The position numbers and the translations under genes are program-made. 64,000 nucleotides of DNA from Solidesulfovibrio aerotolerans. Lineage in GTDB: Bacteria > Desulfobacterota > Desulfovibrionia > Desulfovibrionales > Desulfovibrionaceae. Of this stretch, positions 1-64,000 are shown in pieces. Numbering within the stretch: position 1 is the first letter of the stretch; every line of letters begins with the position of its first letter. The notes under the pieces are model-generated. The model ran no database searches and was not told where the DNA came from. It saw only the letters and a list, made by a program, of their open reading frames with translations. The stretch spans positions 1-64,000 of the forward strand of contig NZ_WVUD01000024.1 in the NCBI RefSeq assembly GCF_009856865.1, in the 5' to 3' direction.

Positions 1-1
1 A

Positions 2-112
2 GTCTTCGGAGACGCCAAGATGACCACGGCGCTCTTGGACCGTGTGACGCATCACTGCGAGATCATCGAGACTGGCAACGATAGCTGGAGGCTCAAGCAC
101 AGAAGCCAATGA
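2..112 (+). CDS. istB: IS21-family helper ATPase IstB, C-terminal end (partial)
   Basis: The frame is open from the left edge of the window and reads [19 protein letters not shown] followed by [11 protein letters not shown] before a TGA at 110-112. This is the characteristic tail of IstB, the AAA+ ATPase that assists IS21-family transposase IstA. Only about 36 residues lie in the window; the rest of the IS lies to the left. The IS end repeats follow immediately downstream. Identification rests on recognising the conserved tail and is firm for the family; whether the whole element is intact cannot be seen. Confidence 0.85.
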
Positions 113-212
113 GGCGCCCCCCCCCCCCGATTAGATGGAGGGCGGACATCAACATCGAGGGGGTCAATTTTGGACGCTGATTGGGGGTCACTTTTCGGTG
201 CTGTTTGACACC
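113..212. mobile_element. Terminal region of an IS21-family element
   Basis: After the IstB stop comes a run of about a dozen C residues, then two spaced copies of a GGGGGTCA-type block (GGGGGTCAATTTTGGA near 157 and GGGGGTCACTTTTCGG near 185), and the sequence GCTGTTTGACA ending near 211. Multiple terminal repeats of this form are typical of IS21-family ends. Coding sequence of a signalling protein resumes right after, so the element appears to have inserted into that gene. The exact outer base cannot be fixed without the other end. Confidence 0.65.
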
Positions 213-440
213 GACATCCCGATTGAAGACTGTCATGATCTCGAAAAGCTCTTGCGGAGCAATGATCTGGCGGCTCTGAAAAAATTTGAGGAAATCAAGC
301 AATCGTTGCCTACCGAATATCAGACAAAAATCCAGGAAATTTCCTGCCAACTCAACAAGCTCGATTTCGAGGCGGCGAGGTTCAATCTCTTGGAGATGGT
401 CACAGCCTCCATCTCCAAGAAAACAAAGGATGCATTTTGA
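213..440 (+). pseudogene. C-terminal remnant of a two-component hybrid/Hpt-type protein cut by the IS
   Basis: From just inside the IS end the frame reads about 75 residues with DLEKLLRSNDLAALKKFEEI and LDFEAARFNLLEM before TGA at 438-440. Hydrophobic/charged spacing of this kind is usual for the helical tail that follows response-regulator modules in sensor hybrid kinases (Hpt-like). No start codon of its own: the upstream part was replaced by the IS21-type element. The stop overlaps a TTG from which the next receiver frame begins, so the two genes were probably translationally coupled. Family assignment is tentative. Confidence 0.5.
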
Positions 441-676
441 AGCCGACTCCCCAGACCATCCTCCTTGTTGACTGTTGACGATGATCCCATCCTTATCCAG
501 ACCCTGGGCAGTCTCCTTATGCCGTTCGGACGGATCCTCTTTGCCATGGACGACGCGAGAGCTCTGGCAATGGTCTCTTCAGAATTGCCTGATCTGATCC
601 TGGTCGACATCGTCATGTCCGGCCTCAATGGCTACGAGATATGCGCCAGACTCAAAGCTGATCCGGGGGTGCACCT
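437..676 (+). pseudogene. Response regulator receiver domain, frameshifted and truncated
   Basis: A TTG at 437 starts LKPTPQTILLVD, the first strand of a receiver domain; the continuation VDDDPILIQTL is in another frame because the 7 bases TGTTGAC are duplicated in tandem at about 468-481. The second part carries the acidic pocket and the phosphoacceptor strand DLILVDIVMSGLNGYE. Homology ends near 676, where a transposase remnant on the opposite strand begins. The gene is therefore broken twice: by the 7-bp duplication and by the loss of its 3' half. Confidence 0.65.
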
Positions 677-915
677 CGTTATAGTCTTCGAACCAGGCCG
701 CCAGCTGACTGAGAACGGTTTGCGCGTCCGGGCGGTCATGGACATACTGATCGCGCTTGAAGGTCTTCACGAACCGCCTCGGCCATGCCGTTGTACAGCC
801 GGCCCCAAGCATAGCGGCTGTGACAGTCGATAACCGACTGTAAATACACGCGGCCTACGCCCTTGAGTGTACCAACCAGGAATGGCCCTGAGGGGCCCTT
901 TCTGTTGATTTGATC
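665..915 (-). pseudogene. IS481/IS3-like transposase remnant
   Basis: On the minus strand two frames together give an integrase-core transposase fragment: GVGRVYLQSVIDCHSRYAWG (with the first catalytic-core strand and an Asp) in one frame and FVKTFKRDQYVHDRPDAQTV plus LSQLAAWFEDYNEVHP in another. The segment between RLYN and GMAEA is missing and the frame changes, so the central catalytic region is deleted. The 5' part is joined in frame to the end of a DUF6573-like gene. It is a dead fragment; the exact IS family (IS481 or IS3) cannot be settled by eye. Confidence 0.65.
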
Positions 916-1032
916 TCTCGGTTCTTTACCTTGGGGAAGGCTCTGGATTTTGTCCGTTATCCTCAAGAGATAGTTGGTCTTTGAGCCGGACGAATCTTCA
1001 TTTTGCTTTGATTCAGCCTGGTCGCGGTAGGG

Positions 1033-1410
1033 ACCACCCTTTGGGAGCATGATGGTCAAGACCGGCTCGCCGTGATCACCTGGACCCATCACTGCCAGGA
1101 TCTTCACAGTGGCCCACTTGCCCGGCGACATGAGGAACAACACGTCGAATTCGATACGACTACCACCACCAAAGGTCTTAGCGGCGATAAGTGTTTTGAA
1201 GAGAAGATCAGTCAGACGTCCCTCGAAGGATTGACCTTCACCTTCCAGGCCAGCCGGCGGTGTCAGGTAATCACCATAGAGGTGGTCAGTGACGACCGTA
1301 TTCACCTTGAAGCCCATCTGTTTCGCTTGGTCGGTGACGTCGATCAACACCCCGTCTTCAATGGCCTGTTTCCGCGTGTAGCTGAAGATGACATTCCAGT
1401 CCTGGTTCAT
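1033..1410 (-). CDS. DUF6573-like protein, copy 1 (3' end fused to transposase remnant)
   Basis: Reads MNQDWNVIFSYTRKQAIEDG and VLIDVTDQAKQMGF, then SPGKWATVKILAVMGPGD, nearly identical to the intact 126-residue copy at 21256-21636. Near its end, after TIMLP, the two copies diverge and this frame runs on into transposase sequence to about 736, so the natural stop has been lost. The upstream leader (1411-1490) is also shared with the other copies. DUF6573 proteins are small, of unknown function, and common on plasmids and integrated elements. Function unknown. Confidence 0.6.
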
Positions 1411-1490
1411 TTGGATATCCTCCTCGGTGGAATCTTGAATAATTCCATAGGGGATATCCTGGGGCCGGAGGGGAGGTCACGAGAGACTCC
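1411..1490 (-). repeat. Leader of the DUF6573 module, copy 1
   Basis: About 80 bases upstream of the start codon, including GGATATCC and CTGGGGCCGGAGGGGAGGTC (plus-strand reading), recur at 21637-21710 and 30108-30185. This copy and the third end in GGTCACGAGAGACTC, after which the flanks are unrelated, so the boundary of the repeated module lies there. It contains a good ribosome-binding site for the DUF6573 gene. Confidence 0.7.
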
Positions 1491-1515
1491 AGGTAAGTTT
1501 GGTTGACTCCCGTGA

Positions 1516-1668
1516 TTTGAAGTCAATCTCTACTTTCTTCCAGGAATACGTAATGGTTTTGAATACATGAAATCGCTTGCTGCGACCGCTAGAGAAAAGA
1601 ATGTTGGCATCATTGAGTTGCTGAAGGCTGTTGACGAAGCTCATGAAACCAAGAGCAACCAAGTATAG
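1516..1668 (+). pseudogene. C-terminal remnant of an unidentified protein
   Basis: A frame with no start codon reads FEVNLYFLPGIRNGFEYMKS followed by LAATAREKNVGIIELLKAVD and ends KSNQV at TAG 1666-1668. Its composition is protein-like and a convincing intrinsic terminator follows at 1690-1726, as expected for the end of a real gene. The 5' part is missing because the DUF6573 module abuts it. I do not recognise the family. Confidence 0.4.
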
Positions 1669-1685
1669 CTTAGGATCAAAACAAG

Positions 1686-1728
1686 AAGCCCATGTTGACC
1701 ACTTTAGCGTGGCAGACGTGGGCTTTTA
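1686..1728 (+). terminator. Intrinsic terminator after the remnant gene
   Basis: AAGCCCATGT pairs with ACGTGGGCTT (one G-T pair) across an 18-20 base loop and is followed by TTTTAT. It sits 20 bases after the stop of the truncated gene. Confidence 0.6.
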
Positions 1729-1890
1729 TCTATCCATATCACATGTGATTATTAGTAATTATAGTCGCTTGCTAGTATCTTTTTGCAACACTCCTTCTCA
1801 GAAAATAACTTACAAACACTATCACTCTATTTTGCATAAATTTATCAGTCATAAACAAACAAAAAAAATATTAGTTAAAATGCGCAAACA

Positions 1891-3309
1891 CTATCTCCAG
1901 TTAGACCTTGCATAATTAGACAAAACATACTCAACGACATTAAGGTTATTGTTCAAAGAGACAGTACCAGGCGAAGCAAGCGTACCAATCAGAATAAAAT
2001 TTTGTGAAACAGAAAGTGAATTTTTAGCGTAAATAGTTCCAAACCATCCAGTGTTATTGTTAAAAACAATATCTGTATTTGATCCAATATAAATTTTCGC
2101 TGCATCTGAATGCGGGACAACTCGATCAGTATCTTCTACAACAGATCTAAAAGCCCCATTACTGGTTGTTTTAACAAAAACATTGGTGTTTTGGCCTATA
2201 TTTATATTTCCAGTTACTAAAATTGTTAAGTCACCGCCGGTAGATATATCAAGATACAATTTTGCATTGTTGTTTGTTTGAATTGATGAGAAAATATAAG
2301 TGCCACTTTTCAAGTAAGCTGAACCATTTTGGTTTATCGTAAAATTTGTATACTGACCACTTGCTAGTGGAGAAGATGATGTCGATGCTGGAGCAGGCAA
2401 CGTACCTGTATTTGTAATAGTTGGAGCTATTGGTGCATTTGTTGATGGACATGTAACTGTTGGCATTGTATATTGAAGAGGTGTGCCAATATAATCATTT
2501 TGGGCACGATTAATTGCTCCACCTGCTTGCCCTTTTTGTTGAATTGTAGCGTTATTACTCATTTGAATATAGCTCGTAGCATAAGCATTCTGTTTTATAA
2601 TAGCATTTTGAGAGACTTGGATATAACCATTCGCGCTAACATCTTCATCAACAACAGCATTGTTGTTCAATTGAACATTTCCACTGGCAGCACACACAAA
2701 ACCGTGCGTTATAGAATTCTGAGCTAAATTTACAGAAGTTTCTGAAATAACATTACCCTCAACAACAGCATTATTATTCAATGTGATTGAAGTTCCTGCA
2801 ACGCTTCCATTTATGTACGCATTTTGTGGGCCATTCAGCGCTCCACCAGAACTTATTACATAATCACCTCCATTCCATTCTGTTACTGCGTCTGGAAATA
2901 CCACAGATACAGAGCTTGGGAGTAAGTAGCTTGCTTGGCCATTAGCGGTAGTTCCTTTAATATTGCAAGCCAACGTAGTTCCACTCCAAACTAAATTGTA
3001 AATCTCAAAGGTTCCTACTCCTGGAATTGTTTTTGTGAGGTTGTTATTAATCGTTGTTTTTGATGTATCCAAGGTTGAATTGTCTATCGTTGCCTTTTTG
3101 CTTAATCCCAAAAGGTAATTTTTACCTGTGTAAGCAAGATTCCTGGCTTGATTTGCCTGATTGAACATCAATTGATTATACACAGCGCTCGATGACATTT
3201 GTTGCATCCCAACACCAAGCGCACCCAATACAACGATAGCAACTATTGCACCTATTAATGTTGAACCACTCGAGTTCAATATGACTTTTTTATTTTTGTC
3301 TCTGCTCAT
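1891..3309 (-). CDS. PilX-like pilus-associated protein with DUF7305-type repeat domain
   Basis: About 470 residues. An N-terminal hydrophobic segment (GSTLIGAIVAIVVLGALG) resembles a class III/type IV prepilin leader, but Glu5 is replaced by Gly. The remainder is a run of short repeats rich in Asn and Gln (LNNNAVVEGNV, LAQNSITHGFV, LNNNAVVDEDV, VSQNAIIKQNA), as in beta-helical, bactofilin- or DUF7305-like surface proteins, followed by a segment with TIYAKNSLSVSQNF typical of DUF7305. An ATG at 3309 is chosen; a TTG at 3324 overlapping the stop of the upstream gene is an alternative that would allow coupling. Last gene of the minor-pilin operon; probably a tip or adhesive component. Role inferred. 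Confidence 0.7.
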   Translation of the reverse strand: MSRDKNKKVILNSSGSTLIGAIVAIVVLGALGVGMQQMSSSAVYNQLMFNQANQARNLAYTGKNYLLGLSKKATIDNSTLDTSKTTINNNLTKTIPGVGTFEIYNLVWSGTTLACNIKGTTANGQASYLLPSSVSVVFPDAVTEWNGGDYVISSGGALNGPQNAYINGSVAGTSITLNNNAVVEGNVISETSVNLAQNSITHGFVCAASGNVQLNNNAVVDEDVSANGYIQVSQNAIIKQNAYATSYIQMSNNATIQQKGQAGGAINRAQNDYIGTPLQYTMPTVTCPSTNAPIAPTITNTGTLPAPASTSSSPLASGQYTNFTINQNGSAYLKSGTYIFSSIQTNNNAKLYLDISTGGDLTILVTGNINIGQNTNVFVKTTSNGAFRSVVEDTDRVVPHSDAAKIYIGSNTDIVFNNNTGWFGTIYAKNSLSVSQNFILIGTLASPGTVSLNNNLNVVEYVLSNYARSNWR

Positions 3310-3320
3310 GTTTATCCCAG

Positions 3321-3809
3321 TCAAAGTGGGTTGTGTATTTGAGTTGTAAATGTTTTTTGTGCCCCATCGGAAAAGTAGCTAGTAATCGTAACTGAAAAAA
3401 TTTTTTGAACAGTATCATACGACAATGACGTTGAAGCAAGGTTTAAATTCTTGACCAAGATATGGTCGCCAGGATTTGCATTTGGAGAACTTGTGGTGAG
3501 AACAATTGAACTGTCAGCATTCTTGAATTGAATATTTCTAGTTTCTGTGTTGTTATATAAGTATGTAACTCCGTTTGTGACTGCAGTTACGTTTGTCGCA
3601 TTTTGCAGTTCCAAAGTAATTCGGATAATTGCAAGTTGAACATTTTGAGCTTGAGAGTAATTTGCATCTGCCTTGACATGGCTTGTAACAGAATTCGTAT
3701 ACATAGTTAAAGGTATTGATGCAACGATTCCAAGCAAAACAAGTACACAAATCACCTCGATCAAGGTGAATGCGCGACAATTTTTATTAATTTTGCTCTG
3801 TAAAGACAT
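3321..3809 (-). CDS. Minor prepilin, PilW/GspJ-like
   Basis: 162 residues. The leader SKINKNCRA precedes FTLIEVICVLVLLGIVASIP, the classic prepilin N-terminus with Phe1 and Glu5 after cleavage; the residue before the cut is Ala rather than the usual Gly, which some prepilin peptidases accept. The rest is beta-rich. It overlaps the upstream minor pilin by 23 bp and touches the next gene, so the operon is translated in a chain. Minor pilins of this type prime pilus or pseudopilus assembly. No assembly ATPase, platform protein or prepilin peptidase is in the window; those must be elsewhere. Confidence 0.75.
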   Translation of the reverse strand: MSLQSKINKNCRAFTLIEVICVLVLLGIVASIPLTMYTNSVTSHVKADANYSQAQNVQLAIIRITLELQNATNVTAVTNGVTYLYNNTETRNIQFKNADSSIVLTTSSPNANPGDHILVKNLNLASTSLSYDTVQKIFSVTITSYFSDGAQKTFTTQIHNPL

Positions 3810-4200
3810 GGCTTAAGCTTTCCGACAATCCAGTGGATGGGTTTGTGCATTCTATCGTAACCAAAAGTTGATTAGTCAGGGGGGTTAAGGAGTATGCGTT
3901 ATCATTGGTTGTCGGTGTGCATGCAGAACAAAGGGCACACTTTCCTACATAATAAGTTGCAAAACTTGTGACATTGTTACTTAATGTGGTTAGGGCAAAA
4001 GAATCTTTTGTGCTGGCATCGTAATCTCTGACAATTAATTCCATAGCATCGTTCAAAATCGAGCTATATTGAAGACGTTCTATTGGTTGATGTTGAGTTA
4101 GAACACCGCTTTGATAGTAAGGAATAATCATAACTGAAACCAGAGAAAATAAAATAAATGTAAGGACTATTTCCAATAATGTAAACGCTCTCGTGTTCAT
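3787..4200 (-). CDS. Minor prepilin, PilV/GspI-like
   Basis: 137 residues, beginning MNTRAFTLLEIVLTFILFSL: a very short leader, Ala at -1, Phe1 and Glu5. A later CALCSACTP stretch has three Cys that could form disulfides or bind metal. Its ATG overlaps the stop of the preceding gene (4197-4200, ATGA), a sign of translational coupling. Acts with the neighbouring minor prepilins; the exact member (PilV or GspI) is an inference from position and length. Confidence 0.72.
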   Translation of the reverse strand: MNTRAFTLLEIVLTFILFSLVSVMIIPYYQSGVLTQHQPIERLQYSSILNDAMELIVRDYDASTKDSFALTTLSNNVTSFATYYVGKCALCSACTPTTNDNAYSLTPLTNQLLVTIECTNPSTGLSESLSHVFTEQN

Positions 4201-4592
4201 TCCACGTAACCTGTGACAGGATCAATTGTGAATGGAAGGGATCCAGAAGCTATAGAGACTGCCGGCTGTCCCATATTATCAAAGCTTATAACGAATGATC
4301 CTGGGTTAGTTTTTATAGTATATGTTTGCTTGGTAATGTTATTTTTTTGAATTAAACATGTTCCAGTGCTGCCGTTGATTGAAATCTTCCAGCCTGCGCC
4401 AGGAATATCTGCCATGGCGCGCATTTGCGTTTGTCTAACAACATCTTTTATGACTGACTCGTCGACAACATTGTCAACATTTCCAGTGTTAAATTTACTT
4501 GAAGCGTAAACAGCAAGGATGCCAAGAACAACCAGCACCGCGATGACTTCTACAAGAGTGAAAGCCTTATTGGATTTAAGAGTTTTTAGCAT
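4197..4592 (-). CDS. Minor prepilin, GspH/FimT-like
   Basis: 131 residues from the ATG at 4592, which gives a normal short leader MLKTLKSNKA before FTLVEVIAVLVVLGILAVYA; the frame is open further upstream but that extension would bury the prepilin signal. Glu5 is present and Ala is at -1. The C-terminal part (GSFVISFDNMGQPAV, TIDPVTGYVE) is typical of GspH/FimT pseudopilins. The start lies 17 bp inside the upstream membrane-protein gene. Confidence 0.75.
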   Translation of the reverse strand: MLKTLKSNKAFTLVEVIAVLVVLGILAVYASSKFNTGNVDNVVDESVIKDVVRQTQMRAMADIPGAGWKISINGSTGTCLIQKNNITKQTYTIKTNPGSFVISFDNMGQPAVSIASGSLPFTIDPVTGYVE

Positions 4593-4980
4593 AGACTTTA
4601 TTGGAGAGAAAGCAAAGTGGTAATTGGGCTGCAATGTTAAGAAAAAAACTACCAGCAATAAATCCATATGTTTGACTAATCCCAAATGAATTAAAGAGGT
4701 ATACGTGCATTATCAAAATTATAAAAAAAGCAAAAACATTGCTAAGCATGTTTACAAATCGCTTGTCGTCTTCTTTGTAAATAGATTCTACGACAGGAAG
4801 TAGAATTGTGACTGACAAAAATAAACAAAAATTTGAAATTACTTTAGAACCATGAATAATAAATATATTGCCTTCAGAAGAAAGAAATAGATATAATGCG
4901 ATAAAAACGTACATAACAGCAACAGCAACACGCATCAAAATCAGCGCGCTGTGGTCTTCTATCTGTTTTTTCCACCACAT
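4576..4980 (-). CDS. Small integral membrane protein of the pilin operon
   Basis: 134 residues with about four hydrophobic segments (ILMRVAVAVMYVFIALYLFL, then a segment around FCLFLSVTILLP, one around FFIILIMHVYLF, and GFIAGSFFLNIAAQLPLCFL). An AAGGGAG ribosome-binding site lies upstream of the ATG. It is the first gene after the terminator of the major pilin and overlaps the GspH-like gene by 17 bp, so it belongs to the minor-pilin operon. I do not recognise the family; a role in pilus anchoring or assembly is only suggested by context. Confidence 0.6.
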   Translation of the reverse strand: MWWKKQIEDHSALILMRVAVAVMYVFIALYLFLSSEGNIFIIHGSKVISNFCLFLSVTILLPVVESIYKEDDKRFVNMLSNVFAFFIILIMHVYLFNSFGISQTYGFIAGSFFLNIAAQLPLCFLSNKVYAKNS

Positions 4981-5205
4981 AAAATCTCCCTTAACTTTTC
5001 TTCATAAATACTTCTCTTTGCGAGTTTGTGCAAGGAGGAAAATGCGTGTCTTCGACGTTTGTAATGGAATTATCCATTGAACGGGTTTGTTCGACCGATG
5101 GTTTTGATTGCATTGAGGCAGGTTTTACGGTGAGTTAGCTCGGTGGGCCCAACTGCGGCCATCTGTCCAATTGTACTTTCGGCAGCGTTACAGGGGGATT
5201 TTTTC

Positions 5206-5250
5206 AAAAAAAGAACTGCCTCAATGAGAATTTTTTGGTTGAGGCAGTTC
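5206..5250 (-). terminator. Intrinsic terminator downstream of the major pilin
   Basis: A perfect 12-bp stem (GAACTGCCTCAA at 5213-5224 with TTGAGGCAGTTC at 5239-5250), loop of 14, followed on the minus strand by seven T residues. It separates the pilin gene from the minor-pilin operon, allowing much higher pilin expression. Confidence 0.85.
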
Positions 5251-5292
5251 ATAGTTAATAGTAGCGAATTAATAAAAGTAACCCACGAAAAA

Positions 5293-5712
5293 CTAGATGT
5301 TGAACACTGCTTTAGCTTTTGTTAAAGCAGCCCAGTTTTTTGTGATTGCCGCATTTGTTGTTGCCGTTACTGTGAGAGTAACAGCAATCGATGCTGGCGT
5401 GGAGCCTGTCGCAGCGACGTCTGCGAGGCCATATGTAACAGTGAAATCACCAATCGTTGTAAGTGACGAAAGTGCAGTACTGAGCAGGGCTGCAGTAATG
5501 GGCCCTCCTCCCGCTCCAAGGTTGGCATACTGAATATGAACGTTCGTAGCGGCCGCGGCAAGAGCTCCGTCTATCGCTGCTTGCTGCGCTGCCTGCTGCA
5601 TATCCATGTATTTGGGTATAGCGACTGCTGCTAAAATCCCAAGAATCACCAGGACTGCAATCATTTCAATTAGGGTAAAGCCTTTTTGACCAAGCCGCTT
5701 TTTCATCAACAT
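5293..5712 (-). CDS. Type IV pilin, probable major subunit
   Basis: 139 residues. The ATG at 5712 is chosen because AGGAGG lies six bases upstream; it gives the leader MLMKKRLGQKG, cleaved before FTLIEMIAVLVILGILAAVA with Phe1 and Glu5, the most canonical prepilin signal in this locus. The mature protein is small, Ala/Thr/Gly-rich, without a C-terminal disulfide pair. It has its own terminator, so it is probably the major subunit made in excess. Regulation by the adjacent divergent sigma-54 activator is plausible but no clean -24/-12 site was found. Confidence 0.85.
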   Translation of the reverse strand: MLMKKRLGQKGFTLIEMIAVLVILGILAAVAIPKYMDMQQAAQQAAIDGALAAAATNVHIQYANLGAGGGPITAALLSTALSSLTTIGDFTVTYGLADVAATGSTPASIAVTLTVTATTNAAITKNWAALTKAKAVFNI

Positions 5713-6202
5713 AAAAACCTCCTGGCTAGTAGAAAAGTTAGCGTAAGTTTTAATTCCACAAAAAACACACATCACTACATTTTTTGTTGACAAATATGCG
5801 TTGCCATGTCAAGTTTAAAAATGATGACAAACATTTAATAATCCGCTTACCGGCTGAAATATTTCACTTTTACTTTTCAGATTTTACTCCCTCTGCTATG
5901 CCGGTAGCGCCAATCTAAATGGATTGATCCATGCTCTTCACAAATACACGTGAATCCAGAGAGGGGGAGCTGAGGGCACAGAGGTTGTGAAAGCGGCTCT
6001 TGAGTTTGCGGCAGATAAAGCAACCTGCTATTTCAGGAAATTACCTTGCTCAGAACAGACCTTGAACGCATTTCTAGCGTCTCTCCTCACAGTGGACTAT
6101 CAAATGATATGAGCTAAACAAATTTTTTGTCGTTGGTTTAAACACACTGACTTTTTGCTGGGTTGTGTTTATTAAAAAGTTTCAAAACTTGGAAGAAATA
6201 AA
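5713..6202. other. Intergenic region between pilin and sigma-54 activator
   Basis: 490 bases between divergent genes. It should hold both promoters. On the minus strand TTGACATGGCAACGCATATT occurs about 85 bases upstream of the pilin start; it contains TGGCA, but the spacing to the following TTTGT does not fit a -24/-12 sigma-54 promoter. On the plus strand 5954-6112 is an open frame without start (VVKAALEFAADKATCYF, ending LTVDYQMI) that looks like the tail of a lost gene. Confidence 0.4.
5954..6112 (+). pseudogene. Possible C-terminal gene remnant
   Basis: An open frame begins directly after an in-frame TGA and reads GTEVVKAALEFAADKATCYF, RKLPCSEQTLNAFLASLL, ending TVDYQMI at TGA 6110-6112. 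Amino-acid composition is protein-like with a higher GC content than the surroundings, but there is no start codon or ribosome-binding site. Unrecognised; may be chance. Confidence 0.25.
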
Positions 6203-7243
6203 ATGGCAGATTCGGATTTTTTTGAGTTAGTTTTAGAAAGCGGACTTGATGAAACTTCAGCAAGATTATTGTTTCCAACTGTTTTAGGAAATAGTCCTCA
6301 TTTTTTGTTATTTTTAAACCAAATACTTTCAGCTGCCAGAAAAAATTCAATAACGGTTCTAGAAGGAGAGACAGGTACTGGCAAAACAATGTACGCAGAG
6401 TACATCTGGAGACTGAGCGAACGAAAGGACGCTCCATTCATTATTATTGATTGTGCCACCATGCATGACGAAATAGCACTCAGTGATCTGATTGGACATG
6501 TTCGCGGTTCTTTCACTGGTGCATATGCCGACAGAATTGGAAAAGTTGAGGAGGCTAATGGTGGTTTTCTCTTTTTTGAAAACATTGATTCGATGAGTCC
6601 TGAAGCTCAAGCGGTTGCCGTAAAAATTATTGATGACAAAACTGTTCAAAGATTAGGAGACAGCTACCCTCGACCCGTTGATGTCAGACTTATTCTATCA
6701 GCCCAAAGACCATTGCCAGAACTCGTCACGAGTGGAACTCTGGATAAGAAACTTTTTTTTCGGTTAGTTAACTCTCGGATATCTGTGCCTGCATTACGTG
6801 AATTAAAGTTTGATCTTGAATTTATCGCGAAGCGATGTTGTGTTGACTACCTTGACATTTCCATAACTCAGAAAGCACTTAATCAAGTTAGAGCATATGA
6901 CTGGCCAGGAAACTTCAGGGAGCTCTTAGACTGTTTTAAAAATTTGAGAAATGAAGAAAAAACGGAAATTAATCACTTAGACTTGCAGCTATATATTTCA
7001 AGTATAAAAGGTCATGCCAACCCACTACGAGAATTGCCCCCTCACGACCCTATTCCTTTTAATTTTAATTTAGACCACTATATGGAAGAAGCAGAACGTG
7101 ATATTATAAAAAAAGCTCTACATCAAGCATTTGGGCTCCAATCGATCGCAGCAAAGATTTTAGGCATTAAGGAAAGAAGCTTGTGGCACCGCATAAAAAA
7201 ATTAGACATTAAAGTAGAGAAGATAAAACACATGCAGCAATAA
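6203..7243 (+). CDS. Sigma-54-dependent activator (PspF-like, no receiver domain)
   Basis: 346 residues. AAA+ domain about 25-250 with Walker A GETGTGKT, the sigma-54 contact loop as GSFTGA, and Walker B in GGFLFFENID. A Fis-type helix-turn-helix ends the protein (IAAKILGIKERSLWHRIKKL). There is almost no N-terminal regulatory domain, as in PspF, so activity would be controlled by a partner or by expression. GGAAG lies upstream of the ATG. Divergently placed against the type IV pilin, which makes pilin control the likely role. The GAFTGA motif has Ser for Ala, as seen in some active members. Confidence 0.88.
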   Translation: MADSDFFELVLESGLDETSARLLFPTVLGNSPHFLLFLNQILSAARKNSITVLEGETGTGKTMYAEYIWRLSERKDAPFIIIDCATMHDEIALSDLIGHVRGSFTGAYADRIGKVEEANGGFLFFENIDSMSPEAQAVAVKIIDDKTVQRLGDSYPRPVDVRLILSAQRPLPELVTSGTLDKKLFFRLVNSRISVPALRELKFDLEFIAKRCCVDYLDISITQKALNQVRAYDWPGNFRELLDCFKNLRNEEKTEINHLDLQLYISSIKGHANPLRELPPHDPIPFNFNLDHYMEEAERDIIKKALHQAFGLQSIAAKILGIKERSLWHRIKKLDIKVEKIKHMQQ

Positions 7244-7319
7244 TTAAAATTTCGAACAGATTGAAGATCACAGAATTGTACTAATATTCACTTTAGTTTT
7301 CATATGATTAATAATACCA

Positions 7320-7722
7320 ACCACCTCCGGCGATCCCCTTAATCATCCCCTTACCACACCCGCAGTCGTCTGCGCATTATGTAAATCGGCTCATCGCCGC
7401 ATTATCTCGACTCATTTCGTCCCGGCCCGCACCGCCAGCACCACTCAGCCTCCCACACCTTCAAAATTTCAAAATTCCGCATTTTACGTCTTAACATGCT
7501 GAAATTTCATGCAAATTTATTTGAAAATGCTTTCAAAATCGTTCAAAACATCCCAACATGCTGAAATAGCATAAGAATCTGCTCATACAGCGAGCAACTC
7601 AAAAAAATGGGGGAGAGGGGGACTAGCTGACTATTCCCATCAACCAACGGAGCCAACAGGCAGGGGCATCTGAATAACGAAAAAGGGGCCAGGACTTTGA
7701 CGTCCTAACCCCTTGAAATCCT
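7320..7722. repeat. Diverged island-end repeat, copy R1 (beside the left att)
   Basis: From CGATCCCCTTAATCATCCC through ACTAGCTGACTATTCCCATC to the att core, this stretch matches 36537-36927 next to the intact tRNA gene with many substitutions and small indels. A shorter copy of its first ~150 bases is at 34948-35110. Since the sequence beside the right att belongs to the island, finding its relative on the outside of the left att means another element of the same family lies, or lay, further left. Confidence 0.75.
7683..7718 (-). terminator. tRNA-type terminator carried in the left repeat
   Basis: GGGG..AGGAC pairs with GTCCT..CCCC (plus strand 7685-7712), with T residues on the minus strand. 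It is the same hairpin that follows the intact tRNA-Thr gene at 36883-36918, here left without a functional tRNA. Confidence 0.6.
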
Positions 7723-7767
7723 TGGAGCCAGCATGGAGACTCGAACTCCAGACCTGCTGATTACGAA
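7723..7767 (-). repeat. Left attachment site: 3' 45 bases of tRNA-Thr
   Basis: Forty-five bases identical to the 3' end of the tRNA-Thr(CGT) gene (36928-36972), from the encoded CCA through the T-arm to the anticodon, after which the sequences part. This is what is left when an integrase uses the tRNA 3' end as its attachment site. With the intact tRNA gene it brackets a 29.2-kb element whose integrase gene is 1.5 kb away. Confidence 0.9.
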
Positions 7768-7928
7768 GACGCAAACTTTGGCTAATCATATTGATTTCAT
7801 TGACGTATTTTGGCTATTCACATGATCATTTGTGGCGCCCTGCCAACAAGACAAATACGAGTAGGATTGAGCTTTTGGCGATCTTTTGGCAATTGTTTGG
7901 CTCATCTTTGGTGTAAAAACTAAATATT

Positions 7929-8330
7929 CTAGTTGGTAATCTGAGACCTATGCGTTTTGATTTTCATGTCTTCAGCTACGATATGATCAATTAGCCAATG
8001 CCTAATAAATTTAAGTATTTCATTGATATTGATCGCTTGGTTGTCGTTTAGTGACCTTTGAAATTCTGCAACCATTGATTTGAGTTCAAAATGCTTAGCC
8101 TTGTGTCGCGGAAGATCTGGGTAGTCAAGACTTTCCATGTATAATTCTTCATTTTTAAAATGAGTCATAGTATATTGCTTAAGATTCTCAAATAAGTTTT
8201 TTATAATATCGTTATCGTTGTCAGTCGCTGCTATCGCCAACTGATTCATCCAGGAAACTAGTTGCTTGTGTTCCCCGTCGATTGTAGATATATTCAACAT
8301 GAGTTTGTCTGACCAAGCTAACAGGGGCAT
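7929..8330 (-). CDS. Bacteriohemerythrin
   Basis: 133 residues, a complete single-domain hemerythrin. All seven expected di-iron ligands are visible: His21, His57 and Glu61 (HFKNE), His76 and His80 (HKAKH), His116 and Asp121 (HIVAED). Such proteins bind oxygen reversibly and in anaerobes such as Desulfovibrio serve oxygen sensing or delivery. It is the first gene inside the left att site, 160 bases from it. A second hemerythrin (34383-34847) lies near the other end of the element. Confidence 0.9.
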   Translation of the reverse strand: MPLLAWSDKLMLNISTIDGEHKQLVSWMNQLAIAATDNDNDIIKNLFENLKQYTMTHFKNEELYMESLDYPDLPRHKAKHFELKSMVAEFQRSLNDNQAININEILKFIRHWLIDHIVAEDMKIKTHRSQITN

Positions 8331-8432
8331 AGGTCCTCACTTTTCGAATAATTTATTCGACACATGACTTGCTGTCCAGCATTAAACTAGTATAGCCGCG
8401 CAGTGTAAATCAATAAATATTATTAGTGTTAA

Positions 8433-8462
8433 AAAGGCAGGTGGCTAAACCATCCTGCCTTT
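8433..8462 (-). terminator. Intrinsic terminator of the 8.5-kb small zinc protein gene
   Basis: AAAGGCAGG (8433-8441) pairs perfectly with CCTGCCTTT (8454-8462), extended by TGG/CCA inside, and is followed by TTTTT on the minus strand. Confidence 0.8.
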
Positions 8463-8479
8463 AGTAACTACCTAACAGA

Positions 8480-8854
8480 TTAAACGTATGTTGTCTTGCT
8501 TAACAGTGCATCTACTATTTTTTTATGCCCATGCTCTGGACTTACGCATTTGTTGTCAGATGATCTCTCCTCAACACCTGAAGCACAATCTGTATTTTCT
8601 GTATACAGGTCAAGTGCGATCTGCTTGTAAGCATCATTAACAGACAAATCAGAATATTTGCTTGGTTTGTAAAAATTCTCAATGTGTATTCCTGTAGTAA
8701 AGCTATAAATTCCCGAAGAGAAATCTTCAATTGAATACTTGTGTCTGTTAGGAACGAAGTCATTTAAATAACAATCCAAACAAAACCAGGAATACTTAGC
8801 TCTTGGTTTGTAGTTCTTGCCACACAAAACGCATTTCTTGTCTCTAAATGCCAT
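8480..8854 (-). CDS. Small protein with N-terminal zinc-ribbon-like Cys pairs
   Basis: 124 residues from the ATG at 8854, chosen for GGAG seven bases upstream; a start four codons earlier lacks this. The N-terminus has CVLCGKNYKPRAKYSWFCLD followed by C, two CxxC pairs 17 residues apart, a probable zinc site. The rest is unremarkable and unrecognised. Followed by a strong terminator. Same strand as the integrase block, and a second small Cys-pair protein lies just upstream; both look like accessory genes of the mobile element. Confidence 0.6.
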   Translation of the reverse strand: MAFRDKKCVLCGKNYKPRAKYSWFCLDCYLNDFVPNRHKYSIEDFSSGIYSFTTGIHIENFYKPSKYSDLSVNDAYKQIALDLYTENTDCASGVEERSSDNKCVSPEHGHKKIVDALLSKTTYV

Positions 8855-8890
8855 AATAAACTCCAAAAGTTTCTTGTTATTGTTTTTACA

Positions 8891-9160
8891 TTAGTCCCAG
8901 CAGTCGTCATCTCTTGAACTACTGCCGTAGATGTTTCCATAGTTAATAGTAGGTTTTGCTTTTTCTTTTTCAAGGTTGACTACATATGCTCTTACTTCAT
9001 TCCAATGGCCTGACAAATCTTTTACGCTATGAGTATCTTTGAAAGGCAAATAAAATCTAATGTAGCATTTTTTGTCGATAGTTGACCAAAGTTTGTCTGC
9101 CTGAGCCATAAACGGATCACCACAGCATTCACAAGTCTTCTTTTTGGAACCTTTTCTCAT
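8891..9160 (-). CDS. Small Lys-rich protein with Cys cluster
   Basis: 89 residues from the ATG at 9160, selected for GGAGA six bases upstream. It begins MRKGSKKKTCECCGDPF and has a further Cys in KKCYIRFY, so a degenerate zinc finger is possible; the tail is acidic (SSSRDDDCWD). It lies between the integrase gene and the other Cys-pair protein. Unrecognised; a nucleic-acid-binding accessory role would fit the basic N-terminus but is not shown. Confidence 0.5.
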   Translation of the reverse strand: MRKGSKKKTCECCGDPFMAQADKLWSTIDKKCYIRFYLPFKDTHSVKDLSGHWNEVRAYVVNLEKEKAKPTINYGNIYGSSSRDDDCWD

Positions 9161-9182
9161 AACCGTCTCCTGTTTTATGTTG

Positions 9183-9219
9183 ATTGGACCTCTTCCCACA
9201 AAGAGGTCCAATCTTTTTA
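9183..9219 (+). terminator. Strong hairpin with T-run on the plus strand
   Basis: A perfect 13-bp stem (GATTGGACCTCTT, AAGAGGTCCAATC) with a 6-base loop is followed by TTTTT on the plus strand. Both neighbouring genes are on the minus strand, so the terminator faces transcription coming from the left edge of the element toward the integrase gene, perhaps shielding it from antisense reading. Confidence 0.55.
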
Positions 9220-9222
9220 AGT

Positions 9223-10347
9223 TTATGCAAGTTCAGGTAACAAACCGACAGCACGTTCTTTTTCTCCGGCAAGACAATGATAGTAGTGACTTGTTGTCGT
9301 TGAAATCATTGAATGCCCAAGAAGTTTTGATACTGCTGCCAAGTCTGCACCTTTACTCAACATGGTTGTCGCAAAGAGGTGTCTAAGGTCATACATCCTG
9401 ACAGGGTAAGTAATCCCTGCCCGTTCACATGCTCTTCTAAATCCTTTGCGAATCATTCCAACCTGTTTGCCTCTGTACTCAATCACGAATCCAGCCTGAG
9501 ATTGAGCTCTTTTCTCCTTCATCTTCTCCAGAAGAGTTGATGCAATGGGCACAGACCGATAAGTCTTGGTTTTACTCGCATATATTCGGGCGATGCCTTT
9601 CTCGAAATCAATGTGTTCCCATCGCAGAGCAAGGAGTTCAGATTCACCAGGTCGAGTCCCCAAGCTGAAGCATACCTCCATAGCCCATCGAGCATGAGGT
9701 TCAGCACATTCCATAATTCTCTTGACGTCATCGACGGTAAGTTGGACCTCTCGCTGCTTCTCTTTTGATTTTCTTCTGCCAGTCATGGGGTTTACCTTGG
9801 TAAGATCCATGGTGACACCGAAATTGAAGATTGCATTGACGTAGTCCCCATACCGGTTCACGGTCATCTGGGTTCGGGGCCGTTTTTGTTTCCCATTTGT
9901 CTCCTGGAAAAACCGAATGAACGGCACCATGTCCCCTATGTAGGTCATTTCATTCACAACTCTGTCGCCGATGAGGGGATTGAACTGGTTCTTGATCATT
10001 TTTGCAAGTTTTGAGGTGTTTTTTTCGGTGCGACCAGAAACCTTGAGATGTTCAAGGTATTTTGAAGTGAGTTCCCGAAATGTCATACCCACCGATTGTT
10101 GAACACCTATGGTCGGATAGGTATTTTCCTGAATCACCAATGCCGGTTCAGTTGAAGTATAGGTGATCACCTGTGGCGATATCGGAGGAGTAAGCCGCCC
10201 TACTCCACTCGGTTCCTTAACAGCAGTATTAAATTGTTCTGCCAGGGCAGCTGCTTCATCACCTCTACCAAAAGACTTATCCCGTCTTTTACCATTCTCA
10301 TCATGATAAAAGACCATCCATCGTCCATCTCTTTGATAGACGCCCAT
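9223..10347 (-). CDS. Tyrosine recombinase (integrase of the element)
   Basis: 374 residues from the ATG at 10347, which has GGAGG six bases upstream. N-terminal Arm-like segment (MGVYQRDGRWMVFYHDENGK), SAM-like core-binding domain about 90-190, catalytic domain about 200-370 with Arg in SLGTRPGES, Lys in SKTKTYRSVP, YDLRHLFAT (Arg and His), LGHSMIST, and the nucleophile Tyr in SHYYH. The first box position is Tyr instead of His, common in phage-type integrases. Being the full-length recombinase next to the left att, it is the best candidate for inserting the element into tRNA-Thr. Confidence 0.9.
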   Translation of the reverse strand: MGVYQRDGRWMVFYHDENGKRRDKSFGRGDEAAALAEQFNTAVKEPSGVGRLTPPISPQVITYTSTEPALVIQENTYPTIGVQQSVGMTFRELTSKYLEHLKVSGRTEKNTSKLAKMIKNQFNPLIGDRVVNEMTYIGDMVPFIRFFQETNGKQKRPRTQMTVNRYGDYVNAIFNFGVTMDLTKVNPMTGRRKSKEKQREVQLTVDDVKRIMECAEPHARWAMEVCFSLGTRPGESELLALRWEHIDFEKGIARIYASKTKTYRSVPIASTLLEKMKEKRAQSQAGFVIEYRGKQVGMIRKGFRRACERAGITYPVRMYDLRHLFATTMLSKGADLAAVSKLLGHSMISTTTSHYYHCLAGEKERAVGLLPELA

Positions 10348-10449
10348 AAACACCTCCAAAGTGTAGTATGTGACTTAATTTTTGTAGATTTTAAGTAGTC
10401 GGTCGAATAATATCAGCAATTCTCAATGAAGCATTCAAAATGTGATCAA

Positions 10450-10480
10450 ATCAAAGGGCAATCAAGCCCCTTGATGGTTG
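10450..10480 (-). terminator. Hairpin downstream of the second recombinase gene
   Basis: ATCAAAGGGC pairs with GCCCCTTGAT with one mismatch across six bases, immediately after the stop at 10483 on the minus strand, then TTTGATTT. A moderate intrinsic terminator. Confidence 0.5.
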
Positions 10481-10482
10481 AA

Positions 10483-11040
10483 TTAGATAATGTTCAGTAA
10501 AATTTCTTCTACTTCCTCCTCTTGAACCCCCAGATATCTTCGAGTAATCGAAGGACTGGAATGGTTTAATCTTTTTGCGAGGACTTCCCATGAAACACCA
10601 AAGGTCTTTCTCTGATGATAAGTCCAGGTTTTTCGCAGCGAATGTGCTCCAAAATTACCTTTAAGATTAACTGATTCAGTCCACCGCTTGACATATTTTG
10701 TCACTGCGAAGGTTGTTAAAGGGTAATTGCTGCCTTTTCTGCTTTTGAACAGAAAATGATCAGAATCATCCCTTACGGTTCGTAAATACGAATCAAGAGC
10801 AGATTTAATCTCCTTATTCAAGATGAAGACATTTTCTTTACCTGTCTTCTTCTCGCGCAAGGTTATCCGTTCTCCAACTTTGATGTCCTTTACATCACTG
10901 ATTTTTAATGCAAGTAAATCTTGGACACGGAGGCCAGAGTTGCAACCCAGGACAAAGAGTAGTTTGTCACGAGGATTGTCACTCAGGATCTTTTTGATAC
11001 TCTTGATAGTTTTGAGGTCTATGATAGGTTCAACCTTCAT
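10483..11040 (-). CDS. Short tyrosine recombinase, catalytic domain only
   Basis: 185 residues from the ATG at 11040 (GGAGG five bases upstream). It consists almost entirely of the catalytic domain: Arg in SGLRVQDLL, Lys in KKTGKENVF, HSLRKT, LNHSSPSIT and the nucleophile Tyr in RRYLG. The N-terminal core-binding domain of XerC/D-type enzymes is missing, as in small phage and integron-like recombinases. All catalytic positions are kept, so it may be active, perhaps in resolving element dimers or as an excision factor. It sits upstream of and in line with the main integrase. Confidence 0.82.
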   Translation of the reverse strand: MKVEPIIDLKTIKSIKKILSDNPRDKLLFVLGCNSGLRVQDLLALKISDVKDIKVGERITLREKKTGKENVFILNKEIKSALDSYLRTVRDDSDHFLFKSRKGSNYPLTTFAVTKYVKRWTESVNLKGNFGAHSLRKTWTYHQRKTFGVSWEVLAKRLNHSSPSITRRYLGVQEEEVEEILLNII

Positions 11041-11173
11041 CTTTCCCTCCAATTCCCAGTTTTAGTTCAGGGACATTGAAAACGGACATACAAATTGCCC
11101 CTTCAAGGATACCCCTCGAGGGACTCGGCAATAACCATTTAAATTTCTTCAATAAATCCATTCCTAATTCCCC

Positions 11174-11203
11174 AATGTACGTTATTATAATAAAACGTAC
11201 ATT
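11174..11203. promoter_or_regulatory. Palindrome, possible operator for the short recombinase
   Basis: AATGTACGTT and AACGTACATT form a 10-bp inverted repeat with a 10-base spacer about 130 bases upstream of the short recombinase gene. No T-run follows on either strand, so it is more likely a protein-binding site than a terminator. Confidence 0.35.
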
Positions 11204-11262
11204 CCTTTAAAGTATTATTTCTGTATAACTTTAGACAATAAAACATAACCTTGCGCCGATTA

Positions 11263-11296
11263 GTTAAAAAATAGTCACATCTTTCGATATGACTAT
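11263..11296 (-). terminator. Intrinsic terminator of the AbrB-like gene
   Basis: On the minus strand an 11-bp stem (ATAGTCATATC with GATGTGACTAT, one G-T pair) closes on a GAAA loop and is followed by six T residues. Confidence 0.8.
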
Positions 11297-11314
11297 GGTT
11301 CAGGTTCTAAACAC

Positions 11315-11692
11315 TCACACCTTGGTCAGAATGATCATTTCATTCTCAACCGAGACAGAGAATTCATCTCCTTCGGTAATGACAAGACCTTGTAAATCAA
11401 GGCTCTTCAGGTAAAGCTTGAGTTCAAACTTGTTGTTCACCTTCGGCCTTCTCGAGTTCTTCAGGTATAAACCCTTGACCTCGTAGAATGTCCTGTCATC
11501 GCTCATCAGCTTTAAAACGTATTGCTTCAAAGTCTGGCGATGAGTGATACCCATCTTAACCATGATATCCGATGCATCCATATTGGTAGTGATGCACTCG
11601 CGGAGGATCGAAGGATTGTACTTCGACTCTACCTTCTTCTTTTCAGAAACCTCTTGAACGTCGCCAGATGTGTTATCCGTCTTCTTGCTCAT
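11315..11692 (-). CDS. Small protein, possible AbrB/SpoVT-like DNA-binding C-terminus
   Basis: 125 residues, AGGAG before the ATG. Residues about 30-65 have a helix-turn-helix feel (SDIMVKMGITHRQTLKQYVL). The C-terminal GLVITEGDEFSVSVENEMI followed by ILTKV resembles the swapped-hairpin AbrB/MazE motif (GLKEGDxVxVxxxDGxIxL). Such proteins are transition-state or antitoxin-type regulators. No toxin gene is adjacent. It is a single-gene unit with its own strong terminator. Assignment is a motif-level guess. Confidence 0.45.
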   Translation of the reverse strand: MSKKTDNTSGDVQEVSEKKKVESKYNPSILRECITTNMDASDIMVKMGITHRQTLKQYVLKLMSDDRTFYEVKGLYLKNSRRPKVNNKFELKLYLKSLDLQGLVITEGDEFSVSVENEMIILTKV

Positions 11693-11766
11693 ACAAGCTC
11701 CTTGGTTTAGGTTGGTTATTAATTTCTCTATTGGTCAGTAGAATGTTCAAGATATTATGGTAATAA

Positions 11767-11983
11767 GCTATTCAGACTGGTTTTGCGCAAGATTAAGATG
11801 ATCATCCCGGGGCCAAAAACGTGAATTGGTGCCAGGATCAATTCTCCTGGGTTTTCGGTCACGGGGGACAGTAAACCATAGGGCAAGCCCCAAACGGCCC
11901 AGGACGGGGCGTATATAGCCCTGAATTTCTGGTGCCTGGGGGAGTGGATCGGTGCCGGGGTCAAAGGGGAGAGCTATTCAGAT
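11767..11983. repeat. GC-rich mosaic insert with inverted repeats
   Basis: A GC-rich patch in an AT-rich desert, bordered by GCTATTCAGA at both sides (11769 and 11973). It contains CCAGGA/TCCTGG and GCCCC/GGGGC hairpins and the repeated motif GGTGCCAGGATCAA / GGTGCCGGGGTCAA near its ends. A related GACACCGGGGTCAG heads both 71-bp repeats at 13.1-13.4 kb. This looks like a REP-type or miniature mobile sequence; no transposase gene is inside. Confidence 0.4.
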
Positions 11984-12000
11984 CAAATTCTGAAACAAGA

Positions 12001-12030
12001 AAAGGACCAAGCCCGAAGGCAAGGTCCTTT
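12001..12030 (-). terminator. Intrinsic terminator ending the structured region
   Basis: AAAGGACC and GGTCCTTT pair, with an inner GCC-UUCG-GGC on the minus strand, followed by TTTTCTTG. The extra-stable UUCG tetraloop in the minus sense sets the likely direction of transcription of the region above it. Confidence 0.75.
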
Positions 12031-12770
12031 AATTTAGAAACGTAGCTTGCCGCCGACAATGGTGATCATGACCCACCACAGCCGGCGACAATTAGAGGAT
12101 CGAATGAATCGTTGCCGATCCAAGCGTCCTTAACAACTCAACGGACGGTTTTCCCGTATTGAGCTGAAGCGAGAGATATTTTGTTATATATTATAAGTAT
12201 ATTAAGCTAGTCTTGATTCGTTTAAAGTCACAACAAACAGTCACATCTTAAACAGTCTACATTAGTCGAGTATGTTTTCAAGACATATAAATAATCTACA
12301 AACATTTTTTCTCTCGCTGTATCCCTTACGGATACGCAGCCATTCTCACTGAAGATTAACATCTCCAATGCTTTTGCTATAAATAGCATCCAGTGAGAAC
12401 TTCCCTTGGTTTAGGTCAAGTCTATGTAAAGACCGTCCCGAACCTAATCGCTTACGTATGAATAGAAGATTTTGATTCTTCTGAACCGTTTAATTCGGTA
12501 AACTTCAGTTTGCCATGAACTTCGTTCATCATACGCGCCACCTTGGTTTCTTCATGATAATCATGAATACGGGCCAGCCTTCTAGTCTCAATCCCTTTCA
12601 ACAACTGAATCACTTCATATTGTCTAGATATTGCTCAAATACTCTTGTTCGATGGAGCCGACAAGTAGCTTTGAACTTTGAGCCAATTTTATTTTTTTGA
12701 CTTTACAGATTATTTAGAAAATCTGTTGCATTGACTTGCATCAACACTTGACCAGCGACCTAATGCAAGG
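12001..12770 (-). ncRNA. Candidate large structured RNA with terminal hairpin
   Basis: Successive hairpins can be drawn by eye: 12001-12030 (GGACC stem with a UUCG loop and T-run on the minus strand), 12047-12091, 12097-12121, 12137-12163 (two stacked stems with a GAAA-type loop), 12316-12340 (GUAA loop), 12343-12399 (perfect 9 bp, with an inner hairpin), 12411-12447 (with inner GTCT/AGAC), 12464-12482, 12485-12499, 12515-12529, 12551-12567 and 12705-12726. Loop types and the terminator favour the minus strand. No protein of normal length is encoded; a 53-codon frame from a GTG at 12613 to TAA 12452 (ARIHDYHEETKVARMMNEV) is the main alternative, i.e. a decayed gene. I cannot match a known RNA family. 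Confidence 0.35.
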
Positions 12771-13122
12771 CACCCATGGCACTTTAACTACGCTATTTTG
12801 TTTGTGTGATTATTGATACGTCTTGAAACAATTGTCGACCTTAGTAGACTGTTCGTTTTTAGATGTGATCTGCTGAAATTCGTAAAAAATCTTCATGATC
12901 GCATAAATATACAATAATATTAAGTATTAATTTCTCTTTACTGCATGAGAATATTGCCGAATAAACTATGCAGTACCATCCCTCCTTGTATTGTAGCTAG
13001 CGACAGATGTCTAACTTAAAGGTAAGTATCCAATTAAGGAACTTATCTAATGTCAATCTTTGAAAAAGAGAGGATGCTCAATCATGGATTTGCACCATCT
13101 CTTAGTCTTAAGTTATATCAGG
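12771..13122. other. Gene-free stretch between structured region and direct repeats
   Basis: About 350 AT-rich bases with short hairpins only (for example GACAGATGTC near 13002). I see no coding potential, tRNA or clear promoter here. Confidence 0.4.
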
Positions 13123-13193
13123 ATTTTGAGGACACCGGGGTCAGTTTGGTATATCAGTTTTACTTCTTAAATTTTAAATATTATAAATATATA
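13123..13193. repeat. 71-bp direct repeat downstream of the replicase, copy 1
   Basis: Identical for 71 bases to 13374-13444. It begins ATTTTGAGGACACCGGGGTC and ends in an AT-only stretch (ATTATAAATATATA). The repeats lie 3' of the replicase gene, where plasmids of the ColE2 type keep their origin, so a role as replication origin or iterons is possible. Confidence 0.7.
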
Positions 13194-13373
13194 AAATGTT
13201 AAGGCAGTTATAATAGTTTTAATTAATATATTTAAACATACTACCAGTATTACATATATAATATCTAAAACAAATACAATAAGTATTAAAGTTACAATGC
13301 ATAGCAAAAATTCAAAGTTTATATTGTATATTAATTTCTTCTGGAGACACAATTTAATTATAACTTTGTTATT

Positions 13374-13444
13374 ATTTTGAGGACACCGGGGTCAGTTTGG
13401 TATATCAGTTTTACTTCTTAAATTTTAAATATTATAAATATATA
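13374..13444. repeat. 71-bp direct repeat downstream of the replicase, copy 2
   Basis: Second copy, 251 bases from the first, with unrelated AT-rich sequence between. The stop of the replicase is 127 bases further on. Nothing else that looks like a gene is found from 13194 to 13570. Confidence 0.7.
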
Positions 13445-13570
13445 TACGATTATGACAAATACATTTATAATTTATAATAAGATACAAACCAAAAAAGATA
13501 TGTACTAATTTTATACCTATTGAACTAATTATGTAAGTTAAAAAAATATTTTACATATAATACACATATT

Positions 13571-15418
13571 TTATTTTGTTATACTAAGCTGCAATTGCTT
13601 ACTTTTAAAGTAACTATCAATCATATCATTCCTCAGCCGAATCGTATTCTTAGATAGACCGGTTACTTTAACTAGGTTTCGGTTGCTTATAATCATCCCT
13701 TTTCCCATCAATTCATCGACGGCATTCAATATTAATGAGTCATTGTTAAACATTTTAGTCTTATGGGTATGCTTAGTACCAAGGGCTTTGTTTTCTTTCT
13801 GAAGTTTAGAACGCTCATCATCGCTTATATTTTTTTGTATAGGCTGAAGACCCATGACTCCAAAGTTCTTTATAACTCTACCATATCGCTTGTCATCACG
13901 CTTCGGCCATATCCACTCTGAAACAAATTTAGTCTTCTCATGAATTACATAATTTTGCATCGGACCTTTGTCTGGCCAATGCAGAGGTATTGTATCGGAA
14001 TTATATTTATTTAAATAAGCATACATGTCTTGTTTAAAAGAATTTATATCAAAATGTTTCTTGACATTAAGAAATCCCCATTTTCTAGCTATGTTAAACA
14101 ATTCAGGATCACGCCCAGCATAGATAGAACTTCTTGTTGCTTCAAAGTACTCTTTAATTGATGGCAAATTTACGAAGCTAGCAAGTTCTTTCAAACTGTA
14201 AGCTTTATCTACCCATGTTGTCGCCCAAGAGTTGGAGAATGGATTTTTTATTGATGAATGATTGTAAGATCGGTCAGCGTTAAGCTGTTGATCGTAAGCA
14301 AACCTGATAGCTTTGAAATAAGCAACTGGTTTCTTTAGAATTGCAGTCTTATTATATTCACATGGCCAATAGACTGGTGTCGTAAGTTCATAAACTATAT
14401 GAGATCGACCATTATGAGTATTGACAATAGTTATCGTTGGTTCGGGAAGTTTACAGGCCTTCCATGCAGAAGCCGAGTCAGTATAATCTAAATCAAAGCA
14501 CATATAGGAACGTCTTGACTTAGGAAACATCAAGTAGTTACTGTTTTTAAAAGCTTCATTAGGGTAGGTTGCACGTTCAATCTCTTTTCCGAATCCCCAC
14601 CAGACAATGTCATCGAAATGATCCTTAAACCTTCTTTGGGGTGAAGAGTCTTCATAACCATCGTCTTCTTCAAAATCGGGAGTCTCATAGTCATTGTAAA
14701 TCGGTTTAATATTATAATTCACTTCATCAGGTTCAATGCCTTTTGAATTACTTGGTCTTGCATTACTATCCGCGAACGATTCTTTTCTACACAAGTCTAG
14801 AACCCATTCCGGTGCATCCGCGATAGGCAAGTTATCCTGGATAGTATAAAACTGCATAGTGACAGGATGGATTGAACCTGGCGCGACCACTTGACTTCTA
14901 CAACCAAGAATATCAAAAGCTACAACTTGCTTCTTAATACCACTACAAACACTAATCTCGCCCCATTCTTGGTATCTTCCGTATGTAAACTGATCTTTTG
15001 GATATTTGAAATAATAATGAGGTTTGCCACTTCCAGTTTTTACTGTAAAAGTATTCGTGTATGCAGAATCGATATGATGGTTTCGAATATATTGATCGAA
15101 TAGTTTGATATTGTCCACATCGAGTACTATTATACCACTGGCAAGACCGCAGGCTATGCCTGCATTGTTGCTGATGTAGTCAAAAGCCTCGAACTCTTTT
15201 TTTGTGTAACAAGCTTCAGTCCAACCTCTTTTTATCGGGGCTTTAGCAACTTTAGTTTTTGTTGAATATGTACGAACTGGGATTAAGGAAAATATTTCAG
15301 AAAGTGCACTGTAAATATCAAGACGAGCAAAGTCATCAAAATCTTTGAGATTATTGATTGCTTCTACGAGTTCAATCGGAAGTGGTGTCTGGCTCTCATT
15401 AGTACTGTTCTCTGACAT
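13571..15418 (-). CDS. Replication initiator fusing a prim-pol domain to a plasmid replicase
   Basis: 615 residues. Residues 46-215 match a bifunctional primase/polymerase (AEP) domain: IIVLDVDN (Asp100, Asp102), SGKPHYY (His134), FDILGCRSQVVAPGSIHP (Asp169, His184). Residues about 270-415 form a second AEP-type unit of the plasmid replicase family (ColE2 Rep-like): MCFDLDYTDSASAW (Asp309, Asp311), NTHNGRSHIVYEL (His340), then NHSSIKNPFSNSW. Residues 434-449 (AGRDPELFNIARKWGF) match the PriCT-1 helix bundle, and 577-600 is a helix-turn-helix. So two primase modules are in one chain, each with its metal-binding acids. It probably starts element replication with the repeats downstream as origin. 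Domain calls are by eye. Confidence 0.78.
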   Translation of the reverse strand: MSENSTNESQTPLPIELVEAINNLKDFDDFARLDIYSALSEIFSLIPVRTYSTKTKVAKAPIKRGWTEACYTKKEFEAFDYISNNAGIACGLASGIIVLDVDNIKLFDQYIRNHHIDSAYTNTFTVKTGSGKPHYYFKYPKDQFTYGRYQEWGEISVCSGIKKQVVAFDILGCRSQVVAPGSIHPVTMQFYTIQDNLPIADAPEWVLDLCRKESFADSNARPSNSKGIEPDEVNYNIKPIYNDYETPDFEEDDGYEDSSPQRRFKDHFDDIVWWGFGKEIERATYPNEAFKNSNYLMFPKSRRSYMCFDLDYTDSASAWKACKLPEPTITIVNTHNGRSHIVYELTTPVYWPCEYNKTAILKKPVAYFKAIRFAYDQQLNADRSYNHSSIKNPFSNSWATTWVDKAYSLKELASFVNLPSIKEYFEATRSSIYAGRDPELFNIARKWGFLNVKKHFDINSFKQDMYAYLNKYNSDTIPLHWPDKGPMQNYVIHEKTKFVSEWIWPKRDDKRYGRVIKNFGVMGLQPIQKNISDDERSKLQKENKALGTKHTHKTKMFNNDSLILNAVDELMGKGMIISNRNLVKVTGLSKNTIRLRNDMIDSYFKSKQLQLSITK

Positions 15419-15637
15419 AACTCAACCGTACATCCTTTTGTTCTAAATTTGACTTTAGTTTAATTCTTGCCGGGAAATGAAAAGTGGATTGTCAAAGTTT
15501 GGTGGATAACTACTCGGTCTTCTGCCGGGAAGATTTATGCTTAAATCAAGGCATTCCTCAATCCATTCACATCTGGAATGTAGTTAGCCTCTGGGGTTTC
15601 GCCATAAGATTGTTTTAAGAAATATGGGTTCATTCAC
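15419..15637. other. Short gap before the replicase gene
   Basis: About 220 bases between the TGT-like gene and the replicase, both on the minus strand. GGTGGATAACT and a few AT-rich patches could supply a promoter, but no clear one stands out. Confidence 0.3.
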
Positions 15638-16552
15638 CTAGGGATAGATTGTGTCAAAACCATTCGCTTTGTGTGCAGCTCTGACATGATCCTGAAGTGT
15701 AACGAAATAATGAGTATTCACAAGTTGCCTACAAAATGTAGCGTTGTGTCCGTAAAGGTCTCTGTAGGTAATGCTGAGTTCATTTTTAATGTATTGCTCA
15801 ACCTCTGGCCTGTAGTCATAGTCTTCGAAATATATTAGTTTATTGTCTTCTCTGTCTGGCTCGCTATCTCTGAAACGAAGCATAATCTCTGCCTTATCTG
15901 GATTGTATGGATAATTCCAAAAGTATACATACCCAAATTTTTGAGCTTGTGCCCAATTACTGCTGTCGTTGTAATCAATTGGCAAGTCTTTCAGTCGATT
16001 GTAGGAACTAACTCCCAGAAGATGAACTTTCTTTCCTGCATCCTTAATACGTTTCACAATTCCACCAACTACAAAATCATCTTTTTTATCTTCTGACATG
16101 CCCAGTGATATTATTTCATAGTTTTTAAGGTACTCACCGACTTCGTCTGTGTTCAATCCTCTGTAATCATGCACTACAGGTACAAGATTTTTAATGCCTT
16201 TTTCTTCAAGTTGTTTTTGACACTTGCAATTGTCGTCATATCCTGTTGCTTTAAAGTTCTTGTCAAAGTTGAAGATAAAATCAAATTGATTGTTAAAAGT
16301 CTGGCAATAGCAAGCAAAGCCGTCGAGGTCTATTTTTTCACGCAGAGATTCTTTCGCGTAGTTATAAGTAAACGCGCCACTGTCAAGAATTAGGCTATTA
16401 ATTTTGTCACGATGTGTTACGATCATGTCATAATAATCGCCTTTTACTGTACCATAAGACAAAAGAACATTTAGCTCAGCTTCCGGCCTCATCTCCTTGT
16501 ATTTAAGTAATACATTCAGATCGAAAGAAGACAAATAAATCTTGATGCTCAT
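15638..16552 (-). CDS. TGT/DpdA-like TIM-barrel protein
   Basis: 304 residues. The order of motifs matches phage and element members of the tRNA-guanine transglycosylase superfamily: SLILDSGAFTYN (the DSGGF-like strand with an acidic catalyst), FDFIFNFDKNF, NLVPVVHDYRG, ISLGMSED, and HLLGVSSYNRLKDLPIDYND running into SSNWAQAQKFG, where DSSNW corresponds to the DSTSW-type nucleophile strand. TGT swaps guanine for a 7-deazaguanine in tRNA, and DpdA relatives do so in DNA. No preQ0 biosynthesis genes are here. Its ATG overlaps the stop of the upstream gene by 4 bp, so it is coupled to the replication operon. Substrate unknown. Confidence 0.6.
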   Translation of the reverse strand: MSIKIYLSSFDLNVLLKYKEMRPEAELNVLLSYGTVKGDYYDMIVTHRDKINSLILDSGAFTYNYAKESLREKIDLDGFACYCQTFNNQFDFIFNFDKNFKATGYDDNCKCQKQLEEKGIKNLVPVVHDYRGLNTDEVGEYLKNYEIISLGMSEDKKDDFVVGGIVKRIKDAGKKVHLLGVSSYNRLKDLPIDYNDSSNWAQAQKFGYVYFWNYPYNPDKAEIMLRFRDSEPDREDNKLIYFEDYDYRPEVEQYIKNELSITYRDLYGHNATFCRQLVNTHYFVTLQDHVRAAHKANGFDTIYP

Positions 16553-17481
16553 CGCGAGCCAGCCTTTTTAATCTCACTGCTCAAGTATTGCAAACATTCA
16601 ATCGCTTCGTCGACTCTATCCGCAGCAAGCTTGGAAGGTATTTTTGATGGGTCGCTGTAATATGCGTATACAGTTTCTACTAACTTAGAGAGAGTGCAGT
16701 GAATTGACTCGCAGTATAGTGGTTGAATTTTGCCTGTTCGATTTAATCCCTTGTTTGCTATGCATCTTCTCAAGTACGCATTGATCTCTTGTTCCCCACC
16801 CAAAGACCGCATGTAGTCGATGTCATTGTCGTCAAACACACATCCAACTTTATTTGCTCTGTACATTAGCTCTTTGTCGTAAACAATACTACCCACAGAA
16901 AATCTAGTATTCAAGTACTTAGTTAAATCAGAAATTTTTTTGGAAAGTTCTGTCAATTCTTCTTTTGATTTTGCTTTTGTTTTTAAGTCAATCCCAAATT
17001 GGTCAAGCAATGAAACCAATTCTCCTTTTTTATGGTACGTGTTTAACGCCATGTATAGAGGCAAGAGTGTGTCAATGCCAAGATAATATAGCTTTACTAT
17101 GACTGGGCTGTACTTTTCGAATGCATACAGATTCTGTGCTTGACGACGACGAGTCTCTTTAATCTTGGGGAATTGTTCTGCAGCAAACTTATCCCATGAT
17201 TGGACTTGACCATCTAATGGGCGCTCCGCCTCGAATCTTTCGCGAACATGAGTTAACAGTTCCCCAACCCTTGCCCAACCATAGGTCCTAGTTTCCTTAT
17301 CTCTTCGACCAATAATATCGAACTGTATCTGTACTTTTCTTACGCAACGAGCCTCTTCATCGTAATCTGACGCATTATTTAGGTTTGTTATTATCATGTT
17401 CAAAGCATTCAAGTTCTTGTCTGCCTTGATATTTCTGCTTTCTATATAGCTCAAGTCGAAATGTATCGGGTTTGTTGTCAT
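16549..17481 (-). CDS. DUF3102-like protein of the replication operon
   Basis: 310 residues from the ATG at 17481 (AGGAG five bases upstream; a GTG two codons earlier overlaps that site). Residues about 65-125 (GWARVGELLTHVRERFEAER, later QFPKIKETRRRQAQNLYAFE) resemble the DUF3102 motif, an alpha-helical segment that contains a ParB/HTH-like turn and occurs in plasmid and phage proteins. The rest is unrecognised. Only 8 bases separate it from the DUF3987 gene upstream and it overlaps the TGT-like gene downstream, so these are one transcript. Function unknown. Confidence 0.5.
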   Translation of the reverse strand: MTTNPIHFDLSYIESRNIKADKNLNALNMIITNLNNASDYDEEARCVRKVQIQFDIIGRRDKETRTYGWARVGELLTHVRERFEAERPLDGQVQSWDKFAAEQFPKIKETRRRQAQNLYAFEKYSPVIVKLYYLGIDTLLPLYMALNTYHKKGELVSLLDQFGIDLKTKAKSKEELTELSKKISDLTKYLNTRFSVGSIVYDKELMYRANKVGCVFDDNDIDYMRSLGGEQEINAYLRRCIANKGLNRTGKIQPLYCESIHCTLSKLVETVYAYYSDPSKIPSKLAADRVDEAIECLQYLSSEIKKAGSR

Positions 17482-17489
17482 AGCCACTC

Positions 17490-19085
17490 CTAACCAACCA
17501 TTGTAATAATACTATCTTTTTTTGGCTTTTTTGATGCAATCGTTATTCGACCTGCATCTTTTAGGATGGCTAATAGAGCGTCATATTTTTTTGTATTAGC
17601 TTCTTTTATTCTGCGACTGCTGCATATTTCGTTGTGAGTGCGTGTCCCGCCATTGTCAGCCAAGTATTTCATTATACTTTCTAATTCTCTTTCTGTCTTC
17701 GATTTAGTAACCACCTCATGGATTAACCACTTCGTTGATTTAAAAGCACATTCTACAACTCTAAGTGCATTGTATAATGATTTAAGTTCTATTTCGTCTG
17801 AGGATGGATTTAATGAAAATTGCATTAACATCGCAATTTTCAATATATACGGCGACCATCTTTTAAAAAATGGCTCTATGAGATCGCTTTTCTCTTTAGA
17901 ATAGGCTTCAATTAATCCTTCAAGTTGATTGTGCCAATCTTCAAACCATTGCTTCGATTCATCTGTAAGGCGATAGCTGATCTCATCAGGTGAATCGAGC
18001 AAATATTTTAGCATGGCTTTTTTGGCATCATGTATGTGTTGTCCATTCTGCCCTTGGGGAAGTGCTGGAGCCCGCTTTTCATTCGGTTTTGGAGTAAAGA
18101 GAAGAAATCTTGCTAAAAAACCAGATGTAATATCTTCTTCAGTTATCAACGACTTGAACGAACTATATGTCAAGGAACCGTTGATTGATATATAAGGTTC
18201 TATGATGTGTTTGGTGCCATCCGTCTTAGTCGAATGGGTGTATTGATGTGGGACATCATACAATGCAGTCAGCGTCGCCCTAATTTGCAATCCTCTTGTT
18301 CCTCCAGATAAAGCTGTAAGCCAGGTACTAAACTCAGAACTGATGATGACACCACCGCCATCAACAGAAAGAATTTCTAAAAGTGCTTCCAGTGTTGCTC
18401 TTGTTGGCAAAAATATGTTTCTCTTGTACAAATGCAATGGTATGCAGTTAAAGTCCTGATGCTGATAGTGCTCATTTATTACCAAGTGGGAGTGGTATTG
18501 TTTGTCAATATCAATGATTGTGCTTTCAAAGGTGACATCTCCCTGGATGCCAGCAGCTTCAGCAAGATATTCTGTGTAATCGACTAATTGGTCAGGTAAG
18601 TCTTTTAAAGTCACTCCTGCGAGGTCATTAAGAGTGAACGGCGCTTGGGGATGATACTTTTTTTCAAGAACATCAGCAAAAGTGTGTAGTGCACCTCGTG
18701 CACGTAGTGCCATGTCTTCGATTTGATAAGCTATCTCGAATGCATTGTTTTGGCTTGTCGTTTTGAATTGTCCTGACTTGTTAACTTCAAGCACCCACAG
18801 GTTTGGATATAACTTCTGAAAATAACCATGATTAATACCTTTTGTGGCATATTTTGGTATATAAAGTGACTTCTGCAATACGGCCGACATAAGACTTAAT
18901 GTGTTGATCACTGCAGACAGTTTTTCACAACCTGTCTCCAGCATGAGTGCTTCAATATAGTCTTTAATTACAGGCGCGAAATATTGGATATCTATGTCAA
19001 TATCAGCCGGAAGCAACGTTTTCATGAAATCAGCTGCTATTTCAGCCGCGGTCTGTTGTTGCGCTACGGTTTGATTGGTGGTCAT
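17490..19085 (-). CDS. DUF3987 protein (primase-associated P-loop ATPase-like)
   Basis: 531 residues, GGAGAA before the ATG. A degenerate P-loop (VNKSGQFKTTSQNNAFE) at about 100-115 and a Walker-B-like strand (GGGVIISSEFSTWL) at about 245-258 identify the DUF3987 family, which is found next to primases on plasmids, ICEs and phages and is thought to be a helicase-like partner. The C-terminal 80 residues form a winged-helix-like region (IMKYLADNGGTRTHNEICSS). First gene of an operon with the DUF3102-like and TGT-like genes, and upstream of the replicase, so it likely works in replication of the element. Confidence 0.75.
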   Translation of the reverse strand: MTTNQTVAQQQTAAEIAADFMKTLLPADIDIDIQYFAPVIKDYIEALMLETGCEKLSAVINTLSLMSAVLQKSLYIPKYATKGINHGYFQKLYPNLWVLEVNKSGQFKTTSQNNAFEIAYQIEDMALRARGALHTFADVLEKKYHPQAPFTLNDLAGVTLKDLPDQLVDYTEYLAEAAGIQGDVTFESTIIDIDKQYHSHLVINEHYQHQDFNCIPLHLYKRNIFLPTRATLEALLEILSVDGGGVIISSEFSTWLTALSGGTRGLQIRATLTALYDVPHQYTHSTKTDGTKHIIEPYISINGSLTYSSFKSLITEEDITSGFLARFLLFTPKPNEKRAPALPQGQNGQHIHDAKKAMLKYLLDSPDEISYRLTDESKQWFEDWHNQLEGLIEAYSKEKSDLIEPFFKRWSPYILKIAMLMQFSLNPSSDEIELKSLYNALRVVECAFKSTKWLIHEVVTKSKTERELESIMKYLADNGGTRTHNEICSSRRIKEANTKKYDALLAILKDAGRITIASKKPKKDSIITMVG

Positions 19086-19588
19086 AAATGATTCTCCAAA
19101 CGAGTATTAATTTCTGGAAAAACCGGCGCGCCAAGTCAAGAAGAGGCTGGTTCGGGCAAATCTACCCTCGTCCGAGGCAACTTAATCTACCCTACATTCA
19201 CCCCAATTAGCCCAAATACGTAGCCCGCAGACTTCTGTGGGATGGAGAAGCCGCATTTTCCCGTCGTTTTCGGGTTCATTTTGCTCCACCTCCGACGTGT
19301 CCGCAACTTCAAATTTTCAAAATCAGCAATTATAAATATTTAATTCAATGATTACAAACACTTATTACAAAAAATATTTTGAATTGAGGTTCAAAAATTT
19401 TCAACCAACTGATTTTAATCAATAAAATATTTTCTTGGCGTGGCGTGGCGTCACTAGGCACCCTGAGGGTGTTCCATGCACCATCGGCCGTTTCCTCCAG
19501 AAACGTAGAGCCCTAGGGCATTCTGGAGCATTCTCAGCCCTAGCAAGCGACGTCAGCGACTCCGGTTGCCCCCCCTTGCCAAATCAAA
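19086..19588. other. Intergenic region with a distant copy of the island repeat
   Basis: About 500 gene-free bases. The part 19205-19330 (CCCGCAGACTTCTG, GGGTTCATTTTGCTCC, CTTCAAATTTTCAAAATCAG) follows the same order of words as the R1/R2/R3 repeats and is probably a strongly diverged fourth copy. The upstream promoter of the DUF3987 operon must lie here but is not evident. Confidence 0.4.
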
Positions 19589-19625
19589 TGGCCCAGACCA
19601 GCTTTCGCCGATCTGGGCCATGTAC
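19583..19625 (-). terminator. Intrinsic terminator of the MucR gene
   Basis: TGGCCCAGA (19589-19597) and TCTGGGCCA (19612-19620) form a perfect 9-bp stem; TTTGATTT follows on the minus strand. It lies 15 bases after the MucR stop. Confidence 0.7.
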
Positions 19626-19634
19626 AACCGGTCG

Positions 19635-20129
19635 TTAAGGCAGAGACGGAGACTCCTGCACAACTTCAGCAGTAGTTTCAGCAGTCGACTTAGCCAAGGC
19701 TTCTTTCGCCTGCTTCTTCTTCCACTGAGGAGTCTGCTCCCACGGCTTACTCTTCTCAGTCGTTGCTTTCCGTTCCGCAGCAAGGTTCTTCGACACAAGC
19801 TTGGTTTTTTTGTCATACCCACACAAGTTCAAGTACGCTTCGCGGGTATAGTTATGCTCAGCAAGATGAGCTTTCGTGAGCATACTGAACTCTTTACCAC
19901 AAACGCAGCACTTGATCTTGTCCTTACCGATTGCCTTTTTCGGGTTCACTTTCAGAACGACATCGTCCTTTTTAGAACTATCAACCCCAGCAGAACCTTT
20001 GGAGTTGATAATGCCACTCTGAATGCGGTAGGAACCCTCAGCAAGCGTTTTCACCATAGCAAGAGTGTCTTCAGCGGACATGCCGGGATGAGAAGCCATA
20101 ACGCCCAAAAGAAGAGTATCATTAATCAT
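19635..20129 (-). CDS. MucR/Ros-family transcriptional regulator
   Basis: 164 residues, GGAG eight bases before the ATG. The central zinc-finger module is plain: KCCVCGKEFSMLTKAHLAEH followed by NYTREAYLNLCGYD, the Ros/MucR finger with Cys pair and His pair, then a basic arm. The C-terminal 30 residues are Ala/Lys/Glu-rich. MucR proteins bind AT-rich DNA in an H-NS-like way and often restrain accessory genes; on this AT-rich element it is the likely master silencer or regulator, which is inference. An inverted repeat lies 170 bases upstream. Confidence 0.85.
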   Translation of the reverse strand: MINDTLLLGVMASHPGMSAEDTLAMVKTLAEGSYRIQSGIINSKGSAGVDSSKKDDVVLKVNPKKAIGKDKIKCCVCGKEFSMLTKAHLAEHNYTREAYLNLCGYDKKTKLVSKNLAAERKATTEKSKPWEQTPQWKKKQAKEALAKSTAETTAEVVQESPSLP

Positions 20130-20299
20130 CTTTAGACTCCGTGTTTATTGGATTTTTACCGAATAAATTGAAGCTGAAGAGACAAATTACCGTGGGGACA
20201 TAGGTGATTCTGAATAAGTTTGACTGATAATCGAGCTGATAAGCCGCCGGAACACAAATTAGTGATAAGTGTTTTGCTATGCCTCCCTCCGCGTTATAG

Positions 20300-20329
20300 G
20301 TGATCACCAATGGAGCCAATGCTGATCAC
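20300..20329. promoter_or_regulatory. Inverted repeat upstream of the MucR gene
   Basis: GTGATCA at 20300-20306 and TGATCAC at 20323-20329 face each other around GGAGCCAATGC. No T-run follows. It could be an operator for MucR or another regulator. The 630 bases from 20130 to 20757 otherwise hold nothing I can identify. Confidence 0.35.
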
Positions 20330-20757
20330 TTAAAAAGGTGTGGCAAATCGACCGGATACCCTCTCGAGATGTGGCGCGAACGCCCTGTTGCTTTTCAAAG
20401 ACCAGCAATACCTTGATATGTAACCGACCTAACAGTGTCAACGTTTACCTTCGGCCCGTACCGTTTTATTCTCATTCTGTTGCCATTTACCACTTACATG
20501 CTAAATTCGGAGCAATGGTGCTAAAAATCCTGGGATGAGACTTTTCAAATTACCACTTTGCTTGAATCTTTACGCGGTAGAGACATGAATTTTACCACTT
20601 GCGGATAATGGTCTTGAATTGCAACGCAGCTATTCCATCTGATTTTAGTATAGAATACGTGCGTGTCGTTTGGAGAATATTCGCTTTACTATCAATAAAT
20701 ATTCGAGTATTATCCAAAAATTGGTCCCTTAAAACCACATACTTTGTTGGAGTTGCT

Positions 20758-21168
20758 ATGTGCAAATCAAAGCAAAAAACAATTGAATCTCTCCTCGATT
20801 CCATGGTGTTTAAAGATTTCTTGTTAAGCTTGTTAACAATGAAAACTTTTTACCCTGAAACTTGGTACAAAAGCTACGATGCTAAACTTTTGCTCGACGC
20901 ATTGGAGTATCATATTTCAAGATTAAGTGGCACGGATAAATTTGCCGCCAATCCAGTTGGTCTTGGAGCTTTGGAGATTGTCTATCAAGAACGTGTTGAT
21001 GGTCAAGCTTGGCCTACATATGGCCAAATTCTTACGGCCTTAAAAAACGATATTATTATGCATTGGGATGGCCACCCTGTAAAAAGGAGAACTCTTGAAG
21101 ACTTAAATAGAGAAGCTGATGAGGCCGAAGGGCTGGTTTACACTCAAGAAAACAGTAAATCTTCCTAA
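20758..21168 (+). CDS. Hypothetical protein of the element
   Basis: 136 residues from the ATG at 20758, chosen because GGAG lies six bases upstream; the frame is open for another 53 codons upstream but without a comparable site. Mostly helical and soluble (KTIESLLDSMVFKDFLLSLL, later ALEIVYQERVDGQAWPTYGQ), with an acidic tail. No recognised motif, no membrane segment. It is the only plus-strand gene between the replication block and the signalling block. Function unknown. Confidence 0.55.
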   Translation: MCKSKQKTIESLLDSMVFKDFLLSLLTMKTFYPETWYKSYDAKLLLDALEYHISRLSGTDKFAANPVGLGALEIVYQERVDGQAWPTYGQILTALKNDIIMHWDGHPVKRRTLEDLNREADEAEGLVYTQENSKSS

Positions 21169-21255
21169 TGTTTTAATTTTCTCAACCAGCCCCAATCTAA
21201 CCTACTGAAGACCAGGATGGTTATACAGTTATGCCGTGCCTATTTCTGACACATT

Positions 21256-21636
21256 TCAGTCGTCTTCTGGCAACATAATGGTCAAGACTGGCTCGCCGCG
21301 ATCACCTGGACCCATCACTGCCAGAATCTTCACAGTGGCCCACTTGCCCGGCGACATGAGGAACAGCACGTCGAATTCGATACGACTACCACCACCAAAG
21401 GTCTTAGCGGCGATAAGTGTTTTGAAGAGAAGGTCGTGAAGCCGTCCCTCAAGCGACTGACCCTCACCTTCCAGGCCAGCCGGCGGTGTCAGGTAATCAC
21501 CAAAGAGATGGTCCGTGACGACCGTATTCACCTTGAAGCCCATCTGCTTCGCTTGGTCGGTGACGTCGATCAACACCCCGTCCTCGATGGCTTGCTTGCG
21601 CGTGTAGCTGAAGATCATGTTCCATTCTTCGGTCAT
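21256..21636 (-). CDS. DUF6573 family protein, intact copy
   Basis: 126 residues. MTEEWNMIFSYTRKQAIEDG, VLIDVTDQAKQMGFKVNTVV, and the C-terminal SPGKWATVKILAVMGPGDRG identify the DUF6573 family, small proteins of unknown function that ride on plasmids and integrated elements. This is the only complete copy in the window; the other two (1033-1410 and 30028-30107) are damaged. GGAGG lies upstream of the start. Higher GC than its surroundings suggests it was acquired separately from the AT-rich genes around it. Confidence 0.75.
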   Translation of the reverse strand: MTEEWNMIFSYTRKQAIEDGVLIDVTDQAKQMGFKVNTVVTDHLFGDYLTPPAGLEGEGQSLEGRLHDLLFKTLIAAKTFGGGSRIEFDVLFLMSPGKWATVKILAVMGPGDRGEPVLTIMLPEDD

Positions 21637-21710
21637 TTGGGTATCCTCCCTGTTGGAATCTTGAATAATTCCTAGGGGGATAACCTGGGGCCGGAGGGGA
21701 GGTCACGCCA
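21637..21710 (-). repeat. Leader of the DUF6573 module, copy 2
   Basis: Shares the 80-base leader of copies 1 and 3 up to GGAGGGGAGGTCACG; beyond that the flank is unrelated. Confidence 0.7.
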
Positions 21711-21835
21711 AGTTCGCTGATCGCAACATGAAATATTTAGCTATATTATCAATTATACTTTAAAAAATAAATGGGATCACATGAAATATTTTTTGTCAAA
21801 GACGAGACAAGTTAATCTAAGGCTTGTGAGCACTT

Positions 21836-22557
21836 TCATTGTAACAAGGAAAATTCAATTCGATTTCGCCCTTTTGACTTTGCCTGACAAAGCAATGAAT
21901 CCGCCTGCGCCAAAACGCTTTGAGATGACAGCCTAGTATGCATTTAGATGTTACAACACCAAAGTTTGCAGTGACGAAACAAGATACTCATGAACTATTG
22001 CAGTAGAAAGATCGCGCGAAAATATATTTACGACTTTTATGCAACTCAAACAGCACCGCGGATATCTGTTTCTAAAATAATACAAAAAAATTCTTTACCT
22101 CCATAACATGCCACTAAAGTTGCATGGCGTACTGCATACTTTTAAGCAATTTTTGCAATAATTTGCGAGATATTATCTAAGCAAGGTGGCCATATCTATC
22201 GTTCTATGCCTTAAAAAAATCCATACCTAACATAAAAGGAGAAAGTTCAGCCTTCGTACGAGCGTGACGAGCATATTCTTGATCAAAAATTTCATTAAAT
22301 TTTCGCCAATATTGAATTTTAGTCCGCGCATCAGTGAGACTAAGTTGTTCAAGCTTATCTCTGTACTCTTCAAGCATTTGCTCAGTTAGTTTTTGCTTGG
22401 TGATATCGCTCATTGCTATGCGGAATACGGATTTATCATCTCTATTCTGTAAAAATGTAGCCCTCAGATTCGCCCGAATTTTGAGTTTATCCCCCGCACT
22501 TTCGGACAATAGGCACGTAGAATTGTCGCCGGTGTCACAAATTGCTACATCGTTTCC
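21836..22557 (-). pseudogene. PAS-GGDEF diguanylate cyclase, heavily decayed
   Basis: Pieces of a PAS/GGDEF protein appear in order but in changing frames on the minus strand: FRIAMSDITKQKLTEQMLEE and KLEQLSLTDARTKIQYWRKF, then LGMDFFKA, NDRYGHLA, VACYGGKEFFCIILETD (the active-site loop, YGGEEF changed to YGGKEF), VTANFGVVTS and finally AKSKGRNRIEF near 21850. At least four frameshifts or stops separate them. The gene once followed the REC-LuxR regulator gene. It can no longer make cyclic di-GMP. Confidence 0.75.
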
Positions 22558-23213
22558 GAGTCAAATCCCGATGACAGATAGCTTTGTAAATTGATCTTCT
22601 TGTTGGCAATACCCAACTTTTTGCGAATATTGTCGCGGTAGGTTTCCACGGTGCGAGGGGAGAGACTCATGACCAGAGCTATCTGTTTAGTTGAATCCCC
22701 CCTGCGGATCATGCCCGCTATTGATCGTTCGCGAGGCGTCAGTCGAGCATTGCAAAAATCTGGCGCAGCAGCCTGCGCTTTCGACACACTGACACCAAGC
22801 ACCCCCAACATCGAACCATCTGATTTAGCAATGAATGAGTCGCGACGATACTTTGCTAAGCCATCCCTCAAGACCTCGCAGAGCACGGAGGTTGGGCAGG
22901 GCTTGGTTAGGAAGCGGAAAATTTCACCTTGATTTACGGCTGCGATGGCGGCATTTAGATCGCCATGCCCCGTCAGTATGACGCGCACACAATCAGGAGC
23001 AAGTTTCCGCAGACGCTCCAAGAATTCTACACCGTTCATCCCGGGCATTTTGTAGTCTGAAACCACCACGGCAAATGGTCCATCCCGTTCAATAAGTTCT
23101 AGCCCCTCCGCACCCCCTAGTGCAGTGTAGGGGTCAAATTCCCGCCGAAGCGTAATCTTTAACGCGTCCAAGACATACTGTTCATCGTCGACGAGGAGAA
23201 TCTTTCCAGTCAT
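22545..23213 (-). CDS. Response regulator, receiver plus LuxR-type helix-turn-helix
   Basis: 222 residues from the ATG at 23213 (AAGGA eight bases upstream). Receiver about 1-120 with the acidic pair in LLVDDEQ, phosphoacceptor Asp in VVVSDYKMPGMNG, Thr in ILTGHGD and Lys in FLTKPC. Output domain about 155-215: LTPRERSIAGMIRRGDSTKQ, then MSLSPRTVETYRDNIRKKLG, a textbook LuxR/NarL module. Its receiver closely resembles that of the REC-HD-GYP-like protein at 27903, so both may answer to kinases like the one next door. The decayed cyclase follows on the same strand. Confidence 0.88.
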   Translation of the reverse strand: MTGKILLVDDEQYVLDALKITLRREFDPYTALGGAEGLELIERDGPFAVVVSDYKMPGMNGVEFLERLRKLAPDCVRVILTGHGDLNAAIAAVNQGEIFRFLTKPCPTSVLCEVLRDGLAKYRRDSFIAKSDGSMLGVLGVSVSKAQAAAPDFCNARLTPRERSIAGMIRRGDSTKQIALVMSLSPRTVETYRDNIRKKLGIANKKINLQSYLSSGFDSETM

Positions 23214-23617
23214 GCCACGATCCTTTACGTTCCAGAGTTCATAGATCAATGGCAGCTCAAGACAAATCGATCTATTATAGCTGCCAACTTCCCGACTTTA
23301 GCCCAAAACGTTGAACTCTATGAAAAACTACCCCCTCGCACCCAGACCAAGTCTACCCGTAGTTTTTCCGTATTTTTTTTGCAAGTTTCATATTCCTATG
23401 CACTACCACTTTGCGTATTATTCAAGAGATCCGAACCGGCGGACGATTAAAATATTACTTTTCTAAGGTAGCAAACGCCCCCCTCCTGGAAGACGTGCGG
23501 AAGCAACTATGAGATGCAAGCAATTTTAATCGCCTCCATAAAATACAACGTTCATGATATTAATCTTTTTTAATTATATAAAGACAAAATTTTCGGCACA
23601 GAATGCCGAACAGATCA
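23214..23617. other. Intergenic region between divergent regulator and kinase
   Basis: About 400 bases that must hold the promoters of both divergent genes. Near the right end TTCGGCA/TGCCGAA (23592-23610) forms a 7-bp inverted repeat just upstream of a candidate promoter for the kinase operon. Nothing coding is seen. Confidence 0.4.
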
Positions 23618-23646
23618 TTGTTCACTTTATTGCAATATTATATATG
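23618..23646 (+). promoter_or_regulatory. Candidate sigma-70-type promoter of the kinase operon
   Basis: TTGTTC and TATATG are spaced by 17 bases, with the inverted repeat TTCGGCA/TGCCGAA directly upstream. The start codon is 27 bases downstream with GAAGGA as ribosome-binding site. By-eye match only. Confidence 0.35.
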
Positions 23647-23672
23647 GCCAATTTAGGAGCGAAGGAACTGCT

Positions 23673-26672
23673 ATGAACAAATCAAACACCCCAAAAAAAC
23701 ATGTATTTGATTTATATTTTATGCAAAACAACGCCGTCGCTATATGCTATGGCATATCTTCATTGATTGTTGCATTACTTTTTGTTGGTATTTTTTTAAA
23801 ATGTATTATTGAAAAACAACTTGATGTCTCCGCAGCATATAGAGACACATCAAACATAGCAAGAGCTGTCGAGGAGCATGCAATTCGAACGTTCGAGCAA
23901 GCCAGCCTCTTGGCGATGTCTATTCGATTCCGCTACGAGCAAGAAGACACCCTAGACCTTAACTCTCTGGCAAAAGTCGACCCGCAGGCTATGAGCATCT
24001 TTCAACAGCTTGCCATCATCAATGAACACGGGATCGTCTCGGGAAGCAGCATTCCCGGATTTGCCCCTGTTGACTTATCAGAGCGTGAGCACTTCAAGGT
24101 CCACCTCCTTAATCCAGGCGCGGGTCTCTTTGTGAGCAAACCCGTACTGGGCAAGGTGTCCGGCAAGTGGTCTATCCAACTGACGACGCGCCTGACCAGA
24201 GCGGACAAATCATTCGCTGGGGTCGTAGTGGTTTCTCTCGACCCATTCTATCTTTCCTCTTTTTACAAAGACATAGACATTGGGCCGAATGGAAGGATTA
24301 CTTTGATTGGCCAGGATGATGTTATCCGAGCACAGAAAAATATGAATGAATCAACATTTGGCGCCATAATAGACGACGAAATGGTCAGATACCTCAGGGA
24401 TAATAATTGGGACCATGTCAATTTTGAAGCAAATGACACGAACAGTGGCATAAAAATGCTTTGTACATATAAGGCTGTTGAGGGATTTCCTCTTTCAGTT
24501 CTCATCAGCATCCCGGAAAATGACGCTCTTTCAGGATTTTATACACGGCGAGCTGGCTATATTGCGTTTGTCACCTGTCTTTCAATTCTCGTTTTTATCT
24601 TAGCAGCATGGATGTCTCGTGTTTTTAGGGCATTACGCGACAATTCTGACCGTCTTAGAATTGTATTTGACAACTCTCCTGTTGGAATTATGCACTTAGG
24701 ATCAGATGGGACAGTGATTGATTGCAATGAAAAGTTTTCTCACCAAATGGGTGCTCCAATTTCTACAATTCTTGGATTCAATGCTGCCAATAAAAGCGGC
24801 GTTAACCTCCGCAGTTGCATTAATAATGCACTTTATGGGAATATAGAAATATATGAAGGCCCATACACTTCTACTGTAGGACACAAGGAAAGCTACTTCA
24901 GAATGATTTTTAATCCTGTCAGTTTGACAAATTCACCTAATGATGTCATCGTTACAAGTGAAGATATTTCCGAAAGGATACATGCTCAAGAAAACTTACG
25001 AGTTACAACCGAGCGATTACAGCTTGCAACTCAGTCTTCTGGCATAGGAATATGGGACTACAATATAGAAAATAATGTTTTAATTTGGGACGATATGATG
25101 TACAAAATTTACGGAATAAACAATACTTCAGCATCTTTGACCATTGAGGAGTGGCAGTCAAATGTTCATCCGGACGATCTTCAGTTTTGCATGTCATCCG
25201 TTGAACGGGCCATCCGCGGTGAAGAAGAGCTCTCCATTGATTTTCGTATTATTTGGAAAAGCGATAATTCAATTCATTATTTAAGGGCAAATGCTCTGGT
25301 TAATCGAAAAGAATCAGGCCTAGCGCATCGCATTATTGGTATTAATCTCGACATAACTGCAAGGAAGACCGCTGAACTAGCTCTTCAGGAAGCTTACGCT
25401 GAAACAGAAAAACAAGTTGCTAGCAGGACTCAAGAGCTTGCGCGCGCCAACGAATTGCTTCAAACAGAAATCATTGAGCGGAAGCAAGCCCACTGTGAGA
25501 TCAACCAGATTCTGTCCTCAATCTCTGCGATTATTATCGGCGTAGACCAGCGCGGTATGGTGGTTCGCTGGAACGCCGCTGCCGAAAACATATTTGGCCT
25601 AACGCTCCAGGAGTCAATTGGAAAGCCCTTTCACTCGCTGCCCATTCCATGGGACTGGGAGGCTCTTATGAAGGGCGTAGCACTAACCCGAAGCGAGTTG
25701 AAGCCACAGCGTCTCTACAACCTTTGGTACGAACACGGTGAAGGGTATGACGGCTATTTTGTCATCACCATCGGACCGTTGTGGAATGAGAACGGGGGGG
25801 CAGACGGTATTCTTATCCTAGGTGACGACATTTCTGAGTTGAAATCCTTAGAGATTCAACTTGCTCAGGCCGCAAAGCTTGAGGCGATAGGCCAACTTGC
25901 CGCTGGTATTGCACACGAAATCAACACCCCCACCCAATACGTAGGCGATTCGGTGATGTTCCTTAAGGACGCCTATGCGGATCTTGGCCAATTGCTGACT
26001 CAGGTTGAAGAGTTGAGCCGCCTACCCTCGCCCTGCGGGGAGGAAGTCGCGGCATCACTCTCCTTAATGCTGGAAGAAATCGAGGTTGATTTTCTCAGAG
26101 AGGAAATTCCCAAGACCATATCACGCATCGACGAGGGAATTGGGCGCATCGCTGCTATCGTACTTGCTATGAAGCGTTTTTCCTACACCTCGGGGGACGA
26201 AAAAAAGGCCGTTGACATTCGAGAAGCCATCGAGAACACCCTAGTCATTTCGCGCAACGAATGGAAGTACGTAGCCGAAGCCACTACCGACTTCGATCCC
26301 GAATTGCCGCCCGTCATGTGCTTGGCCGGCGACATTAATCAGGTTTTCCTCAACATTATTGTTAATGCAGCTCACGCAATCGGCGACGTCGTTCGCGAGA
26401 GCAACAGTCTTGGGTGCATCGCCATCAGCACCAGAAAGGACGGTGATTTCGCCGTAATCATTATCAAGGACACTGGGACTGGCATTCCAAAGGAAGTAGG
26501 GAGCAAAGTTTTTAATCTTTTCTTCACCACCAAAGAAGTTGGCAAAGGCACAGGGCAGGGGTTGGCTATCGCTTACGACATCGTTGTAAACAAGCATAAC
26601 GGTTCCATCACTTTCGAATCTGAGGCGGGCCAGGGGACCACATTCATTATCCGCCTGCCTCTCGCCGGATAA
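23673..26672 (+). CDS. Sensor histidine kinase: double Cache, three PAS, HisKA, HATPase
   Basis: 999 residues. A transmembrane helix near 23-45 and another near 308-330 bracket a periplasmic double-Cache-type sensor (EREHFKVHLLNPGAGLFVSK, then GKWSIQLTTRL). Cytoplasmic PAS domains start near 335 (VFDNSPVGIMHLGSDGTVID), 455 (GIGIWDYNIENNVLIWDD) and 620 (ISAIIIGVDQRGMVVRWNAA). The phosphoacceptor is His748 in GIAHEINTPTQYVGDS. The ATPase domain has the N box NIIVNAAHAIGDV and glycine boxes DTGTGIP and GTGQGLA. First gene of an operon with three response regulators, which are its likely partners. Ligand unknown. Confidence 0.9.
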   Translation: MNKSNTPKKHVFDLYFMQNNAVAICYGISSLIVALLFVGIFLKCIIEKQLDVSAAYRDTSNIARAVEEHAIRTFEQASLLAMSIRFRYEQEDTLDLNSLAKVDPQAMSIFQQLAIINEHGIVSGSSIPGFAPVDLSEREHFKVHLLNPGAGLFVSKPVLGKVSGKWSIQLTTRLTRADKSFAGVVVVSLDPFYLSSFYKDIDIGPNGRITLIGQDDVIRAQKNMNESTFGAIIDDEMVRYLRDNNWDHVNFEANDTNSGIKMLCTYKAVEGFPLSVLISIPENDALSGFYTRRAGYIAFVTCLSILVFILAAWMSRVFRALRDNSDRLRIVFDNSPVGIMHLGSDGTVIDCNEKFSHQMGAPISTILGFNAANKSGVNLRSCINNALYGNIEIYEGPYTSTVGHKESYFRMIFNPVSLTNSPNDVIVTSEDISERIHAQENLRVTTERLQLATQSSGIGIWDYNIENNVLIWDDMMYKIYGINNTSASLTIEEWQSNVHPDDLQFCMSSVERAIRGEEELSIDFRIIWKSDNSIHYLRANALVNRKESGLAHRIIGINLDITARKTAELALQEAYAETEKQVASRTQELARANELLQTEIIERKQAHCEINQILSSISAIIIGVDQRGMVVRWNAAAENIFGLTLQESIGKPFHSLPIPWDWEALMKGVALTRSELKPQRLYNLWYEHGEGYDGYFVITIGPLWNENGGADGILILGDDISELKSLEIQLAQAAKLEAIGQLAAGIAHEINTPTQYVGDSVMFLKDAYADLGQLLTQVEELSRLPSPCGEEVAASLSLMLEEIEVDFLREEIPKTISRIDEGIGRIAAIVLAMKRFSYTSGDEKKAVDIREAIENTLVISRNEWKYVAEATTDFDPELPPVMCLAGDINQVFLNIIVNAAHAIGDVVRESNSLGCIAISTRKDGDFAVIIIKDTGTGIPKEVGSKVFNLFFTTKEVGKGTGQGLAIAYDIVVNKHNGSITFESEAGQGTTFIIRLPLAG

Positions 26673-26689
26673 CCCCACGGGCAACTACT

Positions 26690-27910
26690 ATGAAACCGAA
26701 GATCCTATTTGTAGATGATGAGCAAAATATTCTGGACAGTCTGCGCCTGAGCATGCGGTGCATGCGCGTCAAATGGGACGTGTCCTTCGCCCTGGGAGCA
26801 AGGGCGGCTCTTGAACTGCTGGAACGACAACCCCATGAAGTGGTTATTAGCGACATGCGCATGCCTGGGATGGACGGGGCGCAGCTACTGCGGGAGGTGC
26901 AGCTGCGCTACCCGAAGAGCGTGCGCATTATTCTTTCCGGATATAGCGAAGAGGAAAGTGTGCTGAAGACCATCAAGTTGGCTCACCAGTACCTCAGCAA
27001 GCCTTGCCGGCCTGTTGATTTGATTGAGGCGGTTGAAAAAGCTTTAACCCTACGCGATGTACTCGAAAACCAACAGATTAAGGCACTTGTCTCCAGTTTG
27101 GACGCCTTGCCCAGCCTGCCTGAGGTGTATAAGCGACTGGTAGCTGCGTTGCAGGAGGAGCATTCGACACTAAAGCAGTTGGGCGATATTGTCGCCGAGG
27201 ACGTAGCCATGTCGGCTTCTATTCTGCGCGTGGTTAATTCGGCCTTTTTTGGATTGCCAACGCGGATATCCAGCATTCAGCATGCGGTCAACCTCATTGG
27301 CGGACAAACATTACGAGTGCTTGTGCTCTCAAGTCATCTGTTTACGGTGCTTGAGGCAGCTTCCATGCCATCATTTTCCGTAAAAAAACTCTGGGAGCAC
27401 AGCCAGCGGGTCGGGTGTTTTGCTAAGGTGATCGCCGAGACGGAAGGCCTATGCCGTGACGAGCAAGACAACGCATTTATCGCCGGTATGCTGCACGACG
27501 TGGGCAAACTCATCCTAGCGACGAACATGCCGGATCAATACCGAGTGGTCATCGCCAAAGTCCAGGCCGACGCCGTCTCTATCCATGCTGCGGAGGAGGA
27601 AGTGTTTGGCGCAAGCCATGCCAAAGTGGGAGCTTATCTGTTGGGTCTTTGGGGCTTTAGCCAGCGAGCCATGGGGGCTGTCTGCTGGCATCACACGCCG
27701 GAAAAGCAGATGTTCGAGCCGTGTTGCTCGGCGTTGACCGTTTATGCTGCTGACGGGCTGGACCACGAGCTGGTTCTTTTTAGCAACAATCATACAACTT
27801 GGCCCCTTTGTTTTCCGGGTGTGGAAACGATTCTGTGCCAGGAGCGATTGGCTCTGTGGCGCTGCTGTTGTTCCAAGGTTTTGGAGGCAGGAGGCTGCAG
27901 TTATGGATAA
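26690..27910 (+). CDS. Response regulator with HDOD output domain
   Basis: 406 residues, 17 bp after the kinase. Receiver 1-120: acidic pair in LFVDDEQN, phosphoacceptor Asp in VVISDMRMPGMDG, Ser in ILSGYS, Lys in YLSKPCRP. HDOD domain about 140-340: LPSLPEVYKRLV, MSASILRVVNSAFFGLPTRI, AVNLIGGQTLR. HDOD domains look like HD-type phosphohydrolases but usually lack enzyme activity and serve as signalling platforms; AGMLHDVGKLILA here keeps an HD pair, unusual for HDOD and typical of the REC-HDOD group. Its stop overlaps the next start by 8 bp. Confidence 0.88.
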   Translation: MKPKILFVDDEQNILDSLRLSMRCMRVKWDVSFALGARAALELLERQPHEVVISDMRMPGMDGAQLLREVQLRYPKSVRIILSGYSEEESVLKTIKLAHQYLSKPCRPVDLIEAVEKALTLRDVLENQQIKALVSSLDALPSLPEVYKRLVAALQEEHSTLKQLGDIVAEDVAMSASILRVVNSAFFGLPTRISSIQHAVNLIGGQTLRVLVLSSHLFTVLEAASMPSFSVKKLWEHSQRVGCFAKVIAETEGLCRDEQDNAFIAGMLHDVGKLILATNMPDQYRVVIAKVQADAVSIHAAEEEVFGASHAKVGAYLLGLWGFSQRAMGAVCWHHTPEKQMFEPCCSALTVYAADGLDHELVLFSNNHTTWPLCFPGVETILCQERLALWRCCCSKVLEAGGCSYG

Positions 27911-29033
27911 AGTGCTTTTTGTAGACGATGAGCGCCATATTCTGGACGCGTTTCGGAACAACCTGCGCAAGCGTTTTGCCGTGTCCACGGCACAAGGGCC
28001 GGAAGCAGGCCTGCAGGCCCTCGAAACTGAGGGCCCATTTGCAACAGTGGTATCCGATCTCAAGATGCCAGGCATGGACGGTGTGGCTTTCCTTTCCCGT
28101 GCCCGTGAGATATCGCCGGATACGACGCGCATTATGCTTACCGGCCATGCAGGCGTGGAGGCCTCCATTAATGCTGTCAACCAGGGGCAGGTGTTTCGTT
28201 TCCTCACCAAACCTTGTCCGATGCCAGACCTTCTCGCCGCCCTGGAAGCAGGGGTTCGGCAGTACCGGCTTATCACGGCGGAACGAGAACTTCTGCACGG
28301 CACCCTTCGTGGAACGATCAAGGTTCTCACTGAGGCGTTGGGTCTGGCCAATCCTGTGGCTTTCGGCAAATCGCAAAGAATAAAGGCACTCGTGGGCAGC
28401 TTGTCCAAGGTCATGACAATTAAATCCACGTTGGAACTAGAATTAGCCGCGATGCTATCCCATATAGGGTGTATGGGTTTACCGCAAAATATACTGGAAA
28501 AAGTTGAAACCGGGGATAAACTCACTTCACAGGAATTTTACCTTTATAGTGAACACCCTCGACTGGGAGCCATGCTTATCCAACACATTCCAAGACTTGG
28601 CGGTGTTGCTGAGATTATCGCTGCACAGCAAAATGATTATTCGCCTAAGATACCCCAGGGGGCGCGTGTGCTTCGGCTAGCCCTTGATTATGATGCATTG
28701 AAAAATAGGGGCAGCTCTCCAAACGAGATACTCTTTGTCCTTCGCGGCCGGAAAGGAGCCTACGACCCAGATATTCTTGACGCCATGGAGAAGGCTGCAT
28801 GCTCAAGCGATGGGTATATAACAAGATGTATTTCAATGCGGCATTTCAAAAAAGGCATGGTCCTCGGTCAGCATGTAATGGCGGTTGGTAACATCATTTT
28901 ATTGGCCAGTGGCACTGAACTAAACGATGCTAGCATCCTGCGCTTACAGGAAGTCTCCAAGAGCTTCAGCATTCATGAGCCGATCTGCGTGCTTATTCCC
29001 TTGGACGATAGCCAAGGTTCAGGTTTATTGTGA
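27903..29033 (+). CDS. Response regulator with degenerate HD-GYP output
   Basis: 376 residues from the ATG at 27903, inside the end of the previous gene; the frame is open upstream but the receiver starts here (MDKVLFVDDERHIL). Receiver is intact: Asp in VVSDLKMPGMDG, Thr in MLTGHAG, Lys in FLTKPCP. The output part aligns with HD-GYP domains (AAMLSHIGCMGLPQNILEKV) but the metal-binding HD is HI and the HHExxDGxGYP motif is reduced to AAQQNDYSPK, so phosphodiesterase activity is not expected. It probably acts as a phosphorylation-dependent binding partner of the active paralogue encoded next. Confidence 0.82.
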   Translation: MDKVLFVDDERHILDAFRNNLRKRFAVSTAQGPEAGLQALETEGPFATVVSDLKMPGMDGVAFLSRAREISPDTTRIMLTGHAGVEASINAVNQGQVFRFLTKPCPMPDLLAALEAGVRQYRLITAERELLHGTLRGTIKVLTEALGLANPVAFGKSQRIKALVGSLSKVMTIKSTLELELAAMLSHIGCMGLPQNILEKVETGDKLTSQEFYLYSEHPRLGAMLIQHIPRLGGVAEIIAAQQNDYSPKIPQGARVLRLALDYDALKNRGSSPNEILFVLRGRKGAYDPDILDAMEKAACSSDGYITRCISMRHFKKGMVLGQHVMAVGNIILLASGTELNDASILRLQEVSKSFSIHEPICVLIPLDDSQGSGLL

Positions 29034-30013
29034 ACAAGAAGACACTAATTTGCTTTCCGAAGGTCTTGTTTGTTGATGACGAGCTATCGGTGTTGGAGAC
29101 GTTTAAGTCAATTTTTCGAAACCAATTTGAGGTGACGATCGCCCAGAGTGCCATGGAAGCCTTGGGTCTATTGAGGATGGGCCTACGATACGATGTCATC
29201 GTTTCGGACATCATGATGCCGGGGATGGACGGTGTGGAATTTCTCAGCAACGCCAAAATACTCGCACCATTATCGACTCGCATCGCGCTGACCGGCCATA
29301 CAGATATGGACAAACTGGCTGACGTAGTCAATCGAGGCCATGTCTACAAATTCCTCATGAAGCCCTGTCGGGCGGACCGGTTGGCAGCGGCAATTCTGGA
29401 GGCTGTCAATTATGCTGCCCACTCCCGAGGTACGGATGCTGACTTTAGCCGAAACCTATTGGCGGCGCTCAACTTTCGCAATCTCGAAACAAGTATGCAT
29501 GTTGAGCGCGTCGGGCGGGTCAGCGCCCTGCTGGCTCAGACTTTGGGCTGGAACGAGGATGGCTCGACCCTTTTGCGAATGGCTGCCCCGCTTCACGACA
29601 TCGGTAAGATCGGCATCCCAGACGCCGTGTTGCTCAAACCTGAACAACTGTCGGACGAAGAATATGCCATCATGAAAGAGCACTCGCGTATTGGCGGAGA
29701 AATGCTCAGAAATTCTTCCACACCACTCTTAATCATGGCAAGAGAAATCGCTTTGTATCATCATGAGCGACCAGATGGAACAGGCTATCCACACGGTATC
29801 CTTGGCGAAAAAATTCCTCTGAGCGCTCGCATTGTATCTGTTGCTGACGTATATGATGCCATTGTAACACAACGTGTATATCGAAATGCCATGTCGCACG
29901 CCGAAGCATCAGCCCTTATAAAAAATGGCCGTGATACTGCTTTTGATTCAATGGTTGTTGACGCGTTTATCAGTGTCATGGAAAACCTAAAAACAATTTA
30001 CAATCCGAATTGA
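29030..30013 (+). CDS. Response regulator with HD-GYP c-di-GMP phosphodiesterase domain
   Basis: 327 residues from a GTG overlapping the previous stop (GTGA). Receiver: LFVDDELS, phosphoacceptor Asp in VIVSDIMMPGMDG, Thr in ALTGHTD, Lys in FLMKPCR. HD-GYP about 150-320 with the complete catalytic motifs LHDIGKIGIPD and YHHERPDGTGYP. The family (RpfG-like) breaks down cyclic di-GMP. Last gene of the kinase operon, so the sensor kinase probably sets c-di-GMP levels through it. A truncated DUF6573 module abuts its 3' end within 20 bases. Confidence 0.9.
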   Translation: MNKKTLICFPKVLFVDDELSVLETFKSIFRNQFEVTIAQSAMEALGLLRMGLRYDVIVSDIMMPGMDGVEFLSNAKILAPLSTRIALTGHTDMDKLADVVNRGHVYKFLMKPCRADRLAAAILEAVNYAAHSRGTDADFSRNLLAALNFRNLETSMHVERVGRVSALLAQTLGWNEDGSTLLRMAAPLHDIGKIGIPDAVLLKPEQLSDEEYAIMKEHSRIGGEMLRNSSTPLLIMAREIALYHHERPDGTGYPHGILGEKIPLSARIVSVADVYDAIVTQRVYRNAMSHAEASALIKNGRDTAFDSMVVDAFISVMENLKTIYNPN

Positions 30014-30027
30014 TCCCCCTCCCCTGC

Positions 30028-30107
30028 TCAGTGACGTCGATCAACACCCCGTCCTCGATGGCTTGCTTGCGCGTGTAGCTGAAGATGATGTTCCAGTCCT
30101 GGTCCAT
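30028..30107 (-). pseudogene. DUF6573 module, copy 3 (first 26 codons only)
   Basis: MDQDWNIIFSYTRKQAIEDG and VLIDVT match the other copies exactly in style, then the match stops at about 30028, next to the end of the HD-GYP gene. Start codon, ribosome-binding site and leader are present; the remaining 100 codons are gone. Confidence 0.75.
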
Positions 30108-30185
30108 TTGGGTATCCTCCCTGTTGGAATCTTGAATAATTCCATAGGGGATAACCTGGGGCCGGAGGGGAGGTCACGAGAGACT
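30108..30185 (-). repeat. Leader of the DUF6573 module, copy 3
   Basis: Same 80-base leader as copies 1 and 2, ending GGTCACGAGAGACTC as in copy 1. Confidence 0.7.
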
Positions 30186-30223
30186 CTAGGAAAAATTTGT
30201 CGCATCTACAATGTGGAAATGTA

Positions 30224-30571
30224 TTAGTTCTTAAGTCTGTCAGAAACAAACCTACTTGTTTCAAACTTTTGCGAGCGAGTCATCAAGAAATACGACAAAG
30301 ATCTTCCTATTTCAGTATAGTTGTTGCATGAAAAGTTTGCACAAACATAATCTAGCAAATCTAAATCCAATAACAGTTCTTGCAGTATATTTTCGTCGCC
30401 AATTAGCAAGCAGTAGTCATTGATATTTTGAGATGAGTGTCTAATTAAATTTAAAAAGTATAATGATAATGCGGCCTTTTTAAAATTTGGTATTGCATCG
30501 TCAGACCCAAGTATCTGCCTTGCAACAGACTCAATAATGGTTGTATGTCCAATTTTGTGCGCCTCGCTCAT
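30224..30571 (-). CDS. Unrecognised ~115-residue family, copy A
   Basis: 115 residues from the ATG at 30571; a TTG seven codons upstream is the alternative. Closely related to the product of 33889-34236 and to the dead copy at 35504-35850: all share AVLALYLINI-like and IGDENxxQELLL motifs, here AALSLYFLNLIRHSS and LLIGDENILQELLLDLDLLD, and end with an (S)xFLxTxSxKF segment. Helical, soluble, no Cys or His cluster. Copies B and C each precede a single-domain receiver gene; copy A does not, so its partner would have to act in trans. Function unknown. Confidence 0.6.
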   Translation of the reverse strand: MSEAHKIGHTTIIESVARQILGSDDAIPNFKKAALSLYFLNLIRHSSQNINDYCLLIGDENILQELLLDLDLLDYVCANFSCNNYTEIGRSLSYFLMTRSQKFETSRFVSDRLKN

Positions 30572-30656
30572 AGTTAGCTTTTTTTGGCCCAAAGCTAATA
30601 TTAAACATGTTTTACAGTATTAGCATTTAAAGGTTTATCTAAATATTTTTTGTAAT

Positions 30657-31904
30657 TTAGTTTGCGTTAATTTCAACTCCTAAGTTTTTTATATATGAAG
30701 TCAGGTGAATTCGGCACTGCTTATTGTTCAAACAATCTACAATTCTAAGCGGGCCGGTGCTTTCGATGTAGTCGTCAAGAGATATGTCGTAGGGCTGGCA
30801 GTGCCTATTGTTTTCATCAAGAATTATTCTTACTATTGGCTGCAATAGGCTTTTGTTTCCTTGAGAAATAACGATGCCTTTTTTATCATTGCTAAGAACT
30901 ACTATAGAACCTATAGGATAAATGCCTATGAATTTAACAAATTTGTCAACCAATGATGGAGAGTAAGAGCTTTTTTTAGAATTAAATATAACAGAAACCG
31001 CTTTGTGTGAGTGTACGGCACTTTTATAGTATCTGTCTGAGCGTAAAGCATCATAAGAATCAACAATGCTTAATAAAGCTGCAGAGTGCGAAATCTCTGT
31101 TGAACTTAAACCATTGGGATATCCGAGTCCTCCGTATCGCTCGTGATGCTCTAGAACTGTACGGTTGATTTCATTTGAAGTAATACCACTGGCTGCAAGT
31201 AGCTCGCAACTGTATATAGGGTGATTTTTAATTTCTTTAAATTCACTTTCAGTGAGCTTGCCAGGTTTTTTAAGTATTTTTTCAGATATTTTTATTTTTC
31301 CGATGTCGTGATATAAGCCTGCCAATCCAAGGAGCATTAAGTTTTCACGTCCTAAAGACAAATGTTTTCCAAATATTGTAGCGTACAAAGATACATTTAT
31401 ACAATGAGTGTACGTGTACTCATCGTGGTTTCTGAGGTTCATTAAAAACAATGTCGCACCGTTTGTTTCGTCGTCATTGTCAATGATAGTATTAATAAAT
31501 TCTTTGCTTGCTGAAATATCTATTTTTTCATTTTCTTTAATCTCTGTAAGAAATTTTTTACAGTATTCGATAAAGGCTGAGTAGTCAGAGTTTGATTTTG
31601 TGACGGAACTAATTATGTTATCAAAGTGTGATGATTTGGTGCCGTCGTAATATTTATAATCACCAAAAGTTTGAAACAGTCTTTCTACCTCAAATTTTTT
31701 TTGAGGATTTGCTTTAAAGAATGACCCTTTTTCAGTATCGATGAAAATATCACTAAACTTAGCGCATGTAATTTTTTTTAATTGATTATCATTTTTTATT
31801 TCTAAATCGGTTAAAAGTATCTCGGGATTAGATTTTATAGACAAGCCTGGATTTGTAATGTACATTCCAGTCTTTAAGCTTTTTAGACTGACCTTGACGA
31901 TCAT
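30657..31904 (-). CDS. DUF3391-HD-GYP domain protein
   Basis: 415 residues, GAGGA before the ATG. The N-terminal 100 residues (KVSLKSLKTGMYITNPGLS) match DUF3391, the usual N-terminal partner of this HD-GYP class. The HD-GYP domain at about 160-330 is complete: LYHDIGKIKIS and HHERYGGLGYPNG. Expected to hydrolyse cyclic di-GMP. The C-terminal 75 residues are the conserved tail of the class (PIGSIVVLSNDKKGIVISQG). It follows the EAL-HDOD gene by 30 bp on the same strand, so the two are probably co-transcribed. Confidence 0.88.
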   Translation of the reverse strand: MIVKVSLKSLKTGMYITNPGLSIKSNPEILLTDLEIKNDNQLKKITCAKFSDIFIDTEKGSFFKANPQKKFEVERLFQTFGDYKYYDGTKSSHFDNIISSVTKSNSDYSAFIEYCKKFLTEIKENEKIDISASKEFINTIIDNDDETNGATLFLMNLRNHDEYTYTHCINVSLYATIFGKHLSLGRENLMLLGLAGLYHDIGKIKISEKILKKPGKLTESEFKEIKNHPIYSCELLAASGITSNEINRTVLEHHERYGGLGYPNGLSSTEISHSAALLSIVDSYDALRSDRYYKSAVHSHKAVSVIFNSKKSSYSPSLVDKFVKFIGIYPIGSIVVLSNDKKGIVISQGNKSLLQPIVRIILDENNRHCQPYDISLDDYIESTGPLRIVDCLNNKQCRIHLTSYIKNLGVEINAN

Positions 31905-31934
31905 ATAGTCCTCACATTTTTGGTAATTTTTCTA

Positions 31935-33182
31935 TTAATGTTTTTGGCTTGAAAGCATTGTTCTGTGTGTTTTTTTAAATGATTTTTTGTAAAGTAGATT
32001 CGTCCGCTCGATATCAAGAGAAAGTTGTAGAGTTAGTTCTTTTATTTTGTCTGAATCCCATCTTTCATAAGACTTGACTAGGTCTAGCAATAAGTTTGCT
32101 GTGTGGTTATTCTCTAAAAGGGCGCTCTCGATTTGCTCTTCAAGGGCTAAGTATTTAAGTATTGTTTCCATGGAAAGGTTGAGTATTACAGTGACAAGTG
32201 AAAACATCCCATAAACAAATAAAGATTCTGGTTTGAACTTAAGAAAATTATTTTCTTCCGCAAGCATTTCTAAAAAACAGCCTCGATTAACTGCCATGAA
32301 CGAAAGTTCTTCAGCTTTCATGGAAGGGTTCAAGTCGGACAAGATAATGGCTCTGAGCCACTGCACAAGTTGCCTTTTTCCCAATATTGTCACTGCTCTT
32401 TCTATGGAATTAATCCGGTTGCCAGGGTTTATGCCAGCCATATTGGCATATTTCATTAGTCGGTAGCTAATTGATGTGTCCGTTTTTATATTAGAAACTA
32501 TTCTTGCTATATCAAAACTGTCAGAGCCAAGTTCTTTAAGAAGGTTTATCTTAGTAATGCTGTTTGAAGAGATTTTTCGACCAGTTATTGTTTCGGGTCG
32601 AGAAAAAAAATAGCCTTGGAATAAATTGAACCCCATTTTTTGTAAAGCTAAGTAGGTTTCACGGTCTTCAACTTTTTCGGCAAGAATATCAACGCTATAT
32701 TTTTTTAAATTTTGAACGATTTTAGCTACTTTAGACATGTCGCTCAAGAGGAGAATGTCAATCTTCACTATTTTTACATAAGGCAAAAACGGTTCGAGTT
32801 CAACCTGTCCTGTAAAGTCATCGAGTGCAAAAGTGAATTTATGCTTTGCAAGTAATTGAATCGATTTCAATACATTTTCTGTGGCGCTTACATTTTCTAG
32901 TATTTCAATGATGCAGGTTTCTGGCGGAAGAGCAAATCCAGCCTCAGAAGCTAGTAATTCTTCTGGGAAATTAATTAGAAGTTTTTGAGATTTTTTTAAT
33001 TCTTCACAAACTAATAGAAACCCATCTGAGATTACTTTGGCTGTAGCTAAGTTCCCATCTTTAATATCTGCACAGACAGCACCCCCAGATGAGCGATAAA
33101 GAAGTTCGTATCCCCAGATGTTTTCGTGAGTGTCGAATATTGGTTGTCGCCCGATGAATGTGCTTTCAAATGTTGAGCTCAT
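31935..33182 (-). CDS. EAL-HDOD signalling protein with degenerate EAL
   Basis: 415 residues, AGGAA before the ATG. N-terminal EAL-like domain about 8-200: FIGRQPIFDTHENIWGYELL shows YELLYR where active enzymes have the EAL signature, and other positions are FALDDFTG and LAEKVED. The HDOD domain follows at about 205-410 (NLLKELGSDSFDIARIVSNI, YRLMKYANMAGI). This EAL-HDOD (YuxH/CmpA-like) architecture is common and often inactive as a phosphodiesterase, serving as a c-di-GMP or protein-binding adaptor. Together with the next gene it forms a c-di-GMP pair. Confidence 0.85.
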   Translation of the reverse strand: MSSTFESTFIGRQPIFDTHENIWGYELLYRSSGGAVCADIKDGNLATAKVISDGFLLVCEELKKSQKLLINFPEELLASEAGFALPPETCIIEILENVSATENVLKSIQLLAKHKFTFALDDFTGQVELEPFLPYVKIVKIDILLLSDMSKVAKIVQNLKKYSVDILAEKVEDRETYLALQKMGFNLFQGYFFSRPETITGRKISSNSITKINLLKELGSDSFDIARIVSNIKTDTSISYRLMKYANMAGINPGNRINSIERAVTILGKRQLVQWLRAIILSDLNPSMKAEELSFMAVNRGCFLEMLAEENNFLKFKPESLFVYGMFSLVTVILNLSMETILKYLALEEQIESALLENNHTANLLLDLVKSYERWDSDKIKELTLQLSLDIERTNLLYKKSFKKTHRTMLSSQKH

Positions 33183-33505
33183 TAAGAATTCCTGGCGTAT
33201 TGTTGCTAGTTGGTTGAGATCGATTGATTTGTGTAGTTATGCCGACCACCTACTAGGGAGGCATATAATGTGCTAGATAGGACATCATCCTTTGTATTTT
33301 AAAATTTTTTTGAATATCTACTTTGCATTGCCTCCATATTACCAGTTGCCAGAGTTTTTTTGTTTACTTACCAGTGCCTGTCTCCAAATCATCGTAGTCA
33401 GATAAGGAATGATGCAAGGGTGAGCAAGGCCAGAAAGGTTCTGGCTAATTTAGATGTATGTAGCCTTTAAATTTTCAAAATTTTGCAGCAACGTCTGAAT
33501 AGATA
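33183..33505. other. Intergenic region upstream of the EAL-HDOD gene
   Basis: About 320 bases. GCCAGAA/TTCTGGC (33429-33445) forms a short stem followed by TAATTT on the plus strand. A promoter for the EAL-HDOD gene is expected but none stands out. Confidence 0.35.
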
Positions 33506-33877
33506 TTAATCATCAAGTAATGCACTCAGTTCGTCAAGTAAATCTTGTTCCTCTAGTAGTTTTGTAAAGCTAAATTTTGTTACCAGTTGTTTGGCGAAGT
33601 TCTGGCTTAAAGCGTCTTTAATTAGATGACTATCTGCAGATAGAGCTATTGCGTCTAACCTTCTGAAGATTTCCGTTGTTTTTATTGTTAGTTCTATTCC
33701 GTCGATCTCAGGGCTCTGTATATGGAGAATTAATTCTTTAATGTCATAGTCTTTTAGGATTTCGATTACTTCATATGAACTGTGTTCTTTAGAAGACCGA
33801 TGCCCTGTGTTTAGAATGGTTCTTTCAGTCGATGCTTGTTTTCCTAGACTGTCATTGTCAAATAAATTTATAACCAT
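33506..33877 (-). CDS. Pseudo-receiver protein (phosphoacceptor Asp lost)
   Basis: 123 residues from the ATG at 33877; a TTG overlapping the upstream stop at 33892 is possible. It aligns along its length with the receiver at 35124-35492, but the acidic pair TDDSK is FDNDS and the phosphoacceptor strand LITDIFMPEIDG is LILHIQSPEIDG: Asp52 is His52. The FSFTKL stretch keeps the Lys region. So it has the fold but should not be phosphorylated normally. Translationally coupled to the unrecognised-family gene before it. It may be a constitutive or sequestering version of the receiver. Confidence 0.65.
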   Translation of the reverse strand: MVINLFDNDSLGKQASTERTILNTGHRSSKEHSSYEVIEILKDYDIKELILHIQSPEIDGIELTIKTTEIFRRLDAIALSADSHLIKDALSQNFAKQLVTKFSFTKLLEEQDLLDELSALLDD

Positions 33878-33888
33878 AAGTGTGCCTA

Positions 33889-34236
33889 TCAATTGGCTGC
33901 GCCGTTATCTGTGTCGACATGTGTAACGAATTTACGGGAAGTTGTTATTAAGAAGTTTGAAAGTATTATCCCAAGTTTTTTGTAGTTTCTGAATAAAAAA
34001 CAATCCAGTGCTTCATCAAGTAAATCGTGTTTTAACAGTAGTTCTTGGAAAACGTTTTCATCTCCAATCGTTTGATAGTAGTCACCCACTATAGCCCTGT
34101 TTGTTGTTATTATATTTATAAGGTATAGTGCAAGAACTGCTTTATTTACAGTGGGTACTGGTTGTTCTGTGCCTATTATGCTTCTACCGACGAAATCTAC
34201 CACTGCAGAATTAATGCAATATAGGTTTGAGCTCAT
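33889..34236 (-). CDS. Unrecognised ~115-residue family, copy B
   Basis: 115 residues. Shares NKAVLALYLINIITTN, TIGDENVFQELLLKHDLLDE and a tail with NFLITTSRKF with copies A and C. Helix-rich, with no metal-binding motif and no membrane segment. Its stop overlaps or abuts the start of the pseudo-receiver, and copy C stands in the same relation to a true receiver, so the family probably works with receivers. The hemerythrin gene lies 146 bp upstream on the same strand. I do not recognise it as any named domain. Confidence 0.62.
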   Translation of the reverse strand: MSSNLYCINSAVVDFVGRSIIGTEQPVPTVNKAVLALYLINIITTNRAIVGDYYQTIGDENVFQELLLKHDLLDEALDCFLFRNYKKLGIILSNFLITTSRKFVTHVDTDNGAAN

Positions 34237-34382
34237 CTCTTCGCTTTGCGATTGCTTTTTGTGATGCTTGTGTTTATTTATTACTGCCTGGAGCTTGAAT
34301 ATCTCGTTACATTGAAGATTGCTGACTAAATTAGCTGTTACTTTTAATTCAATATTTAGTTCCTCATTAATTCCCCTAAATA

Positions 34383-34847
34383 TTATGATGAATTGTTAGG
34401 ATCAGCGTTTTCATTTTCTTCCATCACAGCATTTTGAGTCGTTTCAAGTGTTTTCGACCTGAAAAATTGTCCTATCTTCATGTCTTCATGTAAAACGTGG
34501 TTTATTAGCCAGTCTTTCAAGAATTCAATGACACTGTCTTCTGAAATGTATCCCTCTCTGTAGAGTAACTGCTGATAATCTTTGACACGTTTTCTTAGTC
34601 TTGCATGTTCCTGCGCATGCGCATTCGCAGCTGGGTACGATATTGCTTGTTGGTGCTTTTCTTCATTGCTAAAATGATATACTGTATAGGCGCGAAGCTC
34701 TTTGAATCCTTCAGTTATTGCTTTATTGTTTCTTTCGCCTTTAACACTGTAGGCCAGCTTGTTACATATAGCTATTAATTTCTTGTGCTCCTCATCAATG
34801 ATTTCGACCCCAATGCTTAACGCTGGTGTCCATTCGATCTTAGCCAT
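34383..34847 (-). CDS. Bacteriohemerythrin
   Basis: 154 residues. The di-iron ligands are all present: His21 (DEEHKKL), His58 and Glu62 (HFSNE), His77 and His81 (HAQEH), His117 and Asp122 (HVLHED). The last 25 residues are an acidic extension (MEENENADPNNSS) not needed for the fold. Related to but clearly different from the hemerythrin at the other end of the element. Lies just upstream of copy B of the unrecognised family, in the same direction, hinting that oxygen is the cue of this small cassette. Confidence 0.9.
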   Translation of the reverse strand: MAKIEWTPALSIGVEIIDEEHKKLIAICNKLAYSVKGERNNKAITEGFKELRAYTVYHFSNEEKHQQAISYPAANAHAQEHARLRKRVKDYQQLLYREGYISEDSVIEFLKDWLINHVLHEDMKIGQFFRSKTLETTQNAVMEENENADPNNSS

Positions 34848-34947
34848 ACGCTTTCACCTGCAGAATCTTAAGGCTTTGATGAATATAATAGTAGATAAAT
34901 CCTGAGTTGGTCAACCTCTACTGTGACATAGTGTCTGCCGCGCTCCT

Positions 34948-35110
34948 CGGCGATCCCCTTAATCATCCCTCTACCACACCCGCAGTCGTCTGCGCATTAT
35001 GTAATTCGACTCACCGCAGTATTATCTCGGTTCATTTCGTCCCGGCCCACCTTGCCCGCCACCCCTAACCACCGACATCTTCAAAATTTCAAAATTCAGC
35101 ATCTACTTGC
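34948..35110. repeat. Diverged island-end repeat, copy R2
   Basis: CGATCCCCTTAATCATCCC, CACCCGCAGTCGTCTGCGCA and CTTCAAAATTTCAAAATTCA occur in the same order as in R1 (7320) and R3 (36537), but the match stops before the att core. A small GCAG/CTGC hairpin is kept in R1-R3. It lies between the hemerythrin and the receiver gene, so an old element end or a dispersed intergenic repeat is present inside the island. Confidence 0.7.
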
Positions 35111-35123
35111 CAAATAGATATTA

Positions 35124-35492
35124 TCATTCAGTAAGATACTCAATGGCATCTAGCAGATCTTGTTCGGCTACTGGCTTTTTAAAGCTAAAGTCTGCACCAA
35201 GCTGCTTTACATAGTCAAGATACGGAACGTCTTTGATCAAGTTCCCACCGCCAGATATTGCTATTATACCTGTCTCTTGGTTGAGCCTCCTGGCTATCAT
35301 TATCAGTTCTATCCCGTCTATCTCAGGCATAAATATATCTGTTATTAATACATCGATGTCATTGTTTTTTAAAACTTCGATTGCATCATGCCCATTGTCT
35401 GCCTTGAACACACAATGACCATTCCCAAGAAGAGTTCTTCCAATAATTGCCAGTTGAACTTTACTGTCATCAGTGACTAAAATGTTTGCCAT
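35124..35492 (-). CDS. Single-domain response regulator
   Basis: 122 residues, a stand-alone receiver. Acidic pair Asp8-Asp9 (LVTDDSK), phosphoacceptor Asp52 (LITDIFMPEIDG), Ser80 in AISGGGN and Lys106 in FSFKKPV are all in place, so it should be phosphorylated. It follows the dead copy C of the unrecognised family by 11 bp. Its close relative at 33506-33877 lacks the phosphoacceptor. With no output domain it would act by protein contact, perhaps with the paralogue-family protein. Confidence 0.85.
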   Translation of the reverse strand: MANILVTDDSKVQLAIIGRTLLGNGHCVFKADNGHDAIEVLKNNDIDVLITDIFMPEIDGIELIMIARRLNQETGIIAISGGGNLIKDVPYLDYVKQLGADFSFKKPVAEQDLLDAIEYLTE

Positions 35493-35503
35493 AAATTAAC
35501 TTG

Positions 35504-35850
35504 CTAATTAATTACACTAATTGCTTGCGCAACATTTATATTGAATTTACGAGCTGCCTTTGCCATGAAGCTTGAAAGCACTGCACCAAGCTTTTTATAT
35601 TCATGTGATGCAAAAAAACATAAACATTGTCAAGAAAATTACAATCTAACAATAATTCTTGAAGGATATACTCATCACCTATTGTTAGATAGTAATCATG
35701 GACTTAGCTGCTGTTAGTGATGACAATATTAATAAGATACAATGCGAGTACCGCTTTATTCACACAAGGCACAGGTTCTTCAGTGCCTAGTATGCTCCTG
35801 CCAATAAAATCTACTACTGTTGAATTGACTTCAAGAAGTGTTAAATTCAT
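35504..35850 (-). pseudogene. Unrecognised ~115-residue family, copy C (inactivated)
   Basis: From an ATG at 35850 it reads STVVDFIGRSILGTEEPVP and NKAVLALYLINIVITNSS, then an in-frame TAA, then VHDYYLTIGDEYILQELLLD, and after a T7 run the frame shifts before SHEYKKLGAVLSSFMAKAAR. Two lesions in a gene that otherwise aligns end to end with copy B show recent loss of function. The receiver gene that follows is intact. Confidence 0.75.
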
Positions 35851-35993
35851 GGATAGCCTTTATCTAGGTTGAGCTTTTGAAAAGTTTGTTAAACCTATAG
35901 CTAGTCTAGAACAATTAGAGATGCTATCTAAGAAATATTTATTAGCCTAGCCAGCAAAGATACATTCCCCAAAAGTCGCCGACATGGCATCCA

Positions 35994-36346
35994 TTACTTA
36001 ACGACCAATAGCTTAGACTGTGCTTTTGCAGTAGATTTGGTCGCCTGATCTCCAGAATTTTGCATTTTAATTACGATATTGCGACGAATAGCGACTTGAT
36101 GCGCAAGTTCAGAAACCGCCAGGGGAGACTGAACTCATAGCATCTGCTGTCTCAGAAGATATTTTGGCGACATTCTCTACTGAGCGATTGATTTCTTCAG
36201 AAGTAGCAGACTGCTGTTCGGATGCTGTCGCAATCGAGTTCTTTCATCGTTTGAATTTACAGCGAGGTAGTTAAAGCGAAAACACCAATAATGACGGAAA
36301 ACACGATTAGGAGCCTTACGCCGATTCTCAAGTTGTTGAAGTTCAT
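35994..36346 (-). pseudogene. Methyl-accepting chemotaxis protein, collapsed remnant
   Basis: The N-terminus MNFNNLRIGVRLLIVFSVII (first transmembrane helix) runs into a stop after 28 codons; then the signalling-domain piece IATASEQQSATSEEINRSVE, NVAKISSETADAM and, in another frame, LAVSELAHQVAIRRNI with a normal-looking tail. The ligand domain, second transmembrane helix and most of the signalling hairpin are deleted. Confidence 0.75.
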
Positions 36347-36536
36347 GTCTTCTCCAGAATTTTGGCAAGATGATTTCTAAATTACATCCGGTCTTCGATT
36401 TTAAATCTTAATTCCATATACCGATCTGGATAGATTAATGCAATAAAAATTTCACTGTTTACATTTTACCCATTCGAAATTCTTTATAAGACCAGTAAAG
36501 TCCTACTTGCGATGGTTTCAGAAAAGTTCTTCGACG
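36347..36536. other. Short gap before the right island repeat
   Basis: 190 AT-rich bases without coding sequence or recognisable signal, apart from whatever promoter once served the chemoreceptor. Confidence 0.3.
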
Positions 36537-36927
36537 TTCCCCTTAATCATCCCTCTACCACACCCGCAGACGTCTGCGCATTATGTAATTCGGCTCATCG
36601 CCGCATTATCTCGGTTCATTTCGTCCCGGCGGACACCTCGCCCGACTACCCAGCCTCCCAGATCTTCAAAATTTCAAAATTCAGCGTTTTCGATCTCAAA
36701 ATACTGAAATATAGTATTATTTTTTTTGAAAATGCCTTCAAAATCGTTCAAAATATTTCAACATGCTGAAATAGCGTATGAATCTGTTCGTACAGCGAGC
36801 AACTCAAGAAAATGGGGGAAGGGGGGACTAGCTGACTATTCCCATCAGCCAACGGAGCCAACAGGCAGGGGCATCTGAATAACGAAAAAGGGGCCAGGAC
36901 TTTGACGTCCTAACCCCTTGAAATCAT
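36537..36927. repeat. Diverged island-end repeat, copy R3 (beside the tRNA)
   Basis: Matches R1 (7320-7722) over its full length, most closely in the last 120 bases (from AGCGAGCAACTCAA to the att core), and R2 over the first 160. This is the terminal sequence of the element adjoining the tRNA 3' end. Confidence 0.75.
36883..36918 (-). terminator. Intrinsic terminator of tRNA-Thr
   Basis: On the minus strand GGGGTTAGGAC pairs with GTCCTGGCCCC around a short loop and is followed by TTTTT. It begins about 12 bases after the CCA end. The integrated element itself supplies it, since the same hairpin is kept at the left att. Confidence 0.8.
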
Positions 36928-37003
36928 TGGAGCCAGCATGGAGACTCGAACTCCAGACCTGCTGATTACGAATCAGCTGCTCTACCAACTGAGCTATGCT
37001 GGC
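36928..37003 (-). tRNA. tRNA-Thr (anticodon CGT)
   Basis: 76 bases including an encoded CCA. Acceptor GCCAGCA pairs with TGCTGGC; D arm GCTC/GAGC; anticodon arm GCTGA-TTCGTAA-TCAGC with CGT in the loop, reading ACG; T arm TCTGG-AGTTCGAGTC-type loop. The last 45 bases are the attachment core repeated at 7723-7767. The gene marks the sharp change from AT-rich accessory to GC-rich core DNA. Confidence 0.95.
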
Positions 37004-37043
37004 GCATTGGAGTCGCTCCCTATACGCCCATGGCTGGCCTGCG

Positions 37044-38816
37044 TCAAGACTCTATGCCAGACTCTTTGTCCGACCCGCAGGTGCCACGCTCGGGGGCGTA
37101 CCGGTTAACGATGGGCAGACGCCAGTCTTTGCCAAAGGCCCGGGAAGTGATTTTTGGCCCAGGCGGGCTTTGACGACGTTTGTATTCGTTGCGATCAACC
37201 AACCGCGTGACCCGGTCCACCACCGCCGGAGCCATCCCCTGCGCCACCATGGCTGTCGGCGACAAGCCAAGTTCCACATAGGCCCGCAGAACCGGGTCCA
37301 GGGCGTCGTACTCCGGCAGCGAATCCGAATCCTTCTGGTTGGGCCGCAGTTCCGCCGTGGGCGGTTTGACCAGCACCCGCTCGGGGATCAGATCCAGGCC
37401 GGCCTGCTCGTTGCGCCAGCGCGACAGAGCGTACACCAGGGTTTTGGGCACGTCTTTTATGACCGCATACCCGCCGGCCGTGTCGCCGTAGAGCGTGGAA
37501 TAGCCAACGCCCACCTCGGACTTGTTGCCTGTGGTCAGGACCAGTCGGCCGAATTTGTTGGAAAGCGCCATAAGCAGCGTTCCACGGATGCGCGGTTGCA
37601 GATTTTCCTCGGTGACATCAAAGGGACGGTCGCCGAACAGGGGCGAAAGCGCTTCAAGGAAGGCCTGGAAAATGGGTTCGATGACCACGGTCCTGCATTC
37701 GATGCCCAGACGCGCCGCCAGGGCTTCGGCGTCCTCCAGGCTGTCGTCGGAGGAAAACCGGGTGGGCATGGCCACGCCGAGCACGTTTTCCGGTCCCAGG
37801 GCATCGGCGGCGATGACCGCGGTGATCGAGGAATCAATGCCGCCGGACAGGCCCAGAGCCACGCCCGTAAAGCCGGATTTGCGCACATAATCCCGGGTGG
37901 CCGTGACCAGGGCGCTATAGACTTCCGCCAACGGGTCCAGACACGAAGCCAGGGCCGGACCAGTTAGTGCCGGACGGGCTGCGGCAGGCAGGGCCGGCAG
38001 GATGATGCGGGTCGGGCAACTGGCCGGGGCCGGCTCCCATTTGCGGCAGCGCGGGTCAAGGAGGCGTTGCCGGGTGGGCTGCTCCGTGTCGAGATCGCAG
38101 ACAACCATGTCATCCTCAAACTGCCGGCCTCGGGCGAGCAGCCCGCCGTCCGGGCCGAACAGCAGACTCTGGCCGTCAAAGACCAGTTCGTCCTGGCCGC
38201 CCACGAGGTTGACGTAGGCCACAAAGGCTCCATTATCCGCCGCCCGGGTGGCCAGCATGCGCTGGCGCGCGCTCCCTTTGTCCATGTGGTAGGGCGAGGC
38301 GGAAATATTGACCAGCAGCCGGGCACCACCATACTTGGCCTGTTCGGTGGGCGGGCCGTCGGGATACCAGATGTCCTCGCACACGCTCACTCCGAAGGCG
38401 AAGCCGGCCCGGTCGAACACGGTCGTGGCGCTGGCGGCGGCGAAATAGCGGTTTTCGTCAAACACGCCGTAATTGGGCAAAAACCGCTTGGCCGACACGC
38501 CGGCGATGCGGCCGTCGTGGGCGATGATGGCGGCATTGAACAGGTCGCCGTCCAGCCACGGACAGCCGAAGATGGCGGTCAGGCCCTGGCTGGCCCGGGC
38601 GATGTCCTGGGCGGCGTCCATGCAGGCGGCCACAAAATCGGGCTTTACGAGCAGATCTTCCGGCGGATAGCCGGAAACGACCATTTCCGGAAAGACGACG
38701 ATATCGGCTCCGGCAACACGGGCTGTTTCCAGGCGGGCGAGGATTGTGGCGGCGTTGCCGCACACGTCGCCTACCGTCGGATTGATCTGGCACAGGGCCA
38801 GGCGCAACGCGGCCAT
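37044..38816 (-). CDS. nadE: NAD+ synthetase, glutamine-hydrolysing
   Basis: 590 residues from the ATG at 38816, which has GGAGG seven bases upstream. N-terminal nitrilase-type glutaminase about 1-260 with the catalytic triad Glu44 (VFPEMVVSGY), Lys109 (SAKRFLPNYG) and Cys145 (VSVCEDIW). The C-terminal synthetase has the PP-loop LGLSGGIDSS and LTTGNKSEVGVGYSTLYGD. It converts deamido-NAD to NAD with glutamine and ATP. Core gene just outside the tRNA attachment site, high GC. Stops 40 bases from the tRNA gene, on the same strand. Confidence 0.95.
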   Translation of the reverse strand: MAALRLALCQINPTVGDVCGNAATILARLETARVAGADIVVFPEMVVSGYPPEDLLVKPDFVAACMDAAQDIARASQGLTAIFGCPWLDGDLFNAAIIAHDGRIAGVSAKRFLPNYGVFDENRYFAAASATTVFDRAGFAFGVSVCEDIWYPDGPPTEQAKYGGARLLVNISASPYHMDKGSARQRMLATRAADNGAFVAYVNLVGGQDELVFDGQSLLFGPDGGLLARGRQFEDDMVVCDLDTEQPTRQRLLDPRCRKWEPAPASCPTRIILPALPAAARPALTGPALASCLDPLAEVYSALVTATRDYVRKSGFTGVALGLSGGIDSSITAVIAADALGPENVLGVAMPTRFSSDDSLEDAEALAARLGIECRTVVIEPIFQAFLEALSPLFGDRPFDVTEENLQPRIRGTLLMALSNKFGRLVLTTGNKSEVGVGYSTLYGDTAGGYAVIKDVPKTLVYALSRWRNEQAGLDLIPERVLVKPPTAELRPNQKDSDSLPEYDALDPVLRAYVELGLSPTAMVAQGMAPAVVDRVTRLVDRNEYKRRQSPPGPKITSRAFGKDWRLPIVNRYAPERGTCGSDKESGIES

Positions 38817-39039
38817 TTCCGGCCTCCTTGTCAGGCAAGTTCCGGGAATCCTTAGCCCGTCTTGCCCCGGTCGGCAACCGTCACGAGCCCCCCTGGGCGC
38901 GAAGGGATCGCGCCCCACCATCGAGCCGGCCTTTGTAAAGTTGTACCGGCCTACCACTTGGTGCCGGTGCAATACTGTGTTACCAGGGAAGAAAAATAGG
39001 TTTGGGATTGGATAGGTGGTCGAGTGGCAACCCGACCCG

Positions 39040-41463
39040 ATGGAGACACGCGTAACAACGGATGAGGATTTCGACGAAAACAACAGCGACAACCAGACGG
39101 GGGCAAGCATGCAGGCCGGGCGGACCCAGGTGGCAAGGGCGGCGTTGAGCCAGCGCGAGAAACAGGACGTGGCGGCCCTGTTTCAAAGCGGTCGGCTGGC
39201 GGAAATCGTGGAACGGGCCAACAGCCTGACAGCGCGCTACCCCACCGACGCCTACGGCTGGAGCGTGCTCAGTGCGGCGCTGCTCCACCAGGGACGCAAC
39301 GATCAGGCCCTTGTCCCCCTGCGGCGCGCCCTGGATCTCTCCCCTGGCGATGCCGGTCTGCATGGCAATCTCGGCCTGGCTTTTTTGCATCTGGGACGCC
39401 TGGACGAGGCCATGGTGAGCCTGCAACGCGCCCTGGCCATCAATCCCGCCGCCACGTCTTCCCGCAACACCCTGGCCAACGCTCTGGCCGCCGCCGGCCG
39501 TTTGGAAGAAGCCGCCGACGCGTATCAGGCATCGCTTGCGGTGTCACCGGACCAGTCGCGAACACTGTACAACCTCGGCAACACCCTGCTTGCCCTGGGC
39601 CGGCCCGAGGAGGCGGTTGTCCGTTACCGGGCCGCCCTGGCCCTGACGCCGGACTATCCTTTTGCCCTGGTCAACTACGGTGTGGCTCTGGCCGCCCTGG
39701 AGCGCCCGGCCGAGGCCGAGGACTGCGCCCGGCGGGCGCTGCGCCTGGACCCGGCGCTGGGCGAAGCGCAGATTTTGCTGACCAATACCCTGCTCCTGCG
39801 CGGCTATACCGGGGCCGCCCTGGCCGTGGTGGAGGCCTCCCTGGACCTCGGGGAACGCCCGGAAATGCGCCGGCTGTTCGTGGCCTGTCTGCGGGGATTG
39901 CCCCTGCCGCCGGGCGGCTCGGTGCGGCGCGGGCGCATCCTGACCGCCCTGGCCGAACCCTGGGGCCGCAGCGCCGAGGTGGCGGCGGCCGTTGCGCCCA
40001 TGCTTGAGGCCGATACCGTTATCGGCGGCTGCGTCCAGCGCACCCTGGCGGCCTGGCCCAAGCGCCTGGATGCCGCAACGCTCTACGGTCCCACAGGCTT
40101 TGCCGCCGTGACCGGGGATGCCCTGCTCCTGGCCCTGCTCGACGCCTCGCCCATCGCCGCCCCGGGTCTGGAGCGGTTTTTCACACTGGCCCGCAGTTGC
40201 CTGCTGGAGGCCGCCCTGGGCGTTACAACCGCTGCGCCTGACGCTGACGGCACGGAGCGGGAAACGGCTTATTACGCCGCCCTGGCCCGGCAATGCCGCA
40301 TCAACGAATACGTGTTCGACCTCACGGCCGATGAGGCCGACAAAGCGGCCCGCCTCACAGCCCGACTGTCCCAGGCCCTGGCCCAGGACCAGCCTGTGCC
40401 GGCCGTGTGGGTGCTGGCCGTGGCCGCTTTTGGGCCGTTGCATGCCGTGCCCCAGGCCCAGCGGCTTTTAAAACGGGCCTGGCCGGAGCCGGTGGCTCTG
40501 GTGCTGACCCAGCAACTGTTGCGCCATGCCGAGGAGCAGCGGCTTCGCGGCCGCATTGTCCAACTGACCCCCATCGACGATGTCGTGTCGCGGCTGGTGC
40601 GGCGGCAATACGAGGAAAATCCCTATCCGCGCTGGGTGCGCCCGGCCCCGGTGGGCGAACCCGCCCCGCTCGCCGCCCAGCTGCGGGAACGCTTTCCCCG
40701 GGCGCACCTGGCCGGCCTGCCGGACAGTCCAAGGCTGGATGTGCTGATCGCCGGCTGCGGCACCGGGCAACATTCCCTGGAAACGGCCCGGGTTTTCCAC
40801 GGGGCCAACGTCCTGGCCGTGGACCTGAGCCTGACCAGCCTGTGCTATGCCCGGCGAAAGACCCGGGAGCTGGGCGTGGCCAACATTGAATACGCCCAGG
40901 CCGATCTGCTGCGTCTGGGCGAGCTCGGGCGAAGCTTTGATCTGGTCGAATCGTCAGGGGTGCTCCATCATCTGGCCGATCCGGCGGCAGGCTGGCGTTC
41001 CCTTGTGCCGCTGGTGCGCCCGGGCGGAGTCATGCGCATTGGCCTCTACAGCCGTCTGGCCCGGCGCGGCATCACCAAGGTGCGGGACATGATCGCCGCC
41101 CGGGGACTTGACGGGTCGGCCGCAGCGATCCGGTCCTTTCGCCAGGAGCTGCTTGATATGCCCTGGGAGCCGAGTTGGGGCCGGTATCTGCTGGGAGACT
41201 TTTTCAGCGTCAGCGGCTGCCGCGATCTGCTGTTTCATGTCCAGGAGCACTGCCTGAGCCTGCTTGAGATCAAGGCCTTTTGCCTGGAAAACGGCTTGGC
41301 CGTTCTTGGCGTGGAAGTGGACCCGCCGGTGCTGGCTGCTTACCGGACGCGTTTTCCGAACGATGCTGCGGCCACGAACCTGTCCAACTGGCACGCCTTC
41401 GAGGAAGACAACCCGGATACGTTTATCGCGATGTACCAGTTCTGGGTGCAAAAGACCGGCTAG
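39040..41463 (+). CDS. TPR protein with C-terminal SAM-dependent methyltransferase
   Basis: About 807 residues from the ATG at 39040; a GTG at 39016 and an ATG at 39109 are alternatives and no ribosome-binding site decides. Tetratricopeptide repeats cover about 40-265 (YGWSVLSAALLHQGRNDQAL, LHGNLGLAFLHLGRLDEAMV, LYNLGNTLLALGRPEEAVVR). A middle region of unknown fold leads to a class I methyltransferase at about 570-690: LDVLIAGCGTGQHSLE, LAVDLSLTSLCYARRK, VESSGVLHHLADP, RPGGVMRIGLYS. Proteins of this make are common in bacteria and may methylate protein or small-molecule targets bound via the TPR part; the substrate is unknown. Confidence 0.85.
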   Translation: METRVTTDEDFDENNSDNQTGASMQAGRTQVARAALSQREKQDVAALFQSGRLAEIVERANSLTARYPTDAYGWSVLSAALLHQGRNDQALVPLRRALDLSPGDAGLHGNLGLAFLHLGRLDEAMVSLQRALAINPAATSSRNTLANALAAAGRLEEAADAYQASLAVSPDQSRTLYNLGNTLLALGRPEEAVVRYRAALALTPDYPFALVNYGVALAALERPAEAEDCARRALRLDPALGEAQILLTNTLLLRGYTGAALAVVEASLDLGERPEMRRLFVACLRGLPLPPGGSVRRGRILTALAEPWGRSAEVAAAVAPMLEADTVIGGCVQRTLAAWPKRLDAATLYGPTGFAAVTGDALLLALLDASPIAAPGLERFFTLARSCLLEAALGVTTAAPDADGTERETAYYAALARQCRINEYVFDLTADEADKAARLTARLSQALAQDQPVPAVWVLAVAAFGPLHAVPQAQRLLKRAWPEPVALVLTQQLLRHAEEQRLRGRIVQLTPIDDVVSRLVRRQYEENPYPRWVRPAPVGEPAPLAAQLRERFPRAHLAGLPDSPRLDVLIAGCGTGQHSLETARVFHGANVLAVDLSLTSLCYARRKTRELGVANIEYAQADLLRLGELGRSFDLVESSGVLHHLADPAAGWRSLVPLVRPGGVMRIGLYSRLARRGITKVRDMIAARGLDGSAAAIRSFRQELLDMPWEPSWGRYLLGDFFSVSGCRDLLFHVQEHCLSLLEIKAFCLENGLAVLGVEVDPPVLAAYRTRFPNDAAATNLSNWHAFEEDNPDTFIAMYQFWVQKTG

Positions 41464-41867
41464 CGCCGCGTTGCCCAATCACCTGCCAGATGCCCCTGCG
41501 TTTGGAAAAGGCTTCGCCGCAACGCTTTGGAAAACCGACGGAAACAGTCTGACATTAATAAAAGCACATTATTTCAAATAATTGGACAACAACCCAAAGG
41601 CTTGACGCCGCCCCGGCTTTGGACTAGCTGTCCCACTCTGGAGCCTGTACCGGTCACAACCGTGCCCTACGCGATCCTGCCGCTTCGGGCCGGCCGCACC
41701 CGTCGGGCAAACCGCGCTCCTGGTTCGTGTTGCGCTCGTCCCCTCCAGCTTGGTTTGCCAGGCAGCAGCGCTTTGAACGTATTATTTTTATTCACAGAAA
41801 AGCAGCCTTGTTTTTTGTGAAAACGACAGCAGGCCCACGGCCAACCGCGCCACGCAGCAAGCCTTAT
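41464..41867. other. Intergenic region, nothing identified
   Basis: About 400 bases, part of it AT-rich (41560-41590). No clear terminator for the gene to the left; TTGACG near 41608 may be part of a promoter, but the -10 is poor. Confidence 0.35.
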
Positions 41868-42305
41868 ATGCCGCACAGCTTTTCTGAAATCTCGCTTATC
41901 TATGTCTCCTTCTCCGTGCTCGTCCTCTACGCCCCGGCTGTGCTGTGCGCCCTGGGACTGGCCTATTTCCTGTACCGCCGCCACTCCCGGCTTGAGCGTC
42001 GCCAGCAACAGCATCAACGCATCCGCCACGCCATCGCGGACAAGGGCCTTGGCAAACGCAAACGGATGCTCTTGGCCGTGCAGCGCCGCAATATCCGGGA
42101 ACTGGCCAAGCTGGTGCGCTGCCAGCTCAAAGAACACGAACGCAACCTCACCCCCTACCAGCACCAACGCGCCTCGTCCTTTATCGAACGGGCCGTCACC
42201 ACCGTAGACTTCGAGCGCCTTTACACGCTACACGCCCTTTTTGCCGCTAACGCCGAAAAGCAGGTTTCCCCGGCTGTGGAAGCCTTTTTCGAGCACACGA
42301 GGTAA
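41868..42305 (+). CDS. Membrane-anchored hypothetical protein
   Basis: 145 residues from the ATG at 41868. One transmembrane helix (IYVSFSVLVLYAPAVLCALG) followed by a very basic, helical cytoplasmic domain (RRHSRLERRQQQHQRIRHAI, KRKRMLLAVQRRNIRELAKL). Two bases separate its stop from the next start, so the two proteins are made together and may interact. I do not recognise the family; alternative upstream starts exist but lack a ribosome-binding site. Confidence 0.6.
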   Translation: MPHSFSEISLIYVSFSVLVLYAPAVLCALGLAYFLYRRHSRLERRQQQHQRIRHAIADKGLGKRKRMLLAVQRRNIRELAKLVRCQLKEHERNLTPYQHQRASSFIERAVTTVDFERLYTLHALFAANAEKQVSPAVEAFFEHTR

Positions 42306-42307
42306 GC

Positions 42308-42814
42308 ATGTCCCTGCCTGAAAATATTGGAAAATTCGTATCCAGACTGATCAATACCGTCAAAAGCGAATCTGCCGACTGGCAAAAGGCGCACCAGTCC
42401 GACCTGGGCCGGCTCAAGGAAGAAAAGGTGCTGGCCGAGGCGGAACTCAAACAGCGTCTGGAACTTATGGAGATCCGGTTTGCCCAGGAATGCAAGCGGG
42501 CCCGTCTGGAAGAAGAACGGCAGACAGAGCATTTCAGCGAATTTCTGGCCAGTATTGACGAAATGAAGGCCAGCATGCTCGAATACTACGGCTCCATGCC
42601 AAAGCCCATAGCGCTTATGATCCACCACCAGGCCGCCGAACTGCTCAGGGAAGCCTGGCACAATCCCGACGCCCGGGAACGCCTGCAAAAGCAGACGCGC
42701 TTTACCAGCCTCATGCTCACCATCACCGAAGACCTCTCGGAACTCGGTCGTGACGGCGGCCCCAAAGCTCTACCGGAAAAGACCATCGCCTTTATCCAGA
42801 ACAAGCTGGAATAG
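42308..42814 (+). CDS. Coiled-coil hypothetical protein
   Basis: 168 residues, charged and almost entirely helical; about 25-85 has a heptad-like pattern (RLKEEKVLAEAELKQRLELM, EIRFAQECKRARLEEERQTE). The ATG follows the preceding stop by two bases with AGG just upstream, pointing to translational coupling. No signal peptide or known motif. Together with the membrane protein before it, it may form a membrane-attached scaffold; this is a guess from composition only. Confidence 0.6.
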   Translation: MSLPENIGKFVSRLINTVKSESADWQKAHQSDLGRLKEEKVLAEAELKQRLELMEIRFAQECKRARLEEERQTEHFSEFLASIDEMKASMLEYYGSMPKPIALMIHHQAAELLREAWHNPDARERLQKQTRFTSLMLTITEDLSELGRDGGPKALPEKTIAFIQNKLE

Positions 42815-42932
42815 CGACCGCCCGCCCACCGGGACAGCCACGGCCCGGCGGGCGGCACCCCGGCCGCACGCCGAGGGGGCAGCGCTTTGGCCGCTGGCCG
42901 CGCTCCCCCCCCAGGTTGCAGCCCCCCTGCCC

Positions 42933-44741
42933 TTACCCGTCCAGACTGCCGAGCTGGCGGATCAATCCGGTCAACGCCCCGGTCTGGTCGGAGAGATTCT
43001 CGAAATGCCGCGAGGCATCGGAGGCTCGATCAGCGTTGTCCCGGGCAATGGTGCTGACCTGCTCCACGCTGTCCATAATGGCCTGGGCCGAGACGGCCTG
43101 CTGATCGGCCGCAGCGGCAATAGCCCCGACCTGGGCAGCGGCCTGTTCGGCCACGCCAAGGATCTGGCGCAGTTTGTCGCCGGAGGTTTCAGCCAATCCG
43201 GCCACGGCGTCCACGGCAGACAGGGTCTTGTCCACGCTGTCGAGGTTGTCCCGGGTCATGGCCTGGATGGCCTGGATGCTTTGTCCCACCTCGCCGGTTG
43301 CGGCCATGGTCTTTTCCGCCAGCTTGCGCACCTCGTCGGCCACCACGGCAAACCCGCGTCCGGCGTCGCCGGCCCGGGCCGCTTCGATGGCGGCATTGAG
43401 CGCCAGCAGGTTGGTCTGGTCGGCGATATCGGAAATGACCTGGATGACCGCGCCAATGCCCTCGGACTGGGTTCCCAAACGTCCCATGTTGCTTTTAAGC
43501 GCATCGGCCATGGCTTTGAGGTCGTCGGTGGCCGCCATGGTGCGCTTGACGATGGTTGCGCCTTCGGTGGCGGTTTCCCGGGTCAGCCCGGTTGATTTCG
43601 AGGCTTCGGCGGCATTTTGAGCCACTTCGCCCACGGCGTCGCGCATGTGGGCCATGGCTTGGCCCGTGCTTTCCAGACGCTGCTGCTGGCTGGTCGCCCC
43701 GTGTCGGATGTCCTGGCCGATGGCGGTGAGATCGCGGGTGGCCGTGCCAAGATGCCCGACCACGCCGGTGAGCCCCTGCACCGTGGCCAGCATGGCGGCA
43801 TTGGCGGATTCGGCTTGCAACATGGCCTGCCGGGCCGCTTCGGCGGCCTCTTCGGAACGCCGGGCCTGGCGATTGGCCTCGTTTTCCTTTTCGGTCAGCG
43901 CGGCGAGATTGGCCGCCAGGGACACGGCCATGGCTTCCAGGGCCTGCTGCAACTGGCTGGCCTCGTCACGGCCGGTGGCGTCGAGATGGACGTCGAGGTC
44001 GCCGGCGGCAATGCGCCGGGCCGCGTCGGTGGTTTCACGGATGGGGCGCACGATGCCCCGCGAGGTGACAAGGCTCATGGGCAAAAGGACGAGCAGAAAC
44101 ATGACGGCGAAGACGACCGAATCGATCAGCGTGGCGCGGTTGGCCGTGGCGCGCATCCGCCCGGCAATGCTCGCAGCGGTCTCGTCAACATTGTCGACGT
44201 ACACCCCGGTGCCGATCCAATAGGCTGTCCCGGGGATGGCAACGGCGTAGCCGATCTTGGGCATGTCGCCCTTGCCGGGCTTGGCCCAGGTGAAATTGAC
44301 GAAGCCGCCGCCCGAGGCGGCCGCTTTGGCCAGTTCGCGCACCGAATGGACGCCGTCAGGCCCTTTGAGGCCGTCGAGATCCTTGCCGTGCAGGGCCGGA
44401 TTGACGGCGTGGGCTACGCTGGTGGTGCCGGAATAGATAAAGAAATAGCCTGAACGGTCGGTTTCAAAAATGGCTCCTTTGATGGCCTCGCGCAAAAACG
44501 CCACCCGGGCCGGCTCATCAGGCACCTGGGCCAGGGCCGTGGCCAGGGCGGCCGCCAGGACATCGGTGGCCACTTTTATTTTGGCCCGCTCGCCAGCCAG
44601 CAAAGCCTTTTGGGCTTCGCCTGCGCCGGCATCGGCCAGGGTGTAGGAGGAATAGGTGCCCACGCCGAAAATGACGGCAGCGGACAGGGCGGAAACGAAA
44701 AAAAGCAACAGGAGACGGGAGGCAATAGGGAGATTTTTCAA
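42933..44741 (-). CDS. Methyl-accepting chemotaxis protein with single Cache domain
   Basis: 602 residues. Transmembrane helix about 8-30, periplasmic single-Cache-2-type sensor about 35-195 ([40 protein letters not shown]), second helix about 205-228, HAMP ([20 protein letters not shown]), coiled coil, then the signalling domain with the hairpin tip [20 protein letters not shown] followed by [20 protein letters not shown]. It controls the flagellar kinase CheA in response to a small ligand. Complete; no pentapeptide for methyltransferase binding at the C-terminus (ends RQLGSLDG). Confidence 0.92.
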
Positions 44742-44821
44742 GACACAAACTCCTTGTCTTGGGAAAAAGCGCCCTTGGCCTGTCCCCGCAGCAACACGGC
44801 CGGAGGGTGGCAGGGAGGGGA

Positions 44822-45115
44822 TTACAGGGTTGCGCCGCCGGCCAGGGCAATGAGATAGACGGCCGTCGCCACGCCGACAAACTGGAGTGCCCGGCTGACA
44901 AAGGCGCGGCGCTTGGCAAGCATGAACTCCACCATACCGATTCGTTCGTCAGGACGTTCGCGAATATGGGGCAGCCGGTCGATGTAGTGGTCCATATAGG
45001 CTGGCTCGGAAAGCAAAAGCAGATAGATCCGGTTGCGGCAATACAGTCGAAAAAACAAGGCGACGACCAGAAAATAGGCGAGAAAGAGTGCGATTGCATA
45101 TGTCAGGCTCAGCAT
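44822..45115 (-). CDS. Small two-helix membrane protein
   Basis: 97 residues from the ATG at 45115, selected for GGAAGG upstream; the open frame extends far upstream but that stretch is a shadow. Two hydrophobic segments, [18 protein letters not shown] and [19 protein letters not shown], enclose a charged loop ([20 protein letters not shown]). Lies between the chemoreceptor and comEC, convergent with neither. No recognised family. Confidence 0.6.
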
Positions 45116-45226
45116 GGATACCTTCCTTTGCGGCCAGACCAATGCGGCGGCCGTCCTGGTCGTCTTCCCACACTTCCCCCGTAAATTCAAGCCATCGCGC
45201 CGGCCGCATCGCCCTGGCGGCAGGCG

Positions 45227-47748
45227 ATGGGCCTTGCGCCAACCCCACAAGCTTCCTACACTCCGGCCGTGGCTTTGTGTCAAAAAACGGACAGTTCTGT
45301 GCACCCAGCGCCCGACCAGACCGTGCCCCGCAGCGTGCCGCCGTTGTTGCCCTGGCAGCCGTGTTTTTTGGCCTATGCCGCCGGCATACTGGCTGGGACC
45401 GCGTTTGTGCCGGCGCTTTTCGCCTTGGCCTTGCTGCTCTGTTTCCCGCGTCCCCTGCCCGGCAGCCCGCGCCTGACCACTTTTCTCCTTGCCTTCGGCC
45501 TGGGCCTTGGCGCGGGATACTGGGCCATGCCCGCCCTGCCCCAGGCTTCGCCGGCCTGTGTCACCAAAGCCGAACCGGTCACAGCCGTCGGCGTCGTGAC
45601 CGAGGTCGATCCCAGGCCCGAAAACCGGCTGGCAGTTATCCTCAAAGACGTGCGCCTGACGGAGCGCGACGCAACCCAGGCCGCCTTGCCCGGCCGGCTG
45701 GCCGCCACCATCGACCACCCGGGCTTTGAGCCAACTCCCGGCGACGTCCTGGCCATCACCGGCCGGGTGCGCACAACCGCCGGCTTTTCCAACCCCGGGA
45801 CCACCGATTTTGCTTTTTTGCGCCGCCTGGACGGCGTCTTTTTCCGCACCTATGCCCGAGGCGACCGCGATCAGGTCAAACGGCTGTCCCAAAGCGACAA
45901 TGGGCCGGCCTTGTGGCGACAAGCGCTACGCCAGCACGTGGCCCAGGCCCTGGCCACGCCGCCGGACGGGCCAGCCATGGACGCCGCCGCCAGGGCCGGT
46001 CGGGCCATGGTGCCGGCGCTGCTGTTTGACGACAAATCCGGCTTCACCGAAGACGACCTCGATCTGGTGCGCCGGGCCTCCCTGGCCCATACCCTGGCCC
46101 TGTCCGGCATGAACGTGGCCTACGTCGTCACCCTGGCCACCGCACTCATCCTTGTGGCCGGCAAAATCAGGCCGGGCCTCTACCTGCGCCTGCCCCGCCC
46201 CCGGCTCATCGTCCTTGCCGCCGCGCCCCTGGTCGTTGCCTACTGCTGGATCGGCGGGGCCTCGCCGTCGCTGCTGCGAGCGGCCCTCATGTTCGCCGCC
46301 TTTGGCCTCATGCTGCTCCTTGGCCGCGACAAGGCCCTGTTCGACGGCCTGTTCCTGGCCCTGGCCGCCTTCCTTGTCGTCTCGCCCCTGGCTGTCTACA
46401 GCGCCAGCCTGCAACTCTCGGCCCTGGCCGTGGCCGGCATGGCCCTGTTCTGGCAGCTGTTTCGCAGGCTCGCGGGCCGCATCCCCGGCTCGGGCCTGCC
46501 CCGCACCGCACTCCTGTGGACCCTTGGCATCCTGTGGACCAGCGTGAGCGCCGAAGTCGCCGTGCTGCCGCTTTTGGCCCGGATCTTTGGCGAGTTGGCG
46601 TTTAATCCCTGGATCAATCTGCTGTGGCTGCCGGTCCTTGGCGGCGTGGTCATGCCGCTGGTCCTTTGCGGCGCAGCTATCGTGGCCATTCCCGGCCTCG
46701 CTCAGGCCGGCGGGCTGCTTCTCACCCTGGCCGCCGAGTGCTGCGCCTGGCTCATGCGCGCCCTGGCCTTTTTCGACGCCCAGGGCCTGCTTGTTTCCCA
46801 GGCCGTTCTTCGCCCGCAATGGCCGGCCCTTTTGGGGTGCTACGGGCTGCTGGCCGCCCTGGCGTTTCCTGCGGCCGGCCGGGCCAAACCCCGCGCCGCC
46901 ATCCTGGCCAGTCTGGCCCTGCTCCTGATCCCGGCCACGTGGCAAGCCGTCCAGGACAGCCGGCAAAACGTCAGCCTCACCGTCCTGGACGTGGGCCAGG
47001 GCCAGTCCGTCGTGGTCACCATCCCCGGCGGCAAGCGCCTGCTCATCGACGCCGGAGGACTCTTTGGCAATTTCGACGTGGGCCGGGCCGTGGTCGGAGC
47101 CTTCCTCACCGACGGCCGCCGGCCGCGCATCGAAATGGCCCTGGCCAGCCACCCCCACAGTGACCACATCAAAGGCTTCGTCTCCCTGCTCTCCCGCTTC
47201 GAAATCGGGGCCTTTTACGATAACGGCGGCAGACCCGAAGCCTCCCTCGCCGCCCCCATCGAGGCCGCCCTGGCCCGGCGCAACATTCCCCGTAAAGCCC
47301 TGGCCGCCGGCGACAACCTGGACCTCGGCCAAGGCCTTGCCCTCGAAGTGCTCCACCCCGGCCCCGACGACGACCTTTCGACCAACAACGGCTCGCTCAT
47401 CCTGCGCCTGACCCAAAACGGCCACGGGCTGGCCCTTTTTCCCGGCGACGCCCAAACCGCCGTGCTGCGCAAACTCGCCCAAAAAGGCCACGATCTGCGC
47501 GCCGACGTGCTCGTCCTGCCACACCACGGCTCATCCTCCAGCCTGGCCAACGCTTCTACGCCGCCGTCGCCCCCCAGGTCGCCATCGCCAGCGCCGGCGA
47601 CTCGGGACACTACCCGTCCGGCAAAGTGTTGGATTCCCTGGCCCGGCTGGCCTGCCCAACCTACGCCACCAACCACAACGGCGCCGTCACGGTCCGCTTT
47701 GACGATGCAGGGACGATGGTCGGCGTGGAGACGCAGCGAAGCGAATAA
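45227..47748 (+). CDS. comEC: ComEC/Rec2 DNA-uptake channel, C-terminal frameshift
   Basis: DUF4131-type N-terminal domain, a Competence domain with many transmembrane helices (LVRRASLAHTLALSGMNVAY is the usual start), and a C-terminal metallo-beta-lactamase-like domain (LDVGQGQSVVV, HPHSDHIKGF, LPHHGSSSS). ComEC carries single-stranded DNA across the inner membrane during transformation. At about 47545-47552 one base is missing: the frame leaves RFYAAVAPQVAIASAGDSGH, which continues in the next frame and stops at TAA 47746-47748; uncorrected reading runs to 47851 with an unrelated Pro/Arg-rich tail. Real mutation or sequencing error cannot be told apart. Start uncertain; 45227 is the longest. 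Confidence 0.85.
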
Positions 47749-47951
47749 TGCGGCGAAGAACTGGGGCGCTGCCCCAGACCCCGCCAAGAGAGGCTCTGCC
47801 TCTCCTGGACCTCTCCGCCGGGGGGCGACGGCCCCCCGGACCCCCGGTTAGGGGCGCATGGGGTGGACGGAATAAGGGGCTGAGGCGGACGCGGGAGTGT
47901 GGGAAGACTGTTGGCGCGGGAGCGCGGGAGCGCTTGGCGGCTGCGCCGCGT

Positions 47952-48025
47952 GGGTGGCTGCAATTCGGGCCGCCGACACTCCCCGCGAAGCGCGGGGAGC
48001 ACGGCGGCCCCAATTGCAGCCACCC
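47952..48025. repeat. Long inverted repeat 1 (24 bp stem, inner 9 bp stem)
   Basis: The arms 47952-47975 and 48002-48025 pair over 24 positions with one mismatch; inside, CTCCCCGCG and CGCGGGGAG (47979-47999) form a second perfect stem. Confidence 0.85.
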
Positions 48026-48123
48026 GGTTCGCCCGTAAAGGCAAAAAAACGAGCTAGTTCTGCCAAAGCCCCAATGTCTTTTCGATTAGGCTCCAAATCT
48101 TGTCGCTCAGACTCCAACAAAAT

Positions 48124-48177
48124 GCGGCCCTGGGGCTTTTGCGCAAGGCTTTGATTGCGCAAAAGCCCCAGGGCCGC
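48124..48177. repeat. Long inverted repeat 2 (23 bp perfect stem)
   Basis: 48124-48146 and 48155-48177 are exact reverse complements, with an 8-base loop. Contains TTTTGCGCAA. Confidence 0.9.
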
Positions 48178-48186
48178 TGGCGAGTT

Positions 48187-48257
48187 GGGGGTCGGAATTT
48201 GGCCGCTGTTCCTGGCGCGGCTTCCGCGTCGGGAACAGCGGCCAAATTCCGACCCCC
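48187..48257. repeat. Long inverted repeat 3 (26 bp perfect stem)
   Basis: 48187-48212 and 48232-48257 are exact reverse complements with a 19-base loop that can itself pair (CGCGG/CCGCG). Starts nine bases after inverted repeat 2. Confidence 0.9.
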
Positions 48258-48400
48258 ATTCCCCCACGCCGACGCTGCCGCCAACGCCGCACCTCCAACC
48301 CGCTTACCCATCTCCCGCCCCCCAATCGGGGGGTCCGGGGGGATCATCCCCCCGGCCGCCGGAGGCATCTTCGTTTCTGTCTTCTCTTTTCTTCCACCCA

Positions 48401-49408
48401 CTAAAATATAAAATTCAGCTTTTTCTTCAACCCTTCCAGGTTGCGGCTCGCGCGCTCGCGGGCTTTGGTGTCGCCGGATTTCAAAATATCCCAGACGAGG
48501 TTGGGATCTTTATCGAAGGCTTTGCGGCGGTCGCGGATGGGTTCGAGGAAGGCGTTCATGGATTCGACGAGCAGCTTTTTGCAGTCGCCGCAGCCCCAGG
48601 TGGCGTGGGTGCAGCCGTCGATGATCTCGGGCAATTTCGCCGGATCGGTGAGCAATTCGTGGTAGGGGAACAGGTTGCATTCTTTGGGATCGCCCGGATC
48701 GGTTAAGCGGGCGCGTTTTTCGCAAGTCAGCATGCTCATGACTTTTTTCTTCATGGCACCCGGTTCTTCGGACAGGCCGATGGCGTTGCCGTAGCTTTTG
48801 CTCATTTTGCGGCCGTCGAGACCGGGCAGTTTCGAATCCGGGGTGAGCATGGCCTGGGGTTCGGGGAAGAAATTGCCGTAGAGGTGGTTGGCCCGGCGGG
48901 CGATTTCCCGGGTCAGTTCCAGGTGCGGCAGTTGATCGAGGCCCACGGGCACGAAGGCGGGCTTATAGATGAGGATATCCGAAGCCATGAGTACGGGATA
49001 GCCGAGGAAGCCGTAGGTATTGAGTTCCTTGGCGGCCAATTCCTGAAGCTGATCCTTGTAGGTGGGGCAGCGCTCCAGCCAGGGCACCGGGGTGACCATG
49101 GACAGGAGCAGATGCAGTTCGGCGTGTTCCTTGATCTGGGACTGCTGGAACAGCACGCATTTGTGCGGATCAAGGCCGGCCGCGACCCAGTCCTTGACCA
49201 GATCCGGCACGAAACCTTTGATGCGTTTGGGATCGGCGTATTCGGTGGTCAAGGCGTGCCAGTCGGCCACGAAGAAGTAGCATTCGTGGCTGTCTTGCAG
49301 ATTGATCCAGTTTTTGAGCACACCGAAGTAGTGGCCGAGATGGAGCGCGCCGGTGGGGCGCATGCCGGAGACGATGCGTTTGTTTTCTTTGGGAGTATTT
49401 TCGCTCAT
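48401..49408 (-). CDS. trpS: Tryptophanyl-tRNA synthetase
   Basis: 335 residues from the ATG at 49408 (GGA nine bases upstream); an ATG five codons earlier is possible. Class I synthetase with the HIGH-type motif GALHLGHYFG and the KMSKS motif in DGRKMSKSYGN. The C-terminal part (CGDCKKLLVESMNAFLEPIR) is the usual anticodon-binding helical end of this long bacterial subtype. Charges tRNA-Trp. Upstream on the same strand lies the site-2 protease gene with a gap of 60 bases, an arrangement seen in related genomes (my recollection, not checked). Confidence 0.95.
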   Translation of the reverse strand: MSENTPKENKRIVSGMRPTGALHLGHYFGVLKNWINLQDSHECYFFVADWHALTTEYADPKRIKGFVPDLVKDWVAAGLDPHKCVLFQQSQIKEHAELHLLLSMVTPVPWLERCPTYKDQLQELAAKELNTYGFLGYPVLMASDILIYKPAFVPVGLDQLPHLELTREIARRANHLYGNFFPEPQAMLTPDSKLPGLDGRKMSKSYGNAIGLSEEPGAMKKKVMSMLTCEKRARLTDPGDPKECNLFPYHELLTDPAKLPEIIDGCTHATWGCGDCKKLLVESMNAFLEPIRDRRKAFDKDPNLVWDILKSGDTKARERASRNLEGLKKKLNFIF

Positions 49409-49468
49409 GACCGAAGATTCCATACTGTCTGTCGTCAGGGGGGATGGGATGGCGGCCGGGGCCGCGAC

Positions 49469-50113
49469 CTAGAGCAACACGTGGGTGAAAAAGCTGACCA
49501 GCGGCATGATAAGCCGGCCCAGGATGCCGGTTACGGCCAGGAGCAGCAGCGCAATAAAACCCCAGCGGCCAAAGGACATGTACCTGTCGGCCAGGGGCGG
49601 CGGCAGGAAGGCGGCCAGCACGTTGCTGCCGTCCAGAGGCGGGATGGGGAGCAGATTAAAGACGGCCAGGGCCAGATTGACCTGGACGCCGGCGGCGCAG
49701 ATGTAGGCCAGGGGCGCGAGTATCCGGTAGGCGGCGGAGTCGGGCACAACGCCCATGGCGGCGTATTCGATGAGCCGGATGAGCAGGGCGAAGCCGATGG
49801 CCAGGGCGACGTTCATGGCCGGTCCGGCCAGGGCCACGAGCATCATGCCCCGGGCCGGGTCGCGGAAGTAGCGCGGATTGACCGGCACGGGCTTGGCCCA
49901 ACCGATCATGCGGGTGAGCAAAAAGGCCAGGGCACCGATGGGGTCGAGGTGTTTAAGGGGATTAAAGGTCAGCCGGCCGGCCAGTCTGGCCGTGGGATCG
50001 CCCAGCCAGTTGGCGACGTAGCCGTGGGCCACCTCGTGAAAGGTGACGCCCATGAGCACTGGAACGAGGAGCAGTGCAATCTCCTGAATGGCGCGTGCGA
50101 TATCTGGAAACAT
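49469..50113 (-). CDS. Site-2 protease (M50 family), membrane zinc metalloprotease
   Basis: 214 residues, all membrane-embedded. HEVAH (residues 26-30) supplies two zinc ligands and the catalytic Glu; NLLPIPPLDGS near 162-172 supplies the third ligand Asp, as in the compact S2P group. There is no PDZ or CBS domain. Such enzymes cut transmembrane segments of signalling or short membrane proteins; the substrate here is unknown. Transcribed with trpS. Confidence 0.9.
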   Translation of the reverse strand: MFPDIARAIQEIALLLVPVLMGVTFHEVAHGYVANWLGDPTARLAGRLTFNPLKHLDPIGALAFLLTRMIGWAKPVPVNPRYFRDPARGMMLVALAGPAMNVALAIGFALLIRLIEYAAMGVVPDSAAYRILAPLAYICAAGVQVNLALAVFNLLPIPPLDGSNVLAAFLPPPLADRYMSFGRWGFIALLLLAVTGILGRLIMPLVSFFTHVLL

Positions 50114-50274
50114 GGCCTAGGCGGCTAGCACGAACGCCAAGCCGGGGCAAGGCCTATCCCCGGACAGGGCTATCCCCGGACCGGAGCATCATCCGGGAAG
50201 TCGGCGGGTTCTCGTCGCAGGACTCGGCCGTGGCCGCGTCAGGAGGAGAGTACTCCCGGCGCGGCCAAGGGCAT

Positions 50275-50649
50275 CTACGATCCTGTCGCGGCCTTGGCCA
50301 TGGCCTGGGCCACCTTGGACTTGAGCTCGCCCAAATCCACGGACTTGACCACGTAGTAGTCGGCGGCGATGGACTTGAGATCGTGCTGGAAGCTGTCGTA
50401 GGCGGTGCTGAGGATTACCGGAATGGCCTGATCCTTGCCGCGGATTTCCTGCAGCAGATCGAGTCCCGAGCGATTGCCGCCGAGCTTGATGTCGAGCACC
50501 ACAACATCAGGGGCGACCTTCTCCAGCAGCGGCAGGATATCTTCCTCGCCGTCGGAGACAACTACCTGATAGCCTTCGCCTTCCAGTTCTTCCTGGTACA
50601 ACATTCGGATATGCTTTTCGTCATCGACGACCAAAATCTTCCCGCTCAT
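50275..50649 (-). CDS. Single-domain response regulator
   Basis: 124 residues from the ATG at 50649 with GGAG nine bases upstream. A receiver with the acidic pair in LVVDDEKH and phosphoacceptor Asp in VVVLDIKLGGNRSGLD; Ser/Thr in ILSTAYD; the Lys position is in YYVVKSVD, where the Pro usually after Lys is Ser. No output domain. The GGNRSG insertion after the active-site strand is slightly unusual. Transcribed toward the protease gene with 160 bases between; cognate kinase not in the window. Confidence 0.85.
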   Translation of the reverse strand: MSGKILVVDDEKHIRMLYQEELEGEGYQVVVSDGEEDILPLLEKVAPDVVVLDIKLGGNRSGLDLLQEIRGKDQAIPVILSTAYDSFQHDLKSIAADYYVVKSVDLGELKSKVAQAMAKAATGS

Positions 50650-50795
50650 GGATAAACTCCTTGGAATACGGCACAAATCATTACAGGTGCCTGCCAGACA
50701 ATTGCATCTTATGCGCAAATCCCTTTCCCCGGTCAACCGTTTTCAGCCTCTCCCTGGCTTGATTCCCAAACCCGACCGGGATACACAGCCTGCCT

Positions 50796-50993
50796 ATGAT
50801 AACAGTGACCATCGACGGCAAAAAACCGCCGCTCACCTACCCCAAACTCAAGACCGTCCTCCAATTGCTGGCCAATCTTAACCTTCGTGTCAACGATGCC
50901 CTGATCATCCGGGAGGGCGAACTGCTCACCCCGGACCGCCATCTGCGCCCCGGCGACCATGTCACCGTGCGTATGGTCATGTCCCGGGGCTGA
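50796..50993 (+). CDS. ThiS/MoaD-like sulfur carrier
   Basis: 65 residues of beta-grasp type: MITVTIDGKKPPLTYPKLKT, NDALIIREGELLTPDRHLRP, GDHVTVRMVMSRG. The arrangement (..LTPDRxLRPGDxVxV..) matches small ubiquitin-like sulfur carriers. They normally end in Gly-Gly, which is converted to a thiocarboxylate; this one ends Arg-Gly. The next gene is a PP-loop tRNA thiolase whose relatives (TtuA) use such a carrier, so the pairing makes sense. An upstream ribosome-binding site is weak. Confidence 0.7.
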   Translation: MITVTIDGKKPPLTYPKLKTVLQLLANLNLRVNDALIIREGELLTPDRHLRPGDHVTVRMVMSRG

Positions 50994-51165
50994 TCGCCGG
51001 CCGCCTTGCGCCGCCGGGGCGCGAAAACGCGCGGCCGGTCCGATACGGCGTCGGCCAAAAGCATTGGTGCAGCGTGCCACATCCAGACCTGCTCCGCGGC
51101 CCGGTGCAGCGTTACCCAGGAACTGGCGCTGCGATCTGCGGCTCTTTTTTGCGAGGACAAATGTT

Positions 51166-52086
51166 ATGAAATGCAAGCGCTGCGGCGAACTGGCAGCGGT
51201 CAAGCTGCCGAGCCACCATGCCGGCTTTTGCCCGGACTGTTTCGAGGTGTTTTTCAAACGGCAGGCGGAAACGGCCATCCGGCGGCATGGCATGATCAAG
51301 CCCGGCGAGAAGGTGCTGGTTGCTGTCTCCGGCGGCAAGGATTCGCTGGCGCTTATGCGGGTGCTGACTGACCTTGGCCACGACGTGGACGGGCTGCATG
51401 TGCATCTGGGCATCCCGGACTCGTCCGATCCGGTCTGTGAGCGTACCGAGGCCTATTGCCAGGAAAACGGCTTTCGGCTGCATGTGTTGCGCACCGCCGA
51501 GGTCGGGCTGGCCATTCCCGAGGTCAAAGACGCGGTCCACCGGCCGATCTGCGCTGTGTGCGGCAAGATCAAGCGCCATTATTTCAACCGCTTCGCCTAC
51601 GAAAACGGCTATACCGCCCTGGCCACCGGGCACAATCTCGATGACGAGGTGGCCCGGCTTTTCGCCAACACCCTGCGCTGGGACGCCGCCTATCTGAGCA
51701 GCCAAGGCCCGACGCTGCCCGGCGAGGGGCGCTTTGTGCGCAAGATCAAGCCGCTCTATCGCCTGACGGAATTCGAAACAGCGGCCTACTGCTTTTTAAA
51801 GGGCATCAACCACTGGAAGGCGGCCTGCCCCTACAGCGGCGGGGCCAGCTTCACCGGCCACAAAAAGCTGTTTGCCGATCTCGAAGACCGCAGTCCGGGC
51901 CAAAAGACCGCCTTTTACGAAGCCTTTCTGGCCCAGGGCCGACCGCATTTCAAGGGCGCATCCCGAGGCGAGGGGCAGGATACGCTCTATGCCTGCGCCC
52001 AGTGCGGCTTTCCGTCCTCCGGCGAAGTGTGCGGCGTGTGCCGGGTGCGGGAGCTGGTGGCGAAGCGAAAGGGTGAAGCAGATTAG
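51166..52086 (+). CDS. TtuA/TtcA-family tRNA 2-thiolation enzyme
   Basis: 306 residues from the ATG at 51166 (AGGA eight bases upstream). Zinc ribbons at both ends, CKRC..CPDC at 2-24 and CAQC..CGVC near 280-297, are the hallmark of the TtuA/NcsA group. The PP-loop SGGKDS at 49-54 adenylates the tRNA base; CAVCGKIKRHYF contributes the two Cys of the Fe-S cluster site, the third Cys is in KAACPYSGG. It transfers sulfur to a uridine or ribothymidine in tRNA. The adjacent sulfur-carrier-like gene is the likely donor. Which base is modified cannot be told. Confidence 0.85.
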   Translation: MKCKRCGELAAVKLPSHHAGFCPDCFEVFFKRQAETAIRRHGMIKPGEKVLVAVSGGKDSLALMRVLTDLGHDVDGLHVHLGIPDSSDPVCERTEAYCQENGFRLHVLRTAEVGLAIPEVKDAVHRPICAVCGKIKRHYFNRFAYENGYTALATGHNLDDEVARLFANTLRWDAAYLSSQGPTLPGEGRFVRKIKPLYRLTEFETAAYCFLKGINHWKAACPYSGGASFTGHKKLFADLEDRSPGQKTAFYEAFLAQGRPHFKGASRGEGQDTLYACAQCGFPSSGEVCGVCRVRELVAKRKGEAD

Positions 52087-52105
52087 ATTAGATTAGATTA
52101 GATTA
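52081..52105 (+). repeat. Pentanucleotide tandem repeat GATTA x5
   Basis: Five direct copies of GATTA begin at 52081 and include the TAG stop of the tRNA thiolase gene. Unit length is not a multiple of three, but because a stop lies in the first copy, length change would not alter the protein. Confidence 0.9.
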
Positions 52106-52378
52106 AAGAGAAGATGCCTCCGGCGGCCGGGGGGGATAATCCCCCCCGGACCCCCTTGATAGGAGAAGTTTTTTAAGGGGTTATGGGCGTAGACGGGTAA
52201 ACTGGTCGGATCTGGACCGGGACAGCCGAAGTGGATGCTTGGCGGAATCCACCGATCCCCCGGCGGCGGGCGTCGCCCCCCATACCCCCCTTGCCTTCCA
52301 GGTGGGATTCCAAAGGGCTCAGCCCTTTGGCCGCCGGAGGCTCTTCTCCCCCCATCCCAACCCCTACTCCCCACTCCG
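52106..52378. repeat. GC-rich dispersed repeat, two partial copies
   Basis: 52116-52155 (CCTCCGGCGGCCGGGGG, then CCCCCCCGGACCCCCTT) and a second copy in opposite sense near 52320-52345. Related copies occur at 47813-47852, 48328-48365, 53626-53664 and 60415-60454. Each pairs GGGGG with CCCCC around TNAT and is followed by a CCCCC tract. Gene-free otherwise. Confidence 0.7.
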
Positions 52379-53512
52379 CTAGCGGGCGAGGGCCTCGCCC
52401 AGATCCTTCAGATAGGCTTCGAGCATGGTCGGCGTGATGTCGCCCATATGGCCGATGCGAAAGATCGGGCGCTTGCCAGCGGCTTCGAGATCTTCGTTGA
52501 GCTTGGCGTAGCCGGGATCGAAGAGATAGCCGCGCGCCCGCAGGGCTTCCTTGACGGCCCGCAGATCGGCCGCCGTCATGCCCTGGGCTGCGGCCACGGC
52601 CGTGACCGTCGGCGACCGGCTGCCCTCGTCGGCAAAAAGATCAAAGCCCGGCAGCGCCTTGACGAAAGAAACGGCCATATCCCGCATGGCAACGTGTCGG
52701 GCGTATCGCGCGGCCAGCCCTTCTTCTTCCACGATATAGTTCAGTTGCAGATACATCTGGTTGCCCAGCGCGCCGTTTGGCGTGGACTGGGTCTGGAATT
52801 TCTCGGCCCGGCCCAGGTGGCTCAAAATATCTGTGGCGTGGCCCCGGCCGGTCACATGGCGGGCCTTTTCCACGGCGGCCGGACTGACGAAGCCGATGCC
52901 GAAGCCGGCATGCAGCCCCAGGGCCTTCTGGGTGGCGGTGGCGTAAAAATCGCAGCCTGACTCGGCTATGGGGCACGGCGCGCCGCCGAAGATGCTCACC
53001 CCATCGACCAGGGCCAGCGCCCCGTGGGCTTTGATGACGCGGCACAGGGCCGGCACGTCGCAGGCAACGCCCGTGGAGGTTTCGTTGTGGGTGATGGCCA
53101 CCACGGCCGGTTTGAGCTCGGCCAGGGCCGCGTCCAGCACGGCCGGATCGACGGTCGTTCCCGGCTCGAAGGCCAGATGCACGGTCTTTTTGCCGTTGGC
53201 CACCGACATCTTGTGCCACAGGTCGCCAAACGCGCCGACCGTGGCATGGAGCACGGTTTCGCCCTCGGCCACGAGCGAGCGGATGGACGCTTCCATGCCC
53301 GTTGAACCCGAGCCTAAAAACAGGATGGTGCGGTAATCGGCGGGCAGGCCGGCGATAAGGCCCAGATTGCGAAAAATCGGCTCGAACCGCTTGGCGTTTT
53401 CCGCGTCGCGGTGGCCGTATTCCGGCCAGGCCCCGGCAGCGCGCACTTCGGGGCGGATGTAGGTCGGGCCGGTGATGAAAAGGGTCAATTCCGGAAACGG
53501 CGAGTTGGCCAT
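52379..53512 (-). CDS. Class V aminotransferase (serine/alanine-glyoxylate or phosphoserine type)
   Basis: 377 residues, GGGAG before the ATG. PLP enzyme of fold type I: LFITGPTYIRPEVRAA at the start, LGSGSTGMEASIRSLV for the phosphate cup, THNETSTGVACDV, VDGVSIFGG with the ring-stacking Asp, and the Schiff-base Lys in ATATQKALGLHAG. Sequence alone fits alanine-glyoxylate/serine-pyruvate aminotransferase. A phosphoserine phosphatase lies 1.7 kb downstream, and enzymes of this class have taken over the SerC step in some anaerobes, so serine synthesis is a possible role. Confidence 0.82.
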   Translation of the reverse strand: MANSPFPELTLFITGPTYIRPEVRAAGAWPEYGHRDAENAKRFEPIFRNLGLIAGLPADYRTILFLGSGSTGMEASIRSLVAEGETVLHATVGAFGDLWHKMSVANGKKTVHLAFEPGTTVDPAVLDAALAELKPAVVAITHNETSTGVACDVPALCRVIKAHGALALVDGVSIFGGAPCPIAESGCDFYATATQKALGLHAGFGIGFVSPAAVEKARHVTGRGHATDILSHLGRAEKFQTQSTPNGALGNQMYLQLNYIVEEEGLAARYARHVAMRDMAVSFVKALPGFDLFADEGSRSPTVTAVAAAQGMTAADLRAVKEALRARGYLFDPGYAKLNEDLEAAGKRPIFRIGHMGDITPTMLEAYLKDLGEALAR

Positions 53513-53625
53513 GTGACTGCTCCCTGTTGCGGTAAGCGGCGTACCCTACGGAAAAAGCGCGGGGGCTGCAATTCCTGGAATGCGGCGGTGGAAGGCAGAG
53601 AAAAAGAGAAGAGAAGGCAGAAGAA

Positions 53626-53664
53626 GCCTCCGGCGGCCGGGGGCCTGAGGCCCCCGGACCCCCC
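53626..53664. repeat. GC-rich dispersed repeat
   Basis: CCTCCGGCGGCCGGGGG-CCTGAGG-CCCCCGGACCCCCC, followed by AGTTTTTAAAGGGGTTCTGG, which also follows the copy at 52116 in similar form (AGTTTTTTAAGGGGTTATGG). The conserved part is thus about 80 bases long. Confidence 0.75.
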
Positions 53665-53873
53665 AAATGGGAAAGTTTTTAAAGGGGTTCTGGGCGCTGA
53701 TTAAGCATGCTCTCGGCTACGGACTGGGACAGGCGCAGATTGCGCGAGAAGGATACCACCGCCGTTCGGCGACCGGGCAGGTGCTCCCCCGGCCCTCGCA
53801 GCGCTGGAGAGTACGTTGGGCATGGATGCTGCAAAGAGGTTCCTGGCCGGCAAAATCGGCCAGGGAGATGTGT

Positions 53874-54050
53874 ATGCTTCGACTTGCCGTGGCGCTGTTG
53901 GCGCTGTTGGCTGCGGCCTGTGCCCCGGTTGCCAACGGGGAACTGGCGCGGCTGTATAACCGGGACAACGACGACTGTCTGACCCAGATTCAGGGACGGC
54001 AGGATTTCCGCACGTTTCGGCAGAAAACGCCGTCGTTTCTGCTGCCGTGA
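53874..54050 (+). CDS. Small putative lipoprotein
   Basis: 58 residues from the ATG at 53874 with GGGAG six bases upstream; an in-frame ATG two codons earlier lies inside that site. MLRLAVALLALLAAACAPVA is a lipoprotein signal with lipobox LAAAC, so Cys16 should be lipidated. The mature 43 residues (ELARLYNRDNDDCLTQIQGR) have one further Cys and no known motif. A GC-rich hairpin with TTT follows at 54059-54094 and may be the terminator. Function unknown. Confidence 0.65.
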   Translation: MLRLAVALLALLAAACAPVANGELARLYNRDNDDCLTQIQGRQDFRTFRQKTPSFLLP

Positions 54051-54226
54051 CAGGGCAGGGACGCTCCCCCTGCCTGCTGCCGGGGGGGCGTTTGCCTGTG
54101 GGATGCGGCGAAAAAGGCGATGGCCGCGTCCGAGCGGACTTTGGGACGCAAATGTGGGGGGAGCACCGGTAGTTCGGCCCTGCGTATGCCCGCAGCGGCC
54201 TGCGCTCCGAGGGCGCGATTCGTGGA

Positions 54227-54472
54227 TTACGGCCGTTCGGCGGCGTCCGGGGACGGGGCCGGGGCTTCGGTTTCGGCGTCGGCGGCAGGAGCCTCGGGGG
54301 CGTCGGGATCGGCGGCGGCCTCAGGGTAGACGATCTGTCCCGTGGCCTCGTCGTAGACCGGGCCTTCTTCGACATCGCCGCGCTGATTTTTGCGCACGAG
54401 TTTTTCTTCTTTTTTCTTCTTCTTCGCCAGTTCCTTGGACCGTTTTGCAAAAGTATAAGCGTTTTTGGCCAC
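54227..54472 (-). CDS. Small Lys-rich protein with acidic Pro/Ala tail
   Basis: 81 residues from a GTG preceded by GGAGG. The first half is basic (AKRSKELAKKKKKEEKLVRK); the second half is acidic and Ala/Pro-rich (EAAADPDAPEAPAADAETEA). The MAKNAYTFAKR-type start recalls small conserved proteins seen near RNA-related genes in Desulfovibrio-like genomes, but I cannot name a family. Possibly nucleic-acid binding. Confidence 0.6.
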   Translation of the reverse strand: MAKNAYTFAKRSKELAKKKKKEEKLVRKNQRGDVEEGPVYDEATGQIVYPEAAADPDAPEAPAADAETEAPAPSPDAAERP

Positions 54473-54707
54473 TTGTCCTCCAGTGTAGCGTTTTGGTCAA
54501 AAAGGGGCCGGGATTGCCGGCCGGCAAGGGCATGCGGATGCTTGCGCCAAGCGGCGATTGATAGCGTCTCGGCATCAAACATAGCCGAAATCGCCGGCCG
54601 GGGAAAGGGAAATCGTTTGCCGCGCGCCGCTTGGGCCAACGGGGTGGCGCAACGTGCCGGAAGACGTGAAGAAGGCGTCGGTTTGCGCCGGTTTGTGCCG
54701 GTTTGTG

Positions 54708-55142
54708 TCAGCTGCCGGAACTCCTGGAGGGAGCAGCCGGGCCGGGGGCGGCACCGCGGCCCCCGGCCAAAACCGGGGCCAGCAGGCACATGGCCGGAAC
54801 CAGGGGCCACAGATGCCCGGCCGCCATGTCCCAGTCGGCAAGGAGTGTTCGCCAGGGTGCGCCAAAGAGATAGTGCCCGGCCAGAAATTCAAAAGCCAGG
54901 GTAAGCGCGCACCACAAAAGCCCCACGCCCAGCCGTTGGGGAAGCGGCCCGGGATGGCGGCGCACAAAGCGGTCGGCGATGGCCCAGATGACGGCGCAAA
55001 GGGCCAGGGAACCCGCGGCCCGGGCCGCCATATCGCCCAGGATCGGGGTGAAAAGAAACTGGCGCAGCGCCCCAAGGGACACGGCCGCGAGCAGTTGCAG
55101 GAGCCACAGCGCCACGGCGATGCGAAAAATATGCCGGTTCAT
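54708..55142 (-). CDS. Integral membrane protein, unrecognised
   Basis: 144 residues from the ATG at 55142. About four hydrophobic segments (IFRIAVALWLLQLLAAVSLG, GSLALCAVIWAIADRF, LGVGLLWCALTLAFEFLAGH, GHLWPLVPAMCLLAPVLAGG). An HYLFGAPWRTLLADWD loop near 90-105 is the most distinctive part. Divergent from serB. No family recognised. Confidence 0.6.
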   Translation of the reverse strand: MNRHIFRIAVALWLLQLLAAVSLGALRQFLFTPILGDMAARAAGSLALCAVIWAIADRFVRRHPGPLPQRLGVGLLWCALTLAFEFLAGHYLFGAPWRTLLADWDMAAGHLWPLVPAMCLLAPVLAGGRGAAPGPAAPSRSSGS

Positions 55143-55238
55143 GGCTGCCCTGATACCGCGCCTTGGCCGGATTGAAAAGCACCCGCCAACGATCTCCCCC
55201 ATCTTGCCCCCGGGCCGGGGCGGCGCTATAGCCTCCCC

Positions 55239-56459
55239 ATGCAGCAGCCCGAAATCATCCTCATCCGCGTGTCCGGCGACGACAAGCCCGGCCTCACCGC
55301 CGCCATCACCGCCGAACTGGCCAAATTCAAGGCTGATATCCTCGACATCGGCCAGTCCGTCATCCACGACAGCCTGACGCTTGGCATCCTCGTGCGGGTG
55401 CCCACCTCGGCCGAAGCCACGCCCTTTCTCAAAGATCTGCTCTTTTGCGCCCACAAGCTCGGCGTCAACCTCACCTTCACGCCTGTCGACGCCGACAACT
55501 ACGAGAACTGGGTTGATGCCCAGGGCAAGCAGCGCCGCATCGTCACCCTGCTCGCCCGCAGCTTAAACGCCGAACACATCGCCGCCGTCACTGGCGTCAT
55601 CGCCCGAAACGGGCTCAATATCGACATCATCACCCGCCTGTCCGGGCGCACGTCCTTGGACGCCGCCACAGCCCCGCGCATGGCCTGCGTGGAATTTTCC
55701 GTACGCGGCACACCCGCCGACTTAACGGCCCTTAAAAGCGAATTCCTGGCCATCTCCGCCGACATGGGCGTGGATATCGCCATCCAAAAAGACAACGCCT
55801 TTCGCCGCAACCGACGGCTGGTGGCCTTTGACATGGACTCGACGCTCATTGCCGCCGAGGTCATCGACGAACTGGCCAAGGCCGCAGGCGTTGGCGAGCA
55901 AGTCTCGGCCATCACCGAATCGGCCATGCGCGGCGAGATCGACTTCAAGGAGAGCCTGCGCCGCCGGCTGTGCCTGTTAAAGGGCCTGCCCGCCGCCACC
56001 TTGGCCGAAGTGGCGGCGCGCATCCCCTTAAACGACGGCGCCGAGCGCCTGATCACCAACCTCAAGCGCTTTGGCTACAAAATAGCCATTATTTCCGGTG
56101 GGTTCACCTATTTCGGCAACCGCCTCAAAGAACTCCTGGGCATCGACTATGTGTTTGCCAACGAGCTGGAAATCATCGACGGCACCCTGACCGGCGCCGT
56201 GGTGGGCGAGATCGTGGACGCGGCCAAAAAGGCCGAACTGCTGCGCATGATCGCTGAAAAGGAAGGCTTGTCCCTGGAGCAAGTCATCGCCGTTGGCGAC
56301 GGGGCCAATGATCTGCCCATGCTGGGTATCGCGGGTCTGGGCATCGCCTACCACGCCAAGCCGGTGGTCAAAAAAGGGGCCGGCCACTCCATCTCCACCC
56401 TGGGTCTGGACAGCATCCTCTATCTGGTGGGTGTGCGCGACCGCGACACGCTTTCGTAA
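55239..56459 (+). CDS. serB: Phosphoserine phosphatase with two N-terminal ACT domains
   Basis: 406 residues. Two ACT domains at about 5-75 and 95-170 (LIRVSGDDKPGLTAAITAEL; TLLARSLNAEHIAAVTGVIA) would bind serine or another amino acid for feedback. HAD phosphatase from about 190: nucleophile Asp in AFDMDSTLI, AIISGGFTYF, Lys in VVKKGAGHS, and VGDGANDLPML. It releases serine from 3-phosphoserine, the last step of serine biosynthesis. A class V aminotransferase upstream may be part of the same pathway. Confidence 0.93.
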   Translation: MQQPEIILIRVSGDDKPGLTAAITAELAKFKADILDIGQSVIHDSLTLGILVRVPTSAEATPFLKDLLFCAHKLGVNLTFTPVDADNYENWVDAQGKQRRIVTLLARSLNAEHIAAVTGVIARNGLNIDIITRLSGRTSLDAATAPRMACVEFSVRGTPADLTALKSEFLAISADMGVDIAIQKDNAFRRNRRLVAFDMDSTLIAAEVIDELAKAAGVGEQVSAITESAMRGEIDFKESLRRRLCLLKGLPAATLAEVAARIPLNDGAERLITNLKRFGYKIAIISGGFTYFGNRLKELLGIDYVFANELEIIDGTLTGAVVGEIVDAAKKAELLRMIAEKEGLSLEQVIAVGDGANDLPMLGIAGLGIAYHAKPVVKKGAGHSISTLGLDSILYLVGVRDRDTLS

Positions 56460-56626
56460 CCGGTTCGTCGCGCACGGCTGGGCCCCGGGCTCCAGTTGAC
56501 AGGGTTTGTGCGAATCGTCACAATTACGGCATAAGGTCGTAACCGAAAAACGGTCGTGACAAGGGTTAACGCCAACGACGCCGCACGGGGCAGCCCCCCC
56601 ACCGCCGCCAAATCAGGAGCCACGCC

Positions 56627-57301
56627 TTGGAAACCCCACTCGACCAAGCTATCCACAAGCTCAAGGTGGATGTGCTGCACATGATGCATCTGGCCCAGGA
56701 CGCCGTCAAAAAAGCCGTGGCCAGTTTGTTGGAACACGACCCGGACCTGGCTCGGGCCGTCATTGATGCCGACCGCGAAATCAACGACTATGAATGCCGC
56801 GTCGATACCGAAAGCCTCAAAATCCTGGCCCTGCACCATCCCGTGGCCAAAGATCTGCGCTTTATCGTCGGCTCCATGCGCATGCTGGTCAACATCGAGC
56901 GCCTGGGCGATGAGGCCGTCAATATCGCTGAGCGCGTTCTGACCCTGACAGCCGAGACGCGGTTTCCGCTGCACGACAATCTGCGCCAGATGGCCGATCT
57001 GGCCCTGGAACTCGTTGCCGCCTCCATCGCCTGCTACATGGACCTCGACGATGCGGCGGCACTGCGCATCATCGAGCAAAACGCCGCTGCCCTGGATCTC
57101 AACGTGCGGATCTTTCGCGATGTCACCACTGAAATGATCCGGGAATCCCGGCCGGTGGAGCGGGCCGTACAGCACTCGTTTGTGGCCCACAGCCTCAAAC
57201 GCGTGTGCGACCAGTGCGCCAACATCGCCGAATCGACCATTTTTATCCGCCGCGCCGTGGACTACAAGCACAAGTGCTCGCCTCTGCCCGGCTCGGCCTG
57301 A
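56627..57301 (+). CDS. phoU: Phosphate transport system regulator PhoU
   Basis: 224 residues from a TTG at 56627, fixed by AGGAG seven bases upstream. Two three-helix PhoU repeats with the metal-binding ExxxD-type signatures RLGDEAVNIAER and RVCDQCANIAEST. PhoU holds back the PhoR/PhoB response and the Pst transporter when phosphate is plentiful. No pst, phoR or phoB genes are next to it here. A strong two-way terminator follows. Confidence 0.92.
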   Translation: METPLDQAIHKLKVDVLHMMHLAQDAVKKAVASLLEHDPDLARAVIDADREINDYECRVDTESLKILALHHPVAKDLRFIVGSMRMLVNIERLGDEAVNIAERVLTLTAETRFPLHDNLRQMADLALELVAASIACYMDLDDAAALRIIEQNAAALDLNVRIFRDVTTEMIRESRPVERAVQHSFVAHSLKRVCDQCANIAESTIFIRRAVDYKHKCSPLPGSA

Positions 57302-57329
57302 TTGCGCCGACACCGCCATCCCAGACGTG

Positions 57330-57368
57330 AAAGCCCCCGGCGGCACTCGCTGTGCGCCGGGGGCTTTT
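57330..57368. terminator. Bidirectional terminator between phoU and the ATP-grasp gene
   Basis: AAGCCCCCGGCG (57331-57342) pairs perfectly with CGCCGGGGGCTT (57355-57366), flanked by A and T runs, so it can stop both convergent transcripts. Confidence 0.88.
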
Positions 57369-57380
57369 GTGAACGCGACA

Positions 57381-59411
57381 CTACGCATCCTTGGGCTTGA
57401 CCGCGACCAGGATCATGCGTCGGGACGTTTCGGCAAACACCGTCAATCCCTCGCCATGGACATGGACCAATTCCAGCCCTGCCAGCCGCAGCAGCAGCTT
57501 GTACTGGGCCAAGGAATACATCCGCACCCCGGACCTGACCACGCTCTCGCTTGACCCGTTTGGCTCGGGAACCGAAAAACGCGTCACCAACCGCTCGGCA
57601 ACGTCGTCCCAGGCGACCGCGCCGGCCGGCTTGCCGTCCGCATCGTATTTGCACGTGAGGTTGCCCAGGATGCCGACCCGGTTGGGCGCTTCCAGCAGGA
57701 GCCGCCCACCAGGACGCAGGGCCACGGCGAAACGCCGGAGCACCTCGAAATCGTCCTCAATGCCGAAATAACCAAAGCTGTTAAACCAATTGACAATGGC
57801 GTCGAACGCCCCCCGGTCGGCGAGCTGGCGCATGTCCCCGACCCGCAGCGTCGCCGCCAGGCCCGCTGCGGCGTAGCGCTCGCCGGCCCGGGCGATAAAC
57901 CGGGGATTAAAATCCACACCCGTAACCCGCGCGCCACGCGCGGCCAGATGGATGCCGACCCGGGCGTCGCCGCAGGGGCAATCCAGCACCCGCTCCCCGG
58001 GGACCAGCGCCAGCGCACGCCAGATGACGTCCGCGTCTTCAGGGGCTTGCGCCTCGGGCTTGAGCCACAGTTCGTCGGGTACGCGGCAAAACCAGTCGTC
58101 GTCGGTCTCCAGGGAGGCATCGGCCGGGCACAGCTCGAACAGTTCGTTTTGGGCCTCAACCTCCAATTCCCGTAACGTGGCCCAGTCGGCCGCAACCACA
58201 GCCGCGTCGGCATGGCACAGGAAAATGTGGGCGCTGTTGGTGACCAGATCCACGGTACGCGGCAGATGGCCGGTCGTGAGCGTCTCCAGGAAGTTGCCCC
58301 GGCGGGCTGAGGGCAGCCGCGCCGCCAGGGCGATGCCCGGTATGGACCGGATGGCTCCCTCCCGGGTGGAAATAAGCGATTTCACGCACATCGAACGGGT
58401 TGGGCGGTACGGCTCGGCCGCATGGGCGGCAAAGGCGACAGGATCGACATACCCGTCAACAGCCCACTGGATTTGGGTATGCCCCAGAGACTCGACCAGC
58501 AGATCCTGGGGAAACGCCCCGCCCATGGGCCGGGCGGCGCATTCGATGAGGACCGGCCCCTGGGCTGTCAGCATGACTTCGACATGGGCCGGGCCGAAGC
58601 GGATACCCAGGGCGTCAAGCGCCTTATAAGCGTAGTCGATGATGGCCCGGTGTTCGTCGCCAAGGGTGCGCACGAGCATGGTTCGGTCATAGAGCGGCGC
58701 ACCGCCGGGTGAAGCGATTTTGTGGTATTCCCACATATCCGACAGGACGTGCCGCCCGTCGCGCGAAACGGTGTTGACGGCAAATTCGCGTCCCAGGGCG
58801 CATTCCTGGATGAGCGCCCGATCATTGCGCTCGCCAAACAGGGTCGAGCTCCCGACCAACGCCCCAAAGGCTGCGCGCAGTTCGTCCGGCGAATTGCACA
58901 GACGCACGCCCTCTGTGGCTGCGCTGCGCAGCGGCTTGACCACCACCGGCCAGGAGCCCAGGCCGGCGGCGAAGGTCATGGCCGCGTCCAGGTTCTCCGT
59001 GGCCAGGCAGGACAAGTAGGGCAAGCCCCGGGCCTCCAGGGTCTGGTGCATGACCAGCTTGTCCCGGCGGGCAGCACTTTGGGCCGTGCCGTTTCCCGGC
59101 AAACCCAGCGCCTGGGCCAGGATGTCCGTCATTTCCACACCGATCTCGCAGCCGGCCATGACGCACACCGGCTCCAGGGCAACCAAACGGTGCGTCAACT
59201 CTCCAGTGTCTTCCCAATCATGGACCAGGATTTCGTAATCAGCGCGCAGCCGTTCGCTTAAATGGCTGGTGTACTCCATAAGGCCCGGGGACTGCTTTTG
59301 CGCCCCGGAGGCGACGTGCACGGGCCGCAGCCCCTTTTGTTTCAGGGCCGCCGGGTAGAATAGGCCGGTGGAATAGCCGTCAACGACCAGGGCGACATTT
59401 TGGTGAGGCAT
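57381..59411 (-). CDS. ATP-grasp ligase fused to SAM-dependent methyltransferase
   Basis: 676 residues from the ATG at 59411 (AGGA six bases upstream). Residues about 1-410 are a carboxylate-amine ligase of ATP-grasp type: WPVVVKPLRSAATEGVRLCN (ATP-binding loop), RALIQECALGREFAVNTVSR, and HVEVMLTAQGPVLIECAARP for metal binding. Residues about 490-610 are a class I methyltransferase: RVLDCPCGDARVGIHLAARG, VTGVDFNPRFIARA, IVNWFNSFGYF, RPGGRLLLEAPNR. The two activities in one chain suggest joining of an amino acid or similar acid plus methylation, as in peptide-like natural products. No other biosynthetic genes flank it, so the product is unknown. Confidence 0.85.
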   Translation of the reverse strand: MPHQNVALVVDGYSTGLFYPAALKQKGLRPVHVASGAQKQSPGLMEYTSHLSERLRADYEILVHDWEDTGELTHRLVALEPVCVMAGCEIGVEMTDILAQALGLPGNGTAQSAARRDKLVMHQTLEARGLPYLSCLATENLDAAMTFAAGLGSWPVVVKPLRSAATEGVRLCNSPDELRAAFGALVGSSTLFGERNDRALIQECALGREFAVNTVSRDGRHVLSDMWEYHKIASPGGAPLYDRTMLVRTLGDEHRAIIDYAYKALDALGIRFGPAHVEVMLTAQGPVLIECAARPMGGAFPQDLLVESLGHTQIQWAVDGYVDPVAFAAHAAEPYRPTRSMCVKSLISTREGAIRSIPGIALAARLPSARRGNFLETLTTGHLPRTVDLVTNSAHIFLCHADAAVVAADWATLRELEVEAQNELFELCPADASLETDDDWFCRVPDELWLKPEAQAPEDADVIWRALALVPGERVLDCPCGDARVGIHLAARGARVTGVDFNPRFIARAGERYAAAGLAATLRVGDMRQLADRGAFDAIVNWFNSFGYFGIEDDFEVLRRFAVALRPGGRLLLEAPNRVGILGNLTCKYDADGKPAGAVAWDDVAERLVTRFSVPEPNGSSESVVRSGVRMYSLAQYKLLLRLAGLELVHVHGEGLTVFAETSRRMILVAVKPKDA

Positions 59412-59456
59412 GACGGTCCTTTTGGCTGCCGCAGCCGCATGGCACTGCTGCAACGG

Positions 59457-60332
59457 TTACCGGGGGGACTGCGCCCGGACGCGGGGCTGCTTGGGAATGC
59501 CGTGTTCGCAGGGCGTGCCGGTCTGGCACAGGCCGCAGCTGTTCACCGGAATGCCGGGCATCTGCTCCCGGGCCACATACGGGGCGGTGACGTTTCGGAT
59601 GTAGTTAAAACACAGCTGCTTGTCGTGGCCGGCCGCGCTTATGGCCCCGGCCGGGCAGCGTTTGATGCAGGCCCGGCAGGGGACGCCGGCAGCGCGCAGG
59701 CACCAGGCGTCATGGCGCGCATACGGCCGGGAGGTTGGCGGCAGGACCATTTCGGCCACCACCGACCCCACCCGCACGGCCTTGCCGGCCGGGGTGATCA
59801 GCCCGTCAGACAGGCCGAACGTGCCCAGGCCGCAGGCATGGGCGGCGTGGCGCTCGGACCAGCGCGAGGCAAAGCCGTAGCGCGGCGAGGTGGCCTGGGT
59901 CCACTGGGGCAGCAGGATGGGAGCCACGGCCGCTATGCCCTGGCTGCTTAGGCGCGCAACCACAAAGCGGCGCAGCTTTTCGTTTATCATTTCGCCATAA
60001 TGGCGCACCTGGGACCAGGGCAGGCTCGGCAGTTCGCGGCAGCGGCGATGGGCCTCCCGGGTACGCGCGGTCTGGGGCAGCACCCAGGCAATGACCGTCA
60101 CGTCTTCGGGGCGGATGGTGCGCTCGGGAAAGGCCAGCTGCAGCGGCTCGGTCGGGGTCCAGTAGAAGTCCGACCCGATGTCGTCGCGAAGCCAGGCGAA
60201 CAGCGGATCGGTCCCGGAGGCGCAGCCCACCAGCGGGGTGTCAAAGGCGGGTTCGTCCAGCCCCGGGGCCAGGGCGTTGTTGGCCGGATCGGCCATCCAG
60301 GCCATGATGTCGCGGGCAATGGCAGTGTCCAT
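59457..60332 (-). CDS. Epoxyqueuosine-reductase-like Fe-S protein
   Basis: 291 residues from the ATG at 60332 (AAGGAG). The C-terminal half has CRACIKRCPAGAI, a 4Fe-4S cluster motif, with CGLCQTGTPC later; the first half contains LGTFGLSDGLITPAGKAVRV, the segment found in QueG-type reductases and their relatives. It is shorter than QueG and lacks the HEAT tail, so it may be a paralogue with another substrate. Common in sulfate reducers. Placed between the ATP-grasp fusion and MltG genes, all on the minus strand. Confidence 0.75.
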   Translation of the reverse strand: MDTAIARDIMAWMADPANNALAPGLDEPAFDTPLVGCASGTDPLFAWLRDDIGSDFYWTPTEPLQLAFPERTIRPEDVTVIAWVLPQTARTREAHRRCRELPSLPWSQVRHYGEMINEKLRRFVVARLSSQGIAAVAPILLPQWTQATSPRYGFASRWSERHAAHACGLGTFGLSDGLITPAGKAVRVGSVVAEMVLPPTSRPYARHDAWCLRAAGVPCRACIKRCPAGAISAAGHDKQLCFNYIRNVTAPYVAREQMPGIPVNSCGLCQTGTPCEHGIPKQPRVRAQSPR

Positions 60333-60414
60333 GACGCGCTCCTTCCGGGTGCCGGGGTGCCGGCACCACATTGACAGCCAGCGCCGCCCCCCCCCTTGAT
60401 AAACCTCTCCTAGC

Positions 60415-60454
60415 TGGGGGGGCCGGGGGGATCATCCCCCCGGCCGCCGGAGGC
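60415..60454. repeat. GC-rich dispersed repeat
   Basis: GGGGGGGCCGGGGGG-ATCAT-CCCCCCGGCCGCCGGAGGC, in the same sense as the copy at 48328-48365. It lies between the Fe-S protein and MltG genes, just beyond the MltG stop. Confidence 0.75.
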
Positions 60455-60469
60455 CTCTTCCTCTTTCTC

Positions 60470-61501
60470 TTATTCTTTCTCTTTCTTCTCTTTATTCTTT
60501 CTGCGCTGGTACTTGTTGACGGCGTTATTATGGTCGTCGAGTGATTTGCTAAAGATATGTTCGCCGGCACCGGTGGCCACGAAGTAGTAGAACTCGTGTG
60601 TTTCGGGGTTGGCCACGGCCTGCATGGATTTGAGTCCCGGCGAGCCGATGGGGCCTGGGGGCAGACCCGGGCGGGTGTAGGTATTGTAGGGATTGGAGTT
60701 GTCTTCGAGATGGGCGCGCGTGATGTTGCCGGCGTATTTTTCGCCCAGGCCGTAGATGATGGTGGGATCGGTCTGAAGCAGCATACCCTTGGCCAGCCGA
60801 TTGGCGAACACGCCGGCCACGCGCGGGCGTTCGGCATCAACGCCGGTTTCCTTTTCCACGATGGAGGCCATGGTGACAAAGGCCAGGAGCGCCTTGCCCG
60901 AGGGTTTGTCCGTGGGCCAGACGGCGTCGGCCTGTTTCCAGAATTCCTTGAGCATGGCTTCGACCACGTAGGTGCCGTCGTCGCCGCGTTTGCGAGTAAA
61001 AAGATAGGTGTTGGGGAAGAGAAAGCCCTCGGCGGTGTCGGCCGGGATGTTGTATTTTTTGAGCAATTCCGGGTCGCTGGCGGCCTTGAGAAAGGCTTTG
61101 GCCGAGCACAGGCCGGCGTCCTCGGCCGCCTTGGCGATCTGGCGCATGGTCCGGCCTTCGGGGGCGGAGAGTTTGTGCTGCACGCCCTTGGCCGTGGTCA
61201 GGTAGTCGAGCAGATGCATGGGCGTCCAGCCGGTTGAAACTTCGAATTCCCCGGCTTTGACCCGGCTGCTTTTCTCCGTCACTTTGGCCAGGAGTTTAAA
61301 GCCCTCGGCGTCGCGCAACACCCCTTCGGCCACCAGCATGGCGGCGGTGGCGTCAAAGGACTGGCCCGGTTCGATGAGGATTATTTTGGCCTCGCCCGGG
61401 GTCTGGGGCGGCACGGACAAAAATTCGTAGGCGCGGTAGCCGACGATGCCGCCAAGGACGCACAGGACAATCAGGAAGCCGGCAATGATGGATCGAAGCA
61501 T
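60470..61501 (-). CDS. mltG: Endolytic peptidoglycan transglycosylase
   Basis: 343 residues from the ATG at 61501, inside the end of ruvX by 31 bp. One N-terminal transmembrane helix (RSIIAGFLIVLCVLGGIVGY), then a LysM-like segment and the YceG/MltG domain: AEGFLFPNTYLF, SIVEKETGVDAERPRVAGVF with the catalytic Glu, QTDPTIIYGLG, YNTYTRPGLPPGPIGSPG. It cuts nascent glycan strands and sets their length. The Lys/Glu-rich tail (RRKNKEKKEKE) is of low complexity. ruvX-mltG pairing is conserved in many bacteria. Confidence 0.93.
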   Translation of the reverse strand: MLRSIIAGFLIVLCVLGGIVGYRAYEFLSVPPQTPGEAKIILIEPGQSFDATAAMLVAEGVLRDAEGFKLLAKVTEKSSRVKAGEFEVSTGWTPMHLLDYLTTAKGVQHKLSAPEGRTMRQIAKAAEDAGLCSAKAFLKAASDPELLKKYNIPADTAEGFLFPNTYLFTRKRGDDGTYVVEAMLKEFWKQADAVWPTDKPSGKALLAFVTMASIVEKETGVDAERPRVAGVFANRLAKGMLLQTDPTIIYGLGEKYAGNITRAHLEDNSNPYNTYTRPGLPPGPIGSPGLKSMQAVANPETHEFYYFVATGAGEHIFSKSLDDHNNAVNKYQRRKNKEKKEKE

Positions 61502-61914
61502 AATTCCCCGCCGCGCAGATAGCGTTCCAAAATGACTGCCGCCGCCATGGCGTCCACCCGGGCCAGCAGTTCCCTGCCCGTATGGCCGGCCTCGCGCAGG
61601 CGTTCGGCCGCCTCCTCGGTGGAGTGGGCCTCGTCGGCAAAACAAAGGGGCAACGTGGTGCGTCGGCTAAGGCGCGCCGCAAATTTGCGGACCTGCCGGC
61701 CGGTTAAGCCCTCGTCGCCGCCGACGCGGGCCGGGTAGCCCACCACGATACGTTCGGGCGCGTGCTCCTCGATAACCGCAAGCAGGCGCGCAAACAAGGC
61801 GTCCCGGGTCTCCCAGGCGATGGTGGTCAGGGGAAAGGCGAGGCGGCCGTCAGGATCGGAAACGGCCAGACCCACCCGGGCCTGGCCGTAGTCTATGGCG
61901 AGGATTTTGCCCAT
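61471..61914 (-). CDS. ruvX: Putative pre-16S rRNA nuclease / Holliday junction resolvase RuvX (YqgF)
   Basis: 147 residues with RNase-H fold. MGKILAIDYGQARVGLAVSD carries the first catalytic Asp, ERIVVGYPARVGGDEG the second strand, FADEAHSTEEAAERL a catalytic Glu, and ARVDAMAAAVILERYL the last Asp. The family matures 16S rRNA and has been proposed to resolve junctions. It starts 6 bases after the dehydrogenase stop and overlaps mltG, so the three are one transcript. Confidence 0.93.
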   Translation of the reverse strand: MGKILAIDYGQARVGLAVSDPDGRLAFPLTTIAWETRDALFARLLAVIEEHAPERIVVGYPARVGGDEGLTGRQVRKFAARLSRRTTLPLCFADEAHSTEEAAERLREAGHTGRELLARVDAMAAAVILERYLRGGELCFDPSLPAS

Positions 61915-61920
61915 GCGCGC

Positions 61921-64000
61921 CTAACCGCGCACCCGGGCGGCCTTGGCGTTTTTCGAAAGGAGCTTCTTCCACTTGGGACCGTCCAGGGCCTCGGCCAGAT
62001 ACTCCAAGGTGTGCATGACCGTGTGCTTGTCGCGCATTTCCGAGAGGATGCGCGATATGCCCATCTTGCACGACGGACAGCCCACCAGGATGGGCATGGT
62101 TTCGGCGGCATCGGCCAGATTCTCGGCCAATGTTTCCCGCTTGCGGTCGCGCAGCCGGTTGTAGATGGCCGGGGTGGTCATGGCCCCGGTGCCGGATTCG
62201 CCGCAGCAATTGGGCGAAATGACCACCGGCCGGCCGGTGACCTCGGCCAGGGCGGTGCGGTACATGTCGGCGGCCTTGGTCTTGGGCACATCCGACCATT
62301 CGCTGTGGCAGGCGGCGTGGTAGAGAATGGGCGTTGCATCCTCGGTCTTGGGGAAATCCAGCCGGCCGATCAAAAACTGGGTCACGTCCATGTGGACCAG
62401 GTTTGGCCGCAAGGTCTTTAATTCGTGCTCCTCCAACGATTCCCGGCAGGTGCCGCAGCTGGTCAGGCTGTAGGCCGGGGTCAGGCCCAGGGCTTCGGCC
62501 TCGTCGAGAAGGGCGGCCAGAGCGGCCCGGTTGCGCTCGCGGTTGGTGCGATAGGCCTCGCCCATGCCGGCGGCCAAGAGCGGATAGCCGCAGCACAGAT
62601 GCGTGTGCGGCATAAGCACCGCCACCTCGGCCCGCAGCAGCAGATGGACCGCCGCCATGCCGATGACGCTGGAAAACACCGATGCCCCGCAGCCCGGGAA
62701 ATACAGCACCGTTTCCGGGGCCTCGCGGCCTTCCTGCGGGATAAAGATCGAGCCTTTGTCGAGATCAAGCCGCTCAGCCAGATTGCGCAGGCCAAGGGAG
62801 GGGTTTGGGCCGCGAAGCCCGGGATTTTCGATGCGGTTGCGCCAGAATTTCGGCAACAGCGGCATGACCTTGTTGTGAAACTGCTGGCCATAGGCCATGA
62901 GCTTGGCCGCCTGGGGCACCCGCTTGGCCGGGTCTTCGGCCAGATAATTGAGAATCTTGTGCTTGATGGGATGGCCGCCGCAATCCTGCTGATCCAAAAA
63001 GCTGCGCAGCCCCAGGGCCACCTGGCCGGACTCGATTTTAACCGAACACACCCCCGTGCACTTGCCGCAGGCCGTGCAGTGGTCGGTGATGCCGCGCAGT
63101 TTGTCCAAAAGCGCCGTATCCGGTTCGCCATGGGTGATCTGGGAATAGTAGATGGCTTCGATCAAGGCACCGAAGCTGATATTTTTATTGCGCGGATGAT
63201 AGAGCATGCCGCGCTCGGGGGCGAACATGGGGCAGACCTGCTTGCACTTGCCGCAGCGGTTGCAATACTGGATGCCGCTGAGAATCGAAATCAGGAGATC
63301 CTTGTCCGGCAGCGCCGTCTTTTTGATGTCGCGGATGAGCCGGTTAAAGGAAAACGTGTAGGGTTCGACATCAAGGGTGCGGGTGGTGAGCTTGCCGGGG
63401 TTGATGATGTTTTTGGGGTCCACGCGCTTTTTATAGGCGCGCAGGGCATCGATCTTGTCCTGGGCCAGAAAGGCGATCTTGGTGATGCCGATGCCGTGCT
63501 CGCCCGAAACCGCGCCGCCCAGGCGCGTGACCGTGCCGAAAACCTCTTCGGCGGCTTCCCAGGCCTGACGCATCATTTCGGGATCATTGGAATTGACTGG
63601 AATATTCACATGGCAGTTGCCGTCTCCGGCGTGCATGTGGCTGGCCACTTCGATGCGGGTGGCGGTCATTTCGGCGTGGATGGCGGTCAGGCGGTCTTTG
63701 AGGCGCGGATAGCGCGAGGCCAAATCGGTGAAGAAATAATGCGTCTGGACCTCGACTTCCGAGTCGGACAGGTCGCGGGCGGAAATCTTGTCGCGCAGCA
63801 CCCGGTCGCAAAATTCCAGTTCCATGGCCACAAACTCGTCCGAGGCCGGCAGGCCCGGCAGCCGCCCGGCGTTTTGCAGGGCCGTGCGGTAGGCCCGGGC
63901 AATGCACTTCAGATTAAGCCCTTCCAGAAATTCGGCGAATTCCGGCACAACCGAGAGCGGTATGACCACGTCTTCGTTGATCTTAAAGCCCGAGGTGCGC
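61921..64000 (-). CDS. FAD-linked/Fe-S lactate or glycolate dehydrogenase (partial, 5' end outside window)
   Basis: At least 692 residues are visible; the frame runs off the right edge (TSGFKINEDVVIPLSVVPEF is an internal sequence). The part in view has the FAD-oxidase C-terminal cap (MHAGDGNCHVNIPVN, LGGAVSGEHGIGITK, PKNIINPGKL), two 4Fe-4S motifs (CNRCGKCKQVCP and CTACGKCTGVC), and two CCG domains (YFPGCGASVF..LCCGYPL and HAACHSEWSD..NCCGESG). This fused GlcD-GlpC-like design belongs to respiratory D-lactate dehydrogenases (Dld-II type) of sulfate reducers and relatives. It oxidises a 2-hydroxy acid and passes electrons to the quinone pool or another carrier. Confidence 0.9.
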   Translation of the reverse strand, partial: RTSGFKINEDVVIPLSVVPEFAEFLEGLNLKCIARAYRTALQNAGRLPGLPASDEFVAMELEFCDRVLRDKISARDLSDSEVEVQTHYFFTDLASRYPRLKDRLTAIHAEMTATRIEVASHMHAGDGNCHVNIPVNSNDPEMMRQAWEAAEEVFGTVTRLGGAVSGEHGIGITKIAFLAQDKIDALRAYKKRVDPKNIINPGKLTTRTLDVEPYTFSFNRLIRDIKKTALPDKDLLISILSGIQYCNRCGKCKQVCPMFAPERGMLYHPRNKNISFGALIEAIYYSQITHGEPDTALLDKLRGITDHCTACGKCTGVCSVKIESGQVALGLRSFLDQQDCGGHPIKHKILNYLAEDPAKRVPQAAKLMAYGQQFHNKVMPLLPKFWRNRIENPGLRGPNPSLGLRNLAERLDLDKGSIFIPQEGREAPETVLYFPGCGASVFSSVIGMAAVHLLLRAEVAVLMPHTHLCCGYPLLAAGMGEAYRTNRERNRAALAALLDEAEALGLTPAYSLTSCGTCRESLEEHELKTLRPNLVHMDVTQFLIGRLDFPKTEDATPILYHAACHSEWSDVPKTKAADMYRTALAEVTGRPVVISPNCCGESGTGAMTTPAIYNRLRDRKRETLAENLADAAETMPILVGCPSCKMGISRILSEMRDKHTVMHTLEYLAEALDGPKWKKLLSKNAKAARVRG

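Follow-up and report, generated by a model that had tools for sequence, protein, structure and literature searches.

The minus strand of positions 12001-12793 encodes a large structured RNA with a UUCG terminator at its end. All positions refer to the window, the 64,000-nucleotide stretch of Solidesulfovibrio aerotolerans DNA (contig NZ_WVUD01000024.1) that was analysed. The RNA is probably a non-coding transcription unit, the body of which is a ribozyme of the group II intron type without an intron-encoded protein (IEP). Our best reading is that it represents a group II ribozyme lineage that is independent of reverse transcriptase and is kept as a non-coding gene of the mobile elements that carry it in sulfate-reducing bacteria. 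No published description of the RNA family was found in the open-licence literature, searched at the level of the beginnings of the abstracts.

Folding of the RNA and its relatives

When the minus strand of 11990-12790 (801 nt) was folded, the minimum free energy was −258.2 kcal/mol and lay well below that of 20 dinucleotide shuffles (−198.9 ± 7.1, z −8.4). The plus strand of the same region gave −210.1 (z −7.1). With RNAalifold, 12 aligned copies reached −395.2 in the minus sense versus −309.9 in the plus sense. Across the 241 consensus pairs, 340 G-U cells were counted versus 29 A-C cells, which favours the minus strand, with the consensus structure itself derived in the minus sense. The preliminary description had claimed a structured RNA on the minus strand, lying in a 1.9-kb gene desert of a mobile element, and had proposed shuffled controls, a search for homologues and a covariation test. 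The z-score, the homologues and the covariation all agree with this claim, the gene-free gap runs from 11693 to 13570 and the RNA sits on a mobile element. The feature is real but had been drawn too short: its closing helix begins at 12794/12793, and the coupled arm on the 5' side extends to 12937.

Fourteen genomes of the genus were searched with blastn, which returned 12 full-length copies including that of the window, the other 11 at 69-74% identity, and many diverged copies besides. Most of the diverged copies were lengthened to long matches by a profile search. The 58 loci were reduced by containment to 41 distinct copies, i.e., the window's and 40 relatives, with profile E-values of 2e-42 or better. 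They were aligned with E-INS-i and show pairwise identities of 43-99% with a mean of 54%. An intrinsic terminator with a UUCG loop and a U tract (11996-12030, minus strand) was recognised from the sequence and is present in all 12 aligned full-length copies, in line with the terminator first described at 12001-12030.

For wider searches a covariance model, R1, was built from 22 sequences; it covers only 162 positions in the region of the exon-binding site EBS1. Three loci (L011, L012 and L025) had been dropped from a training set of 25, and the window had replaced L001. Within the genus, R1 matched 10 of the 14 genomes, with as many as 13 copies in a single genome. In the class, 15 of 348 genomes were matched, which all belong to one family and four genera, and in a sample of the phylum two of 395, both in the same family. 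Outside the host family no match was found among the 348 class genomes and the 395-genome phylum sample; distant relatives could be missed, because R1 is short, was built from few sequences and was run with stricter filters in both wide searches. The RNA of the window had no match in the phage and plasmid collections, the RNA of L020 had none in the plasmids, and no viral contig was found with two search patterns. Partial RNA matches lie near contig ends at L005 and L006 (G000:C133 and C101), so the draft genome G000 probably holds more copies than the six found with R1.

Covariation was analysed in the 41-copy alignment with our own G-test with APC, not with R-scape, against 12 simulated alignments in which the substitutions of each column were re-placed on the tree, which makes the null phylogeny-aware. 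At E<=0.05, 14 column pairs were obtained, each at least 90% complementary. This is also true of the 18 pairs at E<=0.5. A non-complementary pair first appeared at E 0.75; of the 24 pairs at E<=1, 21 are complementary. The covarying pairs are located in domain I, in the domain II/III region and in domain V, and domain VI follows at E 0.42.

Several of the stems that had been noted at the outset (12343-12399, 12551-12567 and 12137-12163) lie within conserved or covarying helices. Two others can form in the window copy, yet differ from the pairing that is conserved. In the case of the stem 12515-12529, the covarying partner of position 12529 is 12461 and that of 12521 is 12507, and the stem also overlaps a putative exon-binding site at 12518-12512. 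Within the stem 12411-12447, the covarying partners of positions 12442, 12435 and 12430 are 12547, 12575 and 12580, respectively. The suggestion that the short reading frames of the region are the remains of a gene was rejected, with frame 12452-12613 open in phase in three of the 41 copies and frame 12228-12389 in one.

Domains of the group II type

The group II intron-like body (12096-12773) was delimited with the 41-copy alignment, its structure and the covariation; it starts with GUGCC and ends with domain VI. All features of the RNA described in the following lie on the minus strand. Domain I occupies approximately 12406-12773, as judged from the consensus structure and the covarying pairs 12615-12608, 12580-12430, 12575-12435, 12547-12442 and 12529-12461. 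It contains the putative EBS1, UCAUGGC, at 12512-12518. Its partner, the putative intron-binding site IBS1 with GCCAUGG at 12774-12780, forms the end of the 5' exon. The two pair at 7/7 positions in 34 of the 41 copies and at 6/7 in five, counted without a shuffle control; the exceptions are L101, with 3/7 in the alignment, and L002, which is cut by the contig end. Changes occur on both sides, and compensated variants (IBS1/EBS1) are GCCGUGG/UCACGGC, GCCACGG/UCGUGGU and GCUAUGG/UCAUAGC.

The region of domains II and III (12318-12405), assigned by position only, consists of a helix at 12399-12343 and a hairpin at 12339-12318 and begins with the conserved purine-rich CCAAGGGAAG. Domain IV (12169-12317) has a basal stem, GCGAGAGA/UCUCUCGC, around a sequence named arm B (12172-12304). 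The stretch from domain III to domain V measures 131-218 nt in the 41 copies and is too short for a reverse transcriptase.

Domain V (12134-12166) has an AGC triad at 12165-12163, a GAAAA pentaloop and a bulge of 2 nt, and shows covarying pairs at 12161-12139, 12160-12140 and 12157-12145. Its upper stem of 4 bp is wholly paired in 40 of the 41 copies, and the lower stem is paired at 8/8 positions in 27 copies, at seven in four and at six in ten. The two unpaired bases between the stems were placed by register. A GNRA tetraloop typically caps group II domain V. Such a loop occurs in none of the 41 copies, and all 41 have a pentaloop of the GNRNA type (GAAAA, GCAAA, GGAAA, GAAAU or GACAA). Pentaloops of this type can take a GNRA-like fold, as in lambda boxB. 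The triad is kept in every copy, as AGC in 31 and as CGC in ten, and these are the usual group II domain V triads as given in PMC12350094.

Domain VI (12096-12131) carries a bulged A at 12100, the putative branch point. An A is found at the branch position in 41 of 41 copies, and the surrounding stem varies with compensatory changes. The type I consensus shows this A as bulged; in type II it could pair with the opposite U instead, and 'bulged' is therefore firm for the other copies only. The body begins with GNGCY in all 40 copies that are not truncated at this point, and the group II consensus is GUGYG. Inspection by eye showed no AY that the copies share at a constant distance downstream of domain VI, and the 3' splice site was not located.

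In the Rfam searches the only RNA gene of the window at gathering level was a tRNA (36931-37003). The RNA itself had no match at the gathering threshold, and a 3-kb stretch of the window searched with E-values up to 5 gave no more than three matches, all below threshold and to unrelated families. Neither any of 20 tested loci nor any place in the window's own genome reached the gathering score of 40 bits for RF00029, the model of group II intron domains V-VI. Just below this cut-off, RF00029 matched at the predicted place of domains V-VI in sister copies: L013 scored 39.9 bits (E 3.6e-5) and L020 34 bits, and 34 bits were recorded in another copy from the window's own genome. RF00029 did not match the window stretch and L029 even at lax thresholds, and the Rfam models of D1-D4 had no match in the stretches that were searched at lax thresholds.

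It had at first been suggested that the RNA may be of the GOLLD, ROOL or OLE kind or a new class. Kinship with these or another of the catalogued large RNAs, which resemble it in size and mobile-element setting, is now hardly credible: Rfam gave no such match either at the gathering threshold or at lax E-values (window stretch and three loci), and group II hallmarks were found instead. The family is new, but it is of the group II intron kind, as indicated by domains V-VI, the EBS1-IBS1 pairing and the near-threshold RF00029 scores. With RF00029 introns it shares the domain V triad, the position of the bulge, the A at the branch position of domain VI, the order of the domains and EBS1-IBS1. It differs from them in its sub-threshold scores, the 4-bp tip with a GNRNA pentaloop, the GNGCY start, the unclear AY end and the missing IEP. 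A circularly permuted group II RNA was considered and rejected, as D5-D6 lie 3' of D1-D4. Since GNGCY is not quite GUGYG and no fixed 3' AY was found, we would class the RNA with the group II kind as a divergent variant and not as a standard member.

These deviations can also be explained by a group II descendant that no longer splices and serves the element only as a structural or regulatory RNA. The unclear 3' splice consensus, the altered 5' end and the slightly sub-threshold Rfam scores would fit, and so would the non-coding flanks, which leave nothing obvious to splice. We regard this as rather unlikely, since the triad and the branch-position A are kept in all 41 copies despite a mean identity of 54%, which points to the needs of catalysis and not of a mere scaffold, and since EBS1 and IBS1, a feature related to catalysis, change in a compensated way.

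Pairing of the flanking sequences

The body is enclosed by a helix of the flanks, P1. Its 5' strand, AGCGUAGUU at 12786-12794 on the side of the 5' exon, pairs with the 3' strand at 12039-12047, and the consensus structure places a 3' exon hairpin at 12048-12090. A core of 7 bp is conserved in the 12 copies, and other subfamilies have different, still complementary sequences at this place. In L020, L027, L072 and L093, P1 is 17-19 bp long, with all 100 shuffles at 13 or less. The 9 bp of the window do not beat the shuffles (maximum 11), and the same is true for most copies, so that what supports the short P1 is its conserved position.

Upstream of P1 lies the 5' arm A of about 120-140 nt (12799-12937 in the window). 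BLAST found RNA positions 487-619, i.e., arm B within domain IV, inverted and imperfectly complementary in arm A. Within the arms there is an inverted repeat of 46 nt with 78% identity. The complementarity of the arms beats all 300 dinucleotide shuffles in 11 of the 12 type I copies, with one tie, and reaches z>4 in 21 of the 41 copies, in two genera. A significant arm A is absent in the other 20, namely in 13 type II copies, one of them cut by a contig end, and in seven others, three of which are borderline with z 2.3-2.5. The most distant arms are no more alike than shuffled sequences, yet each fits its own partner. Judged from these sequences, the arms coevolve, either through compensation or through gene conversion. 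Arm A may compete with domain IV's basal stem, or it may be a very long pseudoknot.

Near the outer end of arm A a conserved TAGACAGAAAT is found; inspection by eye of the sequence near it revealed no good −10 element of an upstream promoter. An 84-nt direct repeat, 93% identical, is located between the replicase gene and the RNA (13123-13206 and 13374-13457). A portion of this repeat, CTGATATACCAAAC, is also found upstream of several of the other copies.

We also considered that the inverted repeats act at the DNA level, as an origin or a recombination site, and that no RNA is involved. The position between the replicase and the recombinases would suit this, as would the A/B repeat with its weak strand asymmetry (82 G-U versus 60 A-C in 12 copies). 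For the core, such a function is very improbable in view of its 340 G-U versus 29 A-C cells, the terminator in register and the group II hallmarks. Arms A and B alone could act as DNA.

Gene neighbourhood, reverse transcriptases and the proposed role

Downstream of the RNA and on the same strand lies a gene for a 125-aa protein, c1 (11315-11692, minus strand), with N-terminal helices and C-terminal strands. It holds this position in 29 of 33 regions. The structural model of c1 is of moderate quality (pLDDT 74, pTM 0.48), and its Foldseek matches to AbrB/MazE were non-significant (E 0.7 or worse), so c1 is possibly weakly AbrB-like. It is followed on the minus strand by a 189-aa tyrosine recombinase that consists of the catalytic domain only (10483-11052, PF00589, E 7.8e-22) and by an integrase (9223-10359, PF00589, E 7.3e-28). 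A tyrosine recombinase of 180-245 aa is found downstream of the RNA in 29 of 33 regions. The upstream neighbour, also on the minus strand, is a replicase with Prim-Pol and Replicase domains (13571-15418, PF09250 and PF03090). In most of the 33 regions, the large upstream gene belongs to one of three clusters, i.e., Prim-Pol/Replicase, a DUF927 primase/helicase or one without a clear family match. In five of the regions it is oriented divergently, so that the RNA does not ride on the replicase transcript there.

The distances between the RNAs follow those between the c1 proteins (Mantel r 0.81) and those between the recombinases (r 0.60), values that were reached by none of 2000 permutations in either case. 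As the neighbours are also shared, the RNA, c1 and the recombinase look like one inherited module.

Some further elements were observed in these regions. Between the RNA terminator and c1 (11800-11965) there is a GC-rich element of about 100 nt, which occurs at 15 other places in six other genomes of the genus with 72-88% identity. In G009 it stays with c1, about 2.7 kb away from the RNA, and is thus probably a control region of c1 or a recombination site. The gene at 15638-16552, beside the replicase, resembles the queuine tRNA-ribosyltransferase phrog_887 (E 7e-18), has no Pfam match and belongs to a cluster present in 17 of the 33 regions. A second, diverged c1-like gene was seen at L041:27-350, about 9 kb from the RNA.

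Reverse transcriptase is the enzyme that group II introns normally depend on. The window's own genome gave no match to the RVT_1 model; among 14 control genomes, three matched. With this one Pfam model and partly draft genomes, one or more RVT_1 were found in seven of the 15 genomes that carry the RNA and none in the other eight, to which the genomes with 13, 6, 5 and 3 RNA copies belong. The genome with four reverse transcriptases carries one RNA copy. Given the high copy numbers in RVT_1-negative genomes, a resident machinery for retrotransposition does not account for the number of copies now present.

These data bear on the idea that the copies are ordinary introns without an open reading frame, mobilised in trans by the reverse transcriptase of another intron. 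Bacterial introns of this sort are nearly always accompanied by related IEP-bearing introns in the genome, according to PMC4424553, and seven of our 15 genomes would offer a source of the enzyme. We think this improbable: RVT_1 was not found in eight of the 15 genomes, among them those with 13, 6, 5 and 3 copies, the four-enzyme genome has a single copy, and the copies examined lie at the same place of the element and not at scattered targets. As an account of current mobility it is hard to sustain.

We return to the reading of a group II lineage without reverse transcriptase. A transcript from about 12940 to 11996 of the minus strand would fold as a group II ribozyme and perform splicing-type chemistry on its own short non-coding flanks, with branching at A12100 and attack near 12773/12774. 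The complementarity of the 5' arm and domain IV would, at a guess, gate folding or processing. The RNA may be kept for the role of its product in a control and integration module with c1 and the small recombinase, and not for retrotransposition, and its copies would spread as the element does, with no resident reverse transcriptase. The complete scenario is tentative, and we give it somewhat less than an even chance: a domesticated, self-processing group II lineage free of reverse transcriptase, in which the flank-domain IV duplex is a coevolving switch or tether and the product takes part in a control circuit of an AbrB-like protein and a recombinase.

Among described introns, C.te.I1 of Clostridium tetani comes close. 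In the accounts of PMC3919590 and PMC4424553 it has no IEP, its genome no IEP-related sequence and its D4 loop no similarity to protein, and introns lacking an open reading frame are rare in bacteria, C.te.I1 being the only one known as of 2015 whose genome has no IEP. C.te.I1 is known there from one locus, in the region of a surface-layer protein gene, with four alternative splicing reactions. In contrast, the family described here is multi-copy, and the non-coding unit in which it lies is linked to an integrative element. The permuted 'T-large' RNAs, as portrayed in PMC8637638, are similar in their length of about 900 nt, the lack of open reading frames, the group II domains and the extra flank helices and pseudoknots, but have D5-D6 before D1, whereas our family has the canonical order. 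Group IIC introns insert at terminators or attC hairpins (PMC4424553), and hairpins, a terminator and a tyrosine recombinase gene are also near our RNA. Unlike those introns, the family has no IEP, its hairpin arises from pairing of flank with flank, and the terminator is downstream.

PMC8919778 surveyed 14,506 genomes with the Rfam domain V-VI model, at its own thresholds, and reports 888 introns that lack IEPs. In the literature on introns lacking an open reading frame, few are considered likely to have been overlooked, except where domain V departs from the known ones. The present family looks like such a case, because it has many copies, an atypical domain V just below the cut-off and, often, no reverse transcriptase that could be detected. 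It offers a natural, testable system for a ribozyme that persists without its protein, and such a protein-free step bears on the proposal that spliceosomal introns descend from group II introns.
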